Positions 1 through 64,000 of a DNA stretch of 64,000 nt are shown here, piece by piece. The stretch comes from Solirubrobacteraceae bacterium (lineage in GTDB: Bacteria > Actinomycetota > Thermoleophilia > Solirubrobacterales > Solirubrobacteraceae): positions 186,001 to 250,000 of the forward strand of contig JAUJOT010000004.1 in the NCBI GenBank assembly GCA_030447505.1, in the 5' to 3' direction. How positions within the stretch are numbered: position 1 is the first letter of the stretch; each line of letters starts with the position of its first letter. The notes under the pieces were generated by a model. It had not been told where the DNA came from. It searched no databases and saw only the letters and a list, made by a program, of their open reading frames with translations. Position numbers and translations under genes: made by a program.

Positions 1-2
1 AG

Positions 3-851
3 TACATCAGCGGCGTGATCCTCTATGACGAGACGTTTCGCCAGAGCACGACGGACGGCGTCGCGTTTCCCCGGCTGCTCGAAGACCAGGGGGTCGTGGC
101 GGGCATCAAGGTCGATACCGGTGCCAAGCCACTGGCGCAAGCCGACGACGAGACGATCACCGAGGGGCTGGACGGCCTTCGCGAGCGCTTGGCCGAGTAC
201 TACGCCGGCGGGGCGCGCTTTGCCAAGTGGCGCGCGGTGATCGCCGTCGACGAGCAGCGCCCCAGCCGCTATTGCGTCCACGTCAACGCGCACGCGCTCG
301 CGCGGTACGCCGCGCTGTGTCAGGAGGCGCAGATCGTGCCGATCGTGGAGCCCGAGGTGCTGATGGACGGCGCGCACACGATCGATCGCTCCGAGCAGGT
401 GACGGGGGCCGTTCTCGCGACCGTCTTTGAGGAGCTGCGAGAGCAGCGCGTGCTGCTCGAGGGAATGCTGCTGAAGCCCAACATGGTGCTGGCCGGCTAT
501 GAGTGCCCCGAGCAGCCCGATGACGAGGTCGTGGCCGAGCGTACCCTGCGCTGCCTGCGCCGCAACGTTCCCGCGGCGGTGCCGGGGATCGTCTTTCTCT
601 CGGGTGGTCAGAGCGACGAGGATGCCACGGCGCGACTGAACCTCATGAACCAGATGGGGTCCCAGCCGTGGGAGATCAGCTTCTCCTATGGTCGCGGGCT
701 GCAGGCGGCCGCACTGACGACGTGGCACGGCGACAGCGACAACGTCGCGGCCGCTCAGGCGCAGTATCGCCACCGCGCTCGCTGCACCGCCGCCGCGCGA
801 CGCGGCGAGTACTCGCCGGAGATCGAGCGCGAGCTGCTCGCGTCGCGCTGA
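3..851 (+). CDS. Class I fructose-bisphosphate aldolase, 5' end cut by the window
   Basis: This enzyme cleaves fructose 1,6-bisphosphate into two triose phosphates in glycolysis and gluconeogenesis through a Schiff base. The reading frame is open to the first base: the residues YISG before the first possible start (GTG at 15) belong to the family, so the true start lies outside the window. Family blocks are visible in order: ILYDETFRQ, the KVDTG segment, FAKWR with the active-site lysine, VEPEV with the catalytic glutamate, and LLKPNM carrying the Schiff-base lysine, then FLSGGQS. Only about the N-terminal 70-80 residues are missing. The call is firm. It stands alone on the plus strand, with a convergent STAS gene downstream. 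Confidence 0.95.
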   Translation, partial: YISGVILYDETFRQSTTDGVAFPRLLEDQGVVAGIKVDTGAKPLAQADDETITEGLDGLRERLAEYYAGGARFAKWRAVIAVDEQRPSRYCVHVNAHALARYAALCQEAQIVPIVEPEVLMDGAHTIDRSEQVTGAVLATVFEELREQRVLLEGMLLKPNMVLAGYECPEQPDDEVVAERTLRCLRRNVPAAVPGIVFLSGGQSDEDATARLNLMNQMGSQPWEISFSYGRGLQAAALTTWHGDSDNVAAAQAQYRHRARCTAAARRGEYSPEIERELLASR

Positions 852-935
852 CCGGTTGATGGGCATCCATCGCTGATCGCGCGGCGGGCTGCAGCAACGA
901 CGCAGACCACGCGCGGCGCCGCACGCGCCGGCGAC

Positions 936-1385
936 CTACGGAAGCGGCACGTCTGCCCTGCGATCGACGAACGGCAGCTGTGACACCAGTTCGCTCAGCT
1001 CGAACGAGCGATGCACGTGCTCTGGGCCGCTGAGGATCATCAGCCGCTTGCTGTGATAACGCGATCGCGCGCTGGCGTCGATCACGACCTGCATTCCGGC
1101 CGAGTCGATGAACTCGAGCCCGCCGAGGTCGACGAGGATCTCTTGGGAGTCGCTGGCCTCGGCGCGCCGCAGTTCCTGCTCGAACTGCCACGCGCTGCCG
1201 AGGTCGAGCTCGCCGCTGGCCGCGAGGATCTGCCTGTCACCGTCGCGAACGCAGTGGACCGCAAATGCATCGCCCGCCGCAGGGAAGCGGCCGCTGCGCG
1301 CGGAATGCCTCGCCGAGTGACGCCCGAACAGGCGCCGGACCCGGCTGACACGCCGCGACCGGCACTGCTCCAGTTGCTTCGCCAT
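936..1385 (-). CDS. STAS-domain protein, anti-sigma factor antagonist type
   Basis: The C-terminal 105 or so residues form a STAS domain. ILAASGELDLGSAW gives the first strands and IDSAGMQ is the helix-capping segment with the serine that partner-switching kinases phosphorylate. Such proteins bind and release anti-sigma factor kinases of the RsbW/SpoIIAB type. The start is uncertain: an in-frame ATG at 1385 adds about 40 arginine-rich residues with no good ribosome binding site, and no ATG or GTG lies closer to the domain. The gene may have lost its original start, or may use a rare start codon. No kinase partner is adjacent. Confidence 0.7.
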   Translation of the reverse strand: MAKQLEQCRSRRVSRVRRLFGRHSARHSARSGRFPAAGDAFAVHCVRDGDRQILAASGELDLGSAWQFEQELRRAEASDSQEILVDLGGLEFIDSAGMQVVIDASARSRYHSKRLMILSGPEHVHRSFELSELVSQLPFVDRRADVPLP

Positions 1386-1509
1386 GCGGGTTGGAACATC
1401 GGGCGGGGCGACGGGTTGGCCGGTTCGTCGTGCGACGGACGGATGTTCGGCAGGCGCCCGTTGGCGTGACGACTGCGCGCCGGGTCCTCGGTTCCGATCG
1501 CGATAGACC

Positions 1510-1830
1510 TCAGCGCGCCGGTGCGACGTTGTGGTTGCACCGGAACACGTTGTCGGGGTCGTACTGCGCCTTGACCTCGGCGAGCCTGCGGAGGTTGCGT
1601 CCGAAGGCCCGACTGCACGGCGCTGAACGGTGTCGGACTGGAGATGTCCAGCAGTGGCGTGCCGAGCTCGCGCAGCGGCGCCATCACGCGCATCCCCTCC
1701 TCGACGTCGCCGGCGTAGACGCCTCCGACGATCGCGACCGGGCGGTCGTGAACCTCGGGCGTCAACTGGCCGTCGGCGATCGGCGATCGGCGAGTGCGCC
1801 GAAGCCTGCATCCTGCTCGGGGACGCACGC
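1510..1830 (-). pseudogene. Decayed FAD-linked (berberine-bridge type) oxidase, C-terminal remnants
   Basis: Two blocks typical of the C-terminal half of FAD-linked oxidases lie in different frames on the minus strand. The first contains HDRPVAIVGGVYAGDVEEG and PLRELGTPLLD with a PTPFSAVQ block. It is followed at once, in another frame, by FGRNLRRLAEVKAQYDPDN and a final FRCNHNV, which is the berberine-like tail. In intact proteins about 100 residues separate these blocks, so there has been an internal deletion as well as a frame change. No N-terminal FAD-binding domain is visible upstream. I call this a pseudogene. The extent at the 5' side is approximate. Confidence 0.7.
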
Positions 1831-2196
1831 TTCGCCGCGTCGCTGTACGAGCTCATCGTCCCTACGACGGTCGCCCGCTGACGGCCGGCCGCGAGCTCTC
1901 CGTCCGACCACGCGTACATCCCCTCAGCCTCCTCCACGGCATAGCCGACGACATACGGCCCAGGCGCTGCTCGCCGCCGTCCTCGGCGACCTTCTGTTTC
2001 CGCGACACCCATCGCGGGGATCCGTCGCCGCGCCAGTCCGAGCTTTGACGCCTCGTCTGGCCGTGGAGCGCGTCTTTCTGTCCTCCCTCAGACGCCGCCG
2101 CTCTCGCGGGCCACCCGCCGCGAGGGCGGTCTCCACGCGCGCTCGTCGCCAGGCACGCGCGGGCGACCGCCGCGCTCGCGGCCAGCGGCGCGAGGT

Positions 2197-3864
2197 GTGG
2201 GCGCCGCTGACGCGGGGAACACGCGGTCTGTGCCGTCGCGTCGCGTCACCCAGCGGATCGGGCGCGTCGCCCGCGACAGCTTTGGCTGGAGCGAGCTGCG
2301 GCCGGGTCAGGAGGAGGTGATCGCCGCCGTCGTCGCCGGCCGCGACGCGCTCGCGGTGATGGCGACCGGGTACGGCAAGTCGGCGCTCTATCAGATCGCG
2401 GGCGTGCTGATCGACGGCCCGACCGTTGTCGTCTCGCCGCTGATCGCGCTGCAGCGCGACCAGGTTTCCGATCTGCGCGACGGTGACGTCGGCGGTGCCG
2501 CCGCCGTGTCGTCAGCCGTCAAGCAGTCTGAGCGGCGCGATGCGCTCGAGGATGCCCGCCAGGACGAGCTCGAGTTCCTCTTTCTGACGCCCGAGCAGTT
2601 CAGCAATCCGGAGGTGATGGCGAACGTGACGGCTGCGCGGCCGTCGCTGTTCGTCGTCGACGAGGCACACTGCATATCCGAGTGGGGGCACGACTTCCGG
2701 CCGGCGTACCTGCGCCTGCGAGCCGTGGTCGAGCAGCTCGGTGGGCCGACCGTGCTGGCGCTGACCGCGACGGCGTCGCCGCACGTTCGCGACGAGATCG
2801 TCCAGCGGCGCGGGATGCGCGACCCGCTCGTCCAGGTATCTGGATTTGACCGTCAGACGATCCATCTGGCCGTCGAGCGCTTCCATGACGAGCAGAGCAA
2901 GCGGCGCGCGCTTGTCGAGCGTGTGCGCGATGCGCGCGGTTCGGGGATCGTCTACGCCGCAACTCGCAAGGAGGTCGAGGAGCTTGCCGAGGAACTCGGC
3001 GCGGTCGCCTATCACGCAGGCATTGCCGGCAAGCGGCGCGACGCGATCCAGGACGACTTCATGGCCGACCGCGCCCCCGTCATCGTCGCGACCACGGCCT
3101 TCGGAATGGGGCTCGACAAGCCGAATGTGCGGTGGGTCTTTCACGCCGACATCCCCGACTCCGTGGACTCCTACTGGCAGGAGGTGGGTCGCGCGGGGCG
3201 CGATGGCGAGCCGGCACGCGCGATCCTCTTCTATCGGCCGGAGGATGTCGGGCTGCGTCGCTTCTTCGCGCGCTCCGGCAAGATCGACGGCGAGCAGATC
3301 GGCGATCTTGCGGACGCGATCGCCGCCGCGCCGGGCGCCCTCGAGCCGCAGGATCTCAAGGAGGAGCTCGAGCTTTCCGGCTCCAAGCTCTCCGCCGGCC
3401 TCGCGCGGCTCGAGGAGGCCGGCGCGATCGAGATCCTGTCGTCGGGCGAGGTCGCCGAGGATCGGCTCGGCGACGACAGCGTCGAGCAGGCGCTGCAGAC
3501 GCAGGCAAACCGGCAGTCCTTCGACGAGTCGCGCGTCGAGATGATCCGCGCGTTCGCCGAGCTTGCCGCAGGCTGCCGGCGCGACTTCGTCCTCTCGTAC
3601 TTCGGCCAGCCCTTCGATCCGCCATGCGACGCCTGCGACCTCTGCGACGCCGGCCGTGGCGACGTCGCGCCGCACGACGAGCCGTTCGCCGTCGGCGCGC
3701 GGGTCGTCCACCGCAAGTGGGGTGGCGGCGTCGTGCAGCGCTACGGAGCGCGCGACGTCTCGGTGCTCTTCGACGACGTCGGCTACAAGGCGCTCGCGCT
3801 CGACGTCGTCACGGACGGCGACATGCTCACCAAGGAGCCCGCGCAGGACGATCGCGACGATTGA
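2197..3864 (+). CDS. RecQ-family ATP-dependent DNA helicase
   Basis: This is a superfamily 2 DNA helicase of the RecQ type, expected to unwind 3'-tailed DNA in repair and recombination. Visible in order are the aromatic-glutamine motif (FGWSELRPGQ), Walker A ATGYGKS, the DEAH box VVDEAHCISEWGHDFRP with the RecQ-specific extension, the LALTATA motif III, and motif VI QEVGRAGRDG. A zinc-binding cysteine cluster follows (CDACDLC with an upstream CRRDF). The last 50 residues (HRKWGGGVV, LFDDVGYKAL) form a small SH3-like tail as in UvrD/PcrA-type proteins; no clear HRDC domain is present. At 555 residues it is shorter than E. coli RecQ. Start GTG at 2197 is tentative; GTG at 2230 is an alternative. 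Confidence 0.93.
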   Translation: MGAADAGNTRSVPSRRVTQRIGRVARDSFGWSELRPGQEEVIAAVVAGRDALAVMATGYGKSALYQIAGVLIDGPTVVVSPLIALQRDQVSDLRDGDVGGAAAVSSAVKQSERRDALEDARQDELEFLFLTPEQFSNPEVMANVTAARPSLFVVDEAHCISEWGHDFRPAYLRLRAVVEQLGGPTVLALTATASPHVRDEIVQRRGMRDPLVQVSGFDRQTIHLAVERFHDEQSKRRALVERVRDARGSGIVYAATRKEVEELAEELGAVAYHAGIAGKRRDAIQDDFMADRAPVIVATTAFGMGLDKPNVRWVFHADIPDSVDSYWQEVGRAGRDGEPARAILFYRPEDVGLRRFFARSGKIDGEQIGDLADAIAAAPGALEPQDLKEELELSGSKLSAGLARLEEAGAIEILSSGEVAEDRLGDDSVEQALQTQANRQSFDESRVEMIRAFAELAAGCRRDFVLSYFGQPFDPPCDACDLCDAGRGDVAPHDEPFAVGARVVHRKWGGGVVQRYGARDVSVLFDDVGYKALALDVVTDGDMLTKEPAQDDRDD

Positions 3865-3893
3865 AGACGCCGTCCTCGCTCGCCTGCCGCGTG

Positions 3894-4706
3894 TCAGCGG
3901 GCTTTGACCTGTGCGGTGTGCGTGAGGGTGATGAGCAGCAGACCGCCGGCGAGGTTGCCGAGCGTCGCCAGGCCGATGTTGGCGAGCAGTTCGCCGTAGG
4001 TGACGCCGTCGGACAGCCAGACCCCGAAGAGCACGTGCAGAGCAGACACGACGACGTGGTCAAACGGCCCGAGCGCCAGGAACACCCCGACCAGGTACGC
4101 GACCAGGATGCGTGACGTGACGCTGTTGACGGCCTCCAGCATGTACGACAGGAGCGTGATCAGCGCGCCGGCGAGCACGGCCCGCGCCAGGGTCGCCGCC
4201 GCCTCCTTTCCGACGATCTCCTCGGCGACGGCGACCAAGGCCTCGGGGGAGCCGTGCGGGAGTGCGCCCTCCACCGTGAGCGCAGCGATGAGCAGCGCGC
4301 CGCCGACGAGGTTCAGCACCAGGATGGTGACCCAGAGTTGCAGCAGACGCGCCCACGGCCTGCTGCCCTGCTCATCGATCGCGGCGGCGACCGGATCGAA
4401 GAAGTTCTCGCTGAACAGCTCGGTGCGGCCAACGATCAGAAATACGAGGCCGATGCCAAACGCGAGCGCGCCGACGAGGGTGGCGACACCTCGTCCGACC
4501 TCCGGCTCGAGCAGGGCTTGGGCGACGCCGAGGGCCACGATCCCGAAGACGATCGTGACGCCCGCGATGAAACCCGTCGCAACCTGCTCCCCAAACGGCA
4601 TCGACAGACGCCGCCGACCCTCGTGCTTTGCCCGCTCACAGATCTCCTGAGGGGTCGGTGCGACGGCCACGAAGCAGCTCCTACCCAGCCTCTGCTTGCG
4701 CAGCAT
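3894..4706 (-). CDS. Formate/nitrite transporter (FNT) family channel
   Basis: This is a polytopic membrane protein of the FNT family, which form pentameric channels for formate, nitrite or hydrosulfide. About six hydrophobic segments are visible, including GFIAGVTIVFGIVALG, the family-typical FLIVGRTELFSENF and a final LATLGNLAGGLLLI. The N-terminal PTPQEICERAKHEGRRRL helix is also usual. I choose the ATG at 4706 because it gives a family-length protein of 270 residues; the open frame continues upstream without family similarity. It converges with the recQ-like gene. The substrate cannot be read from the sequence. Confidence 0.88.
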   Translation of the reverse strand: MLRKQRLGRSCFVAVAPTPQEICERAKHEGRRRLSMPFGEQVATGFIAGVTIVFGIVALGVAQALLEPEVGRGVATLVGALAFGIGLVFLIVGRTELFSENFFDPVAAAIDEQGSRPWARLLQLWVTILVLNLVGGALLIAALTVEGALPHGSPEALVAVAEEIVGKEAAATLARAVLAGALITLLSYMLEAVNSVTSRILVAYLVGVFLALGPFDHVVVSALHVLFGVWLSDGVTYGELLANIGLATLGNLAGGLLLITLTHTAQVKAR

Positions 4707-4893
4707 GCCGCGCGTGTGCGGCGTCCGCTCGCTGACAGCATGTCCGGCGCCTACGGCGACGGCGAATGCACCGGGCTCGTCGGTTGGCGCCGCGCGAAGG
4801 TCGTGGCGCCCCCGCAGCAGTCGCGGGACCGCGGTGCGGGCGGTCCGACAAGCCACATGTGCGAGCACGAGCACAAACGGGCACTTGTCCTGT

Positions 4894-5388
4894 ATGGGTT
4901 CTACGATCGCCTGTGCTGTGGACGTTGACGACGACGCGTCACGTCGAGCGCTCGATACCGCGGCCGACCTGGCCGAGCGCCTTGGCCTGCCGCTGGTCGT
5001 CGCCTATGTCGCGCCGTCGGGTCACGTCTCTGGCGGCGGTCCGGCCGCCGGCAGCGATGCCGTCCTCGTCGCACCCGCCCCGGCGCTGCCGTACCCGTAC
5101 CCCGTCGCGCCTGACCCAGCGGAGCTCGACCAGGTTCGCGACGACGCACGGCGACGCGTCGAGCAACTGCTTGCGCAGTGGGGCGTCGACGACGCGCAGG
5201 TCGAGGTGGCGCTGGACGCCAGCGTCGCCGACGGGCTGCGACGGATCGCCGCCGATCGCGACGCGGAGTTGCTGGTCGTCGGGTCGCGAGGACGCGGGAC
5301 GATTCGCGCCGCGCTGCTCGGCAGCACGTGCCACGCGCTCGCCGGCGAGGCTCCGTGCCCGGTCGTCGTGGTCCCGACCTCCGACTGA
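4894..5388 (+). CDS. Universal stress protein (UspA family)
   Basis: This is a single-domain Usp of 164 residues. The N-terminal strand (ACAVDVDDDASRRAL) and the C-terminal nucleotide-binding signature (VVGSRGRGTIRAALLGS, fitting G-2x-G-9x-G-S/T, then PCPVVVVP) are both present, so it probably binds ATP. A proline-rich insertion (PAPALPYPYPVAPDP) sits in the middle of the fold. The start ATG at 4894 is chosen because the Usp fold begins there; the longer open frame upstream shows no conservation. It is transcribed divergently from the FNT gene. It probably acts in the cytoplasm in stress tolerance; the specific role is unknown. Confidence 0.9.
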   Translation: MGSTIACAVDVDDDASRRALDTAADLAERLGLPLVVAYVAPSGHVSGGGPAAGSDAVLVAPAPALPYPYPVAPDPAELDQVRDDARRRVEQLLAQWGVDDAQVEVALDASVADGLRRIAADRDAELLVVGSRGRGTIRAALLGSTCHALAGEAPCPVVVVPTSD

Positions 5389-5423
5389 ACCGCAGCGCGC
5401 GAGCTGGCGCACGATCGAGACGC

Positions 5424-6005
5424 TCAGCCGGGGGCACGCGGGGCGGGGATCTCGATCTTCAGGCGCTTGATCATCCGGTCGATGCGGTGCGCAACGTCGA
5501 TCGCCTCGACACCGAGCGCAGTCGCCATCTCGGCGAGCGGCGTGTCCTCGAGCGTCATCCCCAGGATCGGCAGCTCGTCGGGCGCGAGCTCGCCGGCGGC
5601 CGCGTCGAGCAGCTCGCGCGAGACCGGTGGTAGGACCCGCTCGCCGCGCGCGACCCGGCGTATCGCGTCGTACAGCTCGTTGGCGGGAGCGGACTTGCTG
5701 ACGAGCCCATCGACACCGGCGAGCCGCGCCGGGATCATCAGCGACGCGTCGGCATACGCCGAGTACAGGAGCACGGCCGGTGCAGCGAGCTGACGCTTGA
5801 TGCGGCGGCAAAGAACCAGACCGTCGTCGCCCGGCAGGTGGTAGTCGAGCACGACGACGTCGGGCTTCGTGCGGTTCAGCGTCGGCCAGAGCTCGTTTGC
5901 GGACGCGGCGGCGTTCAGCGGCACGAGGCCGGGCTCGGCGCGCAGGACTGCGCTCAGCCCGGCGCGCATCGCGGGATGGTCGTCGACGATCAGGATGCGG
6001 ATCAT
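5424..6005 (-). CDS. NarL-type response regulator with degenerate C-terminal HTH
   Basis: The N-terminal receiver domain begins IRILIVDDHPAMRAG. It has the phospho-acceptor aspartate in VVVLDYHLPG, the conserved serine in LLYSAY and the lysine in LVSKSAP. The C-terminal 60 residues are helical (LAEMATALGVEAIDVAHRI) and sit where a LuxR-type HTH belongs, but lack the strong LTPRE and ISRKTVE signatures seen in the regulator ending at 10186. The ATG overlaps the stop of the upstream histidine kinase by 4 bp, so the two are co-expressed and form a two-component pair. Target genes are unknown. Confidence 0.88.
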   Translation of the reverse strand: MIRILIVDDHPAMRAGLSAVLRAEPGLVPLNAAASANELWPTLNRTKPDVVVLDYHLPGDDGLVLCRRIKRQLAAPAVLLYSAYADASLMIPARLAGVDGLVSKSAPANELYDAIRRVARGERVLPPVSRELLDAAAGELAPDELPILGMTLEDTPLAEMATALGVEAIDVAHRIDRMIKRLKIEIPAPRAPG

Positions 6006-7171
6006 GGCTGTGAGGTCGTTTCGGTCGCCTCAGTCGCGAAGGTCAGCGCCACACAGGTGCCGCGCCCGTCAGGTCCCGGGCCGAGCGAGAGGTCGGCCCC
6101 GATCGTGTCGGCTCGGGCGCGCATCGAGCGCAGGCCGTTGGAGCCGGGGCGGCGGATCGTCGGCAGGCCGCTGCCGTCGTCGCAGACCTTGATCGTCGCG
6201 CTCGAGCCGTTGCGCGCCAGGACGACGTCGACGTGGCGTGCAGCGCTGTGGCGAACGGCATTCGTCAGCGCCTCTGCGCAGATTCGGTAGACGTGCGCGG
6301 CGACGTGCGCGGGCAACTCGCCGACGCTGCCGCTCACGGTGATCTCGGCGTCGCTTGCCGGCACCAGCTCGGCGGCGCGTTCGTCGAGCAGGCGCTGCAC
6401 CGAGCGTCCGTCGAGCGGCATGCGCAGCTCGGCGACGCTCGTGTCCATGTCGGCACCGGCCGCGCGCAGCTCGCCCAGCGCATGTTCGACGAGCTGCGCC
6501 TGCGCGCCCGCGACCTGCCCGTGCAAGGCGCTGAGCACGAGATGCGCTGCATGAACACGCTGCTTCGCCGAGTCGTGCAGCTCCCATGCGATCCGCTGGC
6601 GCTCGCTCTGGACCGCGAGTCGCTCGGAGCGCAGCCGCTCGCCGCGCAGCCGCTCGAGCACGTCGGTTGCGTAGGCGAGCGCGAGCACGACGATCAGCGG
6701 GACCATGAGATGCGTCGCGATCGTCTCCAGGCGGACCGTGCTCTCCAGCGTGTTCGCATCAAGGTTGGTGTAGAGCGCGACGGCGAGGTACGTCAGCGTG
6801 AACGCGATCCCCCAGCCGACAGCGCGCCGAAACGACAGGCCCGTAGAGGGCAGGATGAGCGCTGTCAGCATGAGAACGTAGAACGGGCTGCGCCAGTCCT
6901 CGGAGGCAGCCACGAGCGCCAGCACGCCAGCGCCGTCGACGAGCCACGCGGCCGGCGACAGCTGCAGCCGCGGCGCGTACGCAAGTGCGCCGAGCGTCGC
7001 CACGGTGAACGCGATCGCGGCCACGATCAGAAGGGGATCGTGCGCCGTCACGCGGTGCATGGACAGCAGCAGGATCGCGACGCCTGCGGACAGCAGCCGC
7101 GTCATGAGCAGCAGCGCCATCCACCGCGAGGTCACGGCACCTCCGGCGAGGGTTACGCGACGCGTGCTCAA
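6002..7171 (-). CDS. Membrane sensor histidine kinase, NarL/DegS (HisKA_3) type
   Basis: The first 200 residues hold about five or six hydrophobic segments (for example MALLLMTRLLSAGVAILLL and LMVPLIVVLALAYA), forming a membrane sensor module without a recognisable extracytoplasmic domain. Then comes the HisKA_3 dimerisation helix with the phospho-acceptor histidine in IAWELHDSAKQRVH, and an HATPase_c domain with the N box (ALTNAVRHSA) and G boxes (DDGSGLP, NGLRSM). It overlaps the response regulator downstream by 4 bp and the small zinc-ribbon-like ORF upstream by 4 bp, so all three are probably one transcript. Confidence 0.92.
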   Translation of the reverse strand: MSTRRVTLAGGAVTSRWMALLLMTRLLSAGVAILLLSMHRVTAHDPLLIVAAIAFTVATLGALAYAPRLQLSPAAWLVDGAGVLALVAASEDWRSPFYVLMLTALILPSTGLSFRRAVGWGIAFTLTYLAVALYTNLDANTLESTVRLETIATHLMVPLIVVLALAYATDVLERLRGERLRSERLAVQSERQRIAWELHDSAKQRVHAAHLVLSALHGQVAGAQAQLVEHALGELRAAGADMDTSVAELRMPLDGRSVQRLLDERAAELVPASDAEITVSGSVGELPAHVAAHVYRICAEALTNAVRHSAARHVDVVLARNGSSATIKVCDDGSGLPTIRRPGSNGLRSMRARADTIGADLSLGPGPDGRGTCVALTFATEATETTSQP

Positions 7172-7338
7172 CGTGCGTGCGCGTCACCGGCGGGCCCGCG
7201 CTGTGCTTCGGTCGACGCAACGGCGAGGCTGCGACCGCACAGCGTGTACTGCCAGATCGCAGAAGGCAGGCGCTCGCGACAGTTGGGACAGTGAGCAGCA
7301 GCGTCGCCGCTGGTCTGCATGCGTTCGATCAGACCCAT
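7168..7338 (-). CDS. Small protein with a CxxC motif, leading the histidine kinase operon
   Basis: This is a 56-residue protein beginning MGLIERMQTSGDAAAHCPNC. It has CPNC followed about 15 residues later by a single LCGRSL cysteine, so it may be a partial zinc ribbon. The stop codon overlaps the kinase start in an ATGA arrangement, which supports translation. I chose the ATG at 7338 because it is preceded by GAGGACGAC, an acceptable ribosome binding site. No family name can be given; it could be a metal-binding accessory to the two-component system. Confidence 0.55.
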   Translation of the reverse strand: MGLIERMQTSGDAAAHCPNCRERLPSAIWQYTLCGRSLAVASTEAQRGPAGDAHAR

Positions 7339-7486
7339 GTCGTCCTCCTCAGATCTCGTGTCGGCGACAGGGACGCTGTCGCGTGGGAGAGGGACCAACG
7401 ATGGCTGATCATCCTATCCCGCCCGGCGCGTCGTGCCGCCGCGCGATTGCGGCGGCACGTCACCCCAGAACCTGCTGCGCCGGCGG

Positions 7487-7666
7487 CTACCTGTCGTCGT
7501 CGCGGCTGAGCAGGTCCTTCGCCTTGTCGGCGCCCTTGTCGACCTTCTCCTTCATCGCGCTTGCTCCCTGGTCGACCTTGCCCTCGCGCTGCAGCGACTC
7601 ATCGCCGGTCAGGTCGCCGGCAGCTTCCTTCGCGCGGCCCTTCATATCCTCAGCCTTCTCGTCCAT
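7487..7666 (-). CDS. CsbD-like stress protein
   Basis: This is a 59-residue, highly charged helical protein. Its KGRAKEAAGDLTGDESLQ segment is the signature of the CsbD family, general-stress proteins of unknown biochemical role. The second half repeats a KEKVDKGADKAKDLL pattern. The ATG at 7666 follows an excellent ribosome binding site (AAGGAGG, 5-6 bases upstream). Its neighbours are another small gene and decayed remnants, so it is probably transcribed alone. Confidence 0.85.
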   Translation of the reverse strand: MDEKAEDMKGRAKEAAGDLTGDESLQREGKVDQGASAMKEKVDKGADKAKDLLSRDDDR

Positions 7667-7746
7667 GCATGCCTCCTTGGTTGTGTCGGTTTCGAGCAGT
7701 CGCAGCGTGCGTGCGCGGGTTGCCGCGCCGAGCGCGGCGAGCGCGC

Positions 7747-7935
7747 TCAGCGTTCGACCGCCGGGTCGGACGTACGCCGCGACGTCGCGAGCAGCCCGAC
7801 AAGCAGGCCGATCGCGCCGACGACGATCAGGATCACGCCGATCGTGTTGATGCTCACGCCTGCGACCGTTGCCGTCACGGCCCACAGCAGGATCGCGCCG
7901 ATCGCGATGAGCAAGATCGAGATGCCGATTCCCAT
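7747..7935 (-). CDS. Small two-helix membrane protein (DUF6458-like)
   Basis: This is a 62-residue protein with two transmembrane helices: GISILLIAIGAILLWAVTAT and IGVILIVVGAIGLLVGLL, separated by GVSINTIG. It ends in a basic tail. The pattern resembles the small actinobacterial DUF6458 membrane proteins. The ATG at 7935 has a strong ribosome binding site (AAAGGAG). Function unknown. Confidence 0.72.
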   Translation of the reverse strand: MGIGISILLIAIGAILLWAVTATVAGVSINTIGVILIVVGAIGLLVGLLATSRRTSDPAVER

Positions 7936-8065
7936 TGCTACTCCTTTCTTGACGCCGCGTGCCCCTTGGCCGTCCGGCGTCGGGGATGTTCTGGTGCAGG
8001 TCTTCCCCCGGCGGCGCTTCGACAGCCTGGGGTCTTCACCCCATCCGGTCATTGAAGACGCGCTG

Positions 8066-8500
8066 TCACGCGGCGGGCTGAAGGTCGCCGGGCGGCGCCG
8101 TTTCGTCGGCGCGCTCGCGCAGGTAGGCGAGGATCGTCGAGGCGACGGCGAGCACGGGCGCTGCGACGAGCGCGACCAGTCCCTGCCCGCAGGAAGAAGA
8201 ACAGGACCACGAGCGCGATCAGCAGGGCGGCGATCGCCTCGATCAGCAGCAGTGCCCCCGTGAGGGCGCCGCCGGCCAGCGTGCCGGCGCTCGCCTCGGC
8301 TTGCTCGCGGATGCGAGCCGCGACATCGTCGACCTGCTCCTGCGAAAGCCCCAGGGTGCCGTTGACAAGCCAGTCCTCGATCGTGTCCAGGCCGCCCGAG
8401 ATCCCGACGTCGAGCTCGCCGAAGCGGCTCCGTCGGACGGCTGGCAGCGCCTGTTCGTGCGTCCTTCGCCATCCGGCTGACCCAACCGGACCGGCCGGCC
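8066..8500 (-). pseudogene. Decayed AI-2E/PerM-type transporter fragment
   Basis: On the minus strand one frame gives a soluble loop (LDTIEDWLVNGTLGLSQEQV) followed by a hydrophobic helix ALLLIEAIAALLIALVVLFF. Near 8180 the frame is lost, and the next frame continues with LVALVAAPVLAVASTILAYL and a charged tail ending at 8066. The order matches the second half of AI-2E/PerM family exporters, which are normally about 350-400 residues with eight helices, so several helices are missing. I read it as an internally deleted, frame-broken remnant. The 5' limit is approximate. Confidence 0.6.
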
Positions 8501-8561
8501 GCTCAACGATCGGGTCTTGACCCCATGTTCATCTGGGCGTACGTCCGGACATCATGCGTGT

Positions 8562-9530
8562 GTGCTGGCGTTTCGACGGTCTCTCGGCTGGCGAGTGTTG
8601 CTGACGAACGCTGCGGTGCTCGTCGGCGTCTCGATGTTCTATGTCCTCAGTCCGGCGACGATCAGCTCACCGGTCCTGTTGTCCGAAGCGATCGTCCTCG
8701 TCGCGGCGATCATCATCACGCTGTTTCTCAACCTGCTGTTGCTGGAGCGCGCACTTGCTCCGCTGGAGCAGTTGCGTCGCCTCATGCAGGCCGTCGATCC
8801 GCTTCGACCAGGGCGCCGCATCGAGCTCCAACGCGCGGATTCCGATGTGGCTGCGCTGGCCGACGCGTTCAACACGATGCTCGATCGCCTCGAGACCGAG
8901 CGGCGCGTGAGCGCGCGCCGCGCGGTGGCCGCTCAGGAGGAGGAGCGCCGTCGCGTCGCACGTGAGCTGCACGACGAGCTCGGCCAGGTGCTGACCGGCG
9001 TGCTGCTGCTCATCGACGAGGCGAACAGGGCGCCGCCGCAGCGGGCTTCGCAAGCACTCGAGGAGGGACGCGAAGCTGCGCGCGCGGCGATCGAGGAGGT
9101 CCGGCGGATCGTGCGCGACCTTCGTCCCGAAGCGCTCGACGACCTCGGGCTCGCCAGCGCACTGGCGGCGCTGGCGACGAGCTTCGAACGGCGGACCGGG
9201 ATCCGCGTCGAGCGGCGGGTTGCCGCCGATCTTCCCCACCTGTCGTCTGAGCAGGACCTCGTCCTGTACCGCGTCACACAGGAGGCCCTGACGAACGTCG
9301 CGCGCCATGCGCACGCGCGCCACGCCGAGCTGTGCATCGAGCAGATCGACGGCCACGTACGCGTGGTCGTGCGCGACGACGGCTGCGGCTTCGCGGGCGC
9401 GCCTCGCGACGACCGCGGCATCGGCGGCATCCGCGAACGCGCGATGCTCGTCCGCGGCACCGTCGACGTCCAGTCGGAGCCGGGACGGGGAACGCAGGTC
9501 GTACTGAGCATCCCGGTGCAGCAGCGATGA
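8562..9530 (+). CDS. HAMP-containing sensor histidine kinase, NarL type
   Basis: Two N-terminal transmembrane helices (LLTNAAVLVGVSMFYVL; IVLVAAIIITLFLNLLLL) flank almost no periplasmic loop, then a HAMP linker (ALAPLEQLRRLMQAV, ADAFNTMLDRLE). The HisKA_3 helix carries the phospho-acceptor histidine in VARELHDELGQVLTG. The HATPase domain shows the N box EALTNVARHAHA and the G box DDGCGFAG. GTG at 8562 starts just before the first helix; an upstream start at 8517 is possible. The stop overlaps the response regulator ATG by 4 bp. With so little sensory domain it probably senses membrane or intracellular cues. Confidence 0.9.
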   Translation: MLAFRRSLGWRVLLTNAAVLVGVSMFYVLSPATISSPVLLSEAIVLVAAIIITLFLNLLLLERALAPLEQLRRLMQAVDPLRPGRRIELQRADSDVAALADAFNTMLDRLETERRVSARRAVAAQEEERRRVARELHDELGQVLTGVLLLIDEANRAPPQRASQALEEGREAARAAIEEVRRIVRDLRPEALDDLGLASALAALATSFERRTGIRVERRVAADLPHLSSEQDLVLYRVTQEALTNVARHAHARHAELCIEQIDGHVRVVVRDDGCGFAGAPRDDRGIGGIRERAMLVRGTVDVQSEPGRGTQVVLSIPVQQR

Positions 9531-10186
9531 CGACGCCGCTGAAGACGAGGCTGGTGATCGCCGATGACCACGCGATCGTGCGTCGCGGCCTGCAGTCGCT
9601 GTTTGATCCGCAGCCGGACTTCGAGGTCGTGGGAGAGGCACAGGACGGCGCCGAGGCCGTCCAGCGCGTGCTCGACAGCGGCGCCGACCTTGCGGTGCTC
9701 GACATATCGATGCCGCTGAAGACGGGGCTGGCCGCGGCGCGAGAGATCACGCAACGCCGTCCGCAGACCCGCGTGCTCATGCTGTCGATGCACGACAACG
9801 AGCAGTACTTCTTCGAGGCCCTCAAGGCGGGCGCGTCCGGCTACGTCCTGAAATCGGCTGCCGACCGCGACCTCGTCGAGGCATGCCGATCGGCGATGCG
9901 AGGTGAGCCGGTCATCTTCGGCGGCGCTGTCACGGCGCTGATCCGCGACTACCTGGACCGCGTGCGGCGCGGCGAGGACACGCGCGAGGATCCGCTGACA
10001 CCGCGCGAGCTGGAGGTCGTCAAGCTGATCGCCGAGTCCCACACCAACGAGCAGATCGCCGAGCGGCTCGTGATCAGCCGCAAGACCGTCGAACGCCACC
10101 GCGCGAACATCCTCGAGAAGCTCGGGATGCGCGATCGCGTCGAGCTGACGCGCTACGCGATCAGGCGCGGCCTGATCGAACCCTGA
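9527..10186 (+). CDS. NarL/LuxR-family response regulator
   Basis: This is a 219-residue regulator. The receiver domain begins RLVIADDHAIVRRGL and has the phospho-acceptor aspartate in LAVLDISMP, the switch serine in LMLSMHD and the lysine in YVLKSAA. The C-terminal LuxR HTH is complete (DPLTPRELEVVKLIAES, NEQIAERLVISRKTVERH). It is translationally coupled to the kinase gene ending at 9530, so it is almost certainly that kinase's partner. Confidence 0.94.
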   Translation: MTTPLKTRLVIADDHAIVRRGLQSLFDPQPDFEVVGEAQDGAEAVQRVLDSGADLAVLDISMPLKTGLAAAREITQRRPQTRVLMLSMHDNEQYFFEALKAGASGYVLKSAADRDLVEACRSAMRGEPVIFGGAVTALIRDYLDRVRRGEDTREDPLTPRELEVVKLIAESHTNEQIAERLVISRKTVERHRANILEKLGMRDRVELTRYAIRRGLIEP

Positions 10187-10488
10187 GCGTGGCGACCACG
10201 ATCGCGCCGGCGTCGAGATCTCGCGTGAGGGGCGAGAGCGGTGCATGTCCCACACTCGCAGCGCCCGACCCCGGCGCGCTCGACGTGAGCGTCGCGGCCT
10301 GCTCTCAGGGCGACGCCTTGATCGCGCTGGTGGGTGAGCGTGCCGGCGTGCGCTCGTCCTCGTGTCACCGAGCGCGTCTGTGCTGCGAATGCTGGAGTTG
10401 ACCGCGACGCGCGATCTGCTGCACGTTCGGCGCGCCGACCCGCTGCATCGACGCTAGATCCGCGGCCCTGCCGGGGAGTCAGGGGATC
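10187..10488. other. Intergenic stretch before the mrp operon
   Basis: About 300 bases between the response regulator and mrpA. Short open frames exist on both strands, but none shows a conserved motif or a convincing ribosome binding site. It must hold the mrp promoter; no clear -35/-10 pair stands out in this GC-rich sequence. Confidence 0.5.
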
Positions 10489-12753
10489 GTGCCTCGCCGC
10501 AGTCGATCGCAGCACCTAGGCGTCAGCGCGTCGGCGGGCGGCGCGGTCGCCTGCGCGTGCGCGGCGTCGGCGACGTTCCTCGGCGGCTGGCTCGCGGGCG
10601 GCGCGGGCATCGACGTCCCGTGGGCGCCGACGTGGGATCTGCGCCTGGCGTTCGAGCTCGACGGCCTCGCCGCGCTGTACGGGCTGCTCGCCGCCGGTAT
10701 CGGGGTCCTCGTCTTCGTCTACGCGTCGGCGTACGTGCCCCGCCATCTCGCTGATCAGGGGCGCTCACGTCGAGAGGAAGCTCGCCTGCACGCCGCGATG
10801 GTGCTGTTCCTGGTCTCCATGCTGGGCCTGACGACCGCCCAGGACCTGATCTTGCTGTTCGTCTTCTGGGACCTCACCGCCGTCGCATCCTGGCTGCTGA
10901 TCGGCTTTGACCGCCGCAACCGCGACGCGCGGCTGTCGGCGCTCATGGCGCTGTTGGTCACCGCGATCTCGGCCGTGCTCATGCTGATCGGGATCCTCAT
11001 GCTGCGCGTCGAGTACGCCACCACGCAGCTGCCCGAGCTCTTCGCCGTCGCACGGCCGAGCACGACGGTCAGCGCCGCCGTCGGGCTGATCGCGGTCGCG
11101 GCGCTGGCCAAGAGCGCGCAGGTGCCGTTTCACTTCTGGCTGCCGCGCGCGATGGCCGCGCCGACGCCGGTGTCGGCCTACCTGCATTCGGCGGCGATGG
11201 TCGCGGCCGGCGTCTTCCTGCTGTCGCGGATTCATCCGCTGATCGCGCTCGACGCCGATCTGCTCGACGGCCTGCTCGTCGTGGGATTTGCGTCGATGGC
11301 GGTCGGCGGCGTCCTCGCGCTCGCAGCCGACGGGCTCAAGCGCCTGCTGGCGTACTCGACGATCTCGCAGTACGGCTACGTCGTCACGATGCTGGGCGTC
11401 GGTGGCAGCAGCGGCGCTGCCGCCGCCTCCTTCTACGTGCTCGCGCACGCGCTGGCCAAGAGCGCGCTGTTCATGACGGCCGGGACCGTGACCGCGGCGA
11501 CGGGCGCGAAGTCGCTGCGCGACACGGGTGGTCTGGCACGGGCCATGCCGCTGCTCGCGATCGCCAGCGCAGCAGCGGTCGCGGCGATCGCCGCGCTGCC
11601 GCTGACGATCGGGTTCTTCAAGGACGAGCTGTTCTTCAAGGCCGCGCTCGAGCGGGGCGACGTCGTCGCAGCGCTCGCCGTCGCGGGTGCCGCGCTGACC
11701 TTCGCCTACATGATGCGCTTCTGGTCGGGGATCTTCCTCGGCGCGCCGCGCGCGGCGCCGCAGCCCGTCGAGCGCCGGCTGGTGTGGCCCGTCGTGCTGC
11801 TCGCCGGCCTCGTGCTCATCGGCGGCATCGTGGTCGCCCCGTTTGCCGGATTGGCGCGCGACGCCGCGGCGGCGACGCACGCGGGCGCGGTGAAGCTGGA
11901 CGTCGCCTACCACCTCGACGCGCGCGCCGAGAACCTGATGGCGCTCGCGGCATACACCCTCGGCCTGCTCGTCCTCGCGCTCAGGCCCGTGCTCGAGGCG
12001 TCGCTCGGGCTCGTCGAGCGGGTCGGCAATCGCTTCGGGCCGGAGCGCGCCTATGGCGTGAGCCTGCGCGGACTGAACCGCATCTCCGATCGCTTGCACG
12101 CTGTCGAGGTTCGTGACCTGCGCGCGCGCGTGGCGGCCGTGATCGTGCCCGCCGCCGTCCTCGTCGCCGTCGGCGTCGCATTCACGCCGACGGCCGGCTC
12201 CTACCGGATCGGCAACGTCCTCGCGGCCGATGCACCGCTCGTCGCCACGCTCGCGGTCTGCGCCCTGGCGGCCGTCGCGGTGACCGCTCCGCGCCGCCAT
12301 CTCTCGCTTGCGCTGACGCTGTCGGCTGTCGGGTTCGCGCTGGCGACGGCCTACTCGCTGATGGACGCCCCTGACGTGGCGCTCGTCGCAGTGCTGATCG
12401 AGACCATCTTCGCCCTGCTGTTCGTCGGGGTGTTCGCCCTGCTGCCCGGCGACGTGCTGCGACGCGAGGCGCAGCTGCGCGTGCACCGGTCGCGCACGGT
12501 CCGCGACATCGTCGTCGCCACGCTCTCCGGCGTCGTCACGATGCTCGTCGTCTGGGCGGCGTTCTCGCGCCCGCAGCCAGACGCCGCGATGGCGGAGCGG
12601 CACCTCGAGCTGGCTGACGACGCCCACGGCAAGGATGTCGTGACCGTCATCCTCGCCGACTTCCGCGGACTGGACACGCTCGTCGAGGTGACCGTCGTCG
12701 CCGTCGCGATGATCGGCGTGAGCATGCTGCTCGCGCTCAGGGCGCGGGCATGA
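10489..12753 (+). CDS. mrpA: Mrp cation/proton antiporter subunit A
   Basis: This is the large antiporter-like subunit of the seven-gene Mrp (Mnh/Sha) complex, which exchanges Na+ (or K+) for H+ across the cell membrane. It has 754 residues and more than 15 hydrophobic segments. Complex I NuoL-like blocks are visible (FHFWLPRAMAAPTPVSAYLHSA with the conserved charged core, LKRLLAYSTISQYGY, GFFKDELFF). Near the C-terminus a DUF4040-like segment (DAPDVALVAVLIETIFALLF) is present, as in MrpA. GTG at 10489 follows a GGGGA ribosome binding site. It overlaps mrpB by 4 bp, starting a fully coupled operon. Confidence 0.95.
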   Translation: MPRRSRSQHLGVSASAGGAVACACAASATFLGGWLAGGAGIDVPWAPTWDLRLAFELDGLAALYGLLAAGIGVLVFVYASAYVPRHLADQGRSRREEARLHAAMVLFLVSMLGLTTAQDLILLFVFWDLTAVASWLLIGFDRRNRDARLSALMALLVTAISAVLMLIGILMLRVEYATTQLPELFAVARPSTTVSAAVGLIAVAALAKSAQVPFHFWLPRAMAAPTPVSAYLHSAAMVAAGVFLLSRIHPLIALDADLLDGLLVVGFASMAVGGVLALAADGLKRLLAYSTISQYGYVVTMLGVGGSSGAAAASFYVLAHALAKSALFMTAGTVTAATGAKSLRDTGGLARAMPLLAIASAAAVAAIAALPLTIGFFKDELFFKAALERGDVVAALAVAGAALTFAYMMRFWSGIFLGAPRAAPQPVERRLVWPVVLLAGLVLIGGIVVAPFAGLARDAAAATHAGAVKLDVAYHLDARAENLMALAAYTLGLLVLALRPVLEASLGLVERVGNRFGPERAYGVSLRGLNRISDRLHAVEVRDLRARVAAVIVPAAVLVAVGVAFTPTAGSYRIGNVLAADAPLVATLAVCALAAVAVTAPRRHLSLALTLSAVGFALATAYSLMDAPDVALVAVLIETIFALLFVGVFALLPGDVLRREAQLRVHRSRTVRDIVVATLSGVVTMLVVWAAFSRPQPDAAMAERHLELADDAHGKDVVTVILADFRGLDTLVEVTVVAVAMIGVSMLLALRARA

Positions 12754-13184
12754 CCAGCGTGCTGACGCGGATGGTCTCGCGCGCGCTGCTCGCGCCGACG
12801 CTCGTGGTGGCCGCGGCGATCCTCGTGAAGGGGTACGGCGACGTGGGCGACGGGTTCGCGGCAGGCATCGTCGCGGCGCTGGGGATCCTGCTGCAGTTCC
12901 TCGCCTTCGGCCGCGACGAGGTCGCGGCGGCCCTGCCCGTTCGACACGCTCGGTCGGTGGCGTTGTTCGGCCTGAGTGTCGGGGTCGCGGTGTTCGCGGC
13001 GCCGCTCGTGCTCGGCGGCGCGCCGCTCGAGCACTGGCCGCCTGCGACGCAGACGCCCGTACAGATCGGCTCGCTCGAGCTCATCACGGCCGTGGTCTTC
13101 GACGTCGGCGTCTTCCTGCTCGTGCTCGGCTCCGCGGTCACGATCATCGACGTCCTGACGGCGGCGGGGGAGGACGGGCGATGA
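12750..13184 (+). CDS. mrpB: Mrp antiporter subunit B
   Basis: This is a small membrane subunit of 144 residues with four hydrophobic segments. The family-typical GDVGDGFAAGIVAALGILLQ and ITAVVFDVGVFLLVLG are present. It starts inside the mrpA stop (ATGA) and ends overlapping mrpC, so it is translated in step with both. It is a required subunit of the assembled Mrp complex. Confidence 0.94.
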   Translation: MTSVLTRMVSRALLAPTLVVAAAILVKGYGDVGDGFAAGIVAALGILLQFLAFGRDEVAAALPVRHARSVALFGLSVGVAVFAAPLVLGGAPLEHWPPATQTPVQIGSLELITAVVFDVGVFLLVLGSAVTIIDVLTAAGEDGR

Positions 13185-13618
13185 ACCTCCTGTTCGCGCT
13201 GGTGATCGGGGTGTTGTTCGGAAGCGGCGTGTTTCTGCTGCTCAAGCCGGACCTGTTCCGGGTCGTCGCGGGTCTCGTGCTGATCTCCAACGCGGCGAAC
13301 CTGACGCTGATGGCGTCGGGGCTCACGCGAGGCCTGGCGCCGATCGGGCGCGCGGCGGGCGACGAGCGCGTCGCCGACCCGCTCGTGCAGGCGATGACGC
13401 TGACCGCGCTCGTGATCGGCTTTGCCGTGACCGCGCTGCTGCTCGGGCTCTCGGTCTCCGTGTATCGCTCGCGCCACAGCGTCGACCTCGACGAGCTCTC
13501 CCGCCAGCAGGCCGCCGACGCGGTGCGCAGGGAGGCCCGCGAGGCGCCCCACGACGAGGAGCACGAGCTCGACGAGAGCGACGAGCAGCGCGTCGCATAC
13601 CACGAGGCGCCGACGTGA
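13181..13618 (+). CDS. mrpC: Mrp antiporter subunit C (NuoK-like)
   Basis: A NuoK-like subunit of 145 residues with three transmembrane helices. The SGVFLLLKPDLFRVVAGLVL and ISNAANLTLMASG blocks and LVQAMTLTALVIGFAVTALL match the MrpC family. A hydrophilic, acidic C-terminal tail of about 45 residues (EAPHDEEHELDESDEQ) extends beyond the family core. It overlaps mrpB and mrpD by 4 bp each. Confidence 0.94.
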   Translation: MNLLFALVIGVLFGSGVFLLLKPDLFRVVAGLVLISNAANLTLMASGLTRGLAPIGRAAGDERVADPLVQAMTLTALVIGFAVTALLLGLSVSVYRSRHSVDLDELSRQQAADAVRREAREAPHDEEHELDESDEQRVAYHEAPT

Positions 13619-15015
13619 GCCTGATCGCGCTGCCGCTCGTGATCCTCTGGCCGGCGGCGATCCTGCTCGCCCTGCTCGACGGCCGGCGCCGCGGGCCCGG
13701 GATGCTCGCCGTGGCGGCGCTGGCCGCGAGCTTCGCCGCGCTCGCGGTCCTGCTCGCCAACGTCGTGGCGGATGGCCCGCAAGACCTCGTCGCGGGCGGC
13801 TGGGCAGCCGACGTCGGGATCCGCCTGCGCGTCGACGCGCTCGGCGGCGTGTTCGCCGTCGTCAGCTGCGGCGTGCTGCTCGCCGCGCTGCTGCAGGCCG
13901 TCATCACCGGCGTGCAGGCGCGGGTCACGCCCGCGCTGACGCTGTTCATGGCGCTCGGGCTGACCGGCTTGTTTTTGACCGGCGACATCTTCAGCTTCTA
14001 CGTCTTCTTCGAGCTGTCGATGATCTCCGCCTACGCCCTGACGAGCGCGCGTGGCGGCGGCCGGCACGTCAGCGCCGCGTTCATCTTCGCCGTCGTCAAC
14101 CTGGTCGGGTCATTCCTGTTTCTGATCGCGGTCGGAGCCCTGTATCGCGCAACCGGAACGCTGGAGATGCAGGCGGTCGCCGAGCGCGCCGCCCCGATCG
14201 ATCCGACCACGGCGATCGTGATCGCGATCACGTTCTTCGTCGCGTTCGGGATCAAGCTCGGGCTGTTTCCGTTTCACTTCTGGCTTCCGTCCGTCTATCT
14301 CGCCGTGCCTCCCCACGTCGCGGCGATGTTCGCCGGTGCGCTGGCGAACATCGGCGCATACGGGCTGCTGCGCTTCGGCGCGGCGATCCTCCCGAGCGAG
14401 CTCGCGCTCAGCGCCGGCGCGCTGATCGCGATCGGAACCGTCAGCATCGCCTACGGGGCGCTGCAGGCGATCGCCCGGCGCGACACGCGCGAGGTGCTCG
14501 CCTACTCGTCGATCGGCCACGCCGGCTACGTGCTCGTCGCGATCGGGCTCGGCGGACCGGTCGGCCTGGCGGCCGCCGTGATCTTCAGCATCGCCAACGC
14601 GCTCAACAAGACGCTGCTGTTTCTCGCCAGCGAGCTGCGCGGGCGTCTGACGGCGACCGCCTTCCTCGTCGGCGCTCTCAGCGTCGCCGGTGTCCCCCCG
14701 ACGGCCGGCTTCTTCGGCAAGGCCGCGCTGTTCGAGGCCGGTATCGACGCCGGCAGCATCGCCGCCGTCGTGCTGCTGTTCGTCGGCGGAGCGCTGTCCT
14801 TCGTGTACCTCTTTCAGATCTACCAGCACGACCGCTGGCGCCCGCGCGCCGAACGCGAGCGCGAGATGCCGCGCGGTCACGCGAGCCGCGGGCAACGCAG
14901 CGTCGCGCTCACCGTCGCCGCCGTCGTGCTCGTCCTCGGGCTCTGGCCCGAGCCGCTGCTCGCGATCGGCGAGCACGCCGCCGGCGAGCTCCTCGCAGGC
15001 GGTGCAGCCCGGTGA
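13615..15015 (+). CDS. mrpD: Mrp antiporter subunit D (NuoN/M-like)
   Basis: The second large antiporter-like subunit, 466 residues with about 14 hydrophobic segments. It has the ion-pathway blocks KLGLFPFHFWLPSVYLAVPP, REVLAYSSIGHAGYVLVAIG and LSVAGVPPTAGFFGKAALFE. Together with MrpA it provides the proton/cation translocation channels. A hydrophilic loop before the last helix is arginine-rich (RERE, RGHASRGQR). It starts in the mrpC stop and overlaps mrpE by 4 bp. Confidence 0.95.
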   Translation: MSLIALPLVILWPAAILLALLDGRRRGPGMLAVAALAASFAALAVLLANVVADGPQDLVAGGWAADVGIRLRVDALGGVFAVVSCGVLLAALLQAVITGVQARVTPALTLFMALGLTGLFLTGDIFSFYVFFELSMISAYALTSARGGGRHVSAAFIFAVVNLVGSFLFLIAVGALYRATGTLEMQAVAERAAPIDPTTAIVIAITFFVAFGIKLGLFPFHFWLPSVYLAVPPHVAAMFAGALANIGAYGLLRFGAAILPSELALSAGALIAIGTVSIAYGALQAIARRDTREVLAYSSIGHAGYVLVAIGLGGPVGLAAAVIFSIANALNKTLLFLASELRGRLTATAFLVGALSVAGVPPTAGFFGKAALFEAGIDAGSIAAVVLLFVGGALSFVYLFQIYQHDRWRPRAEREREMPRGHASRGQRSVALTVAAVVLVLGLWPEPLLAIGEHAAGELLAGGAAR

Positions 15016-15506
15016 CCCGGCTGCTCGTCACCGGCGTCGGGCTCGGCGTGCTCTACGTCCTGACGCTCGCCAGCCGTGACCCGCTGGATCTCGTGACGGG
15101 GGTGCTGCTGGGGTTGGTGCTCGCGGCGTTGCTCGGCAGGCGCATGCGGCCGGCAGCCGACGGACCCGCCGGCTCGCCGATCGGGCGCATGCTGTGGTTT
15201 CCGGTCTTCGCCGCCGCCGTACTCGCCGACGTCGCCCGCGGTACGTGGGACGTCGCGCTGCGCGTGATGCACCTGCGCGCCCTCGAACGTCCCGGGCTCG
15301 TGCGCATCCCGATCGGGCACCGCTCCGAGCGTGCGATCGCCGTCTCGGCGCTTGCGACGACGCTGTCGCCGGGAAGCGTGCTGATCGAAATCGATCGACA
15401 GCGCGGCGATCTGCTGCTGCATGTCATCGACGCCTCCGATCCCGACGAAGTCCGCGACCGCCATCAGCGCTTCTACGACCGCTACCAGCGACGGGTGTTT
15501 CCGTGA
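15012..15506 (+). CDS. mrpE: Mrp antiporter subunit E
   Basis: Subunit E, 164 residues. Two N-terminal hydrophobic segments are followed by a cytoplasmic domain. The family block ALATTLSPGSVLIEID and the downstream LLLHVIDA are clear. GTG at 15012 overlaps the mrpD stop. The mrpF start overlaps its own stop. Confidence 0.93.
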   Translation: MTRLLVTGVGLGVLYVLTLASRDPLDLVTGVLLGLVLAALLGRRMRPAADGPAGSPIGRMLWFPVFAAAVLADVARGTWDVALRVMHLRALERPGLVRIPIGHRSERAIAVSALATTLSPGSVLIEIDRQRGDLLLHVIDASDPDEVRDRHQRFYDRYQRRVFP

Positions 15507-15775
15507 TATCGGACCTCATCTTCTATGCGCCGACGGTCTGGCTCGCGTGCCTGCTCGGGATCGTCGTCGTTCGGCTGGCCGCCTCCGGCACGACCGCCGA
15601 GCGGATCCTCGCGATCGATCTGCTGACGCTGATCCTGATCGGCCTGCTCGCGCTCGCGGCGCGCGGCGACGCGCGGCCCTACGTCCTCGACACAGCACTG
15701 GCGCTCGCGCTGCTGTCCTTCGTCGCCACGCTGGCTGCGTGCAGGTACTACGAGGACCGCAGGCCGTTCTCATGA
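15503..15775 (+). CDS. mrpF: Mrp antiporter subunit F
   Basis: Subunit F, 90 residues with three transmembrane helices (FYAPTVWLACLLGIVVVRLA; ILAIDLLTLILIGLLALAA; ALALALLSFVATLAACRY). The conserved aspartate in AIDLLT is kept. I place the start at the GTG overlapping the mrpE stop (15503), because this gives the normal family length and preserves the coupled layout. Confidence 0.93.
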   Translation: MISDLIFYAPTVWLACLLGIVVVRLAASGTTAERILAIDLLTLILIGLLALAARGDARPYVLDTALALALLSFVATLAACRYYEDRRPFS

Positions 15776-16080
15776 GCGCGGTCGTCACCGACGTCCTCAC
15801 CGTGCTCGGCGTGGCGATCCTGACGATCGCCGTCTACGGCGTCGTGCGAATGCCCGACGTCTACACGCAGCTGCACGCGGCCTCGAAGGCCGGCTTCCTC
15901 GGCGTCGCCGCACTGCTGGCGGCCGTGGCGCTACAGGGCGACGCGGCCAGCGTCGCGCGCGCCGTGCTGATCGTCGGGCTGCTGGCGTTCACGACACCCG
16001 TCGCCGCCCATGCGATCGGGCGCGCGGCATCCCGCCGCGAAGAGCCGATGCGGACGCCCGGCGCCGTCGACGAGTCATGA
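15772..16080 (+). CDS. mrpG: Mrp antiporter subunit G
   Basis: The last subunit of the complex, 102 residues with three helices. The RMPDVYTQLHAASKAGFLG block is the MrpG signature, and TTPVAAHAIGRAA follows. The ATG overlaps the mrpF stop. The operon therefore has the full A-to-G order without a gap and is expected to encode a functional antiporter used in sodium or alkaline pH homeostasis. Confidence 0.94.
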   Translation: MSAVVTDVLTVLGVAILTIAVYGVVRMPDVYTQLHAASKAGFLGVAALLAAVALQGDAASVARAVLIVGLLAFTTPVAAHAIGRAASRREEPMRTPGAVDES

Positions 16081-16246
16081 CGCGCGACCGCGCTGCGCCG
16101 CCGCGCGCGCCGTCATCGACTTCGCCCCCGAGATGAACGCAGCGGGCGCGTCGCCGCGCGGTTGACGCGCCGTGCGGCCCTGGTGATCCGATTGTGGGCG
16201 CCCGTTGTCGACCACCAGCCGCCGGTCCCGCGCCTGGGCCACCCCC

Positions 16247-16654
16247 TCAGCGAGCGAGCTCCGCAATCCCACCGATGACGCCCGCGCCCGCTGCGACGCA
16301 CAGCACGAGCGACATCGCTGCCGCGCGCCCGCCCGTGTCAGCGTGACGGCGCGCGACGAGGCGCTCGGTGGCCGTCACCCCTGCTGCGAGCAGCATCGCT
16401 TGCGGGCCGAGATCGAGTAGGTCGATCTCGGCCCCCGAGAGCACGAGGCCGAGCAGCAGGCCGCCGGCTGCGACCGGGAACGTCACGAGCAGTTGATCGA
16501 CGGTCCCGTCATCCCAGCGCTGGCGCTCCGCTCCGCCGCCGGTCGACTCGCCGGCTGGGCGCCGCGAGACGTACCGGTCGGGGAGCCAGGCAGCCGCGAA
16601 CATCAGGGTCGCTGCGAGGGCCAGGCCGAGGATGACGAGGTAGATGGTGCTCAC
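16247..16654 (-). CDS. Hypothetical four-helix membrane protein
   Basis: This is a 135-residue protein with four hydrophobic segments: an N-terminal [20 protein letters not shown], then [23 protein letters not shown] and a final [19 protein letters not shown] hydrophilic loop ([19 protein letters not shown]) follows the first helix. The ATG at 16654 overlaps the end of the decayed UvrA-like frame. I do not recognise the family. It converges with mrpG, with about 165 bases between them. Confidence 0.6.
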
Positions 16655-17019
16655 GATCGGCGAGCGAAGCTGCGGCGCCGCGCGCGCTGGCTTCGCTCAG
16701 AAGCAATTGTCCCGTATGCCCGGGATGCCGAGCATCGCGGGGCGGCGATGGCACCTGCGGACTTCGCGCCGACGGCTTTCCTGAGAGCCCTGTAAGTCTC
16801 GTTGATCAGCCGCTGCGACTTGGCGGCGATCGTGCCGAACACCAGCGACTCTTGCCCCGAGCCGGAGACGCCGGTGAACAGGTGAACCGTCAGCCGGCGC
16901 TTCGGGATCTCGATGCTGACGTCCTTGAGGTTGTTCACGCGCGCGCCGTGCACGCGGATCAGGTCGTGGCTGTCGGCAACGTGCAGCGCAGGCGAGTGCG
17001 CGTCCGTCCTCGTGGCCAT
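16651..17019 (-). pseudogene. Truncated UvrA-like ATPase fragment
   Basis: The first 75 residues match the N-terminus of UvrA-like ABC ATPases ([19 protein letters not shown], then [21 protein letters not shown]). The copy is broken: the Walker A expected as GVSGSGKSS reads GVSGSGQES, two residues (HL) are inserted just before it, and similarity ends abruptly after the INETY block of a protein that is normally 750-950 residues long. The remaining 45 residues are low-complexity. It is probably a non-functional remnant. Confidence 0.75.
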
Positions 17020-17269
17020 GCTCGTCGTGTATGCATCTGTTGGGCGGGGCCGCCTTCACGGTCTCCGTCGGCGTCGCCTGGCTCGATCTGACCAGCCTCG
17101 CACAGTACGTCTAGTTCTCGGCGGCCGTCACCGGCGTCGTGCGCGGGCTCCTTCCGTCCCGCTGTGCAGGTCATGGCTGCGATCGCCGGACGGCTCAGCG
17201 CAGCTCCTGGCCGGCGCAGAGCAGGCCGCCGAATGCCGCCGCCACCGATGAGCGCTTCGTCGCGCCGGC

Positions 17270-18803
17270 TCACGGCCGGCGGCGCAGCACGCGCCGGTCG
17301 TCGGGCAGGCGCTTCGTGTAGCGCGCCTGGTCGAGATGCTCGAGCAGCGCCTGGGCGTACTTGCGCGACGTCCCGAGCTCGTCGCGGAGCCGCGCGAGCG
17401 TCACGGCGCCCTCGTTCGCGATGATCGCGCCGGCGCGATCGGCGACCACCGCGAGCGCGTCGCGGTGCGCGTAGAGGTCACGGCTGATCCGGACGGCGAC
17501 GCCCGCCTGGATCAGCGCGGGCAGATGCGCCTACGGCAGCGCCCAGCTGCGAGCGCGAAAGCGGCTCGTGGCCGGCCGCGAGCAGCCGCTCTGCGAGCTC
17601 GATCGCGCCACGCTCGAGCGCCGGCGCCGACGGGGCCGCGGCGGTCGCCGGACCGGGCGCTGCGGCGGCTGCCGGCGGCGCTGCGCGCGAAGGCTCCGGC
17701 TCACCGCGCCGTAGCCGCTCGAGGCGTGCCAGCACGTCGGGGCGGCGACCGTGCCGGCGGGCCCGCGGATCGAGCACCGTGCCGCCGCCGAGCGTGTCGG
17801 GCGGCGCGACCGAACGCATGACGAGCCGGTCGCCCGCGGCGGCGAGCAGCGGTGCCTCGAGGCGCACCTGCCACAGGCCGGCGCCGAGCGCCGCCAGCCG
17901 CGCCGGCACCGCCCGCGTGCCGTGATGCGCCATGACGCGCCGGCCGTGCAGATCGCCGCGGAGGTCCAGCGTTGCGTCGATGACCTGCGTCGGCGTGAGC
18001 GCCGCCGCCGGATCGGCGAGCGCATCGCCGCGGGCGACGTCGCGCCGGGCGATCCCGGCGAGGTTGAGTGCGACGCGCTGCCCCGCGTGCGCCCGCTCGG
18101 CCGGCTGGTCGTGCACCTGCAGCGACCGCACCCGGACGAGCCGCTGCGCGGGCAGCAGGGCCAGCGTGTCGCCCGCCGCCAGGGTGCCCGACCACAGCGT
18201 CCCCGTGACGACCGTGCCGGCGCCGTGGATCGTGAACGCGCGGTCGACGTGCAGCACGGCCGCGCCTTCCCGGCGGCCTTCGGCGCGCGGCGTCACACGC
18301 TCGGCGACGCGCTCCAGCGCCGCCGCGACGGCCGCCACGCCCTCGCCTGTGCGCGCCGAGCACGCCACGACCTCGGCGCCGGGCAGCAGCTCGGCGGCCT
18401 GCGCCGCGGCTCGGCGCGGGGACGCGCGGTCGCACTTCGTGATCGCGACGACGCCCTGCTCGATCCCCAGTGCCGCGAGCACCGCCGCGTGCTCGAGCGT
18501 CTGCGGCATCACGCCGTCGTCGGCGGCGACGACCATGAGATGGAAGTCGATCCCGGTCGCTCCGGCAACCATCGTGCGCACGAAGCGCTCATGGCCCGGC
18601 ACGTCGACGACCGAGACGCGCCGCCCTCCGGGCAGCAGCAGGGGCGCGAACCCGAGTTCGATCGACATGCCGCGAGCCTGCTCCTGGGGCAGGCGGTCGG
18701 TGTCCACGCCGGTCAGCGCGCGCACGAGCGCCGTCTTGCCGTGGTCGATATGACCGGCGGTCCCGAGCGTCAGGGCCGCGTGCTCTAGTGCCGCGTTCCG
18801 CAA
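17270..18803 (-). pseudogene. selB: selB, selenocysteine-specific elongation factor, with a +1 frameshift near the 3' end
   Basis: SelB carries Sec-tRNA to UGA codons next to a SECIS hairpin. The GTPase domain is clear: GTAGHIDHGKTALVRALTG, DVPGHERFV, ITKCD. Domains II and III and the start of the winged-helix region follow. The main frame stops at 17478, but another frame continues with the missing C-terminal winged helix (LIQAGVAVRISRDLYAH, GTSRKYAQALLEHLD, DDRRVLR) to a stop at 17270. The shift of +1 must fall between 17540 and 17527. I choose TTG at 18803, preceded by GGAG, because the family begins a few residues before LTLGTAGHID. It may be a sequencing error, a true lesion or a programmed shift; the lost domain reads the SECIS, so this matters. 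Confidence 0.85.
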
Positions 18804-18968
18804 ATCCGCTCCGTCTCGGATCGGTCGCTGATCACCGAGCAACCGTGCCTGTGCGCGCAAGGACGAGCCGCGGAAGCGCCGGGCGGCCCCGCAGCGGCGC
18901 TCGTTTGCGCGAGCAGCGGCGCATCGCGATGTGGCTCGATGCGCAACCGGCCCGGACAGGTGATGCGG

Positions 18969-19370
18969 TCACTGCGGTCGGCTTGCTGTCCGTTCGACGT
19001 CGGCGATATTGCCGAGGCGGCGATCGAGCGTGACGTGCTCGGCGCCGACCACCAGCGCAGTTGCCAGTGAGATCGCATCGGGTAGGCGCAGCGCGCGGTG
19101 TGCCCCACGCAGTTGGGCGGCGCGCCGGGCGATGACGCGATCCACCGGCACGATCGCCGCGCTGATGGCGCCGATGAACGCGTCGACCGCGTGGTCGCTG
19201 CCGTGTTGGAGGGGACGCACGAGGATCTCGGCGTACACGCCGGCGGCGATCAGGAGCTGCTGGCCGGCCGCGAGTCGCGGGCGCAGCGCGTCGACGGCGG
19301 TTTCGTGCTGCGCATCGGACGCATCGAGAAACGCGATCAGCACGTCCGCGTCGAGTACTACTGGCGCCAC
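18969..19370 (-). CDS. PIN-domain toxin (VapC-like ribonuclease)
   Basis: A PIN-domain protein of 133 residues. The acidic active site is complete: VVLDADVLIAFLD, the glutamate in YAEILVRP, LPDAISLATAL and HVTLDRRLG. Such proteins are Mg2+-dependent ribonucleases that cut tRNA or rRNA when released from their antitoxin. GTG at 19370 is chosen because it overlaps the upstream antitoxin stop by 13 bp, as is usual in these operons. It lies between selA and selB on the same strand. Confidence 0.88.
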   Translation of the reverse strand: MAPVVLDADVLIAFLDASDAQHETAVDALRPRLAAGQQLLIAAGVYAEILVRPLQHGSDHAVDAFIGAISAAIVPVDRVIARRAAQLRGAHRALRLPDAISLATALVVGAEHVTLDRRLGNIADVERTASRPQ

Positions 19371-19579
19371 TCGTCGCGGAGCTCGTCGAGATGCCCCGGA
19401 GGGTATGTGCCGGCCGGGACGCTGCCAGCGAATCGGGCGATCAGGTCGTCGGCGCGCTCGACCTCGATACGGCCGTGTCCCGCCACGCGGATGACGACGT
19501 CGTCGCCGGCCGCGAGTCCCGCCGCGCGGAGGACGCTCACCGGGATCGTGACCTGGTTCTTGCCGGACACCTTGCTCAT
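19358..19579 (-). CDS. AbrB/SpoVT-type antitoxin
   Basis: The N-terminal 45 residues form a SpoVT-AbrB swapped-hairpin DNA-binding domain (SKVSGKNQVTIPVSVLRAAG, then GDDVVIRVAG, RIEVERA). The C-terminal segment (FAGSVPAGTYPPGHLDELRDEW) is the kind of flexible tail that wraps a PIN toxin. It is 73 residues long and its stop overlaps the toxin start. A 27-bp near-palindrome lies immediately upstream of its ATG, fitting autoregulation. Confidence 0.9.
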   Translation of the reverse strand: MSKVSGKNQVTIPVSVLRAAGLAAGDDVVIRVAGHGRIEVERADDLIARFAGSVPAGTYPPGHLDELRDEWRQ

Positions 19580-19580
19580 C

Positions 19581-19607
19581 CTTTACGACCCTAGCAGGAT
19601 CGTAAAG
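19581..19607 (-). promoter_or_regulatory. Near-palindrome upstream of the antitoxin, candidate operator
   Basis: Arms CTTTACGA (19581-19588) and TCGTAAAG (19600-19607) are perfect inverted repeats. Inside them CCT and AGG also pair, leaving one mismatch and a 3-base centre. The element ends two bases from the antitoxin ATG and is AT-richer than its surroundings, so it probably overlaps the promoter and binds the AbrB/PIN complex. Confidence 0.6.
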
Positions 19608-19696
19608 GGACGCCGTCGGCCTGGGCCGGCCGCGCCGGCCGCCGGTCCGGTCGCCGGCGGCCGCTCGCCGATCGCCGTCGCGCGCATCATCGACGC

Positions 19697-20998
19697 TCAT
19701 GGCGATACGGCGCGCACCATGCGCGCCACCTCGCGCGCCTCGTCGTCGGTCAGCGTGCGCGGGTCGAGCAGCAGCCGGCCGTCGTGGATGCGGCCCACGA
19801 CCGCCGGATCGCCGGCCCGCAGGTCCGCGGCGAGCGCGGTTGCGCCGGCCGCGCCGGGGTCGATCGCGACCGCCGGCCCCGCCAGCTCGAGCAGCGGCAG
19901 CGCGCCGCCGCCGACGCGCGCCGTCGAAGCGACGACAGCGCCGCCGGTCGCGGCCGCGAGCTCGTGTGCACGCCTGCTCAGCGTCGCGTCGTCGGCTTCG
20001 AGCATCGCGAGCACCGGCAGCGCGCGGCGCGCGGCCGCCGGGTCGCGATGAAGGGCGAGCGTCGCCTCGAGCGCGGCGAGCGACAGCTTGTCGATTCGTA
20101 CGGCCCGCGCGAGCGGATGGCGGCGGCACGCCTCGACCGCCGCGCGCGTTCCGAGCAGCACCCCCGCCTGCGGCCCGCCGAGCAGCTTGTCGCCCGAGAA
20201 CGCCGTGAGCGCCGCGCCGGCGCGGACCGATCGGCGCACCGGCGGCTCGCCCGCGAGCAGCTCGAGGTCGTCCGTGAGCACGCCGGAGCCGACGTCGTCG
20301 ATCACCGCTGCGCCGAGCGAGCAGAGCTCCTCGATCTCGACCTCGGCGACGAAGCCGACGGTCCGGAAGTTCGAGGGATGCGCGCGCAGGATCGCCCCGA
20401 TGCGCTCGCCGCCGGCCACGAGTGCTTCTTCGTAGTCGGCTCGGCGGGTGCGGTTGGTGGTGCCCACCTCGACGAGCCGTGTGCCCGCGACCTCGAGGAT
20501 CTCCGGGATCCGGAAGCCGCCGCCGATCTCGATCAGCTGCCCCCGCGAGACGACGATGTCGCGGCCTCCAGCGAGCGCGGCGCAGGCCAGCAGCACCGCC
20601 GCCGCGCAGTTGTTGACCGCGATCGCCGCCTGTGCGCCGGTCAGCTCACGCAGCAGCTCCTCGACGTGGGCGTGGCGCGAGCCGCGTTCGCCGCTCGCCA
20701 GGTCGAGCTCGAGGTTGCAATAGCCGTCCGCCACGGCCGCCACCGCGGCCTGCGCCTCGGCGGCCAGCGGGGCGCGGCCGAGGTTCGTGTGGACGACGAC
20801 GCCGGTCGCGTTGAGCACGCGCCGCAGCCGCGGGCGCAGGCGCGCCCGCGCGCGCGCCACCAGGTCGACCGTCGTGTCGTCGACCGCATCACCGCCGTCG
20901 AGCAGTTCCTCGCGCCGCGCCTGCAGCTCGGCGCGCGCGACCGCGGTCGCCAGCCGGTCGACGGACGGCAGGCCGCGCAGCCGGTCGCGGTCGCTCAT
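19697..20998 (-). CDS. selA: L-seryl-tRNA(Sec) selenium transferase
   Basis: SelA is a PLP enzyme that converts seryl-tRNA(Sec) to selenocysteinyl-tRNA(Sec) with selenophosphate. It is 433 residues long. Recognisable blocks are LRGLPSVDRLA, NATGVVVHTNLGRAPL, the VNNCAAAVLL segment, DVGSG and the PLP-lysine motif TAFSGDKLLGGPQAG. I choose ATG at 20998, the SDRDRLRGLPSVD start. The open frame continues upstream, but that stretch is tRNA-Sec. Only one base separates the discriminator base of the tRNA from the ATG, and there is no normal ribosome binding site, so translation may rely on sequence inside the unprocessed tRNA or on a leaderless message after tRNA 3' processing. Confidence 0.93.
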   Translation of the reverse strand: MSDRDRLRGLPSVDRLATAVARAELQARREELLDGGDAVDDTTVDLVARARARLRPRLRRVLNATGVVVHTNLGRAPLAAEAQAAVAAVADGYCNLELDLASGERGSRHAHVEELLRELTGAQAAIAVNNCAAAVLLACAALAGGRDIVVSRGQLIEIGGGFRIPEILEVAGTRLVEVGTTNRTRRADYEEALVAGGERIGAILRAHPSNFRTVGFVAEVEIEELCSLGAAVIDDVGSGVLTDDLELLAGEPPVRRSVRAGAALTAFSGDKLLGGPQAGVLLGTRAAVEACRRHPLARAVRIDKLSLAALEATLALHRDPAAARRALPVLAMLEADDATLSRRAHELAAATGGAVVASTARVGGGALPLLELAGPAVAIDPGAAGATALAADLRAGDPAVVGRIHDGRLLLDPRTLTDDEAREVARMVRAVSP

Positions 20999-20999
20999 A

Positions 21000-21090
21000 C
21001 GGAACGGCGAAGGAGTCGAACCTTCCAGCGCGGTCTGCCGCGCCCCGCCGGTTTTGAAGACCGGATGGGCCACCGGGCCCGGGCCGCTCC
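21000..21090 (-). tRNA. selC: tRNA-Sec (anticodon UCA)
   Basis: The complement of this 91-base stretch folds as a bacterial tRNA-Sec. It has an 8-bp acceptor stem (GGAGCGGC with GCCGTTCC, one G-U), a D arm GGGCC/GGCCC, an anticodon arm CCGGT-CTTCAAA-ACCGG with anticodon TCA at 21057-21055, a long variable arm GCGCGG-CAGA-CCGCGC, and a T arm GAAGG-TTCGACT-CCTTC. The 8+5 acceptor/T arrangement and long variable arm are specific to tRNA-Sec. The discriminator is G at 21000 and CCA is not encoded. It sits between selD and selA, 26 bases after the selD stop. Confidence 0.96.
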
Positions 21091-21116
21091 AGGCTGATGT
21101 AGCCCGTGCAGCTCGA

Positions 21117-22148
21117 TCATCGCACCGCGATGGCGCCGGGCTCAGCGGCGACGATCTCGCCGACGATCGCGCCCGGCAGCGACGGCGCGGCCGCGGGCGC
21201 AGCCGCGACGAGCAGCCCGCCCGACGTCGTGGCATCGCACAGCAGCCGCCGCCGCGCCTCCTCGACGTCGGGGCCGAACGTCGTGAACGTCTCGCCGTAG
21301 TCGCGGTTGCGGCGGCTGCCGCCCGAGACGGCATCGTCGGCCTCGAGCAGCTCCAGCACGCCGTCGATCGCCGGCACGGCCGACGCGTCGATCACCGCCG
21401 CGACGCCGCTCGCGCGTCCCAGCGAGTGCAGATGCCCGAGCAGGCCGAAGCCGGTGACGTCGGTCATCGCGTGCGCGCCGGCCGCGCGCGCCGCGGCGGA
21501 CGCCCTGTCGTTGAGCGAGCTCATCGTCGCAACCGCGCGTGCGAGCAGGTCGTCGTCGCGCCGGCCGCGCTTGCGCGCCGTCGTGATCGCGCCGACGCCG
21601 AGCGGCTTGGTCAGCACGAGCACGTCCCCCGGCCGGGCGCCGGCGTTGGAGATCACCTCGGCGGGATGCACGGTGCCGGTCACGGCCAGGCCGTACTTCG
21701 GCTCCGGGTCGTCGATCGAGTGGCCGCCGACGATCGAGATCGCGGCAGCCGCGGCGACGTCGGCCCCACCGCGCATGATCTCGCGCAGGATGTCGCCGCC
21801 GAGCTGCTCGAGCGGAAACGCGACGACGTTCATCGCCGCCAGCGGCAGCCCGCCCATCGCGTAGACGTCCGACAGCGCGTTGGCTGCAGCAATACGCCCG
21901 AAGTCGTAGGGATCGTCGACGATCGGGGTGAAGAAGTCGATCGTCATCACGAGCGCGATCTCGTCGGTCAGCTTGAACACCGCGGCGTCGTCGGCGGTGT
22001 TCGAGCCGACGAGCAGCCGTTCGTCGGCGACGGCGGGCAGCCCCCGGACGATCGGCAGCAGCGCCGCCGCCGGCAGCTTGCATCCACAGCCGGCGCCGTG
22101 CGCGAGCGACGTCAGCGCGACGGGTGGCGCTGCTAGCGGCTCGCTCAT
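21117..22148 (-). CDS. selD: Selenide, water dikinase (selenophosphate synthase)
   Basis: SelD makes selenophosphate, the selenium donor for SelA, from selenide and ATP. It is 343 residues long. The catalytic segment HGAGCGCKLP has cysteine (not Sec) and the essential lysine. Downstream are SNTADDAAVFKL, TIDFFTPIVDDPYDFGRIAAANALSDVYAMGG (a family block), VGGHSIDDPEPKYGLAVTG and DVTGFGLLGHL. ATG at 22148 matches the normal N-terminus; the open frame extends 14 codons further. It is the first gene of the selD - tRNA-Sec - selA transcript and is divergent from grdE. Confidence 0.95.
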   Translation of the reverse strand: MSEPLAAPPVALTSLAHGAGCGCKLPAAALLPIVRGLPAVADERLLVGSNTADDAAVFKLTDEIALVMTIDFFTPIVDDPYDFGRIAAANALSDVYAMGGLPLAAMNVVAFPLEQLGGDILREIMRGGADVAAAAAISIVGGHSIDDPEPKYGLAVTGTVHPAEVISNAGARPGDVLVLTKPLGVGAITTARKRGRRDDDLLARAVATMSSLNDRASAAARAAGAHAMTDVTGFGLLGHLHSLGRASGVAAVIDASAVPAIDGVLELLEADDAVSGGSRRNRDYGETFTTFGPDVEEARRRLLCDATTSGGLLVAAAPAAAPSLPGAIVGEIVAAEPGAIAVR

Positions 22149-22697
22149 GGCCACACGGCCGGGCCAGGCATCGGGTGGGCGGTGGAGCACACGGTTTGCG
22201 GCCGCACGTTACCCGCTGGGGAGCGGGAGCCAGCCCTCTGCGGGTCCCGACCTCGCTGAGGGCCTGCTACAAGGAAGTTTCGAGAGGTTCGGCGAGCACT
22301 GTCGGACGCGGGCTGGACGAAGGTGCGGCAGGGTGGCTCGCACGAGACGGGGCGCAGCCCGGACGGCGCGACATCATCACGGTCGCCGGCAAGGACTCCG
22401 ATACCGTTCCCGTCGGGACTCCGCGCACCCGTTACGGCGACGCGCTGAGCGGATCCTCAGTCGTTGCGCAGGCGACTACTCCTTCTGTCGCTGCGCGACC
22501 GCCCACTTTCCCAGGGGGAGGGGCGCCGCCTAAGCCGTCTTGCCCGGCTACGGCGTACCCGCGTGCCGGCCACACCAGAGAGCCATCGCGCGCGGTCGCA
22601 GCGGCGCGGTTGCAACCGGCCCCATCGCCGCGCACGTTGCCGCGCCTCGCCCGCAAGCAATACTCTGTGTCGCCGACAGCGGGAAGGAGCCGGGAAG
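22149..22697. promoter_or_regulatory. Divergent intergenic region between selD and grdE
   Basis: About 550 bases with no coding sequence I can support. It must carry the divergent promoters of the Sec-synthesis operon and the grd operon, so it is the obvious place for joint control. I see no clear riboswitch, no strong palindrome and no convincing -35/-10 pair. Some short open frames cross it but show no motif. Confidence 0.5.
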
Positions 22698-23966
22698 GTG
22701 GAAGCGACAGCCGGGGCAGGGCTGACTCGAATCGTCCATGAGGTGCGTGAGCTCGACCTGGGCGAGCGCACGAGCTACTGCGCGGGGCGCCTCACGGTCG
22801 GCGAGGAGCGCGCGCGCGAGCTCCTCCGCGACCCCGCGCTCTCCGAGGTCCGGCTGGCCTGCGCCGCGCCCGGCGACTCCGTGCGGATCGTCGGCGTGCT
22901 GGACGCCATCCAGCCCTGCTCCAAGGGGCCCGGCGGGGGTGGCGTGTTCCCCGGGCTGCTGGGTCCCGCGATGCCCGTGGGGCGCGGTGAGACCCACGTG
23001 CTGCGCGGCGCCGCCGTGCTGGCGGCCGGCTACCTGCCCCGCGCCCAAGAGGCGATCATCGACATGTCGGGGCCGGCGGCGCCGCTTTCGCCGCTGGGCG
23101 CGACACACAACCTCGTCGTCGAGTTCGCGCCCGCCGAGGGTGCGGCCTGGGAGGACGTCGAGGCGGCGCTGCGGCGCGGGCTCGTCAAGGTGGCGGCCCA
23201 TCTCGCCGAGGCGGCGCTGGACGCCGAGCCCGACGCCGTGGAAGAACTCTCCGAGCCCGAGCCCGGAATCGCGAATGGCAAACCGCGTGTGGGCGTCGTC
23301 CTCAACCTGCAGACCCAGGGGAAGTTCAAGGACGTCTTCGTCTACGGGCGCAGCCTGTCGGGCGGCCTGCCGACGGTCATCGCGCCCGGCGAGCTCGATG
23401 ACGGGGCTGTGGTCAGCGGCCAGTACGGCCACCCCGCGCTGAAGAACCCGACGTACCTGCAACAGACGCACCCCGTGGTCGCCGCCCTGCGCGCCCGCTC
23501 CGACGAGCTCGATCTGGCGGCGCTCGTGCTGTGCCCCGAGCCCGTCGACCAGGCGAACAAGGAGCTGGTCTCGGCGCACGCCGCGCGCCTGTGCGCAGAG
23601 CTGAAGCTCGACGCGGCGATCGTGACCAAGGAGGGCGGCGGCAACGCCGACGCCGACGTCTCGCTCAAGCTCGACCGCCTCGAGGAGGAGGGGATCACGG
23701 CGGTGGGGATCCTCGCGGAGATGGCGGGGCGCGACGGGACGGGGCCGCCGCTGGTGGTCCCGCCGACCAAGGCCACCGCCCTCGTCAGCACCGGGAACTA
23801 CGATGAGCGGATGACGCTGCCCGCCGTCGAACACGCCCTGGGCCGCGAGCGCATCGCCCTGCTTGACCAGGCCTCCACCGACGAGGTCGAGCTGCCGGTG
23901 GCCGCGATCTACTGCGCGCAGAGCACGCTGGGCTGGGGTCGGCTCACGTGCGCGGAGACCGGCTGA
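22698..23966 (+). CDS. grdE: Glycine/sarcosine/betaine reductase component B, proprotein subunit (GrdE-like), atypical cleavage site
   Basis: In clostridia GrdE is cleaved in itself to give a pyruvoyl-bearing subunit that activates glycine by Schiff base. This 422-residue protein matches GrdE along its length: PGDSVRIVGVLDAIQPC, GPGGGGVFPGLL, THVLRGAAVLAAG, IIDMSGP, then the DLAALVLCPEPV, VTKEGGGNADADV and GILAEMAGRDG blocks. The block that holds the cleavage site in known GrdE (SGNC followed by a second cysteine) reads SGQYGHPALKNPTY: residue 243 is tyrosine and the block has no cysteine. Pyruvoyl formation as known is therefore not expected. GTG at 22698 follows AAGGAG. It overlaps grdB. 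Confidence 0.9.
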   Translation: MEATAGAGLTRIVHEVRELDLGERTSYCAGRLTVGEERARELLRDPALSEVRLACAAPGDSVRIVGVLDAIQPCSKGPGGGGVFPGLLGPAMPVGRGETHVLRGAAVLAAGYLPRAQEAIIDMSGPAAPLSPLGATHNLVVEFAPAEGAAWEDVEAALRRGLVKVAAHLAEAALDAEPDAVEELSEPEPGIANGKPRVGVVLNLQTQGKFKDVFVYGRSLSGGLPTVIAPGELDDGAVVSGQYGHPALKNPTYLQQTHPVVAALRARSDELDLAALVLCPEPVDQANKELVSAHAARLCAELKLDAAIVTKEGGGNADADVSLKLDRLEEEGITAVGILAEMAGRDGTGPPLVVPPTKATALVSTGNYDERMTLPAVEHALGRERIALLDQASTDEVELPVAAIYCAQSTLGWGRLTCAETG

Positions 23967-25264
23967 TGCGCATCGTCCACTACGTCAACCAGTTCTTCGC
24001 CGGCATCGGCGGCGAGGATGCGGCGGGCGCCGGGCCGGAGCTGCGCGACGGGGCCCTCGGACCCGGGCGGCGCCTGGCCGCCCTGCTGGGCGACGAGCAC
24101 GAGATCGTCGCCACCGCCGTCTGCGGCGACGACCACGCCGCCGCGCACCCCGAGTTCGCCGCCGAGCTCGTCGCGGCCGCGCGCGAGCGCGGGGCCGAGA
24201 TGGTGGTGGCCGGTCCCGCCTTCACCAGCGGGCGCTACGGGCTGGCGTGCGCGCGGATCGCGGCGGCGGCCGGCGAGGGGGGGCTGCCCGCGCTGGCCGC
24301 CATGCATCCTGACAACCCCGGCCTGGGCGAGGCCACCGGCGCGTGCGTCGTCGAGAGCGGCGCGACCTCGCGCCGCATGCGCGACTCGCTCGATCGCCTC
24401 GCGGCGGCGACGCGCAAGGTCGCCGCGGGCGAGGAGCTCTCCGCGCAGGACGGGCGCATCGGTCCGGTCGCGCGCACGAACCGTCTGGCGGAGAAAAGCG
24501 CGGCCGAGCGCGCGGTCGCCCTCGTGCTCACGCGGCTCGGCGGCGACCGCGAGGCCAGCGAGATCCCCCTGCCCGACTTCGACAGCGTGACGCCCGCCGC
24601 GCCCGTCGCCGACCCCGCCGAGGCGGTGTTCGCGCTGGTGACCGAGGGCGGCTTCGTGCCCGCCGGCAACCCCGACCGGCTGGAGTCCGCGCGCGCGTCG
24701 AAATGGGTGCGCTACTCGCTCGACGGCCTCGACTCGGCCGAGAGCGGCAAGTTCGAGTCGGTGCACGGCGGCTTCTCCACCCAGTGGGCCAACGCCGATC
24801 CCAACCGCATCCTCCCGCTCGACGTCGCCCGCGAGCTGGAGCGCGAGGGCGCGATCGGAGGCCTGCACGGCGAGTTCCTGGCGACGACCGGCAACGGCAC
24901 CACGGTCGCCGACGCGCGCCGCTTCGGGATGGAGTGGGCCGCCGAGCTGCGCCAGCAGAACATCCAGGCGGCGATCCTCACCGCCACCTGAGGAACCGGC
25001 ACGCGTTGCGGGTCAACGCTCACGAAGGAACTGGAGCGCGCCGGGATCCCCACGGCGCTGCTGTGCAACCTCGTCTCGATCGCGAAGCGCGTCGGCGCGC
25101 CCCGGATCGTGCCCACGCGCGGCATCCCCTACCCGGCGGGAGACCCGGAGCTCGCCCCCGAGCAGGAGCGCGCCTGGCGCCGGCAGCTGCTCGAACGGGC
25201 GCTGTGCGCCGTTGCCACGCCGGTCGGTGAGCCGACCGTCTTCGACGGCGATCCGGTTCAATAG
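23966..25264 (+). CDS. grdB: Glycine reductase component B selenoprotein subunit (GrdB-like), UGA = Sec342
   Basis: GrdB is the substrate-binding selenoprotein of glycine/sarcosine/betaine reductase. It begins MRIVHYVNQFFAGIGGED as in the family. The frame meets TGA at 24989-24991 and continues in the same frame with GTGTRCGSTLTKELERAGIP, VSIAKRVGAPRIVPTRGIP and on to TAG at 25262. This post-UGA sequence is the conserved GrdB C-terminus, so the UGA is read as selenocysteine, residue 342 of 432. Known GrdB proteins have UxxC (UGTC); here it is UGTG, with a cysteine only at +6. The ATG overlaps the grdE stop (TGATG). A candidate SECIS hairpin lies 17 bases downstream of the UGA (25003-25019). 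Confidence 0.93.
25003..25019 (+). promoter_or_regulatory. Candidate bacterial SECIS hairpin of grdB
   Basis: GCGTTG (25003-25008) pairs perfectly with CAACGC (25014-25019), leaving the 5-base apical loop CGGGT. The loop starts 17 bases after the UGA and has G as its second base, which fits the usual bacterial SECIS spacing of about 16-37 bases. An alternative hairpin (24995-25013) overlaps it but places its loop too close to the UGA. Confidence 0.6.
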
Positions 25265-25268
25265 GGGC

Positions 25269-26702
25269 ATGCCCGACCCCGTGATCTCGGCCGCGAGCGC
25301 AGCGCTCGTCCACGTCCCCGGCCTCGCCCGCCACGGCTCCAAGCCATCTCGCGAGCTCGCGCGCAACCCGGAGCTCGAGGCGCAGTTCCTGGGCTCCCTG
25401 CGCACGTTCGAGCAGGCGGTGGCCTACGCGCCCCACCAGGCGTTCCTCGGCGCCTGCCACCCGCGGGAGCTGCCGGAGCGACCGTGGGCGGGCGCCGCCC
25501 CCAACGGCGAAGGCCGCTTCGCCGGCGTCGGCGAGCTCATGCCCGAAGACGAGTTCCTCGGCCTGCTGGCGGCGGTCGACGACTTCGGCCTGGTCAGGCT
25601 CGGCGCGGAGGAGGCCGTTGCGATCGCCGAGCGGCTCGGCCGACATCCGCTCGCCGAGCACCTCGACCTCGAGAAGGTGACGGCCGCCGGCGGCGATGCC
25701 GAAGCGGTGGCGGCCGAGCCGGGGGCGCTGGGGCTGCACCTGGGCGCCGATCGCCTGGCCGGGGCCGTGCGCCGTGCCCATGAGAGCGACGCCGCCCTGA
25801 CCGCCGACGTGTTCCTCGAGAACCTCGCGGGCAAGGCGAGCGCCACGCTGGCGCTCCTGCGCCTGCTCGTCGACAACGGCATCGACCCGGCCTCGATCGA
25901 GTACGTCATCGGCGCCGGCGAGGAGGCGATCGGGGACCGCTACCAGCGCGGCGGCGGCAACCTCGCCAAGTCGGTCGCGGCGGCCGCGGGCTGCAGCGAG
26001 GCCTCGGGCGCGGACGTCAAGAACTTCTGCGCCGCCCCGATCCCCGCCCTGGTCATCGCGAGCAGCCTCGTCGCCGCCGGGGTCTTCCGGCGCGTCGCGG
26101 TGGTCGCGGGCGGCTCGCTGCCGAAGGTGGGGATGAAGTTCCAGGGCCACCTCAAGCACGGCCTGCCTGTGCTGGAGGACGTGCTGGGCGCGAGCGCGCT
26201 GCTCGTGGAGGCCGACGACGGCCGCTCGCCGCGCGTGCGGCTGGACTCCGTGGGCCGGCATCCCGTGGCCGCCGGGTCGTCGAACCCGAAGATCATGGAG
26301 GCCCTCGCGGTCGCTCCCCTCGACCGTCTCGGCCTGGGGATGCTCGACATCGACGACTACGCCACCGAGCTGCACAATCCCGAGATCACCGAGCCCCAGG
26401 GCTCGGGCAACGTCCCCGAGCGCAACTACAAGACGCTCGCCGCCCTGGCGGTGCGCAAGGGCCAGCTGGCGCGGGAGGACATCGGCGATTTCGTCGAGCA
26501 GCGGGGGATGCCCGGCTTCGCCCCCACGCAGGGGCACATCGCCTCGGCGCTGTGTTACGTTCCGCACGCCCGCGCCCGGCTGATCGACGGGGGAGCGCGG
26601 CGGGTACAGCTGATCGCCAAGGGCAGCCTGTTCCTGGGGCGGATGTCGGAGCAGTCCGACGGCATGAGCGTGCTGCTCGAGTCCAACGAAGCGGAGGGAT
26701 GA
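25269..26702 (+). CDS. grdC: Glycine reductase complex component C, subunit GrdC (FabH-like)
   Basis: GrdC belongs to component C, which takes the selenium-bound carboxymethyl group from GrdA and forms an acetyl thioester. It resembles a FabH-type ketoacyl synthase. At 477 residues it is close to family length. Matching blocks are GELMPEDEFLGLL, EEAIGDRYQRGGGNLAKSVA, FCAAPIPAL with the likely active-site cysteine, GGSLPKVGMKFQGHLKH, VGRHPVAAGS, and APTQGHIASA. ATG at 25269 is four bases after the grdB stop. The usual partner grdD (acetyl phosphate forming) is absent from this operon. Confidence 0.93.
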   Translation: MPDPVISAASAALVHVPGLARHGSKPSRELARNPELEAQFLGSLRTFEQAVAYAPHQAFLGACHPRELPERPWAGAAPNGEGRFAGVGELMPEDEFLGLLAAVDDFGLVRLGAEEAVAIAERLGRHPLAEHLDLEKVTAAGGDAEAVAAEPGALGLHLGADRLAGAVRRAHESDAALTADVFLENLAGKASATLALLRLLVDNGIDPASIEYVIGAGEEAIGDRYQRGGGNLAKSVAAAAGCSEASGADVKNFCAAPIPALVIASSLVAAGVFRRVAVVAGGSLPKVGMKFQGHLKHGLPVLEDVLGASALLVEADDGRSPRVRLDSVGRHPVAAGSSNPKIMEALAVAPLDRLGLGMLDIDDYATELHNPEITEPQGSGNVPERNYKTLAALAVRKGQLAREDIGDFVEQRGMPGFAPTQGHIASALCYVPHARARLIDGGARRVQLIAKGSLFLGRMSEQSDGMSVLLESNEAEG

Positions 26703-26706
26703 GCAG

Positions 26707-27048
26707 ATGGGAGCGGTGAGCGAGGCGACGCGCGAGAACTTCGACGATCTCGACATGAGCGGGACGGTCCTCCTCGACGTGTGGGGACCGGACTGCCGGC
26801 CGTGCCTGGCCCTGATGCCCCACGTCGAGAAGCTGGCCGAGGCGCACGACGACCTGAAGGTCGTCAAGCTCGAGGCGCCCAAGGCGCGCCGCGTCTGCAT
26901 CCGCCTCGGCGTCCACGCGCTGCCGACCTTCCTGCTCATGCGCGACGGCGAAGAGGTGGCGCGGTTGTCGGCGTCGACGATCAGCCCCGCGCAGCTCAAC
27001 GACTGGCTCGACAAGACCCTCGACGAGATGCAAGAGGAGGTGAGTTAG
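26707..27048 (+). CDS. Thioredoxin-like protein of the grd operon
   Basis: A thioredoxin fold of 113 residues. The redox motif is in LLDVWGPDCRPCLALMP (CRPC rather than CGPC), and the cis-proline loop is ALPTFLLMRDGE. Many grd operons carry a dedicated thioredoxin that re-reduces GrdA/GrdB selenoproteins after each turnover, and that is the likely job here. It starts four bases after grdC and ends six bases before grdA. No thioredoxin reductase is present in the window. Confidence 0.9.
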   Translation: MGAVSEATRENFDDLDMSGTVLLDVWGPDCRPCLALMPHVEKLAEAHDDLKVVKLEAPKARRVCIRLGVHALPTFLLMRDGEEVARLSASTISPAQLNDWLDKTLDEMQEEVS

Positions 27049-27054
27049 CACCCC

Positions 27055-27513
27055 ATGTTCGAGAGCAAGCAGGTGATCGTGCTCGGCGAGCGTGACGGGA
27101 TCGCGGGCCCCGCGATCGCCGCATGCGTCAAGAGCGCAGGCGGAAACGTCGCCTTCACGTCGACGGAGTGCTTCGTCTGAACTGCCTCGGGGGCCATGGA
27201 CCTGAATAGTCAGGAAACGATCAAGCGCCTTGCCGACGAGCACGGGGCCGAGCAGCTGCTCGTGGTCCTCGGAGCTCCCGACGCGGAGAGCGCGGAGATC
27301 GCCGCCGAGACGGTTGTGCTCGGCGATCCGACCTATGCAGGCGCCCTGGCCGAGGCCCAGTTGGGTCTCTCCGTGTATCACGCGCTCGAGGAGGAGTTCC
27401 GCAGCCTGGTCGACGACGACGTCTATGAGGAGCAGATCGGGATCATGGCCGACGTCCTCGACGCCGAGGAGATCTCTGCGGCGGTCAAGGGCATGCGCGA
27501 GCAGAAGCCGTAG
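27055..27513 (+). CDS. grdA: Glycine reductase selenoprotein A (GrdA), UGA = Sec42
   Basis: GrdA is the small selenoprotein that carries the carboxymethyl group as a selenoether between components B and C. It starts MFESKQVIVLGERDGIAGPA and reaches the conserved redox site STECFV, then TGA at 27178-27180, then TASGAMDLNSQETIKRL in the same frame, then ILGDPTYAG-type and LGLSVYHALEEEF blocks to TAG at 27511. This is the whole GrdA family pattern with CxxU intact, so UGA encodes Sec at residue 42 of 152. Read as a stop, the gene would look like a 41-residue fragment followed by an unrelated-looking ORF from 27196. A hairpin 20 bases after the UGA is a SECIS candidate. Confidence 0.96.
27201..27214 (+). 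promoter_or_regulatory. Candidate SECIS hairpin of grdA
   Basis: CCTGA (27201-27205) pairs perfectly with TCAGG (27210-27214) around the loop ATAG. The loop starts 26 bases after the UGA, within the range for bacterial SECIS elements. The loop lacks an early G unless the closing A-T pair opens, so this is less certain than the grdB element. Confidence 0.45.
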
Positions 27514-28029
27514 CCGGCATGGCGCAGCCTCCACTGGTGGCTGAGCAGCGCACGTTTCATCGACCTCGGCTCCACCGCACTTCGGCTCGCCTGCTCACGG
27601 CGGCCGACGGGTGCCCCCGGCTGCACGCCGGGGGCACGATCGCCGCCGCGGTCGCGCCGCCGGAGCGCCGCGACGTTCAACGAAAGGCCCGGCGTGGCGA
27701 TCGTCAACTCGCTGTCGCGCGTCGATGATCTTCTCGTTCCCAAGGCTCCGTCGGCCGCGGCCGCCGGCAAACCCCTGGCCGGGTTTCCCTCCCTCGCACT
27801 CGCTGACCGCGGCCCTGACGCGGCAGTCGCAGTCCCACCTCCGCCTCCATGGTCAGCTCAGTGGGACCCTCGTCCCGAAACGGCGTGCACGGCGCCTCGT
27901 CGAGAATCTCTCGCGGCACACAGCACGCGCACCGCCTGAGCTCGGCGTCCCGTTAGGCGTTCAACCTCTAGCGGGCAAGAGCAGTAGCGCCGGGGGGCCG
28001 GCCTCAGAGCGGTAGTACCGTCAGCCGCG
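27514..28029. other. Non-coding stretch downstream of grdA
   Basis: Apart from the hairpin at 27611-27637 I see no gene here. The open frames on both strands have skewed composition and no recognisable motif. Confidence 0.5.
27611..27637 (+). terminator. Strong hairpin downstream of grdA, likely operon terminator
   Basis: GTGCCCCCGGC (27611-27621) and GCCGGGGGCAC (27627-27637) form a perfect 11-bp stem with loop TGCAC. It lies 97 bases after the grdA stop. No T-run follows, which is common for actinobacterial terminators. Confidence 0.6.
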
Positions 28030-28350
28030 ATGCGCCTTGCCGCCGCTTCGACCGTCGCATTCGTCATCGGGTATGGCTGGTTTCCGACCGGTGGCGCTGA
28101 ATGCGATCGGGCTGACTGCGGTTGGTTGCAAGACCTGTTCTACGAGATGTCGTTCGTGGGCTTCGTCCTGCTGATTGCCGCTGTCTGCGGTCTCATCGTG
28201 GCCGCGATTCGGGGCATGGTCCGGGTGGCATCGGCGCCGCAGTTAGGGAGTTCTGCTTTCGCCTACCAGCCCTCGAAGGTCGCGCGCGCGGGCGCGCCGA
28301 GCGCCCTGGACGGCCCCGCGTTCGCGAACGCGCGCACGCCGTTGCGGTGA
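28030..28350 (+). CDS. Hypothetical membrane protein
   Basis: A possible 106-residue protein. It has an N-terminal hydrophobic stretch (AAASTVAFVIGYGWF), a short loop with two cysteines (GGAECDRADCGWL), and a second helix FVGFVLLIAAVCGLIVAAI. The C-terminal half is low-complexity. The ribosome binding site is weak, and I do not recognise the family, so it may be spurious. Confidence 0.4.
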   Translation: MRLAAASTVAFVIGYGWFPTGGAECDRADCGWLQDLFYEMSFVGFVLLIAAVCGLIVAAIRGMVRVASAPQLGSSAFAYQPSKVARAGAPSALDGPAFANARTPLR

Positions 28351-28892
28351 CACGACCACAGGCCTCAGCGGCATCCTGTCCTTCGGCTTCGGCCAGTACC
28401 GCGTGCAGCCGACCGCAGGACCGGCGTTCACCGAACGCAACCCGCGACCGGCGACCCCCGACGCGGTCGGCGGCAGGCAAGCTGCCGCGCGCGGGCAGCG
28501 GGGACGTCCTGGCCAGCGGCAACATCACCTTCGCAGCGGCGAGGTAGTGCACGCACGCGTCCGCGCGTCGTCGCGCGGGCTCACCGTCGGCCGGGTGTCA
28601 GTGCTCGGTTGGCACGGCTTGCTGGAGCGCCGTACTGCTGGTCCGGCCGGGTGGCAGGTCGCGGATGGCCCGAGCTCGAAGCGCAGACTAGATGACGAGC
28701 GGATGGTTTGCGAGCGTGTCCTCGAGCATCGCGAGGCTGCGCCAGTAGTGCGTGAGCTTGCGCTGCCCGGCGGGGCCGGCCGCGAACGTCGGTTCGCCGC
28801 GCAACCGGATCCTCAGCTCGCGCACCTTTGACAGCTTGTCGGCGGCGTAGCCGGCAGCGGGCGCGGGGCAGCGGGATGCTGCAGGCTATGCG
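28351..28892. other. Stretch without recognisable genes
   Basis: More than 500 bases between the hypothetical membrane protein and the end of the phosphonate operon. Open frames cross it, but none has a motif or plausible start signals. It should include the 3' end of the phn transcript. Confidence 0.5.
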
Positions 28893-29462
28893 TCAGTCGC
28901 GCGGTGCGGCGCTCGTGCCGCGCGCCACGCCTATCACCTCGCGCAGCTGCGGACGGTAGGACTCGAGACCCGGCAGGCGCAGCCCGGCTCGCTTGCCCTG
29001 GTCGTCCCAGCGGCGCAGCGCTACGGCCTCGCGCCACCACGGGTGCTCGCGAAAGGTGGTTACCTCGGCGTCGGTCATCGCACCACCCTGCACCCGCAGG
29101 CTGCGTACCGAGGCCGGCGTCAGTGGATAGTCCGGCTCGACGGCGACCAGATAGCGCTTGGCGGCGACGTGCTCGCGCGCGAGCCAGGCGATTCGCTCGC
29201 CGATGCGTGGCGCCAGCCAGCGCGCGGCGATCTCGCCGTGGCCGCCGCCGGCGTGCGTGCCGATCTCGGCGAGCACGACCGGTGACCGCCCGATGTCGTG
29301 CAGCAGAGCCGCCACGACGACCTCGCAATCCGATCCGGCGTCGCACGCCAGCGCCGCACACTGCAGCGCATGCTGGAGCTGATCGACCGGCTCGTCGTCA
29401 TAGGGCAGGTCGCACACGGATTCGAGCGCCGCGAGGATCTCGGCGAGCGTGTCAGCGGGCAT
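28893..29462 (-). CDS. HD-domain protein of the phosphonate-degradation type (PhnZ-like)
   Basis: An HD-domain protein of 189 residues that ends the phn operon. The metal-binding pattern is seen in LQHALQCAALA, VVAALLHDIGRSP, HAGGGHGEIAARWL and AWLAREHVAAKRYL, as in the HD proteins found in phosphonate gene clusters, some of which are diiron oxygenases (PhnZ) that cleave C-P bonds oxidatively. ATG at 29462 overlaps the 3' end of the preceding phnM fusion gene by 11 bp. Whether it acts on a phosphonate or as a phosphohydrolase cannot be decided from the sequence. Confidence 0.8.
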   Translation of the reverse strand: MPADTLAEILAALESVCDLPYDDEPVDQLQHALQCAALACDAGSDCEVVVAALLHDIGRSPVVLAEIGTHAGGGHGEIAARWLAPRIGERIAWLAREHVAAKRYLVAVEPDYPLTPASVRSLRVQGGAMTDAEVTTFREHPWWREAVALRRWDDQGKRAGLRLPGLESYRPQLREVIGVARGTSAAPRD

Positions 29463-31920
29463 GATCGTCGGCGAGCTGATGACGACCGGCCAGCAGCTCG
29501 TGCGCGTGAGCTGCGGTTGGTGCAGCCACGATGCAGAAGCGCGCATCCACGTCGGGCTCGAGCTGCGGCGGCTGCCCGTCGAGCCCGACGATCACCGCGC
29601 CGGCGCCGCGCAGGACGGCCATCGCGCCGGCGATGTCGTGGACGCGGCTGATGGCTCGCGTGACGTCGACGAACGCGCCCGTGCTGCCGTCCGCGACGCG
29701 GCAGAGATCGACCGACGTGCAGCCCACGATCCGAGCGCGCGACAGGCCGAGACCGTCGGCGCCCGGGACGCAGGCGCGGTCGAGCTCTTGCGGCGGCGTG
29801 CTGGGCAGCGCAACGAGACCGCCCGGGCGGGGGCGGGCGATATGGCCGTCGACGCGCGCCGGTCCGCTCGAGCCGGCCCACCAGCGCCGGCCGGACGCGT
29901 GATCGACGACGAGCCCCGCGAGCGGCGCGCCGGCACGGACGAGCCCGATCGTCGTGGCCCACGGGCTGACGCCGTGCATGCAGTTGCGGGTGCCGTCGAT
30001 CGGGTCCAGCGAGATCCACGGCATGTCAGCCTGCGGCGCGGGGCCGAACAGGCCGCTCTCCTCGCTGAGGATCGAGAGTCCCAGCAACTCGAGCACCGCC
30101 ACGGCCACGTCCTCCGCGGCGAGATCGGTCTGCTTGTCCGCCGTGTCGAAGCCGCCGCCGGCGGGCAGGTGGCGCTCGCGGCCGGCCAGGGCCCCCGCCA
30201 CCGCGTCGACGGCGAGTGCCGCCGCGCGCAGGAAGCGCTGCTCGAGTCCGCCCTGCACCGCGTCGACGAGCGGCCGCCGGAAGCGCCGCGCCGGCGTGAC
30301 TTCCGCGAAGCCCTCGCGGCGGTAGAAGCGATGCGCGTCCTCGCGCAGCACCGAGCTGTCGACGGTCAGCGTCGAGCAGCCGAGGAGCGCCGCCTCGTCC
30401 TGGGCGACCTCGAGCAGCCGCCGCCCGATGCCCCGGCCGCGGAGCGCGGGATCGACCACCAGCGACGCGATCCAGCCCTCCGTGACGCCGAACGCCGCCG
30501 ACGGGCGTGCGTGCAGCTCGAGGTAGCCGGCGAGGCGACCGGCGGCCTGCGCGACGAGCGTGCGGACCGTCGGTCGCTCGATCAAAGCGCCGAGCGCGGG
30601 CAGCGTCCCCGGCCGCTCGGCGGCGCCGTGGTGGCCGCCCATCGCCACGATCAGCTCGACGATCGCGTCTGCGTCGTCCCAGGCGGCGGGGCGGACGGTG
30701 ATCGCGCCGGCGTGCTCGCGCGAGAGGCGACCTGCCGAGGACGATGCATCGCGCGGGCGCGAAGAAGACCACGCGGACGCCTGGGGCTCGCCGGCGCCCA
30801 GGCAGGGGGCCCCGGCCACCCACGTCTGGCGAACCATCGGCTCACCGTGATGGACCGCGACGGCGACGAGGTCGGCGCGCGCGCCGACCTCGATGCGCCC
30901 GCGGTCGGCGAGTCCCGCGATCCGCGCAGGCCCGCCGGAGACGAGCTCGACCGCGCGCTCGAATGTGCAGCCTCCGTCGGCCTCCATCTGGTACACGGCG
31001 GCGAGCAGCGATGGCGGGTGGTAGTCCGAGGCCAGTGCGTCCAGCCAGCCGGCGGCGAGGAAGTCGCGCGCCGACGCGCCGTTCATGTGCGAGCCGCCGC
31101 GCCGCGCGTTCGGTGCGCCCATGACGATCCCCAGGCCCGCCGCGGCTGCCGCGCGAGCCGCCACGGCGTTGAGCGGGAACTCGGCGATTGCGGCGTCCAG
31201 CGCGACCGCACGCAGCACCGTGGCGGCCGTGTCATCGTCGTGGGAGGCGAGCAGCGCCCCGCGCTCACGGGCGAGCGCGGCGATCGCCTCGCGCCGGTCT
31301 TCGGCGCCGTCCTGGCGCGCGCGGCGGCGGGCGAGCAGCTCGTCGAGCGCGTCCTCGTCGCCCGTGAAGCGGCGGGCGTAGTAGGAGCGCCAGCTTGCCT
31401 CCTCGGGGAACTGACCCTGCCCAGGCGAGTGATCCATGTAGGAGATCATTCCGACGGGCGCCATCGCCGCCAGCCGGCGCGCGAGCTCGAACGCGGCGGA
31501 CGTCAGCTCGAAGCGAAGATGCACGCGATGGTCGACGCGCAGGCGATGGCGCCAGGCGTCGACCGTCTCGACGATCCTCGCCGCCTGCGCCGTCGAGCGC
31601 CCGGCGAGCGCATCGTCCTCGAACGAGGCACAGACGAAATGCGTCGTGATGCCGTGCAGCGCGGCCTCGCCGTCGAGCTGGATCAGCGCGGAGGCGATCG
31701 GCTGCTCGCTCGTCGGCCGCGGCCGCAGGCGCTCCTCGAGGCAGTCGGAGTGCAGGTCGACGAGGCCTGGGAGGAGGTCGACGGCGCCGAGGTCGACGGT
31801 CGTCGCTCCCGCGCCGGGCTCGGGGCCGACAGCGACGATCGTGTCGCCGGCGATGGTCACCCACCAGCCCTCCCGCACGCCGGCGACGGTTGCGACCCGC
31901 GCTCCGCGAAGCGCGATCAC
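29452..31920 (-). CDS. Three-domain fusion: PhnM - GNAT acetyltransferase - inositol monophosphatase-like
   Basis: One uninterrupted 822-residue frame. Residues 1-375 are PhnM, the diphosphatase acting on the 5-triphospho-ribose phosphonate intermediate of C-P lyase (LLPGLVDLHSDCLEERLRPR, SYMDHSPGQGQF, ASHDDDTAATV, LASDYHPPSLL). Residues 408-545 are a GNAT acetyltransferase (VVDPALRGRGIGRRLLEVAQ, HRFYRREGF), the place PhnO would fill. Residues 552-815 are an inositol-monophosphatase-type domain (LSEESGLFG, ISLDPIDGTRN, a degenerate third motif HDIAGAMAVL lacking the usual tryptophan). Linkers are Ser/Arg-rich. It overlaps phnL by 4 bp. Separate proteins are the rule elsewhere. Confidence 0.93.
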   Translation of the reverse strand: MIALRGARVATVAGVREGWWVTIAGDTIVAVGPEPGAGATTVDLGAVDLLPGLVDLHSDCLEERLRPRPTSEQPIASALIQLDGEAALHGITTHFVCASFEDDALAGRSTAQAARIVETVDAWRHRLRVDHRVHLRFELTSAAFELARRLAAMAPVGMISYMDHSPGQGQFPEEASWRSYYARRFTGDEDALDELLARRRARQDGAEDRREAIAALARERGALLASHDDDTAATVLRAVALDAAIAEFPLNAVAARAAAAAGLGIVMGAPNARRGGSHMNGASARDFLAAGWLDALASDYHPPSLLAAVYQMEADGGCTFERAVELVSGGPARIAGLADRGRIEVGARADLVAVAVHHGEPMVRQTWVAGAPCLGAGEPQASAWSSSRPRDASSSAGRLSREHAGAITVRPAAWDDADAIVELIVAMGGHHGAAERPGTLPALGALIERPTVRTLVAQAAGRLAGYLELHARPSAAFGVTEGWIASLVVDPALRGRGIGRRLLEVAQDEAALLGCSTLTVDSSVLREDAHRFYRREGFAEVTPARRFRRPLVDAVQGGLEQRFLRAAALAVDAVAGALAGRERHLPAGGGFDTADKQTDLAAEDVAVAVLELLGLSILSEESGLFGPAPQADMPWISLDPIDGTRNCMHGVSPWATTIGLVRAGAPLAGLVVDHASGRRWWAGSSGPARVDGHIARPRPGGLVALPSTPPQELDRACVPGADGLGLSRARIVGCTSVDLCRVADGSTGAFVDVTRAISRVHDIAGAMAVLRGAGAVIVGLDGQPPQLEPDVDARFCIVAAPTAAHAHELLAGRHQLADDHAR

Positions 31921-32591
31921 GCGGATACCAGCCGACCGGCGCGCATCTCGAGCACTCGGTCGACGAGCCCCGGGTGATCGGGTGGGTCGTGAAAGACCGC
32001 CAGCAGCGTGCCGCCGGCATCGCGCCGCGCGCTGAGCGCGCGCAGCGCGAGCGCCCGGCGAGCCGGATCAAGCGACGCGGTGACCTCGTCGAGCAGCAGG
32101 ACCGGCCGCGGGCGCGCGAGCGTGATTGCGAGGTTGACGATCTGGCGCTCGCCGCCGGAGAACGTCGCTGGCGCGACCTCGAGCAGCTCTTCGGCCAGGC
32201 CGAGCGAGCGCAGCAGCTCTGCCGCTGGCTCGCGCTCCAAGCCCTCCTGCGCGACGAGGTCGACAGCGCCGACGCGGGGCGTGATCTGCAGAAACTGCGT
32301 CGCCATCCCGATGAGTCGCCGGCGTGCGGACAGTACGGCCCGGTCGTCGGCTGTCGCGAGGTCGATGCGCTCGCCTTCAGCGCGAAGCACGATCGAGCCC
32401 GAGTCCGGGCGATATGTGCGGTAGACGCAGCGCAGCAGCGACGACTTGCCCGAGCCACTGCAGCCACGCAGCACGGTGCACGTTCCCGCCTGCACCTCGA
32501 GGTCGACGCCTTCGAGCACGGACAGCTCGCGCGCATCCTGCAGGTGGCGGACGAAGCGCTTGCGCAGGCCGTGGACGGTGAGCGCGTTCAT
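31917..32591 (-). CDS. phnL: C-P lyase accessory ABC-type ATPase PhnL
   Basis: An ABC ATPase of 224 residues without a permease. It has Walker A GCSGSGKSSLLRC, the signature FSGGERQIVNLA and Walker B PVLLLDEVTASLD. PhnL is needed for C-P lyase function and binds the PhnGHIJ-K core. The stop overlaps the start of the phnM fusion. The ATG overlaps the phnK stop by 4 bp. Confidence 0.93.
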   Translation of the reverse strand: MNALTVHGLRKRFVRHLQDARELSVLEGVDLEVQAGTCTVLRGCSGSGKSSLLRCVYRTYRPDSGSIVLRAEGERIDLATADDRAVLSARRRLIGMATQFLQITPRVGAVDLVAQEGLEREPAAELLRSLGLAEELLEVAPATFSGGERQIVNLAITLARPRPVLLLDEVTASLDPARRALALRALSARRDAGGTLLAVFHDPPDHPGLVDRVLEMRAGRLVSA

Positions 32592-33409
32592 GTCAGCTGC
32601 GCGCTGACGAGCAGCTGGCTGTAGGGATGCTGAGGGTCGCCCAGCACCTGGTCGGTGAGGCCCGCCTCGACGACGCGCCCGGCCTGCATGACGAGCACGC
32701 GCTCGGCGAGCATGCGGATGACCGCGAGGTCGTGGGAGACGATCACGAGCGCGACGTCGCTCTCGCGGCGGATGCGCCGGACGAGGTCCAGGATGCGTGC
32801 CTGCACAGAGACGTCGAGCCCGCTCGTCGGCTCGTCGAGCAGCAGCAGCCGCGGGCGCGAGATCAGCGCCTTGGCGAGCTGCACCCGCTGGCGCATCCCG
32901 CCGCTGAAGGCGCGCACCGGGGTGTCCAGCCGTTCGCCGGCCAGCTCGACCGACTCATGGTGGGCGAGCGCTTCGGCGCGAACCCGATCATAGGAGCGCC
33001 AGCCGACCGCCAGCAGGCGCGATCCGGCGTTGCCGCCGGCGGTGATGGCCAGGTCCAGGCCCTGCTGCGGGGTCTGGTAGACGATTCCCAGCGACCCGGC
33101 GCGCAGGCGGCGGCGCTCGGAGCCGGCCGCGGCGGTGACGTCATGTCCGTCGAGCAGGATCCGCCCACCGGCTACCGGCTGGTCGAGGTTCAGCGCCGCA
33201 AGCACGGTCGACTTGCCCGACCCCGATTCGCCGACGATGCCGAGTGCCTCGCCGGCGTCGAGCGCAAAGCCGACCTCGCGGCAGCCGTGCACCGACCCGC
33301 AGATCTCGCACAGCGCGCCGGCCGACCTTGTCCCAGCCGGCTCGGCGCAGACAGGGCAACCGGGCCCGTAGCGGACCGCGAGGTCTTCGACGCGCAGGGC
33401 GACGCTCAT
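32588..33409 (-). CDS. phnK: C-P lyase ABC-type ATPase PhnK
   Basis: PhnK, 273 residues, sits on the PhnJ face of the C-P lyase core complex. It has Walker A GIVGESGSGKSTVLAA, signature FSGGMRQRVQLAKAL, Walker B LLLLDEPTSGLD and the typical C-terminus DPQHPYSQLLVSA. An N-terminal insertion holds two CxxC pairs (CPVCAE and CEICGS), a possible zinc site absent from E. coli PhnK but, from memory, seen in other bacteria. ATG at 33409 overlaps the phnJ stop in ATGA. Confidence 0.94.
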   Translation of the reverse strand: MSVALRVEDLAVRYGPGCPVCAEPAGTRSAGALCEICGSVHGCREVGFALDAGEALGIVGESGSGKSTVLAALNLDQPVAGGRILLDGHDVTAAAGSERRRLRAGSLGIVYQTPQQGLDLAITAGGNAGSRLLAVGWRSYDRVRAEALAHHESVELAGERLDTPVRAFSGGMRQRVQLAKALISRPRLLLLDEPTSGLDVSVQARILDLVRRIRRESDVALVIVSHDLAVIRMLAERVLVMQAGRVVEAGLTDQVLGDPQHPYSQLLVSAQLT

Positions 33410-34278
33410 TCCGTCACCGCGCGGCGGCGTGCGCACCAGGCCGTGTCCGAGCAGACCATCCGCTGGCGCCCGTCCACGAACTCGGTGTCCAGGAAACTGC
33501 CTTCGGCGTCGCAGCGCCAGCAGCACTCGGTGAAGCGCTCGGGCTCGAACGCGCGGTCCTCGAACACCAGCGGCACGACATCGGTGTAAGGCGGGACGGC
33601 GAACACGGCGGCCTCGCGCCCGGCACCGAACAGCGACAGCTGCGGCGCCTGGTGCAGGCGCGGGACGTCGTAGCGCGGGATCGGCGACGGCGTCATCACG
33701 TAGCCGTCGTCGACGCGCACCGGATAGCTGTGCGTGAACGAGGAACGGCCCATCCGCGCGGTGTCCTCGTAGAGATAGAGCCACAGCGCGGTGTAGTCGC
33801 CCTCGGCATGCAGGCGGCGCGTCACCGATGGACGCGCGGAGATGCGCCGCAGCGGATCGGACACCGGAACCTGGAAGACGAGCACCTGGCCCTCGTCCAG
33901 CTCGTCCTGCGGGATCCGGTGACGCGTCTGGATCAAGGTCGCCCGGCGGGCGTCGGTCGTCGTCGGCACTCCGGTGGTCGTGGCGATCAGCTCGCGCAGA
34001 CCGACCGCGTTCATGCTCTGGTCGTCGCCCTGGTCGATGACCTTGAGGACGTCTTTCGGCGTGATCGTCGCGAGGGTGACCTGAAGCCCCCCGCTGCCCC
34101 AGCCGCGCGCCACCGGCATCTCACGCGAGGCGAAAGGCACGAGATGGCCGGGAATGCAGACGCCCTTGAGCAGCGCGCGACGGACTTCGCGCTTGGCCGA
34201 CTCGTCCATATACGCGAAGGCGTAGCCGCTGCGCGTGCGCGGTCCGGTGTCCAGCAGCTCGCGCAGCGCGGTCGTCAT
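33406..34278 (-). CDS. phnJ: C-P lyase catalytic subunit PhnJ (radical SAM)
   Basis: PhnJ, 290 residues, is the radical SAM enzyme that breaks the carbon-phosphorus bond of ribose-1-phosphonate 5-phosphate to release the alkane. The glycyl-radical region MPVARGWGSGGLQ is present near residue 60. The iron-sulfur cysteines are in TECCWRCDAEG and MVCSDTAWC near the C-terminus, matching the CxxC-x21-C pattern. It overlaps phnI and phnK by 4 bp. Confidence 0.96.
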   Translation of the reverse strand: MTTALRELLDTGPRTRSGYAFAYMDESAKREVRRALLKGVCIPGHLVPFASREMPVARGWGSGGLQVTLATITPKDVLKVIDQGDDQSMNAVGLRELIATTTGVPTTTDARRATLIQTRHRIPQDELDEGQVLVFQVPVSDPLRRISARPSVTRRLHAEGDYTALWLYLYEDTARMGRSSFTHSYPVRVDDGYVMTPSPIPRYDVPRLHQAPQLSLFGAGREAAVFAVPPYTDVVPLVFEDRAFEPERFTECCWRCDAEGSFLDTEFVDGRQRMVCSDTAWCARRRAVTE

Positions 34279-35363
34279 GCGTCCTCGTCGTCGTGGTCGC
34301 CACCGGCGGCGATACGGTCCAGGACCGAGGTGAACGTCACGTGATGGGGCAGCTTGAGATGTTCCAGGAAACCCGCCGCCTCCTGGCCGTCGAGCGCGAT
34401 GCCCAGGAACTCCTGATCCTCGGATGGCGACGGCGCGACCGCAGGCTCACAGGTCGCTGCGGCGCAGTTGGCGTCCAGCACTGCAGCGCTGATCGCACGG
34501 CGCTCGACGCTCCCGAGCGTGGCGCCGACGCCGACGCCGAGCCGTCCGTCGGCCTTCTGCCGGCCGCCGTAGAGCACGACCTCGGCGACCGTGGCCGGCA
34601 CCGAGCCGATGCGGACGCGGCCGCCGGTGTCGGGATGCTCGATGTAGACGTCGAACTCGCCGAGACGCAGCTCGGCGAGCGTCGCGGCGGCGTCCGTACC
34701 GCGGATCGAGGTATAGGCGATCGCCGTCAGTGCGCCGGTCTCGCCGCGCGCGAGGAGCTGCTCGAACGCGCCGCGCTCGCGGCCGGCGTCGGCCGGGGCG
34801 CGGGAGCCGTCGATGGCCTGCGCCACCGGTCCCGGGCTGAGCAGGCCGCGGCGATCGAGTCCGTCGAGTGCGCGCGGGATCTGCGCGAGCCCATGCGCTG
34901 CAGCGTAGGTGGACGCTGCGGTGCCGTTGGCCGATACGGTGCCGTTGGACGAGACACCGCCATTGACCGGTCCGTCGTCAAAGTCCAGCAGCCGCTGTGC
35001 GTAGTCCAGTGAGGCACCGAGGTACTGCCCCCCTTCGGGCTCGCGGAACGCGGGTGTGATGCGGCGCAGGGTGCGCATCTGTCCGATGTCTGTCCGCGAG
35101 GTCGTGCGGCGTGGGAGCATCGCTGCCCAGGCACGGACGAGCGAGACGGCGCGTGCCACATCACCACGCGCCTGCTCGATCGCGCGAGAGCAGACCGCGG
35201 GCTCCCACACGCCGGCCTCGCCGGCGACCTGGTCGACCAGCAGCGGCAGGGTGCCGGCAAGGTCCAGCCCGCTTGCGCTCCCGTCGATCGACCCTTTGCG
35301 CTGCGCGAGCCGCGCAGCGGTCGCGATCGCTCCGGCGTCGGCGCGGACGGTCTCGTAGCCCAT
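34275..35363 (-). CDS. phnI: C-P lyase core subunit PhnI
   Basis: PhnI, 362 residues, works with PhnG, H and L to attach the phosphonate to ATP ribose, displacing adenine. Recognisable blocks are MGYETVRADAGAIATAARLA, the RRITPAFREPEGGQYLGASLDYAQRLLDF segment, AYTSIRGTDAAATLAELR and LPHHVTFTSVLDRI. A Gly/Asn/Ser-rich stretch (NGGVSSNGTVSANGTAAST) is an insertion typical of flexible loops. It overlaps phnH by one base (TGATG) and phnJ by 4 bp. Confidence 0.95.
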   Translation of the reverse strand: MGYETVRADAGAIATAARLAQRKGSIDGSASGLDLAGTLPLLVDQVAGEAGVWEPAVCSRAIEQARGDVARAVSLVRAWAAMLPRRTTSRTDIGQMRTLRRITPAFREPEGGQYLGASLDYAQRLLDFDDGPVNGGVSSNGTVSANGTAASTYAAAHGLAQIPRALDGLDRRGLLSPGPVAQAIDGSRAPADAGRERGAFEQLLARGETGALTAIAYTSIRGTDAAATLAELRLGEFDVYIEHPDTGGRVRIGSVPATVAEVVLYGGRQKADGRLGVGVGATLGSVERRAISAAVLDANCAAATCEPAVAPSPSEDQEFLGIALDGQEAAGFLEHLKLPHHVTFTSVLDRIAAGGDHDDEDA

Positions 35364-35902
35364 CAGCCGACGACCTCGACGCGCGTGCTGCGCGGCAGCC
35401 CGGTGACCGACCCGTCGGCGCCGACCAGCAGCAGATCGACGCCGAGCGGGCGTCGTTCGCAGGCTGCGGCCCGATCGGCGAGCTCGGCCGCTGTCAGGGC
35501 GAGGCTCGTGCTCAGCAGCCCATCGACCCCCGGTCCGCGCAGCTGTACATCCGTGACGCTCGCGGACTCACCAGAAGCGACGTACAGGACCGTCGCCCCG
35601 TGCGACGGGTGCTCCTCGCTGCCGCGCGGAGCCCGCGCCAGCCCACCTCCCGAGGTCGGGCCGCGGACCAGCAGCACCCGTGCCTGCTCGGCGGGGACGC
35701 GGTGGTGCGCAACCGGCAACGCCCAGTCTCCCTCACAGCAGATCGGCATGTCCGGCTCATACAGCGACTGGATGAGCGCGCAGGCGGCCACCTCCGAGTC
35801 GACCGCGCCGGCCAGGGGGAATCGGCGCCCGGGATGTGCGAGCGCCGACAGCGCCGCGCGGAAGCACTCGTGGCCGGCGATTACCGCGGAGAGGGTGCTC
35901 AT
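35363..35902 (-). CDS. phnH: C-P lyase core subunit PhnH
   Basis: PhnH, 179 residues, is a structural subunit of the PhnGHI complex. Family blocks are FRAALSALAHPGRRFPLAG, VAACALIQSLYEPDMP, RGPTSGGGLARAPRGSEEHPSHGATVLYV and RGPGVDGL. It overlaps phnG by 4 bp. Confidence 0.92.
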   Translation of the reverse strand: MSTLSAVIAGHECFRAALSALAHPGRRFPLAGAVDSEVAACALIQSLYEPDMPICCEGDWALPVAHHRVPAEQARVLLVRGPTSGGGLARAPRGSEEHPSHGATVLYVASGESASVTDVQLRGPGVDGLLSTSLALTAAELADRAAACERRPLGVDLLLVGADGSVTGLPRSTRVEVVG

Positions 35903-36294
35903 CCGAGCGTCAACCTCGTCGCCGCGACGTCGTCGTCGCCGCGCAGCCGCTCCTGCCGCTCGTCGGCGAGCGCGCGTTCGGCCAGCTCGTCAGACGCCGG
36001 CCCGCCGGCCGCATCGGCCAGCGCTGCTGCCAGCGATGCCTCGGCGTCGAAGCCCAGCACGCAGGCGAAGCCCGCGTCACCCGCAACGGTCACGCGCGCG
36101 CTCGAGACGACCGCCTCACCGAGGCAGAACGTCCCCACCGCCGACGACAGCTCGAGCATCACGGTCTGCGCGGCCGGGCGCTCGACGAGCTCGACGCACC
36201 CGCGCGCGGCGATCGACTCGCCCAGTTCGAGCAGCGCTGCGCGCCGGCAGCGCGCGGCGGCGGCCAGACCCTCGGCGCGACGCTCGGGGCTCAT
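35899..36294 (-). CDS. phnG: C-P lyase core subunit PhnG
   Basis: PhnG, 131 residues. Blocks matching the family are ELVERPAAQTVMLE, FCLGEAVVSSARVTVAGDAGFACVLG and DAEASLAAALADAA. The ATG at 36294 overlaps the phnF stop by 4 bp; the open frame extends upstream but similarity does not. It is part of the nucleosidase/phosphonylase step with PhnH, PhnI and PhnL. Confidence 0.92.
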   Translation of the reverse strand: MSPERRAEGLAAAARCRRAALLELGESIAARGCVELVERPAAQTVMLELSSAVGTFCLGEAVVSSARVTVAGDAGFACVLGFDAEASLAAALADAAGGPASDELAERALADERQERLRGDDDVAATRLTLG

Positions 36295-37016
36295 CGTCCG
36301 CCGAACTCCACGACGAGGCGGAACACATCCGCGCGCAGCCAGCCCGCCGTGACCTCGATCGGGCGCCGCAGGCGTGCGCACTCGGCGATGCCGCGGGTGG
36401 CGATCGTCCATGGCTGGGCGTCGAGTCCGAGGCGGCGGGTAACCCGCTCGGAGGCGAGCTCGACCTCGGCGCGGTAGACCGCGCGCACGGGCTCCAGGTC
36501 ATAGCCCTCGGTGAGCGCCTCGTACAGCGATGCGCTGCGGTGCAGGCGCCGCGGAAGATCGGGCACGAGATCGGCGGCGAGGTAGGTGTCGCCGCAACCG
36601 ACCAGCTCGTCGTCGACGAAGCGCCGGCGAGAGATGAGGTACACCTGCGCGCCGGTGGCCAGCTCCAGCTCGGCGCGCACAGCCGCCGGCGCGGCGCGCA
36701 GACGGATGCTCTCGGTCTCCGAACGCGGCGCCGCGCCGGTGCGCCGCACGGTCTCCGAGAAGCTCGGCGCGGCCCCTGGACCGACGCGGTAGTCGATCAG
36801 CGACGCGACGAAGGTGCCACGGCCCCGCACGCGACGCACGAGATGGCGGCGCTCGAGCTCCTGCAGAACGGCCCGCGCGGTCTGGCGGTGCAGCCCATAG
36901 GTTCGCGCGAGCTCGTTCTCGGAGGGAAGGCGCGAGCCCGGCTTGGCACTGGACAGTGATCGCGCGAGCACCCCCGCGACGGCGAGATAGGTCGGTGTGT
37001 CGGTGCTGGGGGCCAC
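36291..37016 (-). CDS. phnF: GntR/UTRA-family repressor of the phosphonate operon
   Basis: An N-terminal GntR winged helix (SRLPSENELARTYGLHRQTA, RRVRGRGTFVA) is joined to a C-terminal UTRA ligand-binding domain (AQVYLISRRRFVDDE, SASLYEALTEGYDL, YRAEVELASERV). About 241 residues. I choose GTG at 37016; the open frame runs further to a TTG at 37046, but that lies inside a perfect palindrome that is better explained as the operator. The gene sits in the middle of the operon, between transport (phnDCE) and catalysis (phnG-M). Confidence 0.9.
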   Translation of the reverse strand: MAPSTDTPTYLAVAGVLARSLSSAKPGSRLPSENELARTYGLHRQTARAVLQELERRHLVRRVRGRGTFVASLIDYRVGPGAAPSFSETVRRTGAAPRSETESIRLRAAPAAVRAELELATGAQVYLISRRRFVDDELVGCGDTYLAADLVPDLPRRLHRSASLYEALTEGYDLEPVRAVYRAEVELASERVTRRLGLDAQPWTIATRGIAECARLRRPIEVTAGWLRADVFRLVVEFGGR

Positions 37017-37033
37017 GGCCGGCAAGGTATCAG

Positions 37034-37047
37034 CTTGTCTAGACAAG
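37034..37047. promoter_or_regulatory. Perfect palindrome before phnF, likely PhnF operator
   Basis: CTTGTCTAGACAAG is a perfect 14-bp inverted repeat between the phnE stop (37051) and the phnF start (37016). A related palindrome lies upstream of phnD. Operators of GntR/UTRA regulators are often short palindromes of this form, so it probably controls a second, internal promoter for phnF-M. Confidence 0.7.
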
Positions 37048-37050
37048 TCC

Positions 37051-37875
37051 TTAGAGGATGCGCCGGCGCAGGGCAGCCGACACCCGTTCGACCGCCATCA
37101 CGAGCACGAACATGACGAGCAGCAGCATCGCCACCGTGGGGTAGTCGAAGAGCTGGATCGCGGTGAGGATCTGAAACCCGATGCCGCCGGCGCCGACGAA
37201 GCCCAGCACGAGTGACGAGCGGACGTTCTCGTCGAGGCGGTACAGCGCGATCCCGACCAGCGATGGCAGCACGGTCGGAACGGCGGCGTGGCTGAAGACC
37301 TGCATACGCCGCGCGCCGGTCAGCGTGAGCGCGTGAACGGGGCCCATGTCCATGTCCTCGAAGCGCTCGGCGAACAGCCGCCCGAGCATTCCGATCGAGT
37401 GCACCGAGACCGCGAGCACGCCAGCGAAGGGTCCCAGGCCGACGGCGGTGACGAACAGCAGCGCCCACACTAGATCCGGCACCACCCGGCAGACGGCGAT
37501 CACGCCGCGAGCGGCGATGTAGAGCGGCCGAGCCGGCGTAAGGTTCTCGGCTGCGCAGATCGAAAACGGCAGCGCGAGCACGAGCGCGGCGAGGGTTCCG
37601 ATCAGCGCGATGTCGAACGTCTCCAGCGCGGCTGACAGGGCATCGGGTAATGTCGCGAATGACGGCGGCAGCGAGCGCGCGAGGATGTCGGCCATGCCGG
37701 TAACACCGGTGACGAGGTCCTGCGGCCGCGCGTCGACGACGATCAGGCCCTGGACGACGAAGGCGGCGAACGCGAGCGCGCCGGCGACCTGGATGACGCG
37801 CCGCCGCGCGCGCCTCGGGGAAAGCCCGGGCAGTTGCAACGCGCCGGCGACCGGCTCCCGCGTCGCCGTCATCAC
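37051..37875 (-). CDS. phnE: Phosphonate ABC transporter permease PhnE
   Basis: An inner-membrane permease of 274 residues with about six hydrophobic segments. The EAA-like cytoplasmic loop is GPVHALTLTGARRMQVFSHA, followed by RLDENVRSSLVLGFVGAGGIGF, both typical of PhnE. It imports phosphonates together with PhnC and PhnD. It overlaps phnC by 4 bp. Confidence 0.94.
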   Translation of the reverse strand: MMTATREPVAGALQLPGLSPRRARRRVIQVAGALAFAAFVVQGLIVVDARPQDLVTGVTGMADILARSLPPSFATLPDALSAALETFDIALIGTLAALVLALPFSICAAENLTPARPLYIAARGVIAVCRVVPDLVWALLFVTAVGLGPFAGVLAVSVHSIGMLGRLFAERFEDMDMGPVHALTLTGARRMQVFSHAAVPTVLPSLVGIALYRLDENVRSSLVLGFVGAGGIGFQILTAIQLFDYPTVAMLLLVMFVLVMAVERVSAALRRRIL

Positions 37876-38684
37876 CTCTCGTCCTGATACAGCGCGCGGA
37901 CGGCCTCGGCACCGACCACGTTGGCCGGCAGATCGAAGGCGATCCGGCCGGCTCGCAGCCCGGCGATCCGGTCGGCAAAGCGCAGCGCGAGCTCAGGCTG
38001 GTGCAGCACGCACAGCACGCCGAGGTTGTCGCGCGTCGCGAGGTCGCGTAGCAACTCCATCACGGACTCCGCCGCCTCGGGATCGAGGCTCGCCACGGGC
38101 TCATCGGCCATCAGCGTCTGCGGGCGCTGGCTGAGAGCGCGGGCGATTGCCACACGCTGAGCCTCGCCGCCCGACAGCGAGTCGGCTCGTCGGGCGGCGA
38201 CGTGGGTCATACGCACACGCGCCAGGCACTCCATGCCGTGCCGCAGCTCCGCCGCCGGCAGATGCCCCGCGGCGACACGCAGGCCGCGTGAGCGCCCGAG
38301 CCCGCCGCACGCGACGTTGGCCAGCGCGCTGCGCCGTGCGACGAGGTGGCCGTGCTGGAAGATCGTCGCGACCTGGCGCCGGCGATCGCGCAGCTCGTTG
38401 CCAGACAGGGCGGCGAGGTCTGAGCCGGCGACCGTCACCGATCCCGACGTGGGGTCGAGCAGGCGCACGGCGCAGCGCAGCATCGTTGACTTGCCGCAGC
38501 CGTTGGGACCGAGCAAGACGACCAGTTCCCCAGGCCACACGCTCAGCGTCACGTCGTCCAGCACGCGTCGACTCGCGCCGTCGAAGCGCTTGCTGAGGCC
38601 GCGGATCTCCACGACCGGCGCACCGCGGTCCGCGCCGGTCCGTGCCGCATCCTGAGCGCGTGTACGCGTCGCACCGTTGCTCAT
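37872..38684 (-). CDS. phnC: Phosphonate ABC transporter ATPase PhnC
   Basis: An importer ATPase of 270 residues. It has Walker A LLGPNGCGKSTMLRC, the Q loop ATIFQHGHL, signature LSGGEAQRVAIARALSQ and Walker B TLMADEPVASLDPE. It energises uptake with PhnE and PhnD. Its start overlaps the phnD stop by 4 bp. Confidence 0.94.
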   Translation of the reverse strand: MSNGATRTRAQDAARTGADRGAPVVEIRGLSKRFDGASRRVLDDVTLSVWPGELVVLLGPNGCGKSTMLRCAVRLLDPTSGSVTVAGSDLAALSGNELRDRRRQVATIFQHGHLVARRSALANVACGGLGRSRGLRVAAGHLPAAELRHGMECLARVRMTHVAARRADSLSGGEAQRVAIARALSQRPQTLMADEPVASLDPEAAESVMELLRDLATRDNLGVLCVLHQPELALRFADRIAGLRAGRIAFDLPANVVGAEAVRALYQDER

Positions 38685-39610
38685 CCGAGATCCTCGAGGC
38701 CGAGCCCGAGTTCGGACTGGACGTCGCGGATCGGATCGTAGGCCGAGTCCTCGACAGCCACGAGGCTCTGGCCGATCAGCACCTCGCGAGCCTTCTTGGG
38801 CAGCGTGCTGAAGTCCAGCGAGAGGATCGCGTCGGCGACGCGCTGCTTGAACGCCTCGGGCAGGTCGCCGCGAACCGTGATCGGATCCAGCGGAATCGGA
38901 TCGGACTTCGCCAGCGTCACCAGCTTCTCGGGTTCGTAGTCGCCCTGGTTCTCGAGGCTGGCAATCTGCTCGGAGTTGAGCTCGCCGGCGTCGACCTTGC
39001 CATTGCGCAGTGCCTCGTAGGCCGACGGGTGGCTCCCGGCGAACACGGGCTTGACGCCCTTGCGGGGGTCGATGCCCGCCTGCTTGAGCAGGAACGCCGG
39101 AATCAGATAGCCCGAGGTCGACGCCGGATCGGAGTACGCGAACGACTTGCCCTTGACGCCCTCGAGAGTGGTGATGTTCTTGCTCTTGGGCGCGACGATG
39201 CTCGCGGTGTAGGTGCCCGCCTTCCCGTCCTCCCCGGCGAAGATCGCGACCGCCTCAGCGTTGGCCAGCTTGTGCGCGAGCGTGTAGCCGAACGGGCCGA
39301 ACTGGGCGATCTCGAGCTTCTTGGCACGCATCGCCTCGATCTCGGCGGTGTAGTTCGGGGTGATCAGCAGGGTGACCTTGCAGCCCAGCTTTTGCCCGAG
39401 CTGCTCGACGAGCGGCTTGTAGGCGGGCAGCAGCAGTGCGCTGGACTCGTAGGGCTCGACCGCCATGCGCACGTTGCCGCCGTTCGGGCACTCGGCGGCG
39501 GAGGACGCCGAGTTGCTGACCGCGGGCTCGTCGGCATCGGAGCCGCAACCGGCCAACAGGGCAACCGCTCCAGCCGCTGCCAGCGTCGTCAGTGCACGCG
39601 CGATCATCAT
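38681..39610 (-). CDS. phnD: Phosphonate-binding lipoprotein PhnD
   Basis: A substrate-binding lipoprotein of 309 residues. The signal ends in a lipobox (AGAVALLAGCGSDADEP). The mature domain has the PhnD-type blocks MAVEPYESSALLLPAYKPLV, EIAQFGPFGYTLA, FAYSDPASTSGYLIPAFLL and SHPSAYEALRNGKVDAGELN. It captures phosphonates outside the membrane for PhnEC. It is the first gene of the phn operon. Confidence 0.94.
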   Translation of the reverse strand: MMIARALTTLAAAGAVALLAGCGSDADEPAVSNSASSAAECPNGGNVRMAVEPYESSALLLPAYKPLVEQLGQKLGCKVTLLITPNYTAEIEAMRAKKLEIAQFGPFGYTLAHKLANAEAVAIFAGEDGKAGTYTASIVAPKSKNITTLEGVKGKSFAYSDPASTSGYLIPAFLLKQAGIDPRKGVKPVFAGSHPSAYEALRNGKVDAGELNSEQIASLENQGDYEPEKLVTLAKSDPIPLDPITVRGDLPEAFKQRVADAILSLDFSTLPKKAREVLIGQSLVAVEDSAYDPIRDVQSELGLGLEDLG

Positions 39611-39648
39611 GTCTCCACTTCGCTCGGAGCCGGCCTCGCCCTGCTGCC

Positions 39649-39666
39649 TGGTTGACTAGACAACCA
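39649..39666. promoter_or_regulatory. Palindrome upstream of phnD, likely PhnF operator
   Basis: TGGTTGACTAGACAACCA is symmetric except at one pair (A/A at positions 7 and 12). It lies 38 bases upstream of the phnD ATG. It shares the core TTGnCTAGACAA with the palindrome at 37034-37047, so both are probably bound by PhnF. Confidence 0.68.
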
Positions 39667-40022
39667 GCACTGTGCTCGGTCGCCGTCGCGCGCTTGTTAT
39701 GAGCCTGTGACCGGAACGTGACGTTTCAGCGAACCCTCCAAACGATCCGCACACGATCTTCGCCCCGTACGCACCGCCGCGACCTAGATCGACTTCCTCG
39801 TGGGCCTCGGGGTCGGCGCCGGCGACTGCTCTCGCGCGACGGCGGCGGCGATGATGGTGCCATGAGGACCGTAGAGACGAGCAGGTCGCCAGCACTGAGC
39901 CGGGGTTGCCGCCGAGGGTGCAGGCCGCGCTCGGGGAACTTGTCAACGCGGCGACAAACGAGCTGCTGGCCCGCTGACTGCAGCAGAAGCAGCAGCCGCT
40001 TCCAAGCCGAAGCGACGTGCCG
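39667..40022. other. Intergenic stretch upstream of the phn operon
   Basis: About 350 bases. I see no gene with a recognisable product on either strand. The phn promoter lies at its start, around the operator. Confidence 0.5.
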
Positions 40023-40688
40023 CTACTGGCGGGCCTCGGCGCGACGCCTGCCTGCGGCGCGGCCCCCCACGGCCCCGAGGAAGAGGCTGCCCAGTCCGAT
40101 TGCTGCGATTAGCGACCACGGCGTGGAGCTGCTCGACCCACTGGGCTTTTCCGGCGTCGGGTTTCCTTGCGCTGATCTCGTGGCGTTCTCCGGCCTCAGT
40201 CTTTCTGCTGTCGGGCGCGGCTCATCTCGCTGCGCGACGACACCCAGCCCGTCCGACTCGTCCCGGTCAACCACATGGAGGTACTCCCAGGTGTTGTGTG
40301 CGCCGCCCTCATCGCCGTCCCAGATGAGGACCATGTACAACCCAGCGGGCGTGCCGTTCGGGACGCGGAAGCGGCCTGTTCGCGTCGGCTCGCGGCGTGG
40401 GCGGGAAAGAACAGTCGTTGTCGGGGCGTCCGCTCGATATGAGCTGGCGAGGTAGCCCGGCGCGATGCCGAAGTCCGTTGGTCGCGGATTGAAGACGACG
40501 CGGTAGGCGGGATAGCCGACGACCCCTGCCGCCGGGTGACCCGCCGCGTCGGTGAGCCGCACCTGCTGACCCGCCTCGACGAGGACATGACCCAGGCACC
40601 GGCATGGGCCATGCCCGACGGCAGGGGCCGGAGCCGATAGAACCAGTGCGGCCGTCGCCGATGTCATGCAGATGGGGACCCGCCGCAT
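40023..40688 (-). CDS. Secreted or membrane-anchored hypothetical protein
   Basis: A 221-residue protein. It has an N-terminal signal sequence (TSATAALVLSAPAPAVGHG), an extracytoplasmic domain with beta-rich blocks (HVLVEAGQQVRLTDAAGHP, GRFRVPNGTPAGLYMVLIWD, NTWEYLHVVD), a low-complexity Pro/Ser/Thr linker and a C-terminal helix SLIAAIGLGSLFLGAVGG with a basic tail. The architecture is that of a surface protein anchored by its C-terminus. CRCLG after the signal could bind metal. I do not recognise a named family. Confidence 0.7.
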   Translation of the reverse strand: MRRVPICMTSATAALVLSAPAPAVGHGPCRCLGHVLVEAGQQVRLTDAAGHPAAGVVGYPAYRVVFNPRPTDFGIAPGYLASSYRADAPTTTVLSRPRREPTRTGRFRVPNGTPAGLYMVLIWDGDEGGAHNTWEYLHVVDRDESDGLGVVAQRDEPRPTAERLRPENATRSAQGNPTPEKPSGSSSSTPWSLIAAIGLGSLFLGAVGGRAAGRRRAEARQ

Positions 40689-41334
40689 CGCTCGACACTA
40701 GACCGCGCTGATCTCTTCATCCAGTCCGCTGCTGCCTTACGCCATCAGCAGCAGCATCGGCGTCCTGGTGAGCGTTCGGCTGTGGGACGCCGTCTCTCAT
40801 CGTCGCGTAGCGGTGAGGATTGCCTGAGCTGAACGGTCCCGCCCGGGAATCCTCTCGTTGCCTGGCCCGTCACTACAGGCTGTCCAGACACGGACGCAAA
40901 CTCCGCGAGGACGTCATAGGCATCGCTCGTTCCCGCAATCGCTCGGCGCGACCGAACGCGCGGGCGCCCGCCGGCCGGATCCGGGCATGCAGGACCCCTC
41001 CCGGCTTGTCCGCAATCACAAGCAGGAGCTTGCCGTCGGCGCCTGCGGCGGGATCCTCGAGACGACCCGTCACAGAACGCGGTCGTGACGAGTGTCCCAG
41101 CGCTGGTTCAAGACCGCATCAAACAGCGAACGCGTCGCCCTGCAGAGCCTGCTCAAGCAGCGCGTGCTCCTCACGCTCCCCGGCCAGACCGAGATCATCC
41201 CGGCGCCCGAGATGATCTACGGCCTGGACCCAGACCTCCGCGACCCGCCACCGCTCGGAGCGCTCAGCCCCGTCGGGCGCCGGCCAGAAGACCATCCTGG
41301 CGCGCCGACCACGCAGCCTCAGCCGAGCGCGCTA

Positions 41335-41397
41335 CTGAAGAACTCGCGACACCTGACTGAAGAAACCGAGACATCTGCGCTGAAGAACTCGCGACAC
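41335..41397. repeat. Short direct repeats (two exact, one degenerate)
   Basis: CTGAAGAACTCGCGACAC occurs exactly at 41335-41352 and 41380-41397. Between them, at 41356, CTGAAGAAACCGAGACA is a degenerate third copy. The copies start 21 and 24 bases apart. The last copy runs into an inverted repeat. Confidence 0.75.
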
Positions 41398-41423
41398 TTC
41401 ACACACATCACCTGTGAAGTGTC
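41393..41423. repeat. Perfect 11-bp inverted repeat
   Basis: GACACTTCACA (41393-41403) and TGTGAAGTGTC (41413-41423) pair perfectly around a 9-base loop. The left arm overlaps the last direct repeat. It could be a transcription terminator, an operator or the end of a lost mobile element; no T-run follows. Confidence 0.7.
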
Positions 41424-41497
41424 ATGGAAGTTTCAGCGGATGCGACGTGAGAAGTTCAGGAGCCGCCGGTGGGCGTTGTCGTCGGAAACCCGTCGCG

Positions 41498-42505
41498 CTA
41501 CAGGCTCTCGGGTGGCGGCAGAGATTGTGTCCGAGGCGTGGAAGCTGACTCCCGTTCGGCCTGAGCAAGAAGCTCGGCAAAGCGCTCCTCCGACAGCGCG
41601 ACAACGAGCACCGGATGGGCGTCCTCGTCAAGTCCGTATCGGAAGCGCCAACAGCCGTCCTCCCGCGAAAAGTGAAGGGTTGTCAGCCGCTCGGGTTCCG
41701 GCACGAGTCGCATATATACGCGCGCGACGATCAGCAGTTCCTGACCGCCGTCAAGTAGATCGTCCAGACCTTCACCGTCGGCCCGTGTAGATCCCTCGAC
41801 GCATACGACGCCCTGGCCCGGACGGTCCACCTCGAGCCGAAGCATGGTGAGCGGGGGGCGGTCCGGCGGCTGGCGGCGCTGCACGACTTCGCGCAGCTTG
41901 AGCTTCAAGGCTCGGTAGGCAGCCACGAGGTCCGCGCCCACCTCAGCTCCGAGCTCGTCGCCGACTCGCTCACCGAGCTTGGAGAAGAAGCCCTTCGAGA
42001 ACCACCATGCTGCAGTTGCGGCCGAACCCAACGACAGGATCAAGAGCGCGTCGGGCAACTGCGAGAAGCGGACGGCGCCGTCGGTGGCGTCGACGTCGCC
42101 GGCCGTCGCAGCCACTTGACGAAGGGCCTCCAGATCATCGGGGCTATAGGAGCGGTCGTCGATTAGGAGCTCAAGCGGACCCTTCTCGATCTCAATCGCC
42201 GGCAGGTCGGAGGCGAGGCCGTCGAGACGCGAAACCGGGTACAACGCGGCCGGCCACGTACCTGTGAAGATCTCGATCTCGGTCTCGAGTGCCAGCTCGC
42301 CGTCCTCGACTTCAACGAGATTCCCGCCCACGACACGTCCGATAGGCGGCTCCGTAGGATCGTGTTCGATGTTGACCGGAACCGGTCGCTCACGCAGCTG
42401 TTCGAGCATGCCTGCCACGGCCTCGCGCGTGATGACGTAGTGCCCATGGCGGCCACTCCTGATGATCTGGCCTCCGACCAGTCGCCGAACTTGGGGCTCG
42501 TTCAT
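41498..42505 (-). CDS. Hypothetical protein with one membrane segment
   Basis: About 335 residues from ATG at 42505 (MNEPQVRRLVGGQIIRSGRH). The first 90 residues (YVITREAVAGMLEQL, PVNIEHDPTEPPIGRVVGGN) recall phage prohead-protease-like or head-morphogenesis N-terminal regions, but only weakly. A single hydrophobic stretch (ALLILSLGSAATAAWWF) follows near the middle, and the C-terminal part is soluble and acidic. The frame is open further upstream to 42730, but that part is arginine-rich and unlike the rest. No function assigned. Confidence 0.55.
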   Translation of the reverse strand: MNEPQVRRLVGGQIIRSGRHGHYVITREAVAGMLEQLRERPVPVNIEHDPTEPPIGRVVGGNLVEVEDGELALETEIEIFTGTWPAALYPVSRLDGLASDLPAIEIEKGPLELLIDDRSYSPDDLEALRQVAATAGDVDATDGAVRFSQLPDALLILSLGSAATAAWWFSKGFFSKLGERVGDELGAEVGADLVAAYRALKLKLREVVQRRQPPDRPPLTMLRLEVDRPGQGVVCVEGSTRADGEGLDDLLDGGQELLIVARVYMRLVPEPERLTTLHFSREDGCWRFRYGLDEDAHPVLVVALSEERFAELLAQAERESASTPRTQSLPPPESL

Positions 42506-42859
42506 TCGCTCAGGATCGCATCTGGTGCGGTTGACCTTCCTATGCGTGCTGAGAGCGCGTAGTCCATGCTGTGCATGATCGTCGCGCCGGCGGCGAACGC
42601 CGAACCGCGGTGCGCAGCCGCTCCATGAAGTGCCGGCGGCCGTCCCCGCTCGGGGCACGAAGCCGTCCTCGCCGGTAACCCTCTCGCGGGCCTGACGGCG
42701 CTCGAGCGCCCAGGCGATCCGGTCGGCCACGATGGGGAGCCCCTCACGACTGTCGACGTGGACGAGGTCGGCGAAGATCGGTGCCAGGTTCGTAACATGG
42801 CGCAGGTCGATTCCGTGCTGCTGCTCATCGCCACCAGCGGCGAGCTCGACGCTCGTCGC
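42506..42859 (-). other. Possible decayed coding remnant downstream of the sbcC-like gene
   Basis: One minus-strand frame reads HGIDLRHVTNLAPIFADLV and then GLPIVADRIAWALERRQARE, which looks like real protein sequence, but has no start codon of its own and runs into arginine-rich sequence. I suspect the C-terminal remnant of a lost gene. I cannot name the family. Confidence 0.35.
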
Positions 42860-45682
42860 TCACCGCCGCGGCCCGACCGCGACACTCGGGGTGTCGCCCT
42901 CGCGGCTGACGTTGATGTGCAGGTCGCAGTGGGCGGTGACGTCGCCCGTGTGCGAGATGACGAACACCTGCCGGAACTCGCTCTCGGCGATCGCGTGCAG
43001 CTGTTCGAGCAGCGCGCGGCGGCGCTCGGGGTCCTGGCTGCCGAACACCTCGTCGAGAAGTACGAACCCGGTCTCGGCGCCGCGCGAGCGCGCGAGCGTT
43101 CGCGAGAGCGCTAGGCGAAGGCACAGCGCGGCCAGGTCCTGCTCGCCGCCGGAGAAGCGCTTGACCGGATGCAGCTGGCGGCCGTCGGCGATCTGAAGCT
43201 GGTAGCTCGGCGACATCTCGACAACGCCGTAGCGTCCGCGCGTGATCTGCCCGAGCAGCAGCGCGGTCTCGTGTTCGAGCGTGGGCCGCGCCCGCCGCGA
43301 GGCATCTTCGCGCAGCGCGCTCAGCGCCGCGGCGACGTGGCCGCGCAGGCGCAGCTCCTCGCGCGCGGAGCGCAGCTGCCCGGCCTGCTGGCGCGCGGCG
43401 GCCAGGCGGGCTCGCGCTGCGGCGACCGCGTCGGAGTCGGTTGACGCCTGCCGCTCGGCGGCGATCGACGCCGCTTGTGCGGCCTCGATCTCGCGCTCGG
43501 CGGCAGCGCAGGCCACGTCTGCACCGTCGAGCTCCTGGGCGCTGACCGCGACCTCGCCGACCTGGGCGTCGAGCTCGGCCAGCTGAGCCTGAAGCTCTGA
43601 CGACTTGCGCTCCTGGTCGGCCGCGCGACGGCGCAGCAGCTCAAGGCCGTCGACCTTCGCGCGCAACGCCGAGCAGCGGTGCGCGGCCGCGGTCGCCTCG
43701 GCCAGCTGCGTGCTGACCCGCGTGTGGACAGCCGCGTCGTAGCCGCCGGAGCCCGCACCGGCGAGCTGCTGGGCGTACAGGCGCGCCTCGCCCTCGGCCT
43801 GACGGTGCTGGGCGAGAAGGTTGGCCAGCTGGCGCTCTGCGTCGTCGAGCTGGCGGACGCGCTCGCGCAGCGCAGGCAGGCCGCCCGACAGCTCGCCCGT
43901 CCGCGCCTCGATGCGTTCGGCCTCCGCAGCGAGCGCGCCGACCTGCCGCTCGGCGGCGGCCAGCCTCTCATGCAGGGCGTCCAGCCCGTCAGTCGCGACG
44001 ACGTCTCCGATCGCGCGGCGGTCGGCGGCGAGCGCGCGCAGTTGCTCGGCGTGTGCGCGCGCCTGCGCGCCCTGGGTCTTCAGCTTGGCCAGCTGGGTGT
44101 CGAGTTGCTCCAGGCGCTCGCGCGCGGCGGCCAGGTCGCGCTCGAAGCTGGCGACGATCTCGTCCAGCTCGCCCTCGTCGTAGGCGCGCTTGCAGGTCGG
44201 GCAGGCGGCCTGCTCTTCACCGGCGAGCACGGCGTCGCGGTGCTCGGTGTCGTGCCGGATGTTCTCGGCCAGCTGATCGCGCTGGGCGCTGAGGGCGTGC
44301 CACCGCTCCGTCGCGTGCTGCACGGTCTGCTCGGCGTCGCCCAGGCCGGCCAGCTTCAGGTCGAGCTCGGCGGCCCGCTCGGCACGGGTGAGCTGCTCGC
44401 GCAGCGCCTGCGACTGAGCGTCGGCGGCGCGGCGCTCGCCGCCCAGCTGCCGGTCGCGCGCGCGAAGCTGGTCCAGCGTCGCTTCCCGGCGCCGGATCTG
44501 GGCGTTCAGGGTGGCCGCGGCTCCTCCCGCGCCGTTGCCGTCGTCGCCGCCGCTGATCACGGCCCCGTCGGCGTTGCCCGCGCTGACCTCGTCACGCGCA
44601 GCGCCGCCGTCGCCGTCGCCAACGCCGTCCGCGCCGACGAGCGCCGGGACGGGTACCTGGGCGAGCTCGGCCAGCTGCTCGCGCACCACAGCCAGGCGGT
44701 CGGCCAGCTGCGCGGCGCGCTCCAGCGCCTTGTGCTGCTCTGCTCGCCAGCCCCCGGCGCGCTCGTGCGCGGTGCGCTGATGGTCAAGCTCGCGCTCGGC
44801 CGCTGTCAACCGCTCGACCTGCTTGGCCAGCACGCTGAGCTTCTCCAGCTCACCCGATGCTCTATCGGCGTCGGTGACCTGCGTGCGTAGCGCCTGAGCG
44901 GCGCGCGCCTCGTGCTCGGCGGCCGCGCGCGCCGTCTGCGCCCGGGCGCTGCGCTCGATCATCGTGCGCTCCTGCGCGCGCAGCGTCTTCAGCTGCTCGG
45001 CGGCAGCGGTCTTGGCGGTCTTGGCCTTGGCCAGGCGCGCTTCGGCGGCCTGGACCAGCGGCGCGGCCTGCTGGGCTTCGCGCTCGATGCGGTCGGCCTC
45101 GGCGCGCAGCGCGTCGACGTCGGGCGCGTCGCTCTCCAAGGCGCGCACGACGGCACGCTGCTCCTTGACGGCGGCTTCGGCGTAGCCGGTGGCGCGGCGC
45201 AGGCGCTCGATGCCCAGCAGCAGCTCGACCTGCTCGACGCGCTTGTCGTTGTCGGCTTCGAGCGCCTGGACCTCGCGCTGGCGTGCGTAGAACGTGCCGC
45301 GGAACATGTCGCGCGACAGGCCCAGCAGCGTGGCGACGCGCCGGCTGGTCTCGTCCAGCGCTGTGCAGATCGTCTCGCCGGTGCTCAGGTCATGCAGCCG
45401 GGCGGTCTTCTTGTCGATGCGGCGCACGCCGTAGGCGCGTCCGCCGACCTCGAAGTGCACCTCAACAACGCATTCCTCGCCTTCGGAACAGCCGTCGCGG
45501 CGGGCGTGCAGGGCGCCGGGCCCGCGAGGTCCGCCGTACAGGCCCCACTCGATCGCGCTGAAGATCGTGCTCTTGCCGGCGCCGTTGTCGCCGACGACGG
45601 CGATCAGCCCGTCAACGTTGAGGTCGAGGTCGAGCTCGGCGAACGAGCGGAAATTCTTGGCATGGACGCGCAGCAGCTTCAT
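42860..45682 (-). CDS. SbcC/Rad50-like SMC-type ATPase
   Basis: A 940-residue protein with split ABC-type ATPase ends and a long coiled coil. N-terminal lobe: MKLLRVHAKNFRSFAELDLD, Walker A VGDNGAGKSTIFSAIEWG. The zinc hook is CPTC in EEQAACPTCKRAYDEG near residue 494. C-terminal lobe: signature KRFSGGEQDLAALCLRLALS and Walker B TGFVLLDEVFGSQDPERR. With the Mre11-like partner just upstream (4-bp overlap) it should process DNA ends or hairpins. It is shorter than E. coli SbcC (1048). It is the last gene of a six-gene overlapping operon. Confidence 0.94.
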   Translation of the reverse strand: MKLLRVHAKNFRSFAELDLDLNVDGLIAVVGDNGAGKSTIFSAIEWGLYGGPRGPGALHARRDGCSEGEECVVEVHFEVGGRAYGVRRIDKKTARLHDLSTGETICTALDETSRRVATLLGLSRDMFRGTFYARQREVQALEADNDKRVEQVELLLGIERLRRATGYAEAAVKEQRAVVRALESDAPDVDALRAEADRIEREAQQAAPLVQAAEARLAKAKTAKTAAAEQLKTLRAQERTMIERSARAQTARAAAEHEARAAQALRTQVTDADRASGELEKLSVLAKQVERLTAAERELDHQRTAHERAGGWRAEQHKALERAAQLADRLAVVREQLAELAQVPVPALVGADGVGDGDGGAARDEVSAGNADGAVISGGDDGNGAGGAAATLNAQIRRREATLDQLRARDRQLGGERRAADAQSQALREQLTRAERAAELDLKLAGLGDAEQTVQHATERWHALSAQRDQLAENIRHDTEHRDAVLAGEEQAACPTCKRAYDEGELDEIVASFERDLAAARERLEQLDTQLAKLKTQGAQARAHAEQLRALAADRRAIGDVVATDGLDALHERLAAAERQVGALAAEAERIEARTGELSGGLPALRERVRQLDDAERQLANLLAQHRQAEGEARLYAQQLAGAGSGGYDAAVHTRVSTQLAEATAAAHRCSALRAKVDGLELLRRRAADQERKSSELQAQLAELDAQVGEVAVSAQELDGADVACAAAEREIEAAQAASIAAERQASTDSDAVAAARARLAAARQQAGQLRSAREELRLRGHVAAALSALREDASRRARPTLEHETALLLGQITRGRYGVVEMSPSYQLQIADGRQLHPVKRFSGGEQDLAALCLRLALSRTLARSRGAETGFVLLDEVFGSQDPERRRALLEQLHAIAESEFRQVFVISHTGDVTAHCDLHINVSREGDTPSVAVGPRR

Positions 45683-46845
45683 CGGCTGGTCTCCGCAGCG
45701 AGCTGCTGGTCGGCCTGGGCCAGGAAGGTCTCAGCGCGCGCGATCAGCTCTTCGGCGGGCGCCTTGGGCGCGTGCTCGGCCGCCCACGCGAGCAAGAAGT
45801 CGCGCAGCACGGGCGCCGCGCTTAGGGCCGCCGAGCCGGACGTGGGCTGCGCGTCGCGCTCGAAGTGCAGGCAGCGCGCGTAGGCGGCTGCGACCGCCTT
45901 GTGGTCGACGGCGCTCAGCTCGGCCGCGGAGACGTTCGTGATCTGAAGGCGGACCACCGCGCCGTCGAGCTCGTCGCCTACGGCGTGCGCCCGGCCGATG
46001 ATCGCCGCGGTCAGGTCGTCGGTCTTCGAGGCGTCCACTGGAGGCAAGGTGATCTGCGCGCGCACCGCCAACGGGTGCAGGCGCAGGTAGTCGGGCGACA
46101 TCCGGCCGGCGGCCAAGTCGACCTCCAAGATGCCCTTGTACGGCGCGGTCTTGGGCGTATCGGCCCACGACAGGCGCTCGATCGAGCCGGCGTAGGCGGC
46201 GTTCTCGCGCACCGCCTCGTACTTGTGCAGGTGCCCGAGCGCGACGTAGTCAAAGTTCGCGGCCTCGTCCAGCGTCTCGCCCGACACCTCCACCGAACCC
46301 GCCTCGGCACCGACGAGCTTGCCCACGCCGTCCAGGCCGACATGGGCGAGGAGCACATCGAAGTCCGCGTCATGAGTCGGGCGCGCGGCGCGCAGCGCGC
46401 TCGCCATCACCTCGGGGTCGTTGTCGTGCCCGATCGCGCGCACGGCCAGCGTCCCGTCGCCCTCGCGCGCGGCGATGCGCACTACCTGCGTTCCGCGGTA
46501 GACGACGTGCACGCCGCCGAAGCGCTCCAGCACCCCGAAGATGTGCTCAGTGGCGGCCACGCGCGGGGTGGAGTGGTTGCCGGCGATGATCACGATCGGG
46601 ATGCCGGCGTCGCTCAGGCGGCGCAGTCCGTCCAGCGCGACGCCGAGCGCCGCGGTCGACGGGTGGCAGGAGTCGAACAGGTCGCCGGCGTGCACGACCG
46701 CGTCGGGCCGCAGTTCAACGATCGTGTCGATCGCTTCGCTGAACGCGCGGTAGACGTCCTGCTCGCGCACGTTGCGGCCGGCGTCGTCGACGCGGTGCAG
46801 CTGCCGAAAGCCCAGGTGCGTGTCTGCCAGGTGGCAGATCCTCAT
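45679..46845 (-). CDS. SbcD/Mre11-like exonuclease
   Basis: A calcineurin-type phosphoesterase of 388 residues. The metal-site motifs are in order: ICHLADTHLG, VVHAGDLFDS, IVIIAGNHSTP, LLAHVG and YVALGHLHKYEA. It is the nuclease partner of the SbcC-like protein. ATG at 46845 overlaps the stop of the ImmA/IrrE gene by 4 bp. Its placement behind a metallopeptidase and regulators, not alone with sbcC, is unusual. Confidence 0.94.
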   Translation of the reverse strand: MRICHLADTHLGFRQLHRVDDAGRNVREQDVYRAFSEAIDTIVELRPDAVVHAGDLFDSCHPSTAALGVALDGLRRLSDAGIPIVIIAGNHSTPRVAATEHIFGVLERFGGVHVVYRGTQVVRIAAREGDGTLAVRAIGHDNDPEVMASALRAARPTHDADFDVLLAHVGLDGVGKLVGAEAGSVEVSGETLDEAANFDYVALGHLHKYEAVRENAAYAGSIERLSWADTPKTAPYKGILEVDLAAGRMSPDYLRLHPLAVRAQITLPPVDASKTDDLTAAIIGRAHAVGDELDGAVVRLQITNVSAAELSAVDHKAVAAAYARCLHFERDAQPTSGSAALSAAPVLRDFLLAWAAEHAPKAPAEELIARAETFLAQADQQLAAETSR

Positions 46846-47606
46846 CCGCGGCCCTTCTTGTCGACGACCGGCACCGAGGCCATCCACGCCGGTAGCAGCC
46901 CGAGCGTCAGCAGCCGCAGGCGGATCGCCGGCACGGAGACGTCGAAGCGCTCCGCCAGCGCCGGCAGGTTGCAGCCGGCCACGCGCGCCTGCTCGTGCAC
47001 GAGCAGCTCGGGCATCAGCAGCTCGGAAGCGAACGCGTTCGCCTCGCGCTCCTGGCGGGCGATCAGCTTCTTGCGCTCGGCCGTCGGCGGAGCGTCGGCG
47101 ACCTCGTGCGCGCGGCAGAGCACGGCGCCCTCGGCGCCGATCACATGCAGTACCCAGTGCCCGCACTCGTGCGCGATCGTGAACCGCCGCCGGCCACGCG
47201 AGCGCCGGCACTCGGTGCTGTCCAGCCAGATCCGTTCGCGCTCCGGGTCGACCATCCCCGAGAGCCGGCCGCGATCGGGCGGCGCGCCGGGCAGTGCGCG
47301 CACATCGTCGCACTCGACGACCAGCAGGCCGAGGAGCGACTCGGCAATGTCCTCGACGGGCACCGGAGGCGCGTCGCCGTCGCCGTAGGTCTCCTCGTAG
47401 TCGCGCAGCACGCGCTGCGCCTCGCCGACCGGATTAACCGTCCGGTGCCCGCCGGCCGGTTTCGCGGCGTCCGGCCCGGCGCCGCTGCCGGTGCCGTCGC
47501 CGTCGACCTCGATCGTCGGCTCCTCGTCGGCGTCCAGCTGCATCAGCTCCGGTCCCGGCGAGCCGGGCGCGACCTGCGTGCCGCCGACCAGGCGCAGCTC
47601 AGGCAT
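46842..47606 (-). CDS. ImmA/IrrE-family zinc metallopeptidase
   Basis: A 254-residue protein. The HExxH zinc motif is in RRFTIAHECGHWVLHV, with the third ligand in the EREANAFASELLMP helix, the hallmark of ImmA/IrrE proteases. These cleave a cognate XRE-type repressor, in response to DNA damage in Deinococcus IrrE/DdrO and in mobile elements (ImmA/ImmR). The N-terminal 75 residues are acidic and disordered. It overlaps the XRE-like gene by 8 bp, so that protein is the likely substrate. Confidence 0.92.
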   Translation of the reverse strand: MPELRLVGGTQVAPGSPGPELMQLDADEEPTIEVDGDGTGSGAGPDAAKPAGGHRTVNPVGEAQRVLRDYEETYGDGDAPPVPVEDIAESLLGLLVVECDDVRALPGAPPDRGRLSGMVDPERERIWLDSTECRRSRGRRRFTIAHECGHWVLHVIGAEGAVLCRAHEVADAPPTAERKKLIARQEREANAFASELLMPELLVHEQARVAGCNLPALAERFDVSVPAIRLRLLTLGLLPAWMASVPVVDKKGRG

Positions 47607-48255
47607 CGGGTCCTCCGGTGAACAGCCGGCGCACGAGTTCGGCGTCGGGGTGCGGGCCGACGGTCCGCGGCTCCTGGCGCTCGCCTCTCCCGCGCCCCGG
47701 GTCGTCGCCTGCGCCCCGGCCCATCGCGGGCGTCAGACGCAGCTTGGGCTGCTCGCCGGCAGCGGGGCGCATGGCGCGCACGCCGGCGAAGAAGTCCTCG
47801 GCCTGCTCCTGGAAGTAGGTCGCCAGGCTGCGCAGGACGCGCTTGGAGACCATCGCTCCGACGAGCTCGCCGGACTCCAGCTGGTGGTAGTGCTCACGCA
47901 GCGCCTCGCGGCCCTCGGGCCCGAGCTCGTACTCGGCTGCGAGCGTGTCGACCACGTCACGCGGGCGGATCCCGCGCGCCTTGCGCATCTGGCGCAGCGC
48001 CCCGGGCAGGATCCCGGCCTGCCCGGCCGAGGCGCGGACGGCCGCGACCGCGCCCAGCGCGGCCTCGAAGGCCTCGGAGGTCGGCTCGGCGTCGGCGGCC
48101 GGGCCGCGCACGGCCATCAGCGTCGCCAGGCGCCGGGTGAACTCCTCGTGGCGCGCGGCCGGGACCGTGCGCAGGTAGTGCTCGGGCGCGTGCAGCTGCC
48201 CGGCGTTCATGTCGTCGATCGCGGCCAAGAAGGCCTGCTCGTAGGCGTCGCTCAT
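47599..48255 (-). CDS. XRE-like helix-turn-helix regulator, candidate target of the ImmA/IrrE peptidase
   Basis: A 218-residue protein. The central segment (ILPGALRQMRKARGIRPRDV, YHQLESGEL, VSKRVLRSLATYF) has the look of an XRE helix-turn-helix, embedded between an N-terminal helical region (AFLAAIDDMNAGQLHAPEHY) and a disordered C-terminal tail that would be a natural cleavage region. ATG at 48255 overlaps the upstream gene stop by one base. It is paired with the ImmA/IrrE peptidase downstream. Confidence 0.75.
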   Translation of the reverse strand: MSDAYEQAFLAAIDDMNAGQLHAPEHYLRTVPAARHEEFTRRLATLMAVRGPAADAEPTSEAFEAALGAVAAVRASAGQAGILPGALRQMRKARGIRPRDVVDTLAAEYELGPEGREALREHYHQLESGELVGAMVSKRVLRSLATYFQEQAEDFFAGVRAMRPAAGEQPKLRLTPAMGRGAGDDPGRGRGERQEPRTVGPHPDAELVRRLFTGGPDA

Positions 48256-48698
48256 CAGCTTGTTCCTCCCCGCCGCCTCAGACGACCGCTGCGCAGAGCG
48301 TCCGACAGCGCGCCCTCGATCGTGCGCAGTCGCGGCGGACGGGTGGCCAGGCGCGGCAGCGCCGGTTCGGAGGGCGCGAGCACGTTGACGCTCTCGCGGG
48401 CCATGCGCCCGGCGAGCACCTCGATCGCCGGCAGCGTCTCCTCGCGCGCCAGCCGCAGCTGGAGGCGCAAGCTGGCGCTGACGGTCGCCTTGGTGTGGGC
48501 GCCGGAGTCCAGGCCGCGCAGCTCGCACAGCTCGGCGCAGACGCGGTCGATGTGGGCCATGCCGCGGACGAGGAGGTGCTCGGCCGCGCGCTCGTAGCGC
48601 TCGTCGTCCGAGCGCAGCAGGCTGTAGCGCAGCCCTTCGAGCTGGATGTCGTCCAGGCTGCGCAGCCAGCGCTCGTTGAGCGTGTCGCGATCGTTCAT
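48255..48698 (-). CDS. Hypothetical helical protein in the sigma/SbcCD operon
   Basis: A 147-residue mostly helical protein (NDRDTLNERWLRSLDDIQLE, AAEHLLVRGMAHIDRVCAEL, RLQLRLAREETLPAIEVLAG). It has no recognisable catalytic motif. It starts inside the sigma-factor stop (ATGA). It could be an anti-sigma or adaptor protein by position alone; no sequence feature proves it. Confidence 0.65.
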   Translation of the reverse strand: MNDRDTLNERWLRSLDDIQLEGLRYSLLRSDDERYERAAEHLLVRGMAHIDRVCAELCELRGLDSGAHTKATVSASLRLQLRLAREETLPAIEVLAGRMARESVNVLAPSEPALPRLATRPPRLRTIEGALSDALRSGRLRRRGGTS

Positions 48699-49339
48699 GA
48701 CTCTTCTCCTGACGGCAGGTCCGGTTTTCTTACGGCCCGCTCGTCGGCCAGCGCCTCGGCAGACAGCAGCTTGGGCAGGGCGCGCGACGTTGCGGTGTCG
48801 ACCACCCGGCGGTGCACGCCGTGGCGCTCAGCGATCTGCGCCGGGCGCAGGCCGCCGAAGAAGCGCTCGGCCAGGAAGACACGGTCGCGCTCGGGCAGCT
48901 CAGCCACGAGCGCGCGCAGCTCGGCGGCCTCCTGCTCCAAGCTCGGCGTGTCGTCGACGCCGACGGTCAGGAGCGCCTCGTCGGAGATCTCACCCGCGTG
49001 ACGCGCGCGCCTACGCGCGAACTCGGCGGTCTGGTCGGAGATCTTGCGGCCGATCACCGCGCCGAGCTCCACCTTGCCCGCGAGGATCTTGTCGATGTCC
49101 TTGGCGATGCCGATCCGCACGTTCTGGACCATCTCGTCGATGTCGGCGACCGACGGCTGCTGGGTGTAGGCGCGCCACTCGATCGCCTCGCGGACGTGCT
49201 TCTCCTGGCGGGCGATCAGCTTCGCGAGCAACACGTCCGCGCGCAGCGCGCCGCCCGGGCGCTCGCGAGCCAGCCGAAGCTGACGCAGCAGAGCGTTGTC
49301 TTGATCGTCCTCGTCGTCTTCTGAGGCCGGCTGGGTCAT
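48695..49339 (-). CDS. Sigma-70-family RNA polymerase sigma factor (short type)
   Basis: A 214-residue protein. The C-terminal part has a sigma region 4 pattern (LPERDRVFLAERFFGGLRPA, QIAERHGVHRRVVDTATSRA). The middle (DIDEMVQNVRIGIAKDIDKI) is where region 2 would be, but is divergent. The N-terminal part is charged. ATG at 49339 follows AGGA. It leads the overlapping genes for the hypothetical protein, XRE, ImmA/IrrE and SbcDC, so it may drive that operon itself. Confidence 0.75.
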   Translation of the reverse strand: MTQPASEDDEDDQDNALLRQLRLARERPGGALRADVLLAKLIARQEKHVREAIEWRAYTQQPSVADIDEMVQNVRIGIAKDIDKILAGKVELGAVIGRKISDQTAEFARRRARHAGEISDEALLTVGVDDTPSLEQEAAELRALVAELPERDRVFLAERFFGGLRPAQIAERHGVHRRVVDTATSRALPKLLSAEALADERAVRKPDLPSGEES

Positions 49340-49385
49340 CGTGATCCTGTGGTTCGGGCTTGGTGGGCCGCGCGCCGTCGCGTGG

Positions 49386-49700
49386 TTAACCGACGCCCTG
49401 CTCGTCGGTCTTACAGGCCGAGGCGGACCGCGCGGGCGAGGGCCAACGCGGGCATCCCGCTCCGTGCGGGGTCTTCGTGCTCACGCCGCCTCGCCCCCCT
49501 GGCTCGACGGCGGCGAAACGCAGCCCGCCCGAGCCGCAGCACGGCTCTATGAGGCCCGCCTCGATCAGCACGGCCAGGGCCGAGGCGAGCTGCCTCGTGG
49601 CCTGCTCGTCCGAGCGCAGCACGTCGAGCAGGTCGCCCGGCCGCTGAGCTCGTGGGCGCGGACGGTGGCGCGGCGGGAGGCGGATCGCGGTCTTCTGCAT
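49386..49700 (-). CDS. Small hypothetical protein upstream of the sigma factor
   Basis: About 104 residues. The middle (DLLDVLRSDEQATRQLASAL, AVLIEAGLIEP) looks like a winged-helix fragment. The second half is low-complexity. ATG at 49700 has a good ribosome binding site (AAGGAG, 9 bases upstream), and the gene is 46 bases before the sigma gene, so it probably belongs to the same transcript. Function unknown. Confidence 0.5.
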   Translation of the reverse strand: MQKTAIRLPPRHRPRPRAQRPGDLLDVLRSDEQATRQLASALAVLIEAGLIEPCCGSGGLRFAAVEPGGRGGVSTKTPHGAGCPRWPSPARSASACKTDEQGVG

Positions 49701-49836
49701 CTGGTAGATCTCCTTCAGCGGCTACGCGCCGCTGCGTATGGGCTAGAGATGTTGCGCCGCGGCCCGGACGGAACGGGACGTGTGAGGTCCCACAGGCTCC
49801 GCAGCGGTCCCCGCCATCCCGCTCTTTGCGCGCTTT

Positions 49837-49913
49837 GTTCACAAAAGAACTCGCTCCTTGCGCAAGTCACCCGCCGCCCTGCACAAAGTTCTCCACAAGC
49901 ACTCGTGTGGAGA
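49837..49913. promoter_or_regulatory. Paired inverted repeats in the divergent promoter region
   Basis: Within the 297-base region between the minus-strand sigma/SbcCD operon and the plus-strand coiled-coil gene lie GTTC-N6-GAAC (49837-49850) and a perfect 8-bp repeat TCTCCACA/TGTGGAGA (49890-49913, 8-base centre). They are in the right place to bind the XRE-like regulator. Confidence 0.45.
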
Positions 49914-49997
49914 CCGCCACGCGGGCAGGCTTATGCACATCCGGTGCACAGCCCAAGCTAACGGGCGGCCCGTGGCCTGTGTAGAACCGCTTCCGAG

Positions 49998-50714
49998 ATG
50001 ACGCCCGCCGCCCCTCCACCCTCTGCTCGCCTGCTTCGTGCCGCCGAGGCCGAGCGCACCGATCTGGTCCGCCACCGCGCCCGGCTGGAGGTCGAGCGCG
50101 AGCGGCTGCACTCCGAGCTCGCGCGGATCGAAGCCGGCCTGGCCGATGTGCGCGAGCGCGAGCGGCTGCTTGAACGCCTGGCACCGCGGACCCGCGGCGA
50201 GGACGTCGACGTGACGGCCGGCTCGGCGTCCGCAGCGCCAGCCGGTGCGGGCGAGGCTCCCGATAGCGCCGGCGTGGCGCGGACCGTGCTGCGCGGCCCG
50301 GCGATCCGCGAGACCGCGGTGCGGGTGCTCGTGCAAGCAGGCGACGCCGAAGCGCTGCACTACCGCGATTGGTTCGAGCGGCTGCGGGCGACCGGCTACG
50401 CGGTCGCCGGCAAGAACCCGCTTGCCGTCTTCCTTACCCAGCTGTCGCGCTCGCCTGCGTTGCGCAAAAGCACCCAGGCCGGCGTCTACGAGCTCGACCG
50501 CGCCGCGCCGGCGCGGTTGCGGGCGCGCCTGACGGAGCTTCACGACCAGCTGCGAGGCCTGACCGCGACGCCGGGAGCGCCGGCGGACCTGGCGGCGATC
50601 CGCGCGCGGCGTGAGGAGCTCATCTCCGAGATCGGCCAGACGGAGAAGGCGCTCGAAGAGGTCGCCCGGCTGCTCGGGGCGCCCGAGCGCGACGCACTCA
50701 TCGCTGCGGTCTGA
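49998..50714 (+). CDS. Coiled-coil protein with a HARE-HTH-like winged helix
   Basis: A 238-residue protein. Residues 10-60 form a coiled coil (ERTDLVRHRARLEVERERLH, SELARIEAGLADVRERERLL). Residues about 95-165 resemble a HARE-HTH domain: RETAVRVLVQAGDAEALHYR, DWFERLRATGYAVAGKNPLA, VFLTQLSRSPALRKS, GVYELD. A second coiled coil follows (IRARREELISEIGQTEKALE). HARE-HTH domains are seen in chromatin and restriction-linked proteins and are thought to read DNA. It is divergent from the sigma/SbcCD operon, which suggests shared control. Confidence 0.6.
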   Translation: MTPAAPPPSARLLRAAEAERTDLVRHRARLEVERERLHSELARIEAGLADVRERERLLERLAPRTRGEDVDVTAGSASAAPAGAGEAPDSAGVARTVLRGPAIRETAVRVLVQAGDAEALHYRDWFERLRATGYAVAGKNPLAVFLTQLSRSPALRKSTQAGVYELDRAAPARLRARLTELHDQLRGLTATPGAPADLAAIRARREELISEIGQTEKALEEVARLLGAPERDALIAAV

Positions 50715-50805
50715 CGCCGCGTTCGAGCCGCCGTCAGAAGATCGGGCCGCGCGTCGGTGATGTTCGTGAAGGCCGACACCGGGTCGGCCCACCGAAAGGA
50801 CCCTC

Positions 50806-50946
50806 ATGGCTCGATCGCGCAAGACCTCCGCGCCCGTCGCCCGCACCGCCTCGAAGGTGCTGCGCTCCAGCAACTACAGCCGCGCCTCCAAGCGCGTGGC
50901 CGCCTCGGCGCTCAGCCAGCGCGCGCCGCGCCGTGGCCGCCGCTAG
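50806..50946 (+). CDS. Very small basic protein
   Basis: A 46-residue Arg/Lys/Ser-rich protein (MARSRKTSAPVARTASKVL, then SNYSRASKRVAASALSQRA) with a fair ribosome binding site (AAAGGA, 5 bases before the ATG). The composition suggests binding to nucleic acid. It sits 91 bases after the coiled-coil gene and could share its transcript. The family is not recognised. Confidence 0.5.
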   Translation: MARSRKTSAPVARTASKVLRSSNYSRASKRVAASALSQRAPRRGRR

Positions 50947-51056
50947 GCGCCCGCGCGCGTGCTCAGCGCGGCCGGCCCGGCGGCCGGCCGCGCCCACGAA
51001 TGACCCACCCGACGAGACCGCCCCGAGCTCGCGCGAGAGCAGCGAGGCTGGCGACA

Positions 51057-51656
51057 CTACCCGGGTTTGCGGGCCCGGACGGCGGGCCGCTTGCCCTTGG
51101 TCACGGGGTCCAGGTGCCCGTAGACGGTGGTACGTGGCACTCCGAAGAGGTCTGCGATCTGCTGAACGGTTTTCTCGCCGGCGTCGTAGAGCTGCTGGGC
51201 GAGGGCGACCTGTTCGTCGTCGAGTTTCGGGCGCCGGCCCCCGTTGCGGCCGCGAGCGCGTGCGGCGGCGAGTCCGTCGCGGGTGTTGGCGACGATGAGC
51301 TCGCGCTGGAGCTCGGCGAGCACCGAGAGCATCCCGAACATGGCACGACCTTCGGCCGTGCTTGTATCGATGCCCTGTTCGATGACGTGCAGGCCGACGC
51401 CGCGCTCGCGCAGCTCGGCGCCGAGGGTCACGAGGTGCAGGACCGAGCGGCCCAGGCGGTCCAGCCGCGTGATGTTCAGCGTGTCGCCGTCGCGCAACAG
51501 GCGCAGCACGTTGTCGAGCTCCGGTCGGCTGGCCTTGGCGCCGCTGGCGTGGTCGATGTAGATGTCGCTGCGGGCGACGCCGGCGCGTTGCAGCGCGTCG
51601 ATCTGGTGCTCTGGGTTTTGGTCAGCGGTGGAGACGCGCGCGTAGCCGAAGAGCAC
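51057..51656 (-). CDS. Serine recombinase (resolvase/invertase family)
   Basis: A small serine recombinase of 199 residues. The catalytic serine is in LFGYARVSTADQN, the arginine motif in ITRLDRLGRSVLHLV, and the long E helix follows (FGMLSVLAELQRELIVANTR). A C-terminal Hin-like HTH is present (LAQQLYDAGEKTVQQIADLF, GVPRTTVYGHL). GTG at 51656 is chosen because the family begins with that residue. A palindrome with a 2-bp centre lies about 100 bases upstream (51755-51778), as expected for its recombination site. Confidence 0.94.
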   Translation of the reverse strand: MLFGYARVSTADQNPEHQIDALQRAGVARSDIYIDHASGAKASRPELDNVLRLLRDGDTLNITRLDRLGRSVLHLVTLGAELRERGVGLHVIEQGIDTSTAEGRAMFGMLSVLAELQRELIVANTRDGLAAARARGRNGGRRPKLDDEQVALAQQLYDAGEKTVQQIADLFGVPRTTVYGHLDPVTKGKRPAVRARKPG

Positions 51657-51754
51657 GTGTCGAAAATACGTGATCGGCCGGTCGATCCGCCGTAGTTTCT
51701 CGACGCGGGTTCTCGACGCTGATCCGGGCGGGAGCGGCCTCGACATGCTGGCGT

Positions 51755-51778
51755 GTCGGCAAACGACCGTTTGCCGAC
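51755..51778. repeat. Candidate crossover site of the serine recombinase
   Basis: GTCGGCAAACG (51755-51765) and CGTTTGCCGAC (51768-51778) are perfect 11-bp inverted repeats around the dinucleotide AC. A 2-bp centre is the spacing at which serine recombinases cut, and resolvase genes usually lie beside their res site. Confidence 0.6.
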
Positions 51779-51855
51779 GGCCTCCGGCTCCCGCGCGATG
51801 GACGCACCTCAAACGAGGCACCGACCGAAGAGACTCGCGGCCAAGCGACCGGGCC

Positions 51856-52716
51856 TCATCCGTGCAGATCACCGAATTCTTGAAGCAGTCGTCGATCTCG
51901 CTGCTCCTCCAATTTGGACTTCGGAACCTCAATCTGGCTCAAGTCGAGCGAGCCCATCGGGAACAGCCACCGGTCTTGCACAAGGTGGACGTCCTGGGTG
52001 GTCACCTCGGGGCGAGCGAAGTCCTTCGCGAGCAGCTCGTCGACGATGTCCGCGTTGATCTGGGCGACCTCGCTCCAGTGCGTGCTGTCCTCGAGCGGTC
52101 GCCTCGACCACACGCGCGCCACCACCTCCAATCCAGGCCGGCTGGTGCACCCGCACCGTCGTAAGGCCACGACTAGATCCTGCACGCCGGTGCTAACCCA
52201 CAGGTTCGACTCGTCGTACGCGGCGGGCGTGACCCAACGCTGCTCGCCGTCCTCGTCCCGCACGTAGTCCACGTACAGCGTCTCTTCGCGTCTCGTCAGG
52301 AGCTGATTCCGGAAGATCCAGTCGACGTCGTTCGGCCCGTCGAGGTAGTGCGACTCGCGTAGGAGATCGACGAGCGAGCGCACCTCCCCGAAGCTTGCCG
52401 GGCTCATCGCCGCGACCTCCGCGTAGATGCACCGCGCGAGATGGCTGTAGAAGCGCGAGAGCTGCTCGTTGGCCACATTCTGGTTTCTGAAGCCCATCCG
52501 GACGAGGTCGAGCAGGATCAGGACCTTCGCGGCCTCCTCCTCCGAGTAGTCCGCGATGATCGCGCTCGCACGCGGTCGCTCAGCCTCTACGAGGCAAACA
52601 AGGTCGTTGCGTAGCGTCTCGACGTGCTCGACGAGCAGATCGAGACCTTCGGCGATCGCGTCCAGACGCTTCGCCTTCGGAAGCCGCGCGACATGGCTGA
52701 GAGCCCTCGCCTGCAT
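51856..52716 (-). CDS. AbiV/HEPN-like protein
   Basis: A 286-residue protein. The N-terminal 70 residues (DAIAEGLDLLVEHVETLRND, ERPRASAIIADYSEEEAAKV, LILLDLVRMG) resemble the AbiV abortive-infection family: a helical bundle with a glutamate-rich EE-x-K motif, related to HEPN domains. The rest has conserved-looking aromatic blocks (RFYSHLARCIYAEVAAMSPA, ETLYVDYVRDEDGEQRW). ATG at 52716 lies eight bases after the HNH-like gene. It probably acts with that gene; the link to phage defence is inferred from the similarity. Confidence 0.55.
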   Translation of the reverse strand: MQARALSHVARLPKAKRLDAIAEGLDLLVEHVETLRNDLVCLVEAERPRASAIIADYSEEEAAKVLILLDLVRMGFRNQNVANEQLSRFYSHLARCIYAEVAAMSPASFGEVRSLVDLLRESHYLDGPNDVDWIFRNQLLTRREETLYVDYVRDEDGEQRWVTPAAYDESNLWVSTGVQDLVVALRRCGCTSRPGLEVVARVWSRRPLEDSTHWSEVAQINADIVDELLAKDFARPEVTTQDVHLVQDRWLFPMGSLDLSQIEVPKSKLEEQRDRRLLQEFGDLHG

Positions 52717-52724
52717 ACCCAGAG

Positions 52725-53675
52725 CTACGCGCCGCCGCCGCTGAATTCCTCGGGGAACCGGTACCGCAGGACGTTCGTCAGCAACTGCGTCCACGTCGTC
52801 TGTCCGTTGCCACGCGGGCGTCGCGGGTCGAGGAACCATGCAATCCGCGGCAGGGCCCGTCCGCCAGTGTCGATCGGCACCTTGAAGGCGATATCGCCGA
52901 ACAGCACGATGGTGAGGATCGTCGCCGACTCCCGGCGTCGGAAGAACATCGCGTGGTGCGGCGGCTCTACGAGCTCCTCGAGCAAGCTGCCCTTGACTTG
53001 CTCGAACGGACAGTGGCCGAGGGGCAGCGCGTGCTTGTCGCGCATCCATCGACGCAGGCGTTCGGCGTCGTCCGAGAGCCGCCACGACTCGTCGTAGGCG
53101 ACGGAGCCCGCCGCTAGCGCGATCTTGGCGATCGCGCGGCGCAGCACCCACGGGCGCACCGTTACCCGGCCGGTGATCATCGGCCGGTCCTCGACGAGGA
53201 TCGACTCGCCCGTGTCGACCGTCTTGCCATCAAGCGCGGCCGTGAGGCGTAGGTCGTTGAGGAGACGCTCCATCTCCTCCTCCGAGCCGGCCGTGATGAA
53301 GAACTCGCCGTCCTCGCCTTGCTCGATGCGCGAGCTGCGGAGGTGCGGGTTGCCCTCATCGTCGGCAACGACGTAGAAGCCGTCTTCGGTGTAGCCGCGC
53401 AGGAACGGTGACGGGATGCGCCGTGCGCGGCCGCTGTGCCGGACGTCGCGCACGTCGTGGCGCGATCGAAGTTCGAGGATGAGGTCCTCGTTGAGGAACG
53501 GCTGGTCGATCTCCTTCGACGCCCAACGATTGCAGTCGTCGCAGAAGGTGAAGACCTCCCGTGACGAACCGATCGCAGCCTGGATCGGGTGCTCCGGCTT
53601 CTCCGTGCCCGTCAGCACAGGGCTGCCGCAGGCGACGCAGACGGTTCCGTGCGGATGGCTGGCGGTAGACGTCAC
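52725..53675 (-). CDS. HNH-endonuclease-like protein with zinc cysteines
   Basis: A 316-residue protein. The N-terminal 60 residues have the arrangement of an HNH domain: VCVACGSPVLTG, EHPIQAAIG, then FTFCDDCNRWASKEIDQPFL, that is two CxxC pairs, a central EH and the CN histidine-like position. The larger C-terminal part is unfamiliar (RRAIAKIALAAGSVAYDESW, HHAMFFRRRESATILTIVLF). If the HNH reading is right it is a nuclease. It is paired with the AbiV-like gene, suggesting a two-gene defence module. Confidence 0.55.
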   Translation of the reverse strand: MTSTASHPHGTVCVACGSPVLTGTEKPEHPIQAAIGSSREVFTFCDDCNRWASKEIDQPFLNEDLILELRSRHDVRDVRHSGRARRIPSPFLRGYTEDGFYVVADDEGNPHLRSSRIEQGEDGEFFITAGSEEEMERLLNDLRLTAALDGKTVDTGESILVEDRPMITGRVTVRPWVLRRAIAKIALAAGSVAYDESWRLSDDAERLRRWMRDKHALPLGHCPFEQVKGSLLEELVEPPHHAMFFRRRESATILTIVLFGDIAFKVPIDTGGRALPRIAWFLDPRRPRGNGQTTWTQLLTNVLRYRFPEEFSGGGA

Positions 53676-53987
53676 GAGTACAACGATGACACGGACCTCG
53701 GCGACCGCTCGCGGCTTGTCCGAGGTTCGATCCCCTCAGTCCGCAGTTTCGGACGTGTCGCGCGCCCGGGCCGCAGCCCTTGAGGCATCCCCGCGGCGCC
53801 GGCGCGAGTGGGCGGCCGAGGATCGACGCCGGTGGTACGCCGTTCCGAGCACAAGCTCTGGGACGCTCTGCCGGCGTCTTGCGCGTGCTGTTGCCGGCCG
53901 TCCCAGCCCGTCTCGGTTTCTAGGAACTGGGACGCGGGGTCGAGCACCGCGCCAGAGAGTTCAGCCTTGACGCGGTCGTTCCCCGGC
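53676..53987. other. Intergenic stretch with a tRNA-like fragment
   Basis: About 310 bases. A short piece near 53720 (CGAGGTTCGATCCCCTC) resembles a tRNA T arm, but no complete tRNA can be folded. It may be a former attachment site. No gene seen. Confidence 0.4.
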
Positions 53988-54983
53988 TCAAGTGGATTGT
54001 GTGCTCGCGCGGCTGGCGAGGAAGCCTTCGGGCTCCACGGGCTTGTCGTGCTTGTACGGCGGCGAGGGCTCGCCGGCTATCGGGAACAGCCGTGCCGCGC
54101 CCGTGTTGTGTTGGCGTGCCTCGTCGGCCATCGCGGGGAGCGCATCGGCGGCCTTGGCGTAGAGCGAGCTGATGATCTTGTCGCCAGCGGGGTGGTCGGT
54201 GGCGAAGATCATGTGGTAGATCGAGGTGCCCTGTGCGTTCTTGAGCTCCAGCGCGTGGGTCGTCTGGTACCCGAGCGTCTCCTCGAGTTGCCACCTCATG
54301 AGGTTTACGAATGCCTCGCGGGCGTCGGCGCCGCTGATGGCCCCCGCTCGGCGCGCGTCGACGATTGGCTCCCATGTCCTGTTGCCGAACAGGGCGGTGA
54401 GCCTGTCCTCGGCCCCGACGGCGGCCTTCGCGGGCGAGCTGCCGGCGATGCGCATCAGGCCGGCGGCGCTGAACAGCATCCACAGCTCGACCTTGTACTT
54501 CAGGCCACGCTTGTGGTCTGCGATCACCGCGATCGTGGGCCACTGAAGCTCGGTACCGAAGGGATCGAGGAACGCGAAGGTTGGAGACCGTCGGACGGCC
54601 TCAGGCATGCTCTTCAGCGTCGCCGGCAACGTCATGTTGCAGTCGCCCGGAACCACCTCGATGTCCCGACCCGGGAAGTGCTCCCGCAGGTAGGCCTGGA
54701 TCCCAGCGGCTCGCGTACCGCTGAGCTCGAAGAGGCGCAGGTGGCTGAAGCGGTAGCCCGAGTTGCCGTTTGCGACGGCGCCGGCCGCGATTCTCGGCGA
54801 ACCGTCGAACTCCGCGCTCGTCAGTCGGTCGATGCCGGAGCCCTCTCCGGCGAAGGCGTCGAGATAAACCGCGTAGGGCGCCTTGCCACTCGAAGCTGCG
54901 AGGAACGCCGACAGATAGTCGCGCAGGACGTCAAGCTTCGCGCGGGTCCAGAAACCCCAGGGGCGCGGCGTGCGCTCGGCCAC
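53988..54983 (-). CDS. Three-Cys-motif partner protein (TcmP family)
   Basis: A 331-residue protein. Family blocks are the N-terminal WTRAKLDVLRDYLSAFL, YAVYLDAFAGEGSG (a methyltransferase-like motif), FAFLDPFGTELQW and the long ELWMLFSAAGLMRIAG segment. TcmP proteins are always found with three-Cys-motif proteins such as the neighbouring DUF5131 protein; their biochemical role is unknown, with a methyltransferase-like fold. GTG at 54983 is five bases after the partner stop. The pair is common in mobile and defence regions. Confidence 0.85.
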   Translation of the reverse strand: MAERTPRPWGFWTRAKLDVLRDYLSAFLAASSGKAPYAVYLDAFAGEGSGIDRLTSAEFDGSPRIAAGAVANGNSGYRFSHLRLFELSGTRAAGIQAYLREHFPGRDIEVVPGDCNMTLPATLKSMPEAVRRSPTFAFLDPFGTELQWPTIAVIADHKRGLKYKVELWMLFSAAGLMRIAGSSPAKAAVGAEDRLTALFGNRTWEPIVDARRAGAISGADAREAFVNLMRWQLEETLGYQTTHALELKNAQGTSIYHMIFATDHPAGDKIISSLYAKAADALPAMADEARQHNTGAARLFPIAGEPSPPYKHDKPVEPEGFLASRASTQST

Positions 54984-54988
54984 AGCGT

Positions 54989-55714
54989 TTAGCCCAGCGC
55001 CACGGCCTGCCGCGGGAAATCGTCGTGCACGCGCCCGTCGAGCGTCCGGCCGTTGGATTTCGGTCGGGCGCCGCCCCACTGTTTGAAGAAGAAGGCCGTA
55101 TCGGCGCCAGCGCAGCGGTCACGCAGGTCGCGGATCCACTCTGCGTCCACGCGTCGGTGCCGAGGGCCAGACTCGCCGCCGGCGATGAGCCATGCGATGC
55201 CGTCGAGGCTAAGGTTTTCGAGCTCGCCCAGCAGTGGCTCGGCGGAGATGAACCTCACGGCCGCGGGCACCTCGCGAAGCGCGTCGGCGCGGTGCACAAA
55301 GCGGCGATTCTCGATGGTCACGCCCATCCAGACGTTCGGCGGCCAGGTCAGCTTCCCAGCAAGCCGGAGCATCCGTTCCTCGCGTTTGGTGAGGACCTGG
55401 AACGTGTGCCAATGCGCCGCGCGCATCGTCTCGAAGATCTGCGCCACGTAGTCATCCGGGATCGCCTCGTGGAAGACGTCGCTCATCGAGTTGACGAAGA
55501 TCGTCTTGGGCTTACGCCAGTGGAGGGGGACTTCGAGTCGCTCGGGCCAGAGCTTGAGGTCGAAGCCTTGTTCGTACGGATGAGCGGGTACGCCGCGCCA
55601 GCGTTCGGCGAAGGTCTTGGCGTAACAATGCGCGCACCCGGGGCTGATCTGGTCGCACCCGGTGACCGGGTTCCACGTCGCCTCCGTCCACTCGATCTTG
55701 CTGCTACCGGCCAC
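54989..55714 (-). CDS. DUF5131/phage Gp37-Gp68-family three-Cys-motif protein
   Basis: A 241-residue protein starting at GTG 55714 (AGSSKIEWTEATWNPVTGC). The three-cysteine motif is TGCDQISPGCAHCYA, similar to a radical SAM or iron-sulfur cluster motif. Family blocks are FVNSMSDVFHEAIPDDYVAQ, WHTFQVLTKREERM, NVWMGVTIENRRFVHR, and AGGESGPRHRRVD. It is the expected partner of TcmP. Its activity is unknown. Confidence 0.88.
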   Translation of the reverse strand: MAGSSKIEWTEATWNPVTGCDQISPGCAHCYAKTFAERWRGVPAHPYEQGFDLKLWPERLEVPLHWRKPKTIFVNSMSDVFHEAIPDDYVAQIFETMRAAHWHTFQVLTKREERMLRLAGKLTWPPNVWMGVTIENRRFVHRADALREVPAAVRFISAEPLLGELENLSLDGIAWLIAGGESGPRHRRVDAEWIRDLRDRCAGADTAFFFKQWGGARPKSNGRTLDGRVHDDFPRQAVALG

Positions 55715-55892
55715 TTTCCCCCAGCCTCGCTCGGTGTCCGTGTACGACCAGTGTGGCGGCCGGTGCGGCGAAACGTGGTGATGGTCGTGCAAGACGCGGC
55801 CTCTCCGTTTGGGCATCGGCCGTTTCGTGGCGGGCACGGCTGCTTGAGGCGGGCTGGGTTTCGCGGAGACCGGGTTTGGTGGGTTCCTCTCT

Positions 55893-56786
55893 TCATTGAT
55901 TGAGAGAGGGAGTCAGACGGTACTGCTCGTCGTAGAGTGCTTCCACCTCGGCAGGGGGACGATCGCCCAGAGACTCGTGCAGGCGGTCGTTGTTAAACCA
56001 GGCGACCCATTCGACGATCGCCAGCTCGAGTTGGGTCTGTGTGCGCCAGACGCGGTCTGAGATCAGCTCGGTCTTGAAGGTGTCGACGAAGCTCTCGGCC
56101 ATCGAGTTGTCGTAGGCGTCGCCGACAGAGCCGATCGACGCGAGCACGCCGTGATCGTCGAGGATCTGGTTGAACGCGTAGCTGGTGTACTGCGAGCCGG
56201 CATCTGAGTGATGGACGAGCTGCACGTCGGCGACGTCTTGGCGACGCGTGAGGGCCATCCGCAAGGCGTCGAGGACGAGGTCGGTACGCATGTGGTTGGC
56301 GAACTGCCAGCCAACGATCCGGCGGCTGTAGGCGTCGGTGACGAAGCTGAAGAAGACGACGCCTTCCCAGCAGCGCAGGTACGTGAAGTCGGCCAGCCAC
56401 AAGGCGTCGGGCCGCACGGCGCTGAAGTCGCGATCGACGAGGTCGGGGGCACGCAGCGCCGCCGGATCGCAGATCGTCGTGCGCCACGGCTTGCCGCGGC
56501 GCTTGGCGCCCTGGATCGCGTGCTGGCGCATCAGGCGCTTGACGCGGTCACGACCGACCTGCTCGCCGGCGCGGCTGAGCGCCAGCCACATCTTGCGATA
56601 CCCGTAGGCGTAGTAGTTGCCGGCGTGGACCTCACGGATCGTCTGCAGCAGCCGCTCGTCGCCGACGACGCGCTCAGAGCGCTTGCCAGTGGCACGGTGG
56701 TAGTAGGCGGACGCCGACACGCCCAGGACCCGGCAGATCGGCTCGACGCCGAAGCGGCCGCGGTGCTCGTCGATGTAGCGGCTCAC
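55893..56786 (-). CDS. IS3-family transposase OrfB (DDE catalytic part)
   Basis: The catalytic part of an IS3 transposase, 297 residues. DDE residues are in WLADFTYLR, VHHSDAGSQY and NSMAESFVDTFKTE. The HTH_21-like N-terminal region is CRVLGVSASAYYHR. It is in the -1 frame relative to orfA and is probably made mostly as an OrfAB fusion. Confidence 0.95.
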   Translation of the reverse strand: MSRYIDEHRGRFGVEPICRVLGVSASAYYHRATGKRSERVVGDERLLQTIREVHAGNYYAYGYRKMWLALSRAGEQVGRDRVKRLMRQHAIQGAKRRGKPWRTTICDPAALRAPDLVDRDFSAVRPDALWLADFTYLRCWEGVVFFSFVTDAYSRRIVGWQFANHMRTDLVLDALRMALTRRQDVADVQLVHHSDAGSQYTSYAFNQILDDHGVLASIGSVGDAYDNSMAESFVDTFKTELISDRVWRTQTQLELAIVEWVAWFNNDRLHESLGDRPPAEVEALYDEQYRLTPSLNQ

Positions 56787-57085
56787 CTCGTTCGGTCTGC
56801 GTCGAGCTCGGTCGCAAAAAACACGCTCGCGGACTTGAGGATCTCGTTGGCCCTGCGCAGCTCGAAGTTCTCGGCGCGCAGCTTGCGGATCTCCTCGCGC
56901 TCCGCGGTGGTCGGCAGATCGGGCCGAGAGCCGCTGTCGGCCTCGGCTTGGCGCACCTTCTTGCGCAGCGTCTCGGGATGCATTCCCAGGTCGGCGGCGA
57001 CATGCGCGATCGGACGGCCGCTCTCAAGCGCCAGCCTCACACCGCGCGCCACGAGCTCATCGGGGTACTTCTTCGGACGGGCCAT
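56783..57085 (-). CDS. IS3-family transposase OrfA
   Basis: A 100-residue helix-turn-helix protein (ARGVRLALESGRPIAHVAAD, LGMHPETLRKKVRQAE) with a leucine-zipper-like tail (IRKLRAENFELRRANEIL). Near the 3' end a TTTTTTG heptamer (complement of 56815-56821) precedes a stop-free -1 frame into orfB, so it can give the fused transposase. Confidence 0.93.
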   Translation of the reverse strand: MARPKKYPDELVARGVRLALESGRPIAHVAADLGMHPETLRKKVRQAEADSGSRPDLPTTAEREEIRKLRAENFELRRANEILKSASVFFATELDADRTR

Positions 57086-57222
57086 AACGAGTGCTTCCTC
57101 TCCCGAGGACCGAAATCCTCCTTTGGAAGTCTCCGTCAGACCCAGCCTGCCTCAGCTCGGGGGTCATCGCCGAGCCTCCGGTTAGCCTGCGGCCGTAGTC
57201 CGAGATCGATCGAGGAGGAGCC

Positions 57223-59133
57223 GTGGCAGTTCGTCTGGAGTGGGAAGGCAGGCCTGAGCAGGTAGAGCGGATCTCGCTCCCCTTCCAGACGGTCGAGACG
57301 ATCAACGAATCGCGCGCCACGCGAGAGCGCGACGCGGGAGGCCTCCTACGGACGGAGGCCTCCAGGGAGCATCGCAACCAGCTCATCTGGGGCGACAACA
57401 AGCTCGTCATGAGCAGCCTGCTCAACGAGTACGCCGGCGGCGTCAGGCTCGTTTACATCGACCCGCCATTCGACACCGGCACGGACTTCTCATTCCGAAT
57501 CAAGGTGGGCGGCGCCGATTTCACAAAGGCGCCCTCAATCCTGGAGGAAAGCGCATATCGCGACACATGGGGGCGTGGTCGATCTTCGTACCTCGAGATG
57601 CTCTACGAGCGACTCGTGCTCATCCACGAACTCCTTGCGCCCGACGGGTCGCTCTTTCTGCATCTAGGCTCAAACGTGAGCCATTTCGGCAAGCTGCTCT
57701 GCGATGAGATCTTCGGTCCAGAGGCTTACGTCAACGAGATCATCTGGAAGCGCCAGACGGCACACAGCGACATTGGCCAAGGCGCGCGCCACCTCGGTCG
57801 CCTCCACGACACGATCCTCTTCTACCGCAAGGGGGGCGACGGCCCGTGGAATATGCAGTTCACGCCCTATGACGAGAGCTACACCGATGCGTTCTACAAG
57901 CATGTCGAGCCCGGGACCGGTCGCCGCTACCGCCTGAGCGATGCCACCGGCCCGGGGGGCGCGGCCAAGGGCAACCCGCACTACGAGTTCCTCGGCGTCA
58001 CGCGCTACTGGCGGTTCTCTGAGATGCGGATGAAGGAGCTCTACGCGGAGGGCCGGATCGTGCAGACAAAGCCGGGAACCGTTCCAGCTCAGAAACGCTA
58101 CCTGGACGAGATGCCCGGCGTGCCGCTGCAGGACATCTGGATGGACGTGCCACCCGTCCAGGCTCAGGCCCACGAACGACTTGGTTACGACACGCAGAAG
58201 CCGGAGGCGCTGCTGGAGCGCGTGATCAGGCTTGCGACCGAACCCGGCGACCTCGTCGCTGACTTCTTCTGTGGATCAGGCACGACTGCGGCGGTCGCGG
58301 AGAAGCTAGGCCGTCGCTGGCTCGCATGTGACCTCGGCCGCTTTGCGATTCACACCACGCGCAAGCGGCTGCTGAACATCCCTGACTGTGGGCCGTTCGA
58401 TATCAAGAACCTGGGCGCATACGAACGCCAGCGATGGCAACAGGACAGCGGCAACGGAGCCCTTCGCGCCTACCTCGACACGATCCTCGCGTTCTACCGC
58501 GCCGAACTCGTGTCGGGCTTCGTGCACCTCCACGGTCGCAAAGCAGATCGAATGGTCCACGTAGGAGCCACCGATGCGCCCGTCACGATCGACGAGACCG
58601 AGGACGTCATGGACGAGATGGCCGACAACGGCATCGAGGCATGCGACCTGCTGGGCTGGGAGTGGGAGATGGGCCTGCATGACACGATCAGCGAGCGCGC
58701 TCGCCGGCGTGGGCTCGACCTGCGCCCACGGCAGATCCCGCGAGAAGTCATGGAACGGCGAGTCACCGAGGCCGATGCTGTTCGCTTCTTTGAGCTTGCG
58801 CACGTCGACCTTGACGTTCGCCGCCAAGGCCACGAGGCGTGCGTAGTCCTCAAGGATTTCGCGATCCCGAGCGAGGATCTGATCCCGCCGAAGGTCCGCG
58901 AGAGCATCACGTCGTGGCCCGACCTCATCGACTACTGGTCAGTCGACTTCGACTTCGACGACGAGGTGTTCCACAACCAATGGCAGGCGTACCGCACCCG
59001 TGATGACCCTGCGCTCGAAACGCAGAGCGACTGGCACGAGTACCCCGAGTCGGGCCGCTACACGATCGTCGTGAAGATCATCGACATCTTCGGCAACGAC
59101 ACGACGAAGCTGGCCGAGGTCCGCATCAAGTGA
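57223..59133 (+). CDS. Type III restriction-modification adenine methyltransferase (Mod)
   Basis: A beta-class adenine DNA methyltransferase of 636 residues. Motif IV is VYIDPPFDTGTDF near residue 80, and the SAM-binding motif I (ADFFCGSGTTAAVAEKLGRR) comes later, near 346, the order found in type III Mod proteins. The C-terminal half has no catalytic motif and probably binds the target or Res. GTG at 57223 has a strong ribosome binding site (GAGGAGGAG). It overlaps the res gene by 4 bp. Confidence 0.92.
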   Translation: MAVRLEWEGRPEQVERISLPFQTVETINESRATRERDAGGLLRTEASREHRNQLIWGDNKLVMSSLLNEYAGGVRLVYIDPPFDTGTDFSFRIKVGGADFTKAPSILEESAYRDTWGRGRSSYLEMLYERLVLIHELLAPDGSLFLHLGSNVSHFGKLLCDEIFGPEAYVNEIIWKRQTAHSDIGQGARHLGRLHDTILFYRKGGDGPWNMQFTPYDESYTDAFYKHVEPGTGRRYRLSDATGPGGAAKGNPHYEFLGVTRYWRFSEMRMKELYAEGRIVQTKPGTVPAQKRYLDEMPGVPLQDIWMDVPPVQAQAHERLGYDTQKPEALLERVIRLATEPGDLVADFFCGSGTTAAVAEKLGRRWLACDLGRFAIHTTRKRLLNIPDCGPFDIKNLGAYERQRWQQDSGNGALRAYLDTILAFYRAELVSGFVHLHGRKADRMVHVGATDAPVTIDETEDVMDEMADNGIEACDLLGWEWEMGLHDTISERARRRGLDLRPRQIPREVMERRVTEADAVRFFELAHVDLDVRRQGHEACVVLKDFAIPSEDLIPPKVRESITSWPDLIDYWSVDFDFDDEVFHNQWQAYRTRDDPALETQSDWHEYPESGRYTIVVKIIDIFGNDTTKLAEVRIK

Positions 59134-61736
59134 GCGGCGAGGAGTCGCCACGTCTCCCCGGCGATCCCTACGGAGTGCCGGACCGACGCAAGCCGAGCGA
59201 AGGCACCTACACCGTCAACGGGGTGCGCGCGCGGGTTGACGCATGGCGAGCACAGAACTATCCGCTCGCTTCGGCGACCTCTCGGCGGTTGCTCGCGTTC
59301 TGGTTTGCCGACGAGCATCGCTCGGACGACGGGCGCCCCTTCCGCTTCTACTTCTGCCAGCGCGAGGCGGTGGAGACATTCATCTACCTGACCGAGATCG
59401 AGCCGGTCCGCGGTCTGAAGGACCTTCTCGAGTACGCCGAGCACGGAATGACAATCCAGCCCGGCGAGCCGAAGCGCCAGCGCCTAGCAATCAAAATGGC
59501 CACGGGCTCGGGCAAGACCATGGCGATGAGCTTGTGTGTCGTCTGGTCCTACTTCCACGCGCTCTACGAGGACGACTCGCCGATGACGACGTCGTTCCTG
59601 GTGATCGCCCCCAACCTGATCGTCTTCGAGCGGCTGAAGTCCGACTTCGGTGACGCAGCGACGTTCCGGCGCGACCCGCTCGTGCCCGCGGAGTGGTCAC
59701 ACGACTTCGATCTCGCTGTCCTGTTGCAGGACGATCCGGCGCCGGTCACGGCCCGCGGCGTCCTCTACCTCACGAACGTTCAGAGGCTCTACGAGCCGTC
59801 GACAACGCGCGGCAAGTCCAGCCCGGCGCCGAATCCCGTAGAGGCGATGCTGGGTCCGCGCGTCAACCGCGACGTCGACGCGTCCTCCGCCGAGGAGCTC
59901 TTCGATCGGATCGCCGAGCGACACCGAGTGATGGTGCTCAACGACGAGGCGCACCACGTCCACGACGAGAAGCTCAAGTGGAACCAGACGATCGAACGAC
60001 TCCACGACGAGCTCCGCTCCCGCACCCCCGACGACTCGAGCGCTGGTGTTGTGTCGCAGCTCGACTACTCCGCGACGCCGAAATACGAGAAGGGCGGCGT
60101 CTTCCGCCACGTCGTCGTCGACTACCCGCTCGCGGAGGCGGTCGCCGACGGGATCGTCAAGACACCAGTCATCGGCGAGGTCTCAGGAGCAAAAGTCGAG
60201 CTCGGCGCCACGTCCTTCCAACGCAACCGGCAATGGCTCGACGTGGCAGTGGGCCGCTGGAGGGCATTCAACGACGCGCTCTCGCCCTCTGGCAAACGTC
60301 CCGTTCTCTTCGTCATGTGCGAGAACACGCTCGCCGCAGACGAGGCTGGGGACTACCTACGCCAGCTCTCGGACTTCTCTGGCGACCAGCTGCTCGTAAT
60401 CCACACGAATCGATCTGGTGAGATCACCAAGGACGATCTCGACCTCGCTCGCCGTGCTGCTCGCGATGTAGACGAGCCCGACAGTCGCATCCGCTGCATC
60501 GTCAGCGTCCTCATGCTGCGCGAAGGCTGGGACGTCCGCAACGTCTGCGTGATCGTCACGCTGCGGCCGCTGAGCGCCGCCAACAAGATCCTTCCGGAGC
60601 AGGCGCTGGGCCGCGGGCTGCGGCGTATGACACCGCCGGGCTCTGGGTTCGACGAACGCGTCGTCGTGATCGAGCACGAGGCATTCCGGAACCTCTGGAA
60701 CACCGAGCTCGACGGCGGCCTCGTAGTCGAGAAAGAAGACGCCGACAAGATCCAACCGGGCGCCGTCACGATCTTCCCGGACGAGGCCAAACGCCGTTTC
60801 GACATCATCATCCCGCAGCTCACGCGCGCGCTCGCGCGATCCGACAGCGCACTCAGTCAGCTGCATCCCAACGACGTGCCGGATCCCAAGAAGCAGCTCG
60901 CCGTCCCTGACGTCCAGCCCGACGAATACGTGCAGTACCGCGGCGTGCACCTGATCGACAAGGGCGTGATCGAGGAGTACGAGTTCTACGTGCCGTACGC
61001 GGAGGATCCGAGCGGCGTGATCACCTACTACACGCGTAGCGTTGCGAAGGAGGCGGGCGTCGACCGCCTCTCAGGAGCGTTCGCAACGCTTGCCCCGATG
61101 GTCCGCGACTACCTGAAGCAGCGCGTGTTCGAGCAGCCCGTCGAGCTCGAGGACAAGGTCATCCTGCGTCGCTTGGCCGAGAACGACGCGCAAGCCCTCG
61201 TCGTCGGCGCGTTCCGCGACGCGATTCGCGCGCTGTCGATCACCGAGCGTGAGCCGACGATCCAGGAGAACGCGTTGCGTGTGTCCGAGACGCCGCCGTT
61301 CCCGTGGTCGCGGGAGACGGTCGCCGGCGAGCGCACCGTGTTCAACCTGACACCCGTCGACAGCTCGCTCGAGGCACGGTTTGCGCGGTTCCTCGATCGC
61401 GCGAGCGACGTGACGGCGTGGGCGAAGCTCACGATGAACACCCGCTTTGCGCTCGAGTACATCTCCAAGGCCGGCTCGCTGCGCTACTACTACCCCGACT
61501 TCGTCATGCGGCTCAGCGACGACACCTGTCTCATCGTCGAGACGAAGGGCCAAGAGGACCTCGACGTCGCCCTCAAGGACCGCCGCGCCCGCCGCTGGTG
61601 CCAAGACTCCACACGCCTTGCCGGCCGCGAGTGGGCCTACGAGAAGGTGCCGCAGAAGCTCTTCGACACCTTCGACGGCGACAGCGTCGAAGGCCTGCGA
61701 CGGTTCCTAGACGCGAGCGGAACTGCAACGAATTAG
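59130..61736 (+). CDS. Type III restriction enzyme Res subunit (helicase-nuclease)
   Basis: An 868-residue SF2 helicase-nuclease. Walker A is KMATGSGKTMAMS near residue 125, the DEAH box LNDEAHHVHD near 272, then LMLREGWDVRNVCVIVTLRP and QALGRGLRRM as motifs V and VI. The C-terminal PD-ExK nuclease is YYYPDFVMRL followed by LIVETKGQ near 790. With Mod it should cut unmodified DNA. GTG or ATG start at 59130 overlaps the mod stop. Confidence 0.93.
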   Translation: MSGEESPRLPGDPYGVPDRRKPSEGTYTVNGVRARVDAWRAQNYPLASATSRRLLAFWFADEHRSDDGRPFRFYFCQREAVETFIYLTEIEPVRGLKDLLEYAEHGMTIQPGEPKRQRLAIKMATGSGKTMAMSLCVVWSYFHALYEDDSPMTTSFLVIAPNLIVFERLKSDFGDAATFRRDPLVPAEWSHDFDLAVLLQDDPAPVTARGVLYLTNVQRLYEPSTTRGKSSPAPNPVEAMLGPRVNRDVDASSAEELFDRIAERHRVMVLNDEAHHVHDEKLKWNQTIERLHDELRSRTPDDSSAGVVSQLDYSATPKYEKGGVFRHVVVDYPLAEAVADGIVKTPVIGEVSGAKVELGATSFQRNRQWLDVAVGRWRAFNDALSPSGKRPVLFVMCENTLAADEAGDYLRQLSDFSGDQLLVIHTNRSGEITKDDLDLARRAARDVDEPDSRIRCIVSVLMLREGWDVRNVCVIVTLRPLSAANKILPEQALGRGLRRMTPPGSGFDERVVVIEHEAFRNLWNTELDGGLVVEKEDADKIQPGAVTIFPDEAKRRFDIIIPQLTRALARSDSALSQLHPNDVPDPKKQLAVPDVQPDEYVQYRGVHLIDKGVIEEYEFYVPYAEDPSGVITYYTRSVAKEAGVDRLSGAFATLAPMVRDYLKQRVFEQPVELEDKVILRRLAENDAQALVVGAFRDAIRALSITEREPTIQENALRVSETPPFPWSRETVAGERTVFNLTPVDSSLEARFARFLDRASDVTAWAKLTMNTRFALEYISKAGSLRYYYPDFVMRLSDDTCLIVETKGQEDLDVALKDRRARRWCQDSTRLAGREWAYEKVPQKLFDTFDGDSVEGLRRFLDASGTATN

Positions 61737-61789
61737 CGCAACCGAGCGACGACTCGATCGTCTGCCCCTACTGTCAAGATGGATCCCCG

Positions 61790-62107
61790 ATGGCACGCGC
61801 GACCACATCCGACCAAGGCACGCAGATCGACCTCACGGCCTGGGCCAAGGAGCTCGACGAGGAGCGCGACCGCCTGGAGAAGGCCAATGAGCGCCGGGCC
61901 GCACGTCGCGGCTACCTGGTCTTCGCTACGGACCCGGAGAGCTCCCCGGACGAGCCCGGCTACCGCGAGGTTTTCGCGACCGAGGCGAAGACCCCGGGCG
62001 AGGCGACCGCGAAGATCCGCCCGCTTGCCAAGGGCCGACGTCTTCGGACCTTCCTTGCGACGGGCACGTATAAGGAAGAGCTCGCCGACGCTCGCTGGGT
62101 CGCGTAG
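61790..62107 (+). CDS. Small hypothetical protein after res
   Basis: A 105-residue protein, mostly charged helices followed by a beta-rich part (RGYLVFATDPESSPDEPGYR, RLRTFLATGTYKEELADARW). It lies about 50 bases after res on the same strand, so it may belong to the restriction operon. No family recognised. Confidence 0.5.
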   Translation: MARATTSDQGTQIDLTAWAKELDEERDRLEKANERRAARRGYLVFATDPESSPDEPGYREVFATEAKTPGEATAKIRPLAKGRRLRTFLATGTYKEELADARWVA

Positions 62108-62136
62108 CAGGACGCCTCTCGCGGCAGTCGAATCGG

Positions 62137-62895
62137 CTACGTCGATTCGGGCCGACGTAGCTCCAGCGCGTCTCGGAGACGTCGCTCGATCTGTGGCAAG
62201 CGCTTCATGAGACGCTCGTGAATCGAGTCGTGGAGATCGTGGGAGTCGAGGTCCTGGCCGCGGAACGCGGCGGCGAGCGCGTCGGCGACCTCGCGTTCCA
62301 TCAGGGGGTAGGTTGACTCCCAGACGACTGCTGGCGGGATCGTTGACCCATGACGTTGCACGAGACGCGCCAAGGCCGGCCAGTCGGCGTTGATGATCAC
62401 GATGTGCGCAGGAGGTGGGTGGTAGAACGCCGGCATGCTGGGCCGCGGTAGTCCGCCCTCCGGGCCAGGCTGGCGCGTCCTGACCCAATACATCTTCAAT
62501 CGCCATCGATCCTTCGAAAGCGCCTGAGCTTGCGGTGCATCAAGCGCTTCCGGGCGCTGGATCGGACCATCAGTGTCAAACGTCGGGCCCGAGGCTTGCG
62601 AGGCGAAGAAGGCCGCGATGTCTGGCCGCGGGCCCTCGCGATGCTGTAGCCGCTCCTCGAGATTCGCACGCAGCGCTTCCGTCATGATCGCTGCGCCAGC
62701 GTCTGCAGTGCTCGCCACTCGGTGGCCCTCGACGATAAGGACTTGCATCCCATGAGCGTCGATCAGCCGGACGGTCCGGTCGAGTTCACGGATGAGCACC
62801 CGAGCGTCCTCAAGCTGCGTGATGTGCGTCGAGACCGCTGCTCGCCCGATCGCGAAGCGTGCCTCCATCTCGGTGGCGAGCTCCGAGGGGCTCAC
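62137..62895 (-). CDS. Hypothetical protein with N-terminal winged-helix-like region
   Basis: A 252-residue protein. The first 60 residues (MSPSELATEMEARFAIGRAA, VSTHITQLEDARVLIREL) read as a winged helix. The rest has no motif I know (HPPPAHIVIINADWPALARL, YPLMEREVADALAAAFRGQD). It converges with the restriction genes and may be a regulator in the island. Confidence 0.5.
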   Translation of the reverse strand: MSPSELATEMEARFAIGRAAVSTHITQLEDARVLIRELDRTVRLIDAHGMQVLIVEGHRVASTADAGAAIMTEALRANLEERLQHREGPRPDIAAFFASQASGPTFDTDGPIQRPEALDAPQAQALSKDRWRLKMYWVRTRQPGPEGGLPRPSMPAFYHPPPAHIVIINADWPALARLVQRHGSTIPPAVVWESTYPLMEREVADALAAAFRGQDLDSHDLHDSIHERLMKRLPQIERRLRDALELRRPEST

Positions 62896-62968
62896 GCGTT
62901 CGGTGACTAGTCAGCATGGACGCGGTCGAGGGCTGGCCCTCGCGCGTCGCATCTGTCGCGGGTTGACT

Positions 62969-63006
62969 TATGCGGTGTTGAGGGCCGCTTCGGCCAGAGC
63001 CGCATA
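62969..63006 (+). ncRNA. Nested hairpin upstream of the IS110 transposase, candidate bridge RNA part
   Basis: TATGCGG (62969-62975) pairs with CCGCATA (63000-63006), and inside it GGCCG (62983-62987) pairs with CGGCC (62991-62995) around CTT. It lies in the short non-coding leader just before the IS110 transposase ATG (63024), where IS110-group elements encode their bridge RNA. Confidence 0.5.
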
Positions 63007-63023
63007 CGAGGGAGGACCAGCCC

Positions 63024-64000
63024 ATGCCGGACGTTAGCTCGATCGCCCCTGAGCAGGTGCGCCTGTGGGCGAGCCTGGATGTGCACAAGCACTCGATCGT
63101 CGCCGCGACGCTGCCGCCGGTCGGCGGCACGCCCGAGCTGCAGCGCATCGAGAACACGGAACGCGCGATCCGCCGCTTCATCGACCGCCTCGGCGGCCCG
63201 GACGGTCTTGCCGTCAGCTATGAGGCCGGCCCCTGCGGCTTTGATCTGCTGCGGCTGCTCGCGCGCCTGGGCGTCGCGTGCGACGTGATCGCCCCGTCGC
63301 TGGTGCCCGTGCGCGCGGGTGATCGCGTGAAGACCGACAAGCGTGACGCCAAGAAGCTGGTGCGGCTGTATCGCGCCGGCGAGCTTTCGTTCGTGCGGCC
63401 CCCGACAGCGCAGCAGGAAGGCCTGCGTGACCTGGTGCGCTGCCGCGACGATCTGATGTGCGCCAGGCGCGCGGCACGCCATCGCATCGCCAAGGCGCTG
63501 TTGCGTCACGGCCACATCTTCTGTGAGGGAAAGAAGTCCTGGACGCGTCAGCACTACGCGTGGGTGCGCCGCCAGCGCGTGGCCGACGAGCTCGCCCAGC
63601 GCGCGGTCGATCACATGCTCTGCCATCTCGACAGCCTCGACGCGCAGATCGCTGTCGTCGATCACGAGCTCGAGCAGATCGCGACACGCGAGCCGTGGTG
63701 TGACCCTGTCGCGTGGCTGTGCTGCTTTCGCGGGATCTCGACGCGGACCGCGCTCGGGCTGCTCGCCGAGATCGGCGACTTCCGGCGCTTCGGATCGGCA
63801 CGCGAGCTGATGAGCTACCTCGGCCTGACGCCAACCGAGTACTCCTCCGGCGATCAGCAACACCGCGGACACATCACCAAGTGCGGCAACCAGCACGCCC
63901 GCCGGCTGCTCGTCGAAGCGGCCTGGCACTACCGCCACAGACCCCGCCGCAGCCAGCGCGCCGACCGACTCGCCGACCGCGTCCCCACCGACGTCAACAC
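63024..64000 (+). CDS. IS110-family transposase, 3' end outside the window
   Basis: The protein begins MPDVSSIAPEQVRLWASLDV and is open to the window edge (about 325 residues seen, of an expected 350-420). The DEDD catalytic residues are in WASLDVHKHSIVA, SYEAGPCGFDL and VKTDKRDAKKL. The C-terminal transposase part has FRGISTRTALGLLAEIGDFR, LMSYLGLTPTEYSSG and KCGNQHARRLLVEAAW, where the conserved serine of the family lies. ATG at 63024 has a good ribosome binding site (GGGAGGA). Confidence 0.94.
   Translation, partial: MPDVSSIAPEQVRLWASLDVHKHSIVAATLPPVGGTPELQRIENTERAIRRFIDRLGGPDGLAVSYEAGPCGFDLLRLLARLGVACDVIAPSLVPVRAGDRVKTDKRDAKKLVRLYRAGELSFVRPPTAQQEGLRDLVRCRDDLMCARRAARHRIAKALLRHGHIFCEGKKSWTRQHYAWVRRQRVADELAQRAVDHMLCHLDSLDAQIAVVDHELEQIATREPWCDPVAWLCCFRGISTRTALGLLAEIGDFRRFGSARELMSYLGLTPTEYSSGDQQHRGHITKCGNQHARRLLVEAAWHYRHRPRRSQRADRLADRVPTDVN

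What the first reader, a model, noticed from the sequence alone, without database searches (positions are those of the whole stretch)
29452..31920. PhnM - GNAT - inositol monophosphatase triple fusion in a C-P lyase operon
Seen: one 822-codon frame with three full domains and linkers. Known: PhnM and PhnO-type acetyltransferases are separate, and phosphatases in these clusters are of other families. The fusion suggests the three steps act in sequence on one intermediate, with the phosphatase perhaps replacing PhnP or PhnN-linked steps.
Basis: partly seen in the sequence, partly recalled or inferred. Interest (0 to 1): 0.8.

Follow-up and report, generated by a model that had tools for sequence, protein, structure and literature searches.

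The report
Three-enzyme fusion in phosphonate-degradation operon
In one actinobacterium three enzymes of a phosphonate-eating (C-P lyase) operon are made as one protein; relatives keep the first enzyme separate but share the other two, and a phosphatase of the same kind recurs beside the same gene in other actinobacteria, so it may finish the pathway where the known finishing enzymes are missing.

Summary
In detail: window 29452-31920 (-) is one open 822-codon frame with PhnM (1-375), a GNAT acetyltransferase (405-550) and an FBPase/IMPase-type phosphatase (559-822), in a phnDCEFGHIJKL-[M-GNAT-IMP]-HD oxygenase operon. No stop occurs in any frame across the PhnM-GNAT border, so a single indel does not explain it away. 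The GNAT-IMPase pair is not unique: it is one gene in C-P lyase clusters of five other actinobacterial assemblies, with phnM separate in the four where phnM is in view; in Conexibacter the two overlap by ATGA. Only the phnM joining is a singleton. GNAT-free IMPase genes sit directly behind phnM in complete plasmids of Arthrobacter sulfonylureivorans (ATGA overlap) and Pseudonocardia. The six pair-bearing genomes tested lack PhnP, PhnN and RcsF at curated cut-offs. Best reading: a loose fusion of translationally coupled neighbours; PhnM removes pyrophosphate, GNAT acts PhnO-like, and the phosphatase releases phosphate from the ribose phosphate left after C-P cleavage. Sequential action on one intermediate is not supported. 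The phosphatase's substrate and the single-assembly PhnM junction remain untested. New variant of a known kind.

The parts
29452..31920 (-). phnM-GNAT-IMPase fusion gene, 822 codons, GTG start overlapping the phnL stop (GTGA)
30796..31920 (-). PhnM domain (residues 1-375), alpha-D-ribose 1-methylphosphonate 5-triphosphate diphosphatase type; motifs HSD 57-59, DHS 163-165, HDDD 227-230, SDYH 298-301
30709..30795 (-). Linker (residues 376-404), predicted disordered; stands where relatives have the phnM stop and the GNAT-IMPase start
30271..30708 (-). GNAT domain (residues 405-550), acetyl-CoA motif RGRGIG 494-499; best NCBIfam match PhnO (55 bits, cut-off 142)
29455..30246 (-). FBPase/IMPase-type phosphatase domain (residues 559-822); SEESG with E620/E621, DPIDGT with D639/D642/T644, D762
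28893..29462 (-). PhnZ-like HD-domain oxygenase (Phn-HD, TIGR03276), overlaps the fusion's end by 11 bases
31917..32591 (-). phnL
   Evidence: TIGR02324
32588..33784 (-). ORF holding phnK (PhnK homology from about codon 157; the true start is probably a little upstream of that)
   Evidence: TIGR02323
33406..34278 (-). phnJ
   Evidence: PF06007, 389 bits
34275..35363 (-). phnI
   Evidence: PF05861
35363..35902 (-). phnH
35899..36411 (-). phnG
36291..37046 (-). phnF-like GntR/UTRA regulator
37051..39610 (-). phosphonate ABC transporter: permease 37051-37875, ATPase 37872-38684, binding protein 38681-39610

Best explanation
A genuine, probably recent fusion of two translationally coupled neighbours of an actinobacterial C-P lyase operon: phnM and a pre-existing two-domain GNAT-IMPase gene. 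The parts most likely keep their own reactions: PhnM removes pyrophosphate from the ribosyl-phosphonate triphosphate; GNAT acetylates aminoalkylphosphonates in the manner of PhnO; the FBPase/IMPase-type domain works at the end of the pathway, releasing phosphate from the ribose phosphate left after C-P cleavage (for example ribose 1,5-bisphosphate to ribose 5-phosphate), in place of PhnN/PhnP or the PHP enzyme. The disordered linker suggests co-expression at fixed ratio rather than channelling. Shown: frame, domains, motifs, gene order, recurrence. Inferred: substrates, end-of-pathway role, recent origin, lack of channelling.
For: Domains and motifs. GNAT-IMPase as one gene in C-P lyase clusters of Acidimicrobiales (L073, L074; L078, a near-copy of L074, cut off by its contig end), Conexibacter (L076) and another Actinomycetota MAG (L077), phnM separate where seen. 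Conexibacter phnM/GNAT-IMPase ATGA overlap. GNAT-free IMPase behind phnM in complete plasmids of Arthrobacter (ATGA overlap) and Pseudonocardia. Active-site residues kept in all eight IMPases compared. Closest solved relative is the sugar bisphosphatase AF2372, FBPase/IMPase, and the FBPase/IMPase model ranks first among phosphatase models. No PhnP, PhnN or TIGR03223 over cut-off in the six genomes tested, while five of 13 other C-P lyase clusters of the phylum carry a PHP gene next to phn. Linker pLDDT under 50.
Against: PhnP and PhnN are also missing at cut-off in 13 other C-P lyase genomes of the phylum, none with an IMPase detected nearby, so the absence does not single out the IMPase. IMPase-fold enzymes cleave monoesters, while the C-P lyase product is a cyclic diester, and no ring-opening enzyme was found in the operon. 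A weak PHP homologue (58.6 bits) exists elsewhere in the genome. The GNAT scores far below the PhnO cut-off and is degenerate in Conexibacter. The phnM fusion is seen in one assembly only.
Confidence: 0.5

Rival explanations
1. The IMPase acts outside the C-P lyase ribose route, for instance on a phosphorylated substrate or by-product handled by the same cluster, and is in the operon because it also yields phosphate under starvation.
For: IMPase-family enzymes are promiscuous (general knowledge); the PhnZ-like oxygenase in the same operon shows that the cluster does more than C-P lyase; Nonomuraea has a 60% identical homologue of the Pseudonocardia IMPase with no phn gene detected within the 20.7 kb examined.
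Against: Two IMPase lineages lie at phnM or in the phn cluster, and the transporter is of phosphonate type.
Confidence: 0.25
2. The three domains channel one intermediate.
For: They are on one polypeptide.
Against: The known steps are not consecutive; GNAT is lost or degenerate in relatives; PhnM is separate in all relatives where it is in view; the linker is disordered.
Confidence: 0.05
3. The phnM-GNAT junction is a sequencing or assembly artefact; in the organism phnM and GNAT-IMPase are two genes, as in relatives.
For: All relatives with phnM in view have two genes; linker codons 381-400 have a weak coding signal; only one assembly is known.
Against: No stop in any frame over codons 360-422 and no in-frame start over 369-424; a single indel would leave the genes overlapping by tens of codons or more; the locus is inside its contig.
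Confidence: 0.1
4. The GNAT part is a non-catalytic remnant and only PhnM and IMPase matter.
For: Degenerate GNAT in Conexibacter; GNAT absent in Arthrobacter and Pseudonocardia IMPases.
Against: In the window and in L073, L074, L075 and L077 the domain passes Pfam thresholds, and its acetyl-CoA motif is kept in the alignment.
Confidence: 0.1

Closest known systems
Arthrobacter sulfonylureivorans plasmid p1 phnDCEFGHIJKLM-IMPase operon (NZ_CP093327)
   Same: Same gene order, IMPase directly after phnM with ATGA overlap
   Different: phnM and IMPase are separate genes, no GNAT; the IMPase is of another, distant lineage (31% identity over 42% of the GNAT-IMPase query)
GNAT-IMPase genes in C-P lyase clusters of Acidimicrobiales, Conexibacter and another Actinomycetota MAG (L073, L074, L076, L077)
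   Same: Same two-domain protein, 47-50% identical, same operon type
   Different: phnM separate where in view; in L074 the HD oxygenase gene lies between them; GNAT degenerate in Conexibacter
Eggerthella-type PHP phosphoribosyl 1,2-cyclic phosphate phosphodiesterase (Elen0235 type, NF041661)
   Same: A phosphatase gene tied to the phn cluster in Actinomycetota, giving phosphate without PhnP/PhnN
   Different: Unrelated fold; hydrolyses the cyclic diester and then the monoester (PMC11656708); seen here only beside other clusters of the phylum
E. coli PhnM, PhnO, PhnP and PhnN
   Same: PhnM reaction; PhnO is the best NCBIfam match of the window GNAT
   Different: Separate proteins in E. coli; PhnP and PhnN not found here at cut-off
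Archaeoglobus AF2372 FBPase/IMPase (1lbv)
   Same: Closest solved sequence and fold, two-metal EE/DPxDGT/D site
   Different: About 25% identical; not linked to phosphonate metabolism as far as I know

Membership tests
PhnM (NF011990 subfamily model) | Curated model score | tested here: met
   327.6 bits vs cut-off 233
PhnM (TIGR02318 equivalog model) | Curated model score | tested here: not met
   331.9 bits vs cut-off 390.55, although it is the best-scoring model
PhnM | Conserved metal-site motifs and place after phnL | tested here: met
PhnO aminoalkylphosphonate N-acetyltransferase (NF007530) | Equivalog score | tested here: not met
   55.2 bits vs 142, although it is the best match
GNAT superfamily | Pfam gathering score and R-x-x-G-x-G motif | tested here: met
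Inositol_P / FBPase-IMPase superfamily (PF00459) | Gathering score, EE + DPxDGT/S + D site, fold | tested here: met
FBPase/IMPase equivalog (NF009321) | Equivalog score | tested here: not met
   96.3 bits vs 264
C-P lyase operon with PhnP / PhnN / RcsF (TIGR03307, TIGR02322, TIGR03223) | Presence of these at curated cut-off in the genome | tested here: not met
Terminal phosphatase of the C-P lyase pathway | Activity on ribose 1,5-bisphosphate or the cyclic phosphate | not testable with these tools
   needs an enzyme assay

The most novel reading that the evidence does not exclude
Actinobacterial C-P lyase operons use an IMPase-family phosphatase, coupled or fused to PhnM, as a further alternative end to the pathway besides PhnP/PhnN, RcsF and PHP; the window shows the extreme form, with PhnM, GNAT and phosphatase on one chain.
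Probability: 0.4. Interest if true: 0.65.

Novelty: new variant of a known kind. Interest (0 to 1): 0.5.

Why it matters
How C-P lyase operons without phnP and phnN finish the pathway is an open gap; [quoted passage not shown] A phosphatase that sits in the phn cluster in two distant lineages, GNAT-fused and stand-alone, and once is fused to PhnM, gives a concrete and easily tested candidate, including in a complete plasmid of a named Arthrobacter species.

Tried and rejected
A genome-contig scan with the single C-terminal sequence found nothing; the alignment query succeeded. Viral contigs: nothing. Phages: one PhnM match and one weak IMPase match, no fusion. Plasmids: PhnM and GNAT-free IMPase, no fusion. 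Absence of PhnP/PhnN as proof of replacement was rejected, because 13 other C-P lyase genomes lack them at cut-off too. The HD protein as a PhnP substitute was judged unlikely: it aligns with PhnZ and keeps the residues I take to be PhnZ's iron ligands (ligand list from memory). Nonomuraea was dropped as a C-P lyase case. The PhnJ tree left the window unresolved, and L074 PhnJ dropped out because of a coordinate error. My PhnK reference was out of frame, so phnK genes show there and only as PhnC/PhnL matches; no conclusion rests on it. The adjacency estimate printed rests on assumed gene counts and is not used. Papers: searches returned none; a broader search returned one paper with both 'C-P lyase' and 'monophosphatase', which I did not open.

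Full report
Observation. Window 29452-31920 on the minus strand is one open frame of 822 codons with a GTG start. It overlaps the phnL stop (GTGA) and runs 11 bases into the next gene. PhnM, GNAT and Inositol_P domains are found by Pfam and NCBIfam. PhnM passes the subfamily model NF011990 but not the stricter TIGR02318; GNAT passes Pfam but not the PhnO equivalog; the phosphatase passes PF00459 but no equivalog. Motifs of all three catalytic sites are present.

Is the fusion real? All three domains have strong third-position GC in the same frame; the 30-codon linker does not. Across codons 360-422 no frame holds a stop, and no in-frame start lies between codons 369 and 424, so a single indel error would leave long gene overlaps rather than two tidy genes. 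The model has three confident domains and a disordered linker 376-404 (mean pLDDT 83.8, pTM 0.51). The relatives' phnM ends and GNAT-IMPase starts at just this place. It is still one assembly; reads were not available.

Neighbourhood. Minus strand order: binding protein, ATPase, permease, phnF, G, H, I, J, K, L, fusion, PhnZ-like HD oxygenase.

Relatives. Among 232 genomes of the order only the window's and one other (G029, same contig as Conexibacter sp. CPCC 205762, L076) have a close IMPase. An alignment search of the GTDB species genomes found GNAT-IMPase genes in C-P lyase clusters of Acidimicrobiales (L073, L074, and L078, a near-copy of L074), Conexibacter (L076) and another Actinomycetota MAG (L077), and one with no phn gene in view near a contig end (L075). 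Wherever phnM is in view it is a separate gene: L074, L076, L077, L078. L073 ends before phnM, so it is silent on this. In Conexibacter phnM and the pair overlap by ATGA and the GNAT domain is degenerate. In the IMPase tree the window groups with Conexibacter (98/96) inside a clade of nine that also holds three stand-alone actinobacterial IMPases, without resolved order. The window's PhnM instead groups with L074, L077 and L078 (98/97), not with Conexibacter, so the two halves have partly different histories.

Independent IMPases at phnM. Complete plasmids of Pseudonocardia sp. HH130630-07 and Arthrobacter sulfonylureivorans carry an IMPase directly behind phnM, in clusters whose annotation shows no GNAT, phnN, phnO or phnP (that annotation table can be incomplete). 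In Arthrobacter the genes overlap by ATGA. These IMPases are distant from the window's, so the link either arose twice or is old.

Missing end enzymes. PhnP, PhnN and TIGR03223 do not reach cut-off in the six genomes checked. That alone is weak, because 13 other C-P lyase genomes of the phylum lack PhnP and PhnN at cut-off too, two having a partial PhnP-like match. Five of those 13 clusters have a PHP gene beside phn; the one scored is the curated phosphoribosyl cyclic phosphate enzyme NF041661. None of the 13 loci has an IMPase detectable by BLAST. The window genome has only weak PHP matches, best 58.6 bits.

Mechanism. PhnM step: shown by family only. GNAT: PhnO-like by best match, inferred; PhnO acetylation lets E. 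coli use 1-aminoalkylphosphonates (PMC3463581). Phosphatase: closest to a sugar bisphosphatase, inferred to act on the ribose phosphate after C-P cleavage. IMPase-fold enzymes are monoesterases, so ring opening of the cyclic phosphate remains unexplained. Sequential action of the three on one intermediate is unlikely from the known order of steps and from loss or degeneration of GNAT in relatives.

Known or new. The narrower paper searches gave none. The broader one, 'C-P lyase' with 'monophosphatase', returned one soil-gene paper, PMC12734974, which also came up with phnJ together with a Yersinia study; I opened neither, so I cannot say that they are silent. The library is open-access only, and the 2014 review of C-P lyase genetics that I tried was not held. 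RcsF and free GNAT genes in C-P lyase clusters are reported (PMC3840354, PMC10574752); the PHP enzyme is known (PMC11656708). Verdict: new variant of a known kind.

Noticed in passing
window 23948-25264 (+): Glycine/sarcosine/betaine reductase B (PF07355): the frame continues through an in-frame TGA at codon 348 (ILTATUGTGTRCG), as expected of a selenoprotein.
   Followed up: partly
window 21000-21090 (-): tRNA-Sec, with ORFs that look like SelA (19697-21334) and SelD (21117-22190) around it; the two were recognised by eye, not by a family search.
   Followed up: partly
window 28893-29462 (-): PhnZ-like HD oxygenase inside a C-P lyase operon, so two C-P cleaving chemistries in one unit; also in L074, L077 and L115.
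   Followed up: partly
L076 9974-11125: Conexibacter GNAT-IMPase has a degenerate GNAT part: no Pfam GNAT match and the acetyl-CoA motif is missing.
   Followed up: partly
L077 11259-14351: A protein without Pfam or NCBIfam match between GNAT-IMPase and phnM, and a second, diverged PhnM-like gene with transporter genes of its own beside it.
   Followed up: no
L075 1016-2305: GNAT-IMPase in a MAG labelled Rhodospirillales, near a contig end, with no phn gene in view.
   Followed up: no
L032 3990-5171: phnM-like gene interrupted by a TGA in a genome of the window's own family (G061).
   Followed up: no
L125: Nonomuraea IMPase 60% identical to the Pseudonocardia one, with no phn gene detected within the 20.7 kb held.
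   Followed up: partly
window 29449-31977 (+): 842-codon open frame antisense to the fusion, most likely a by-product of the GC-rich codon usage.
   Followed up: no
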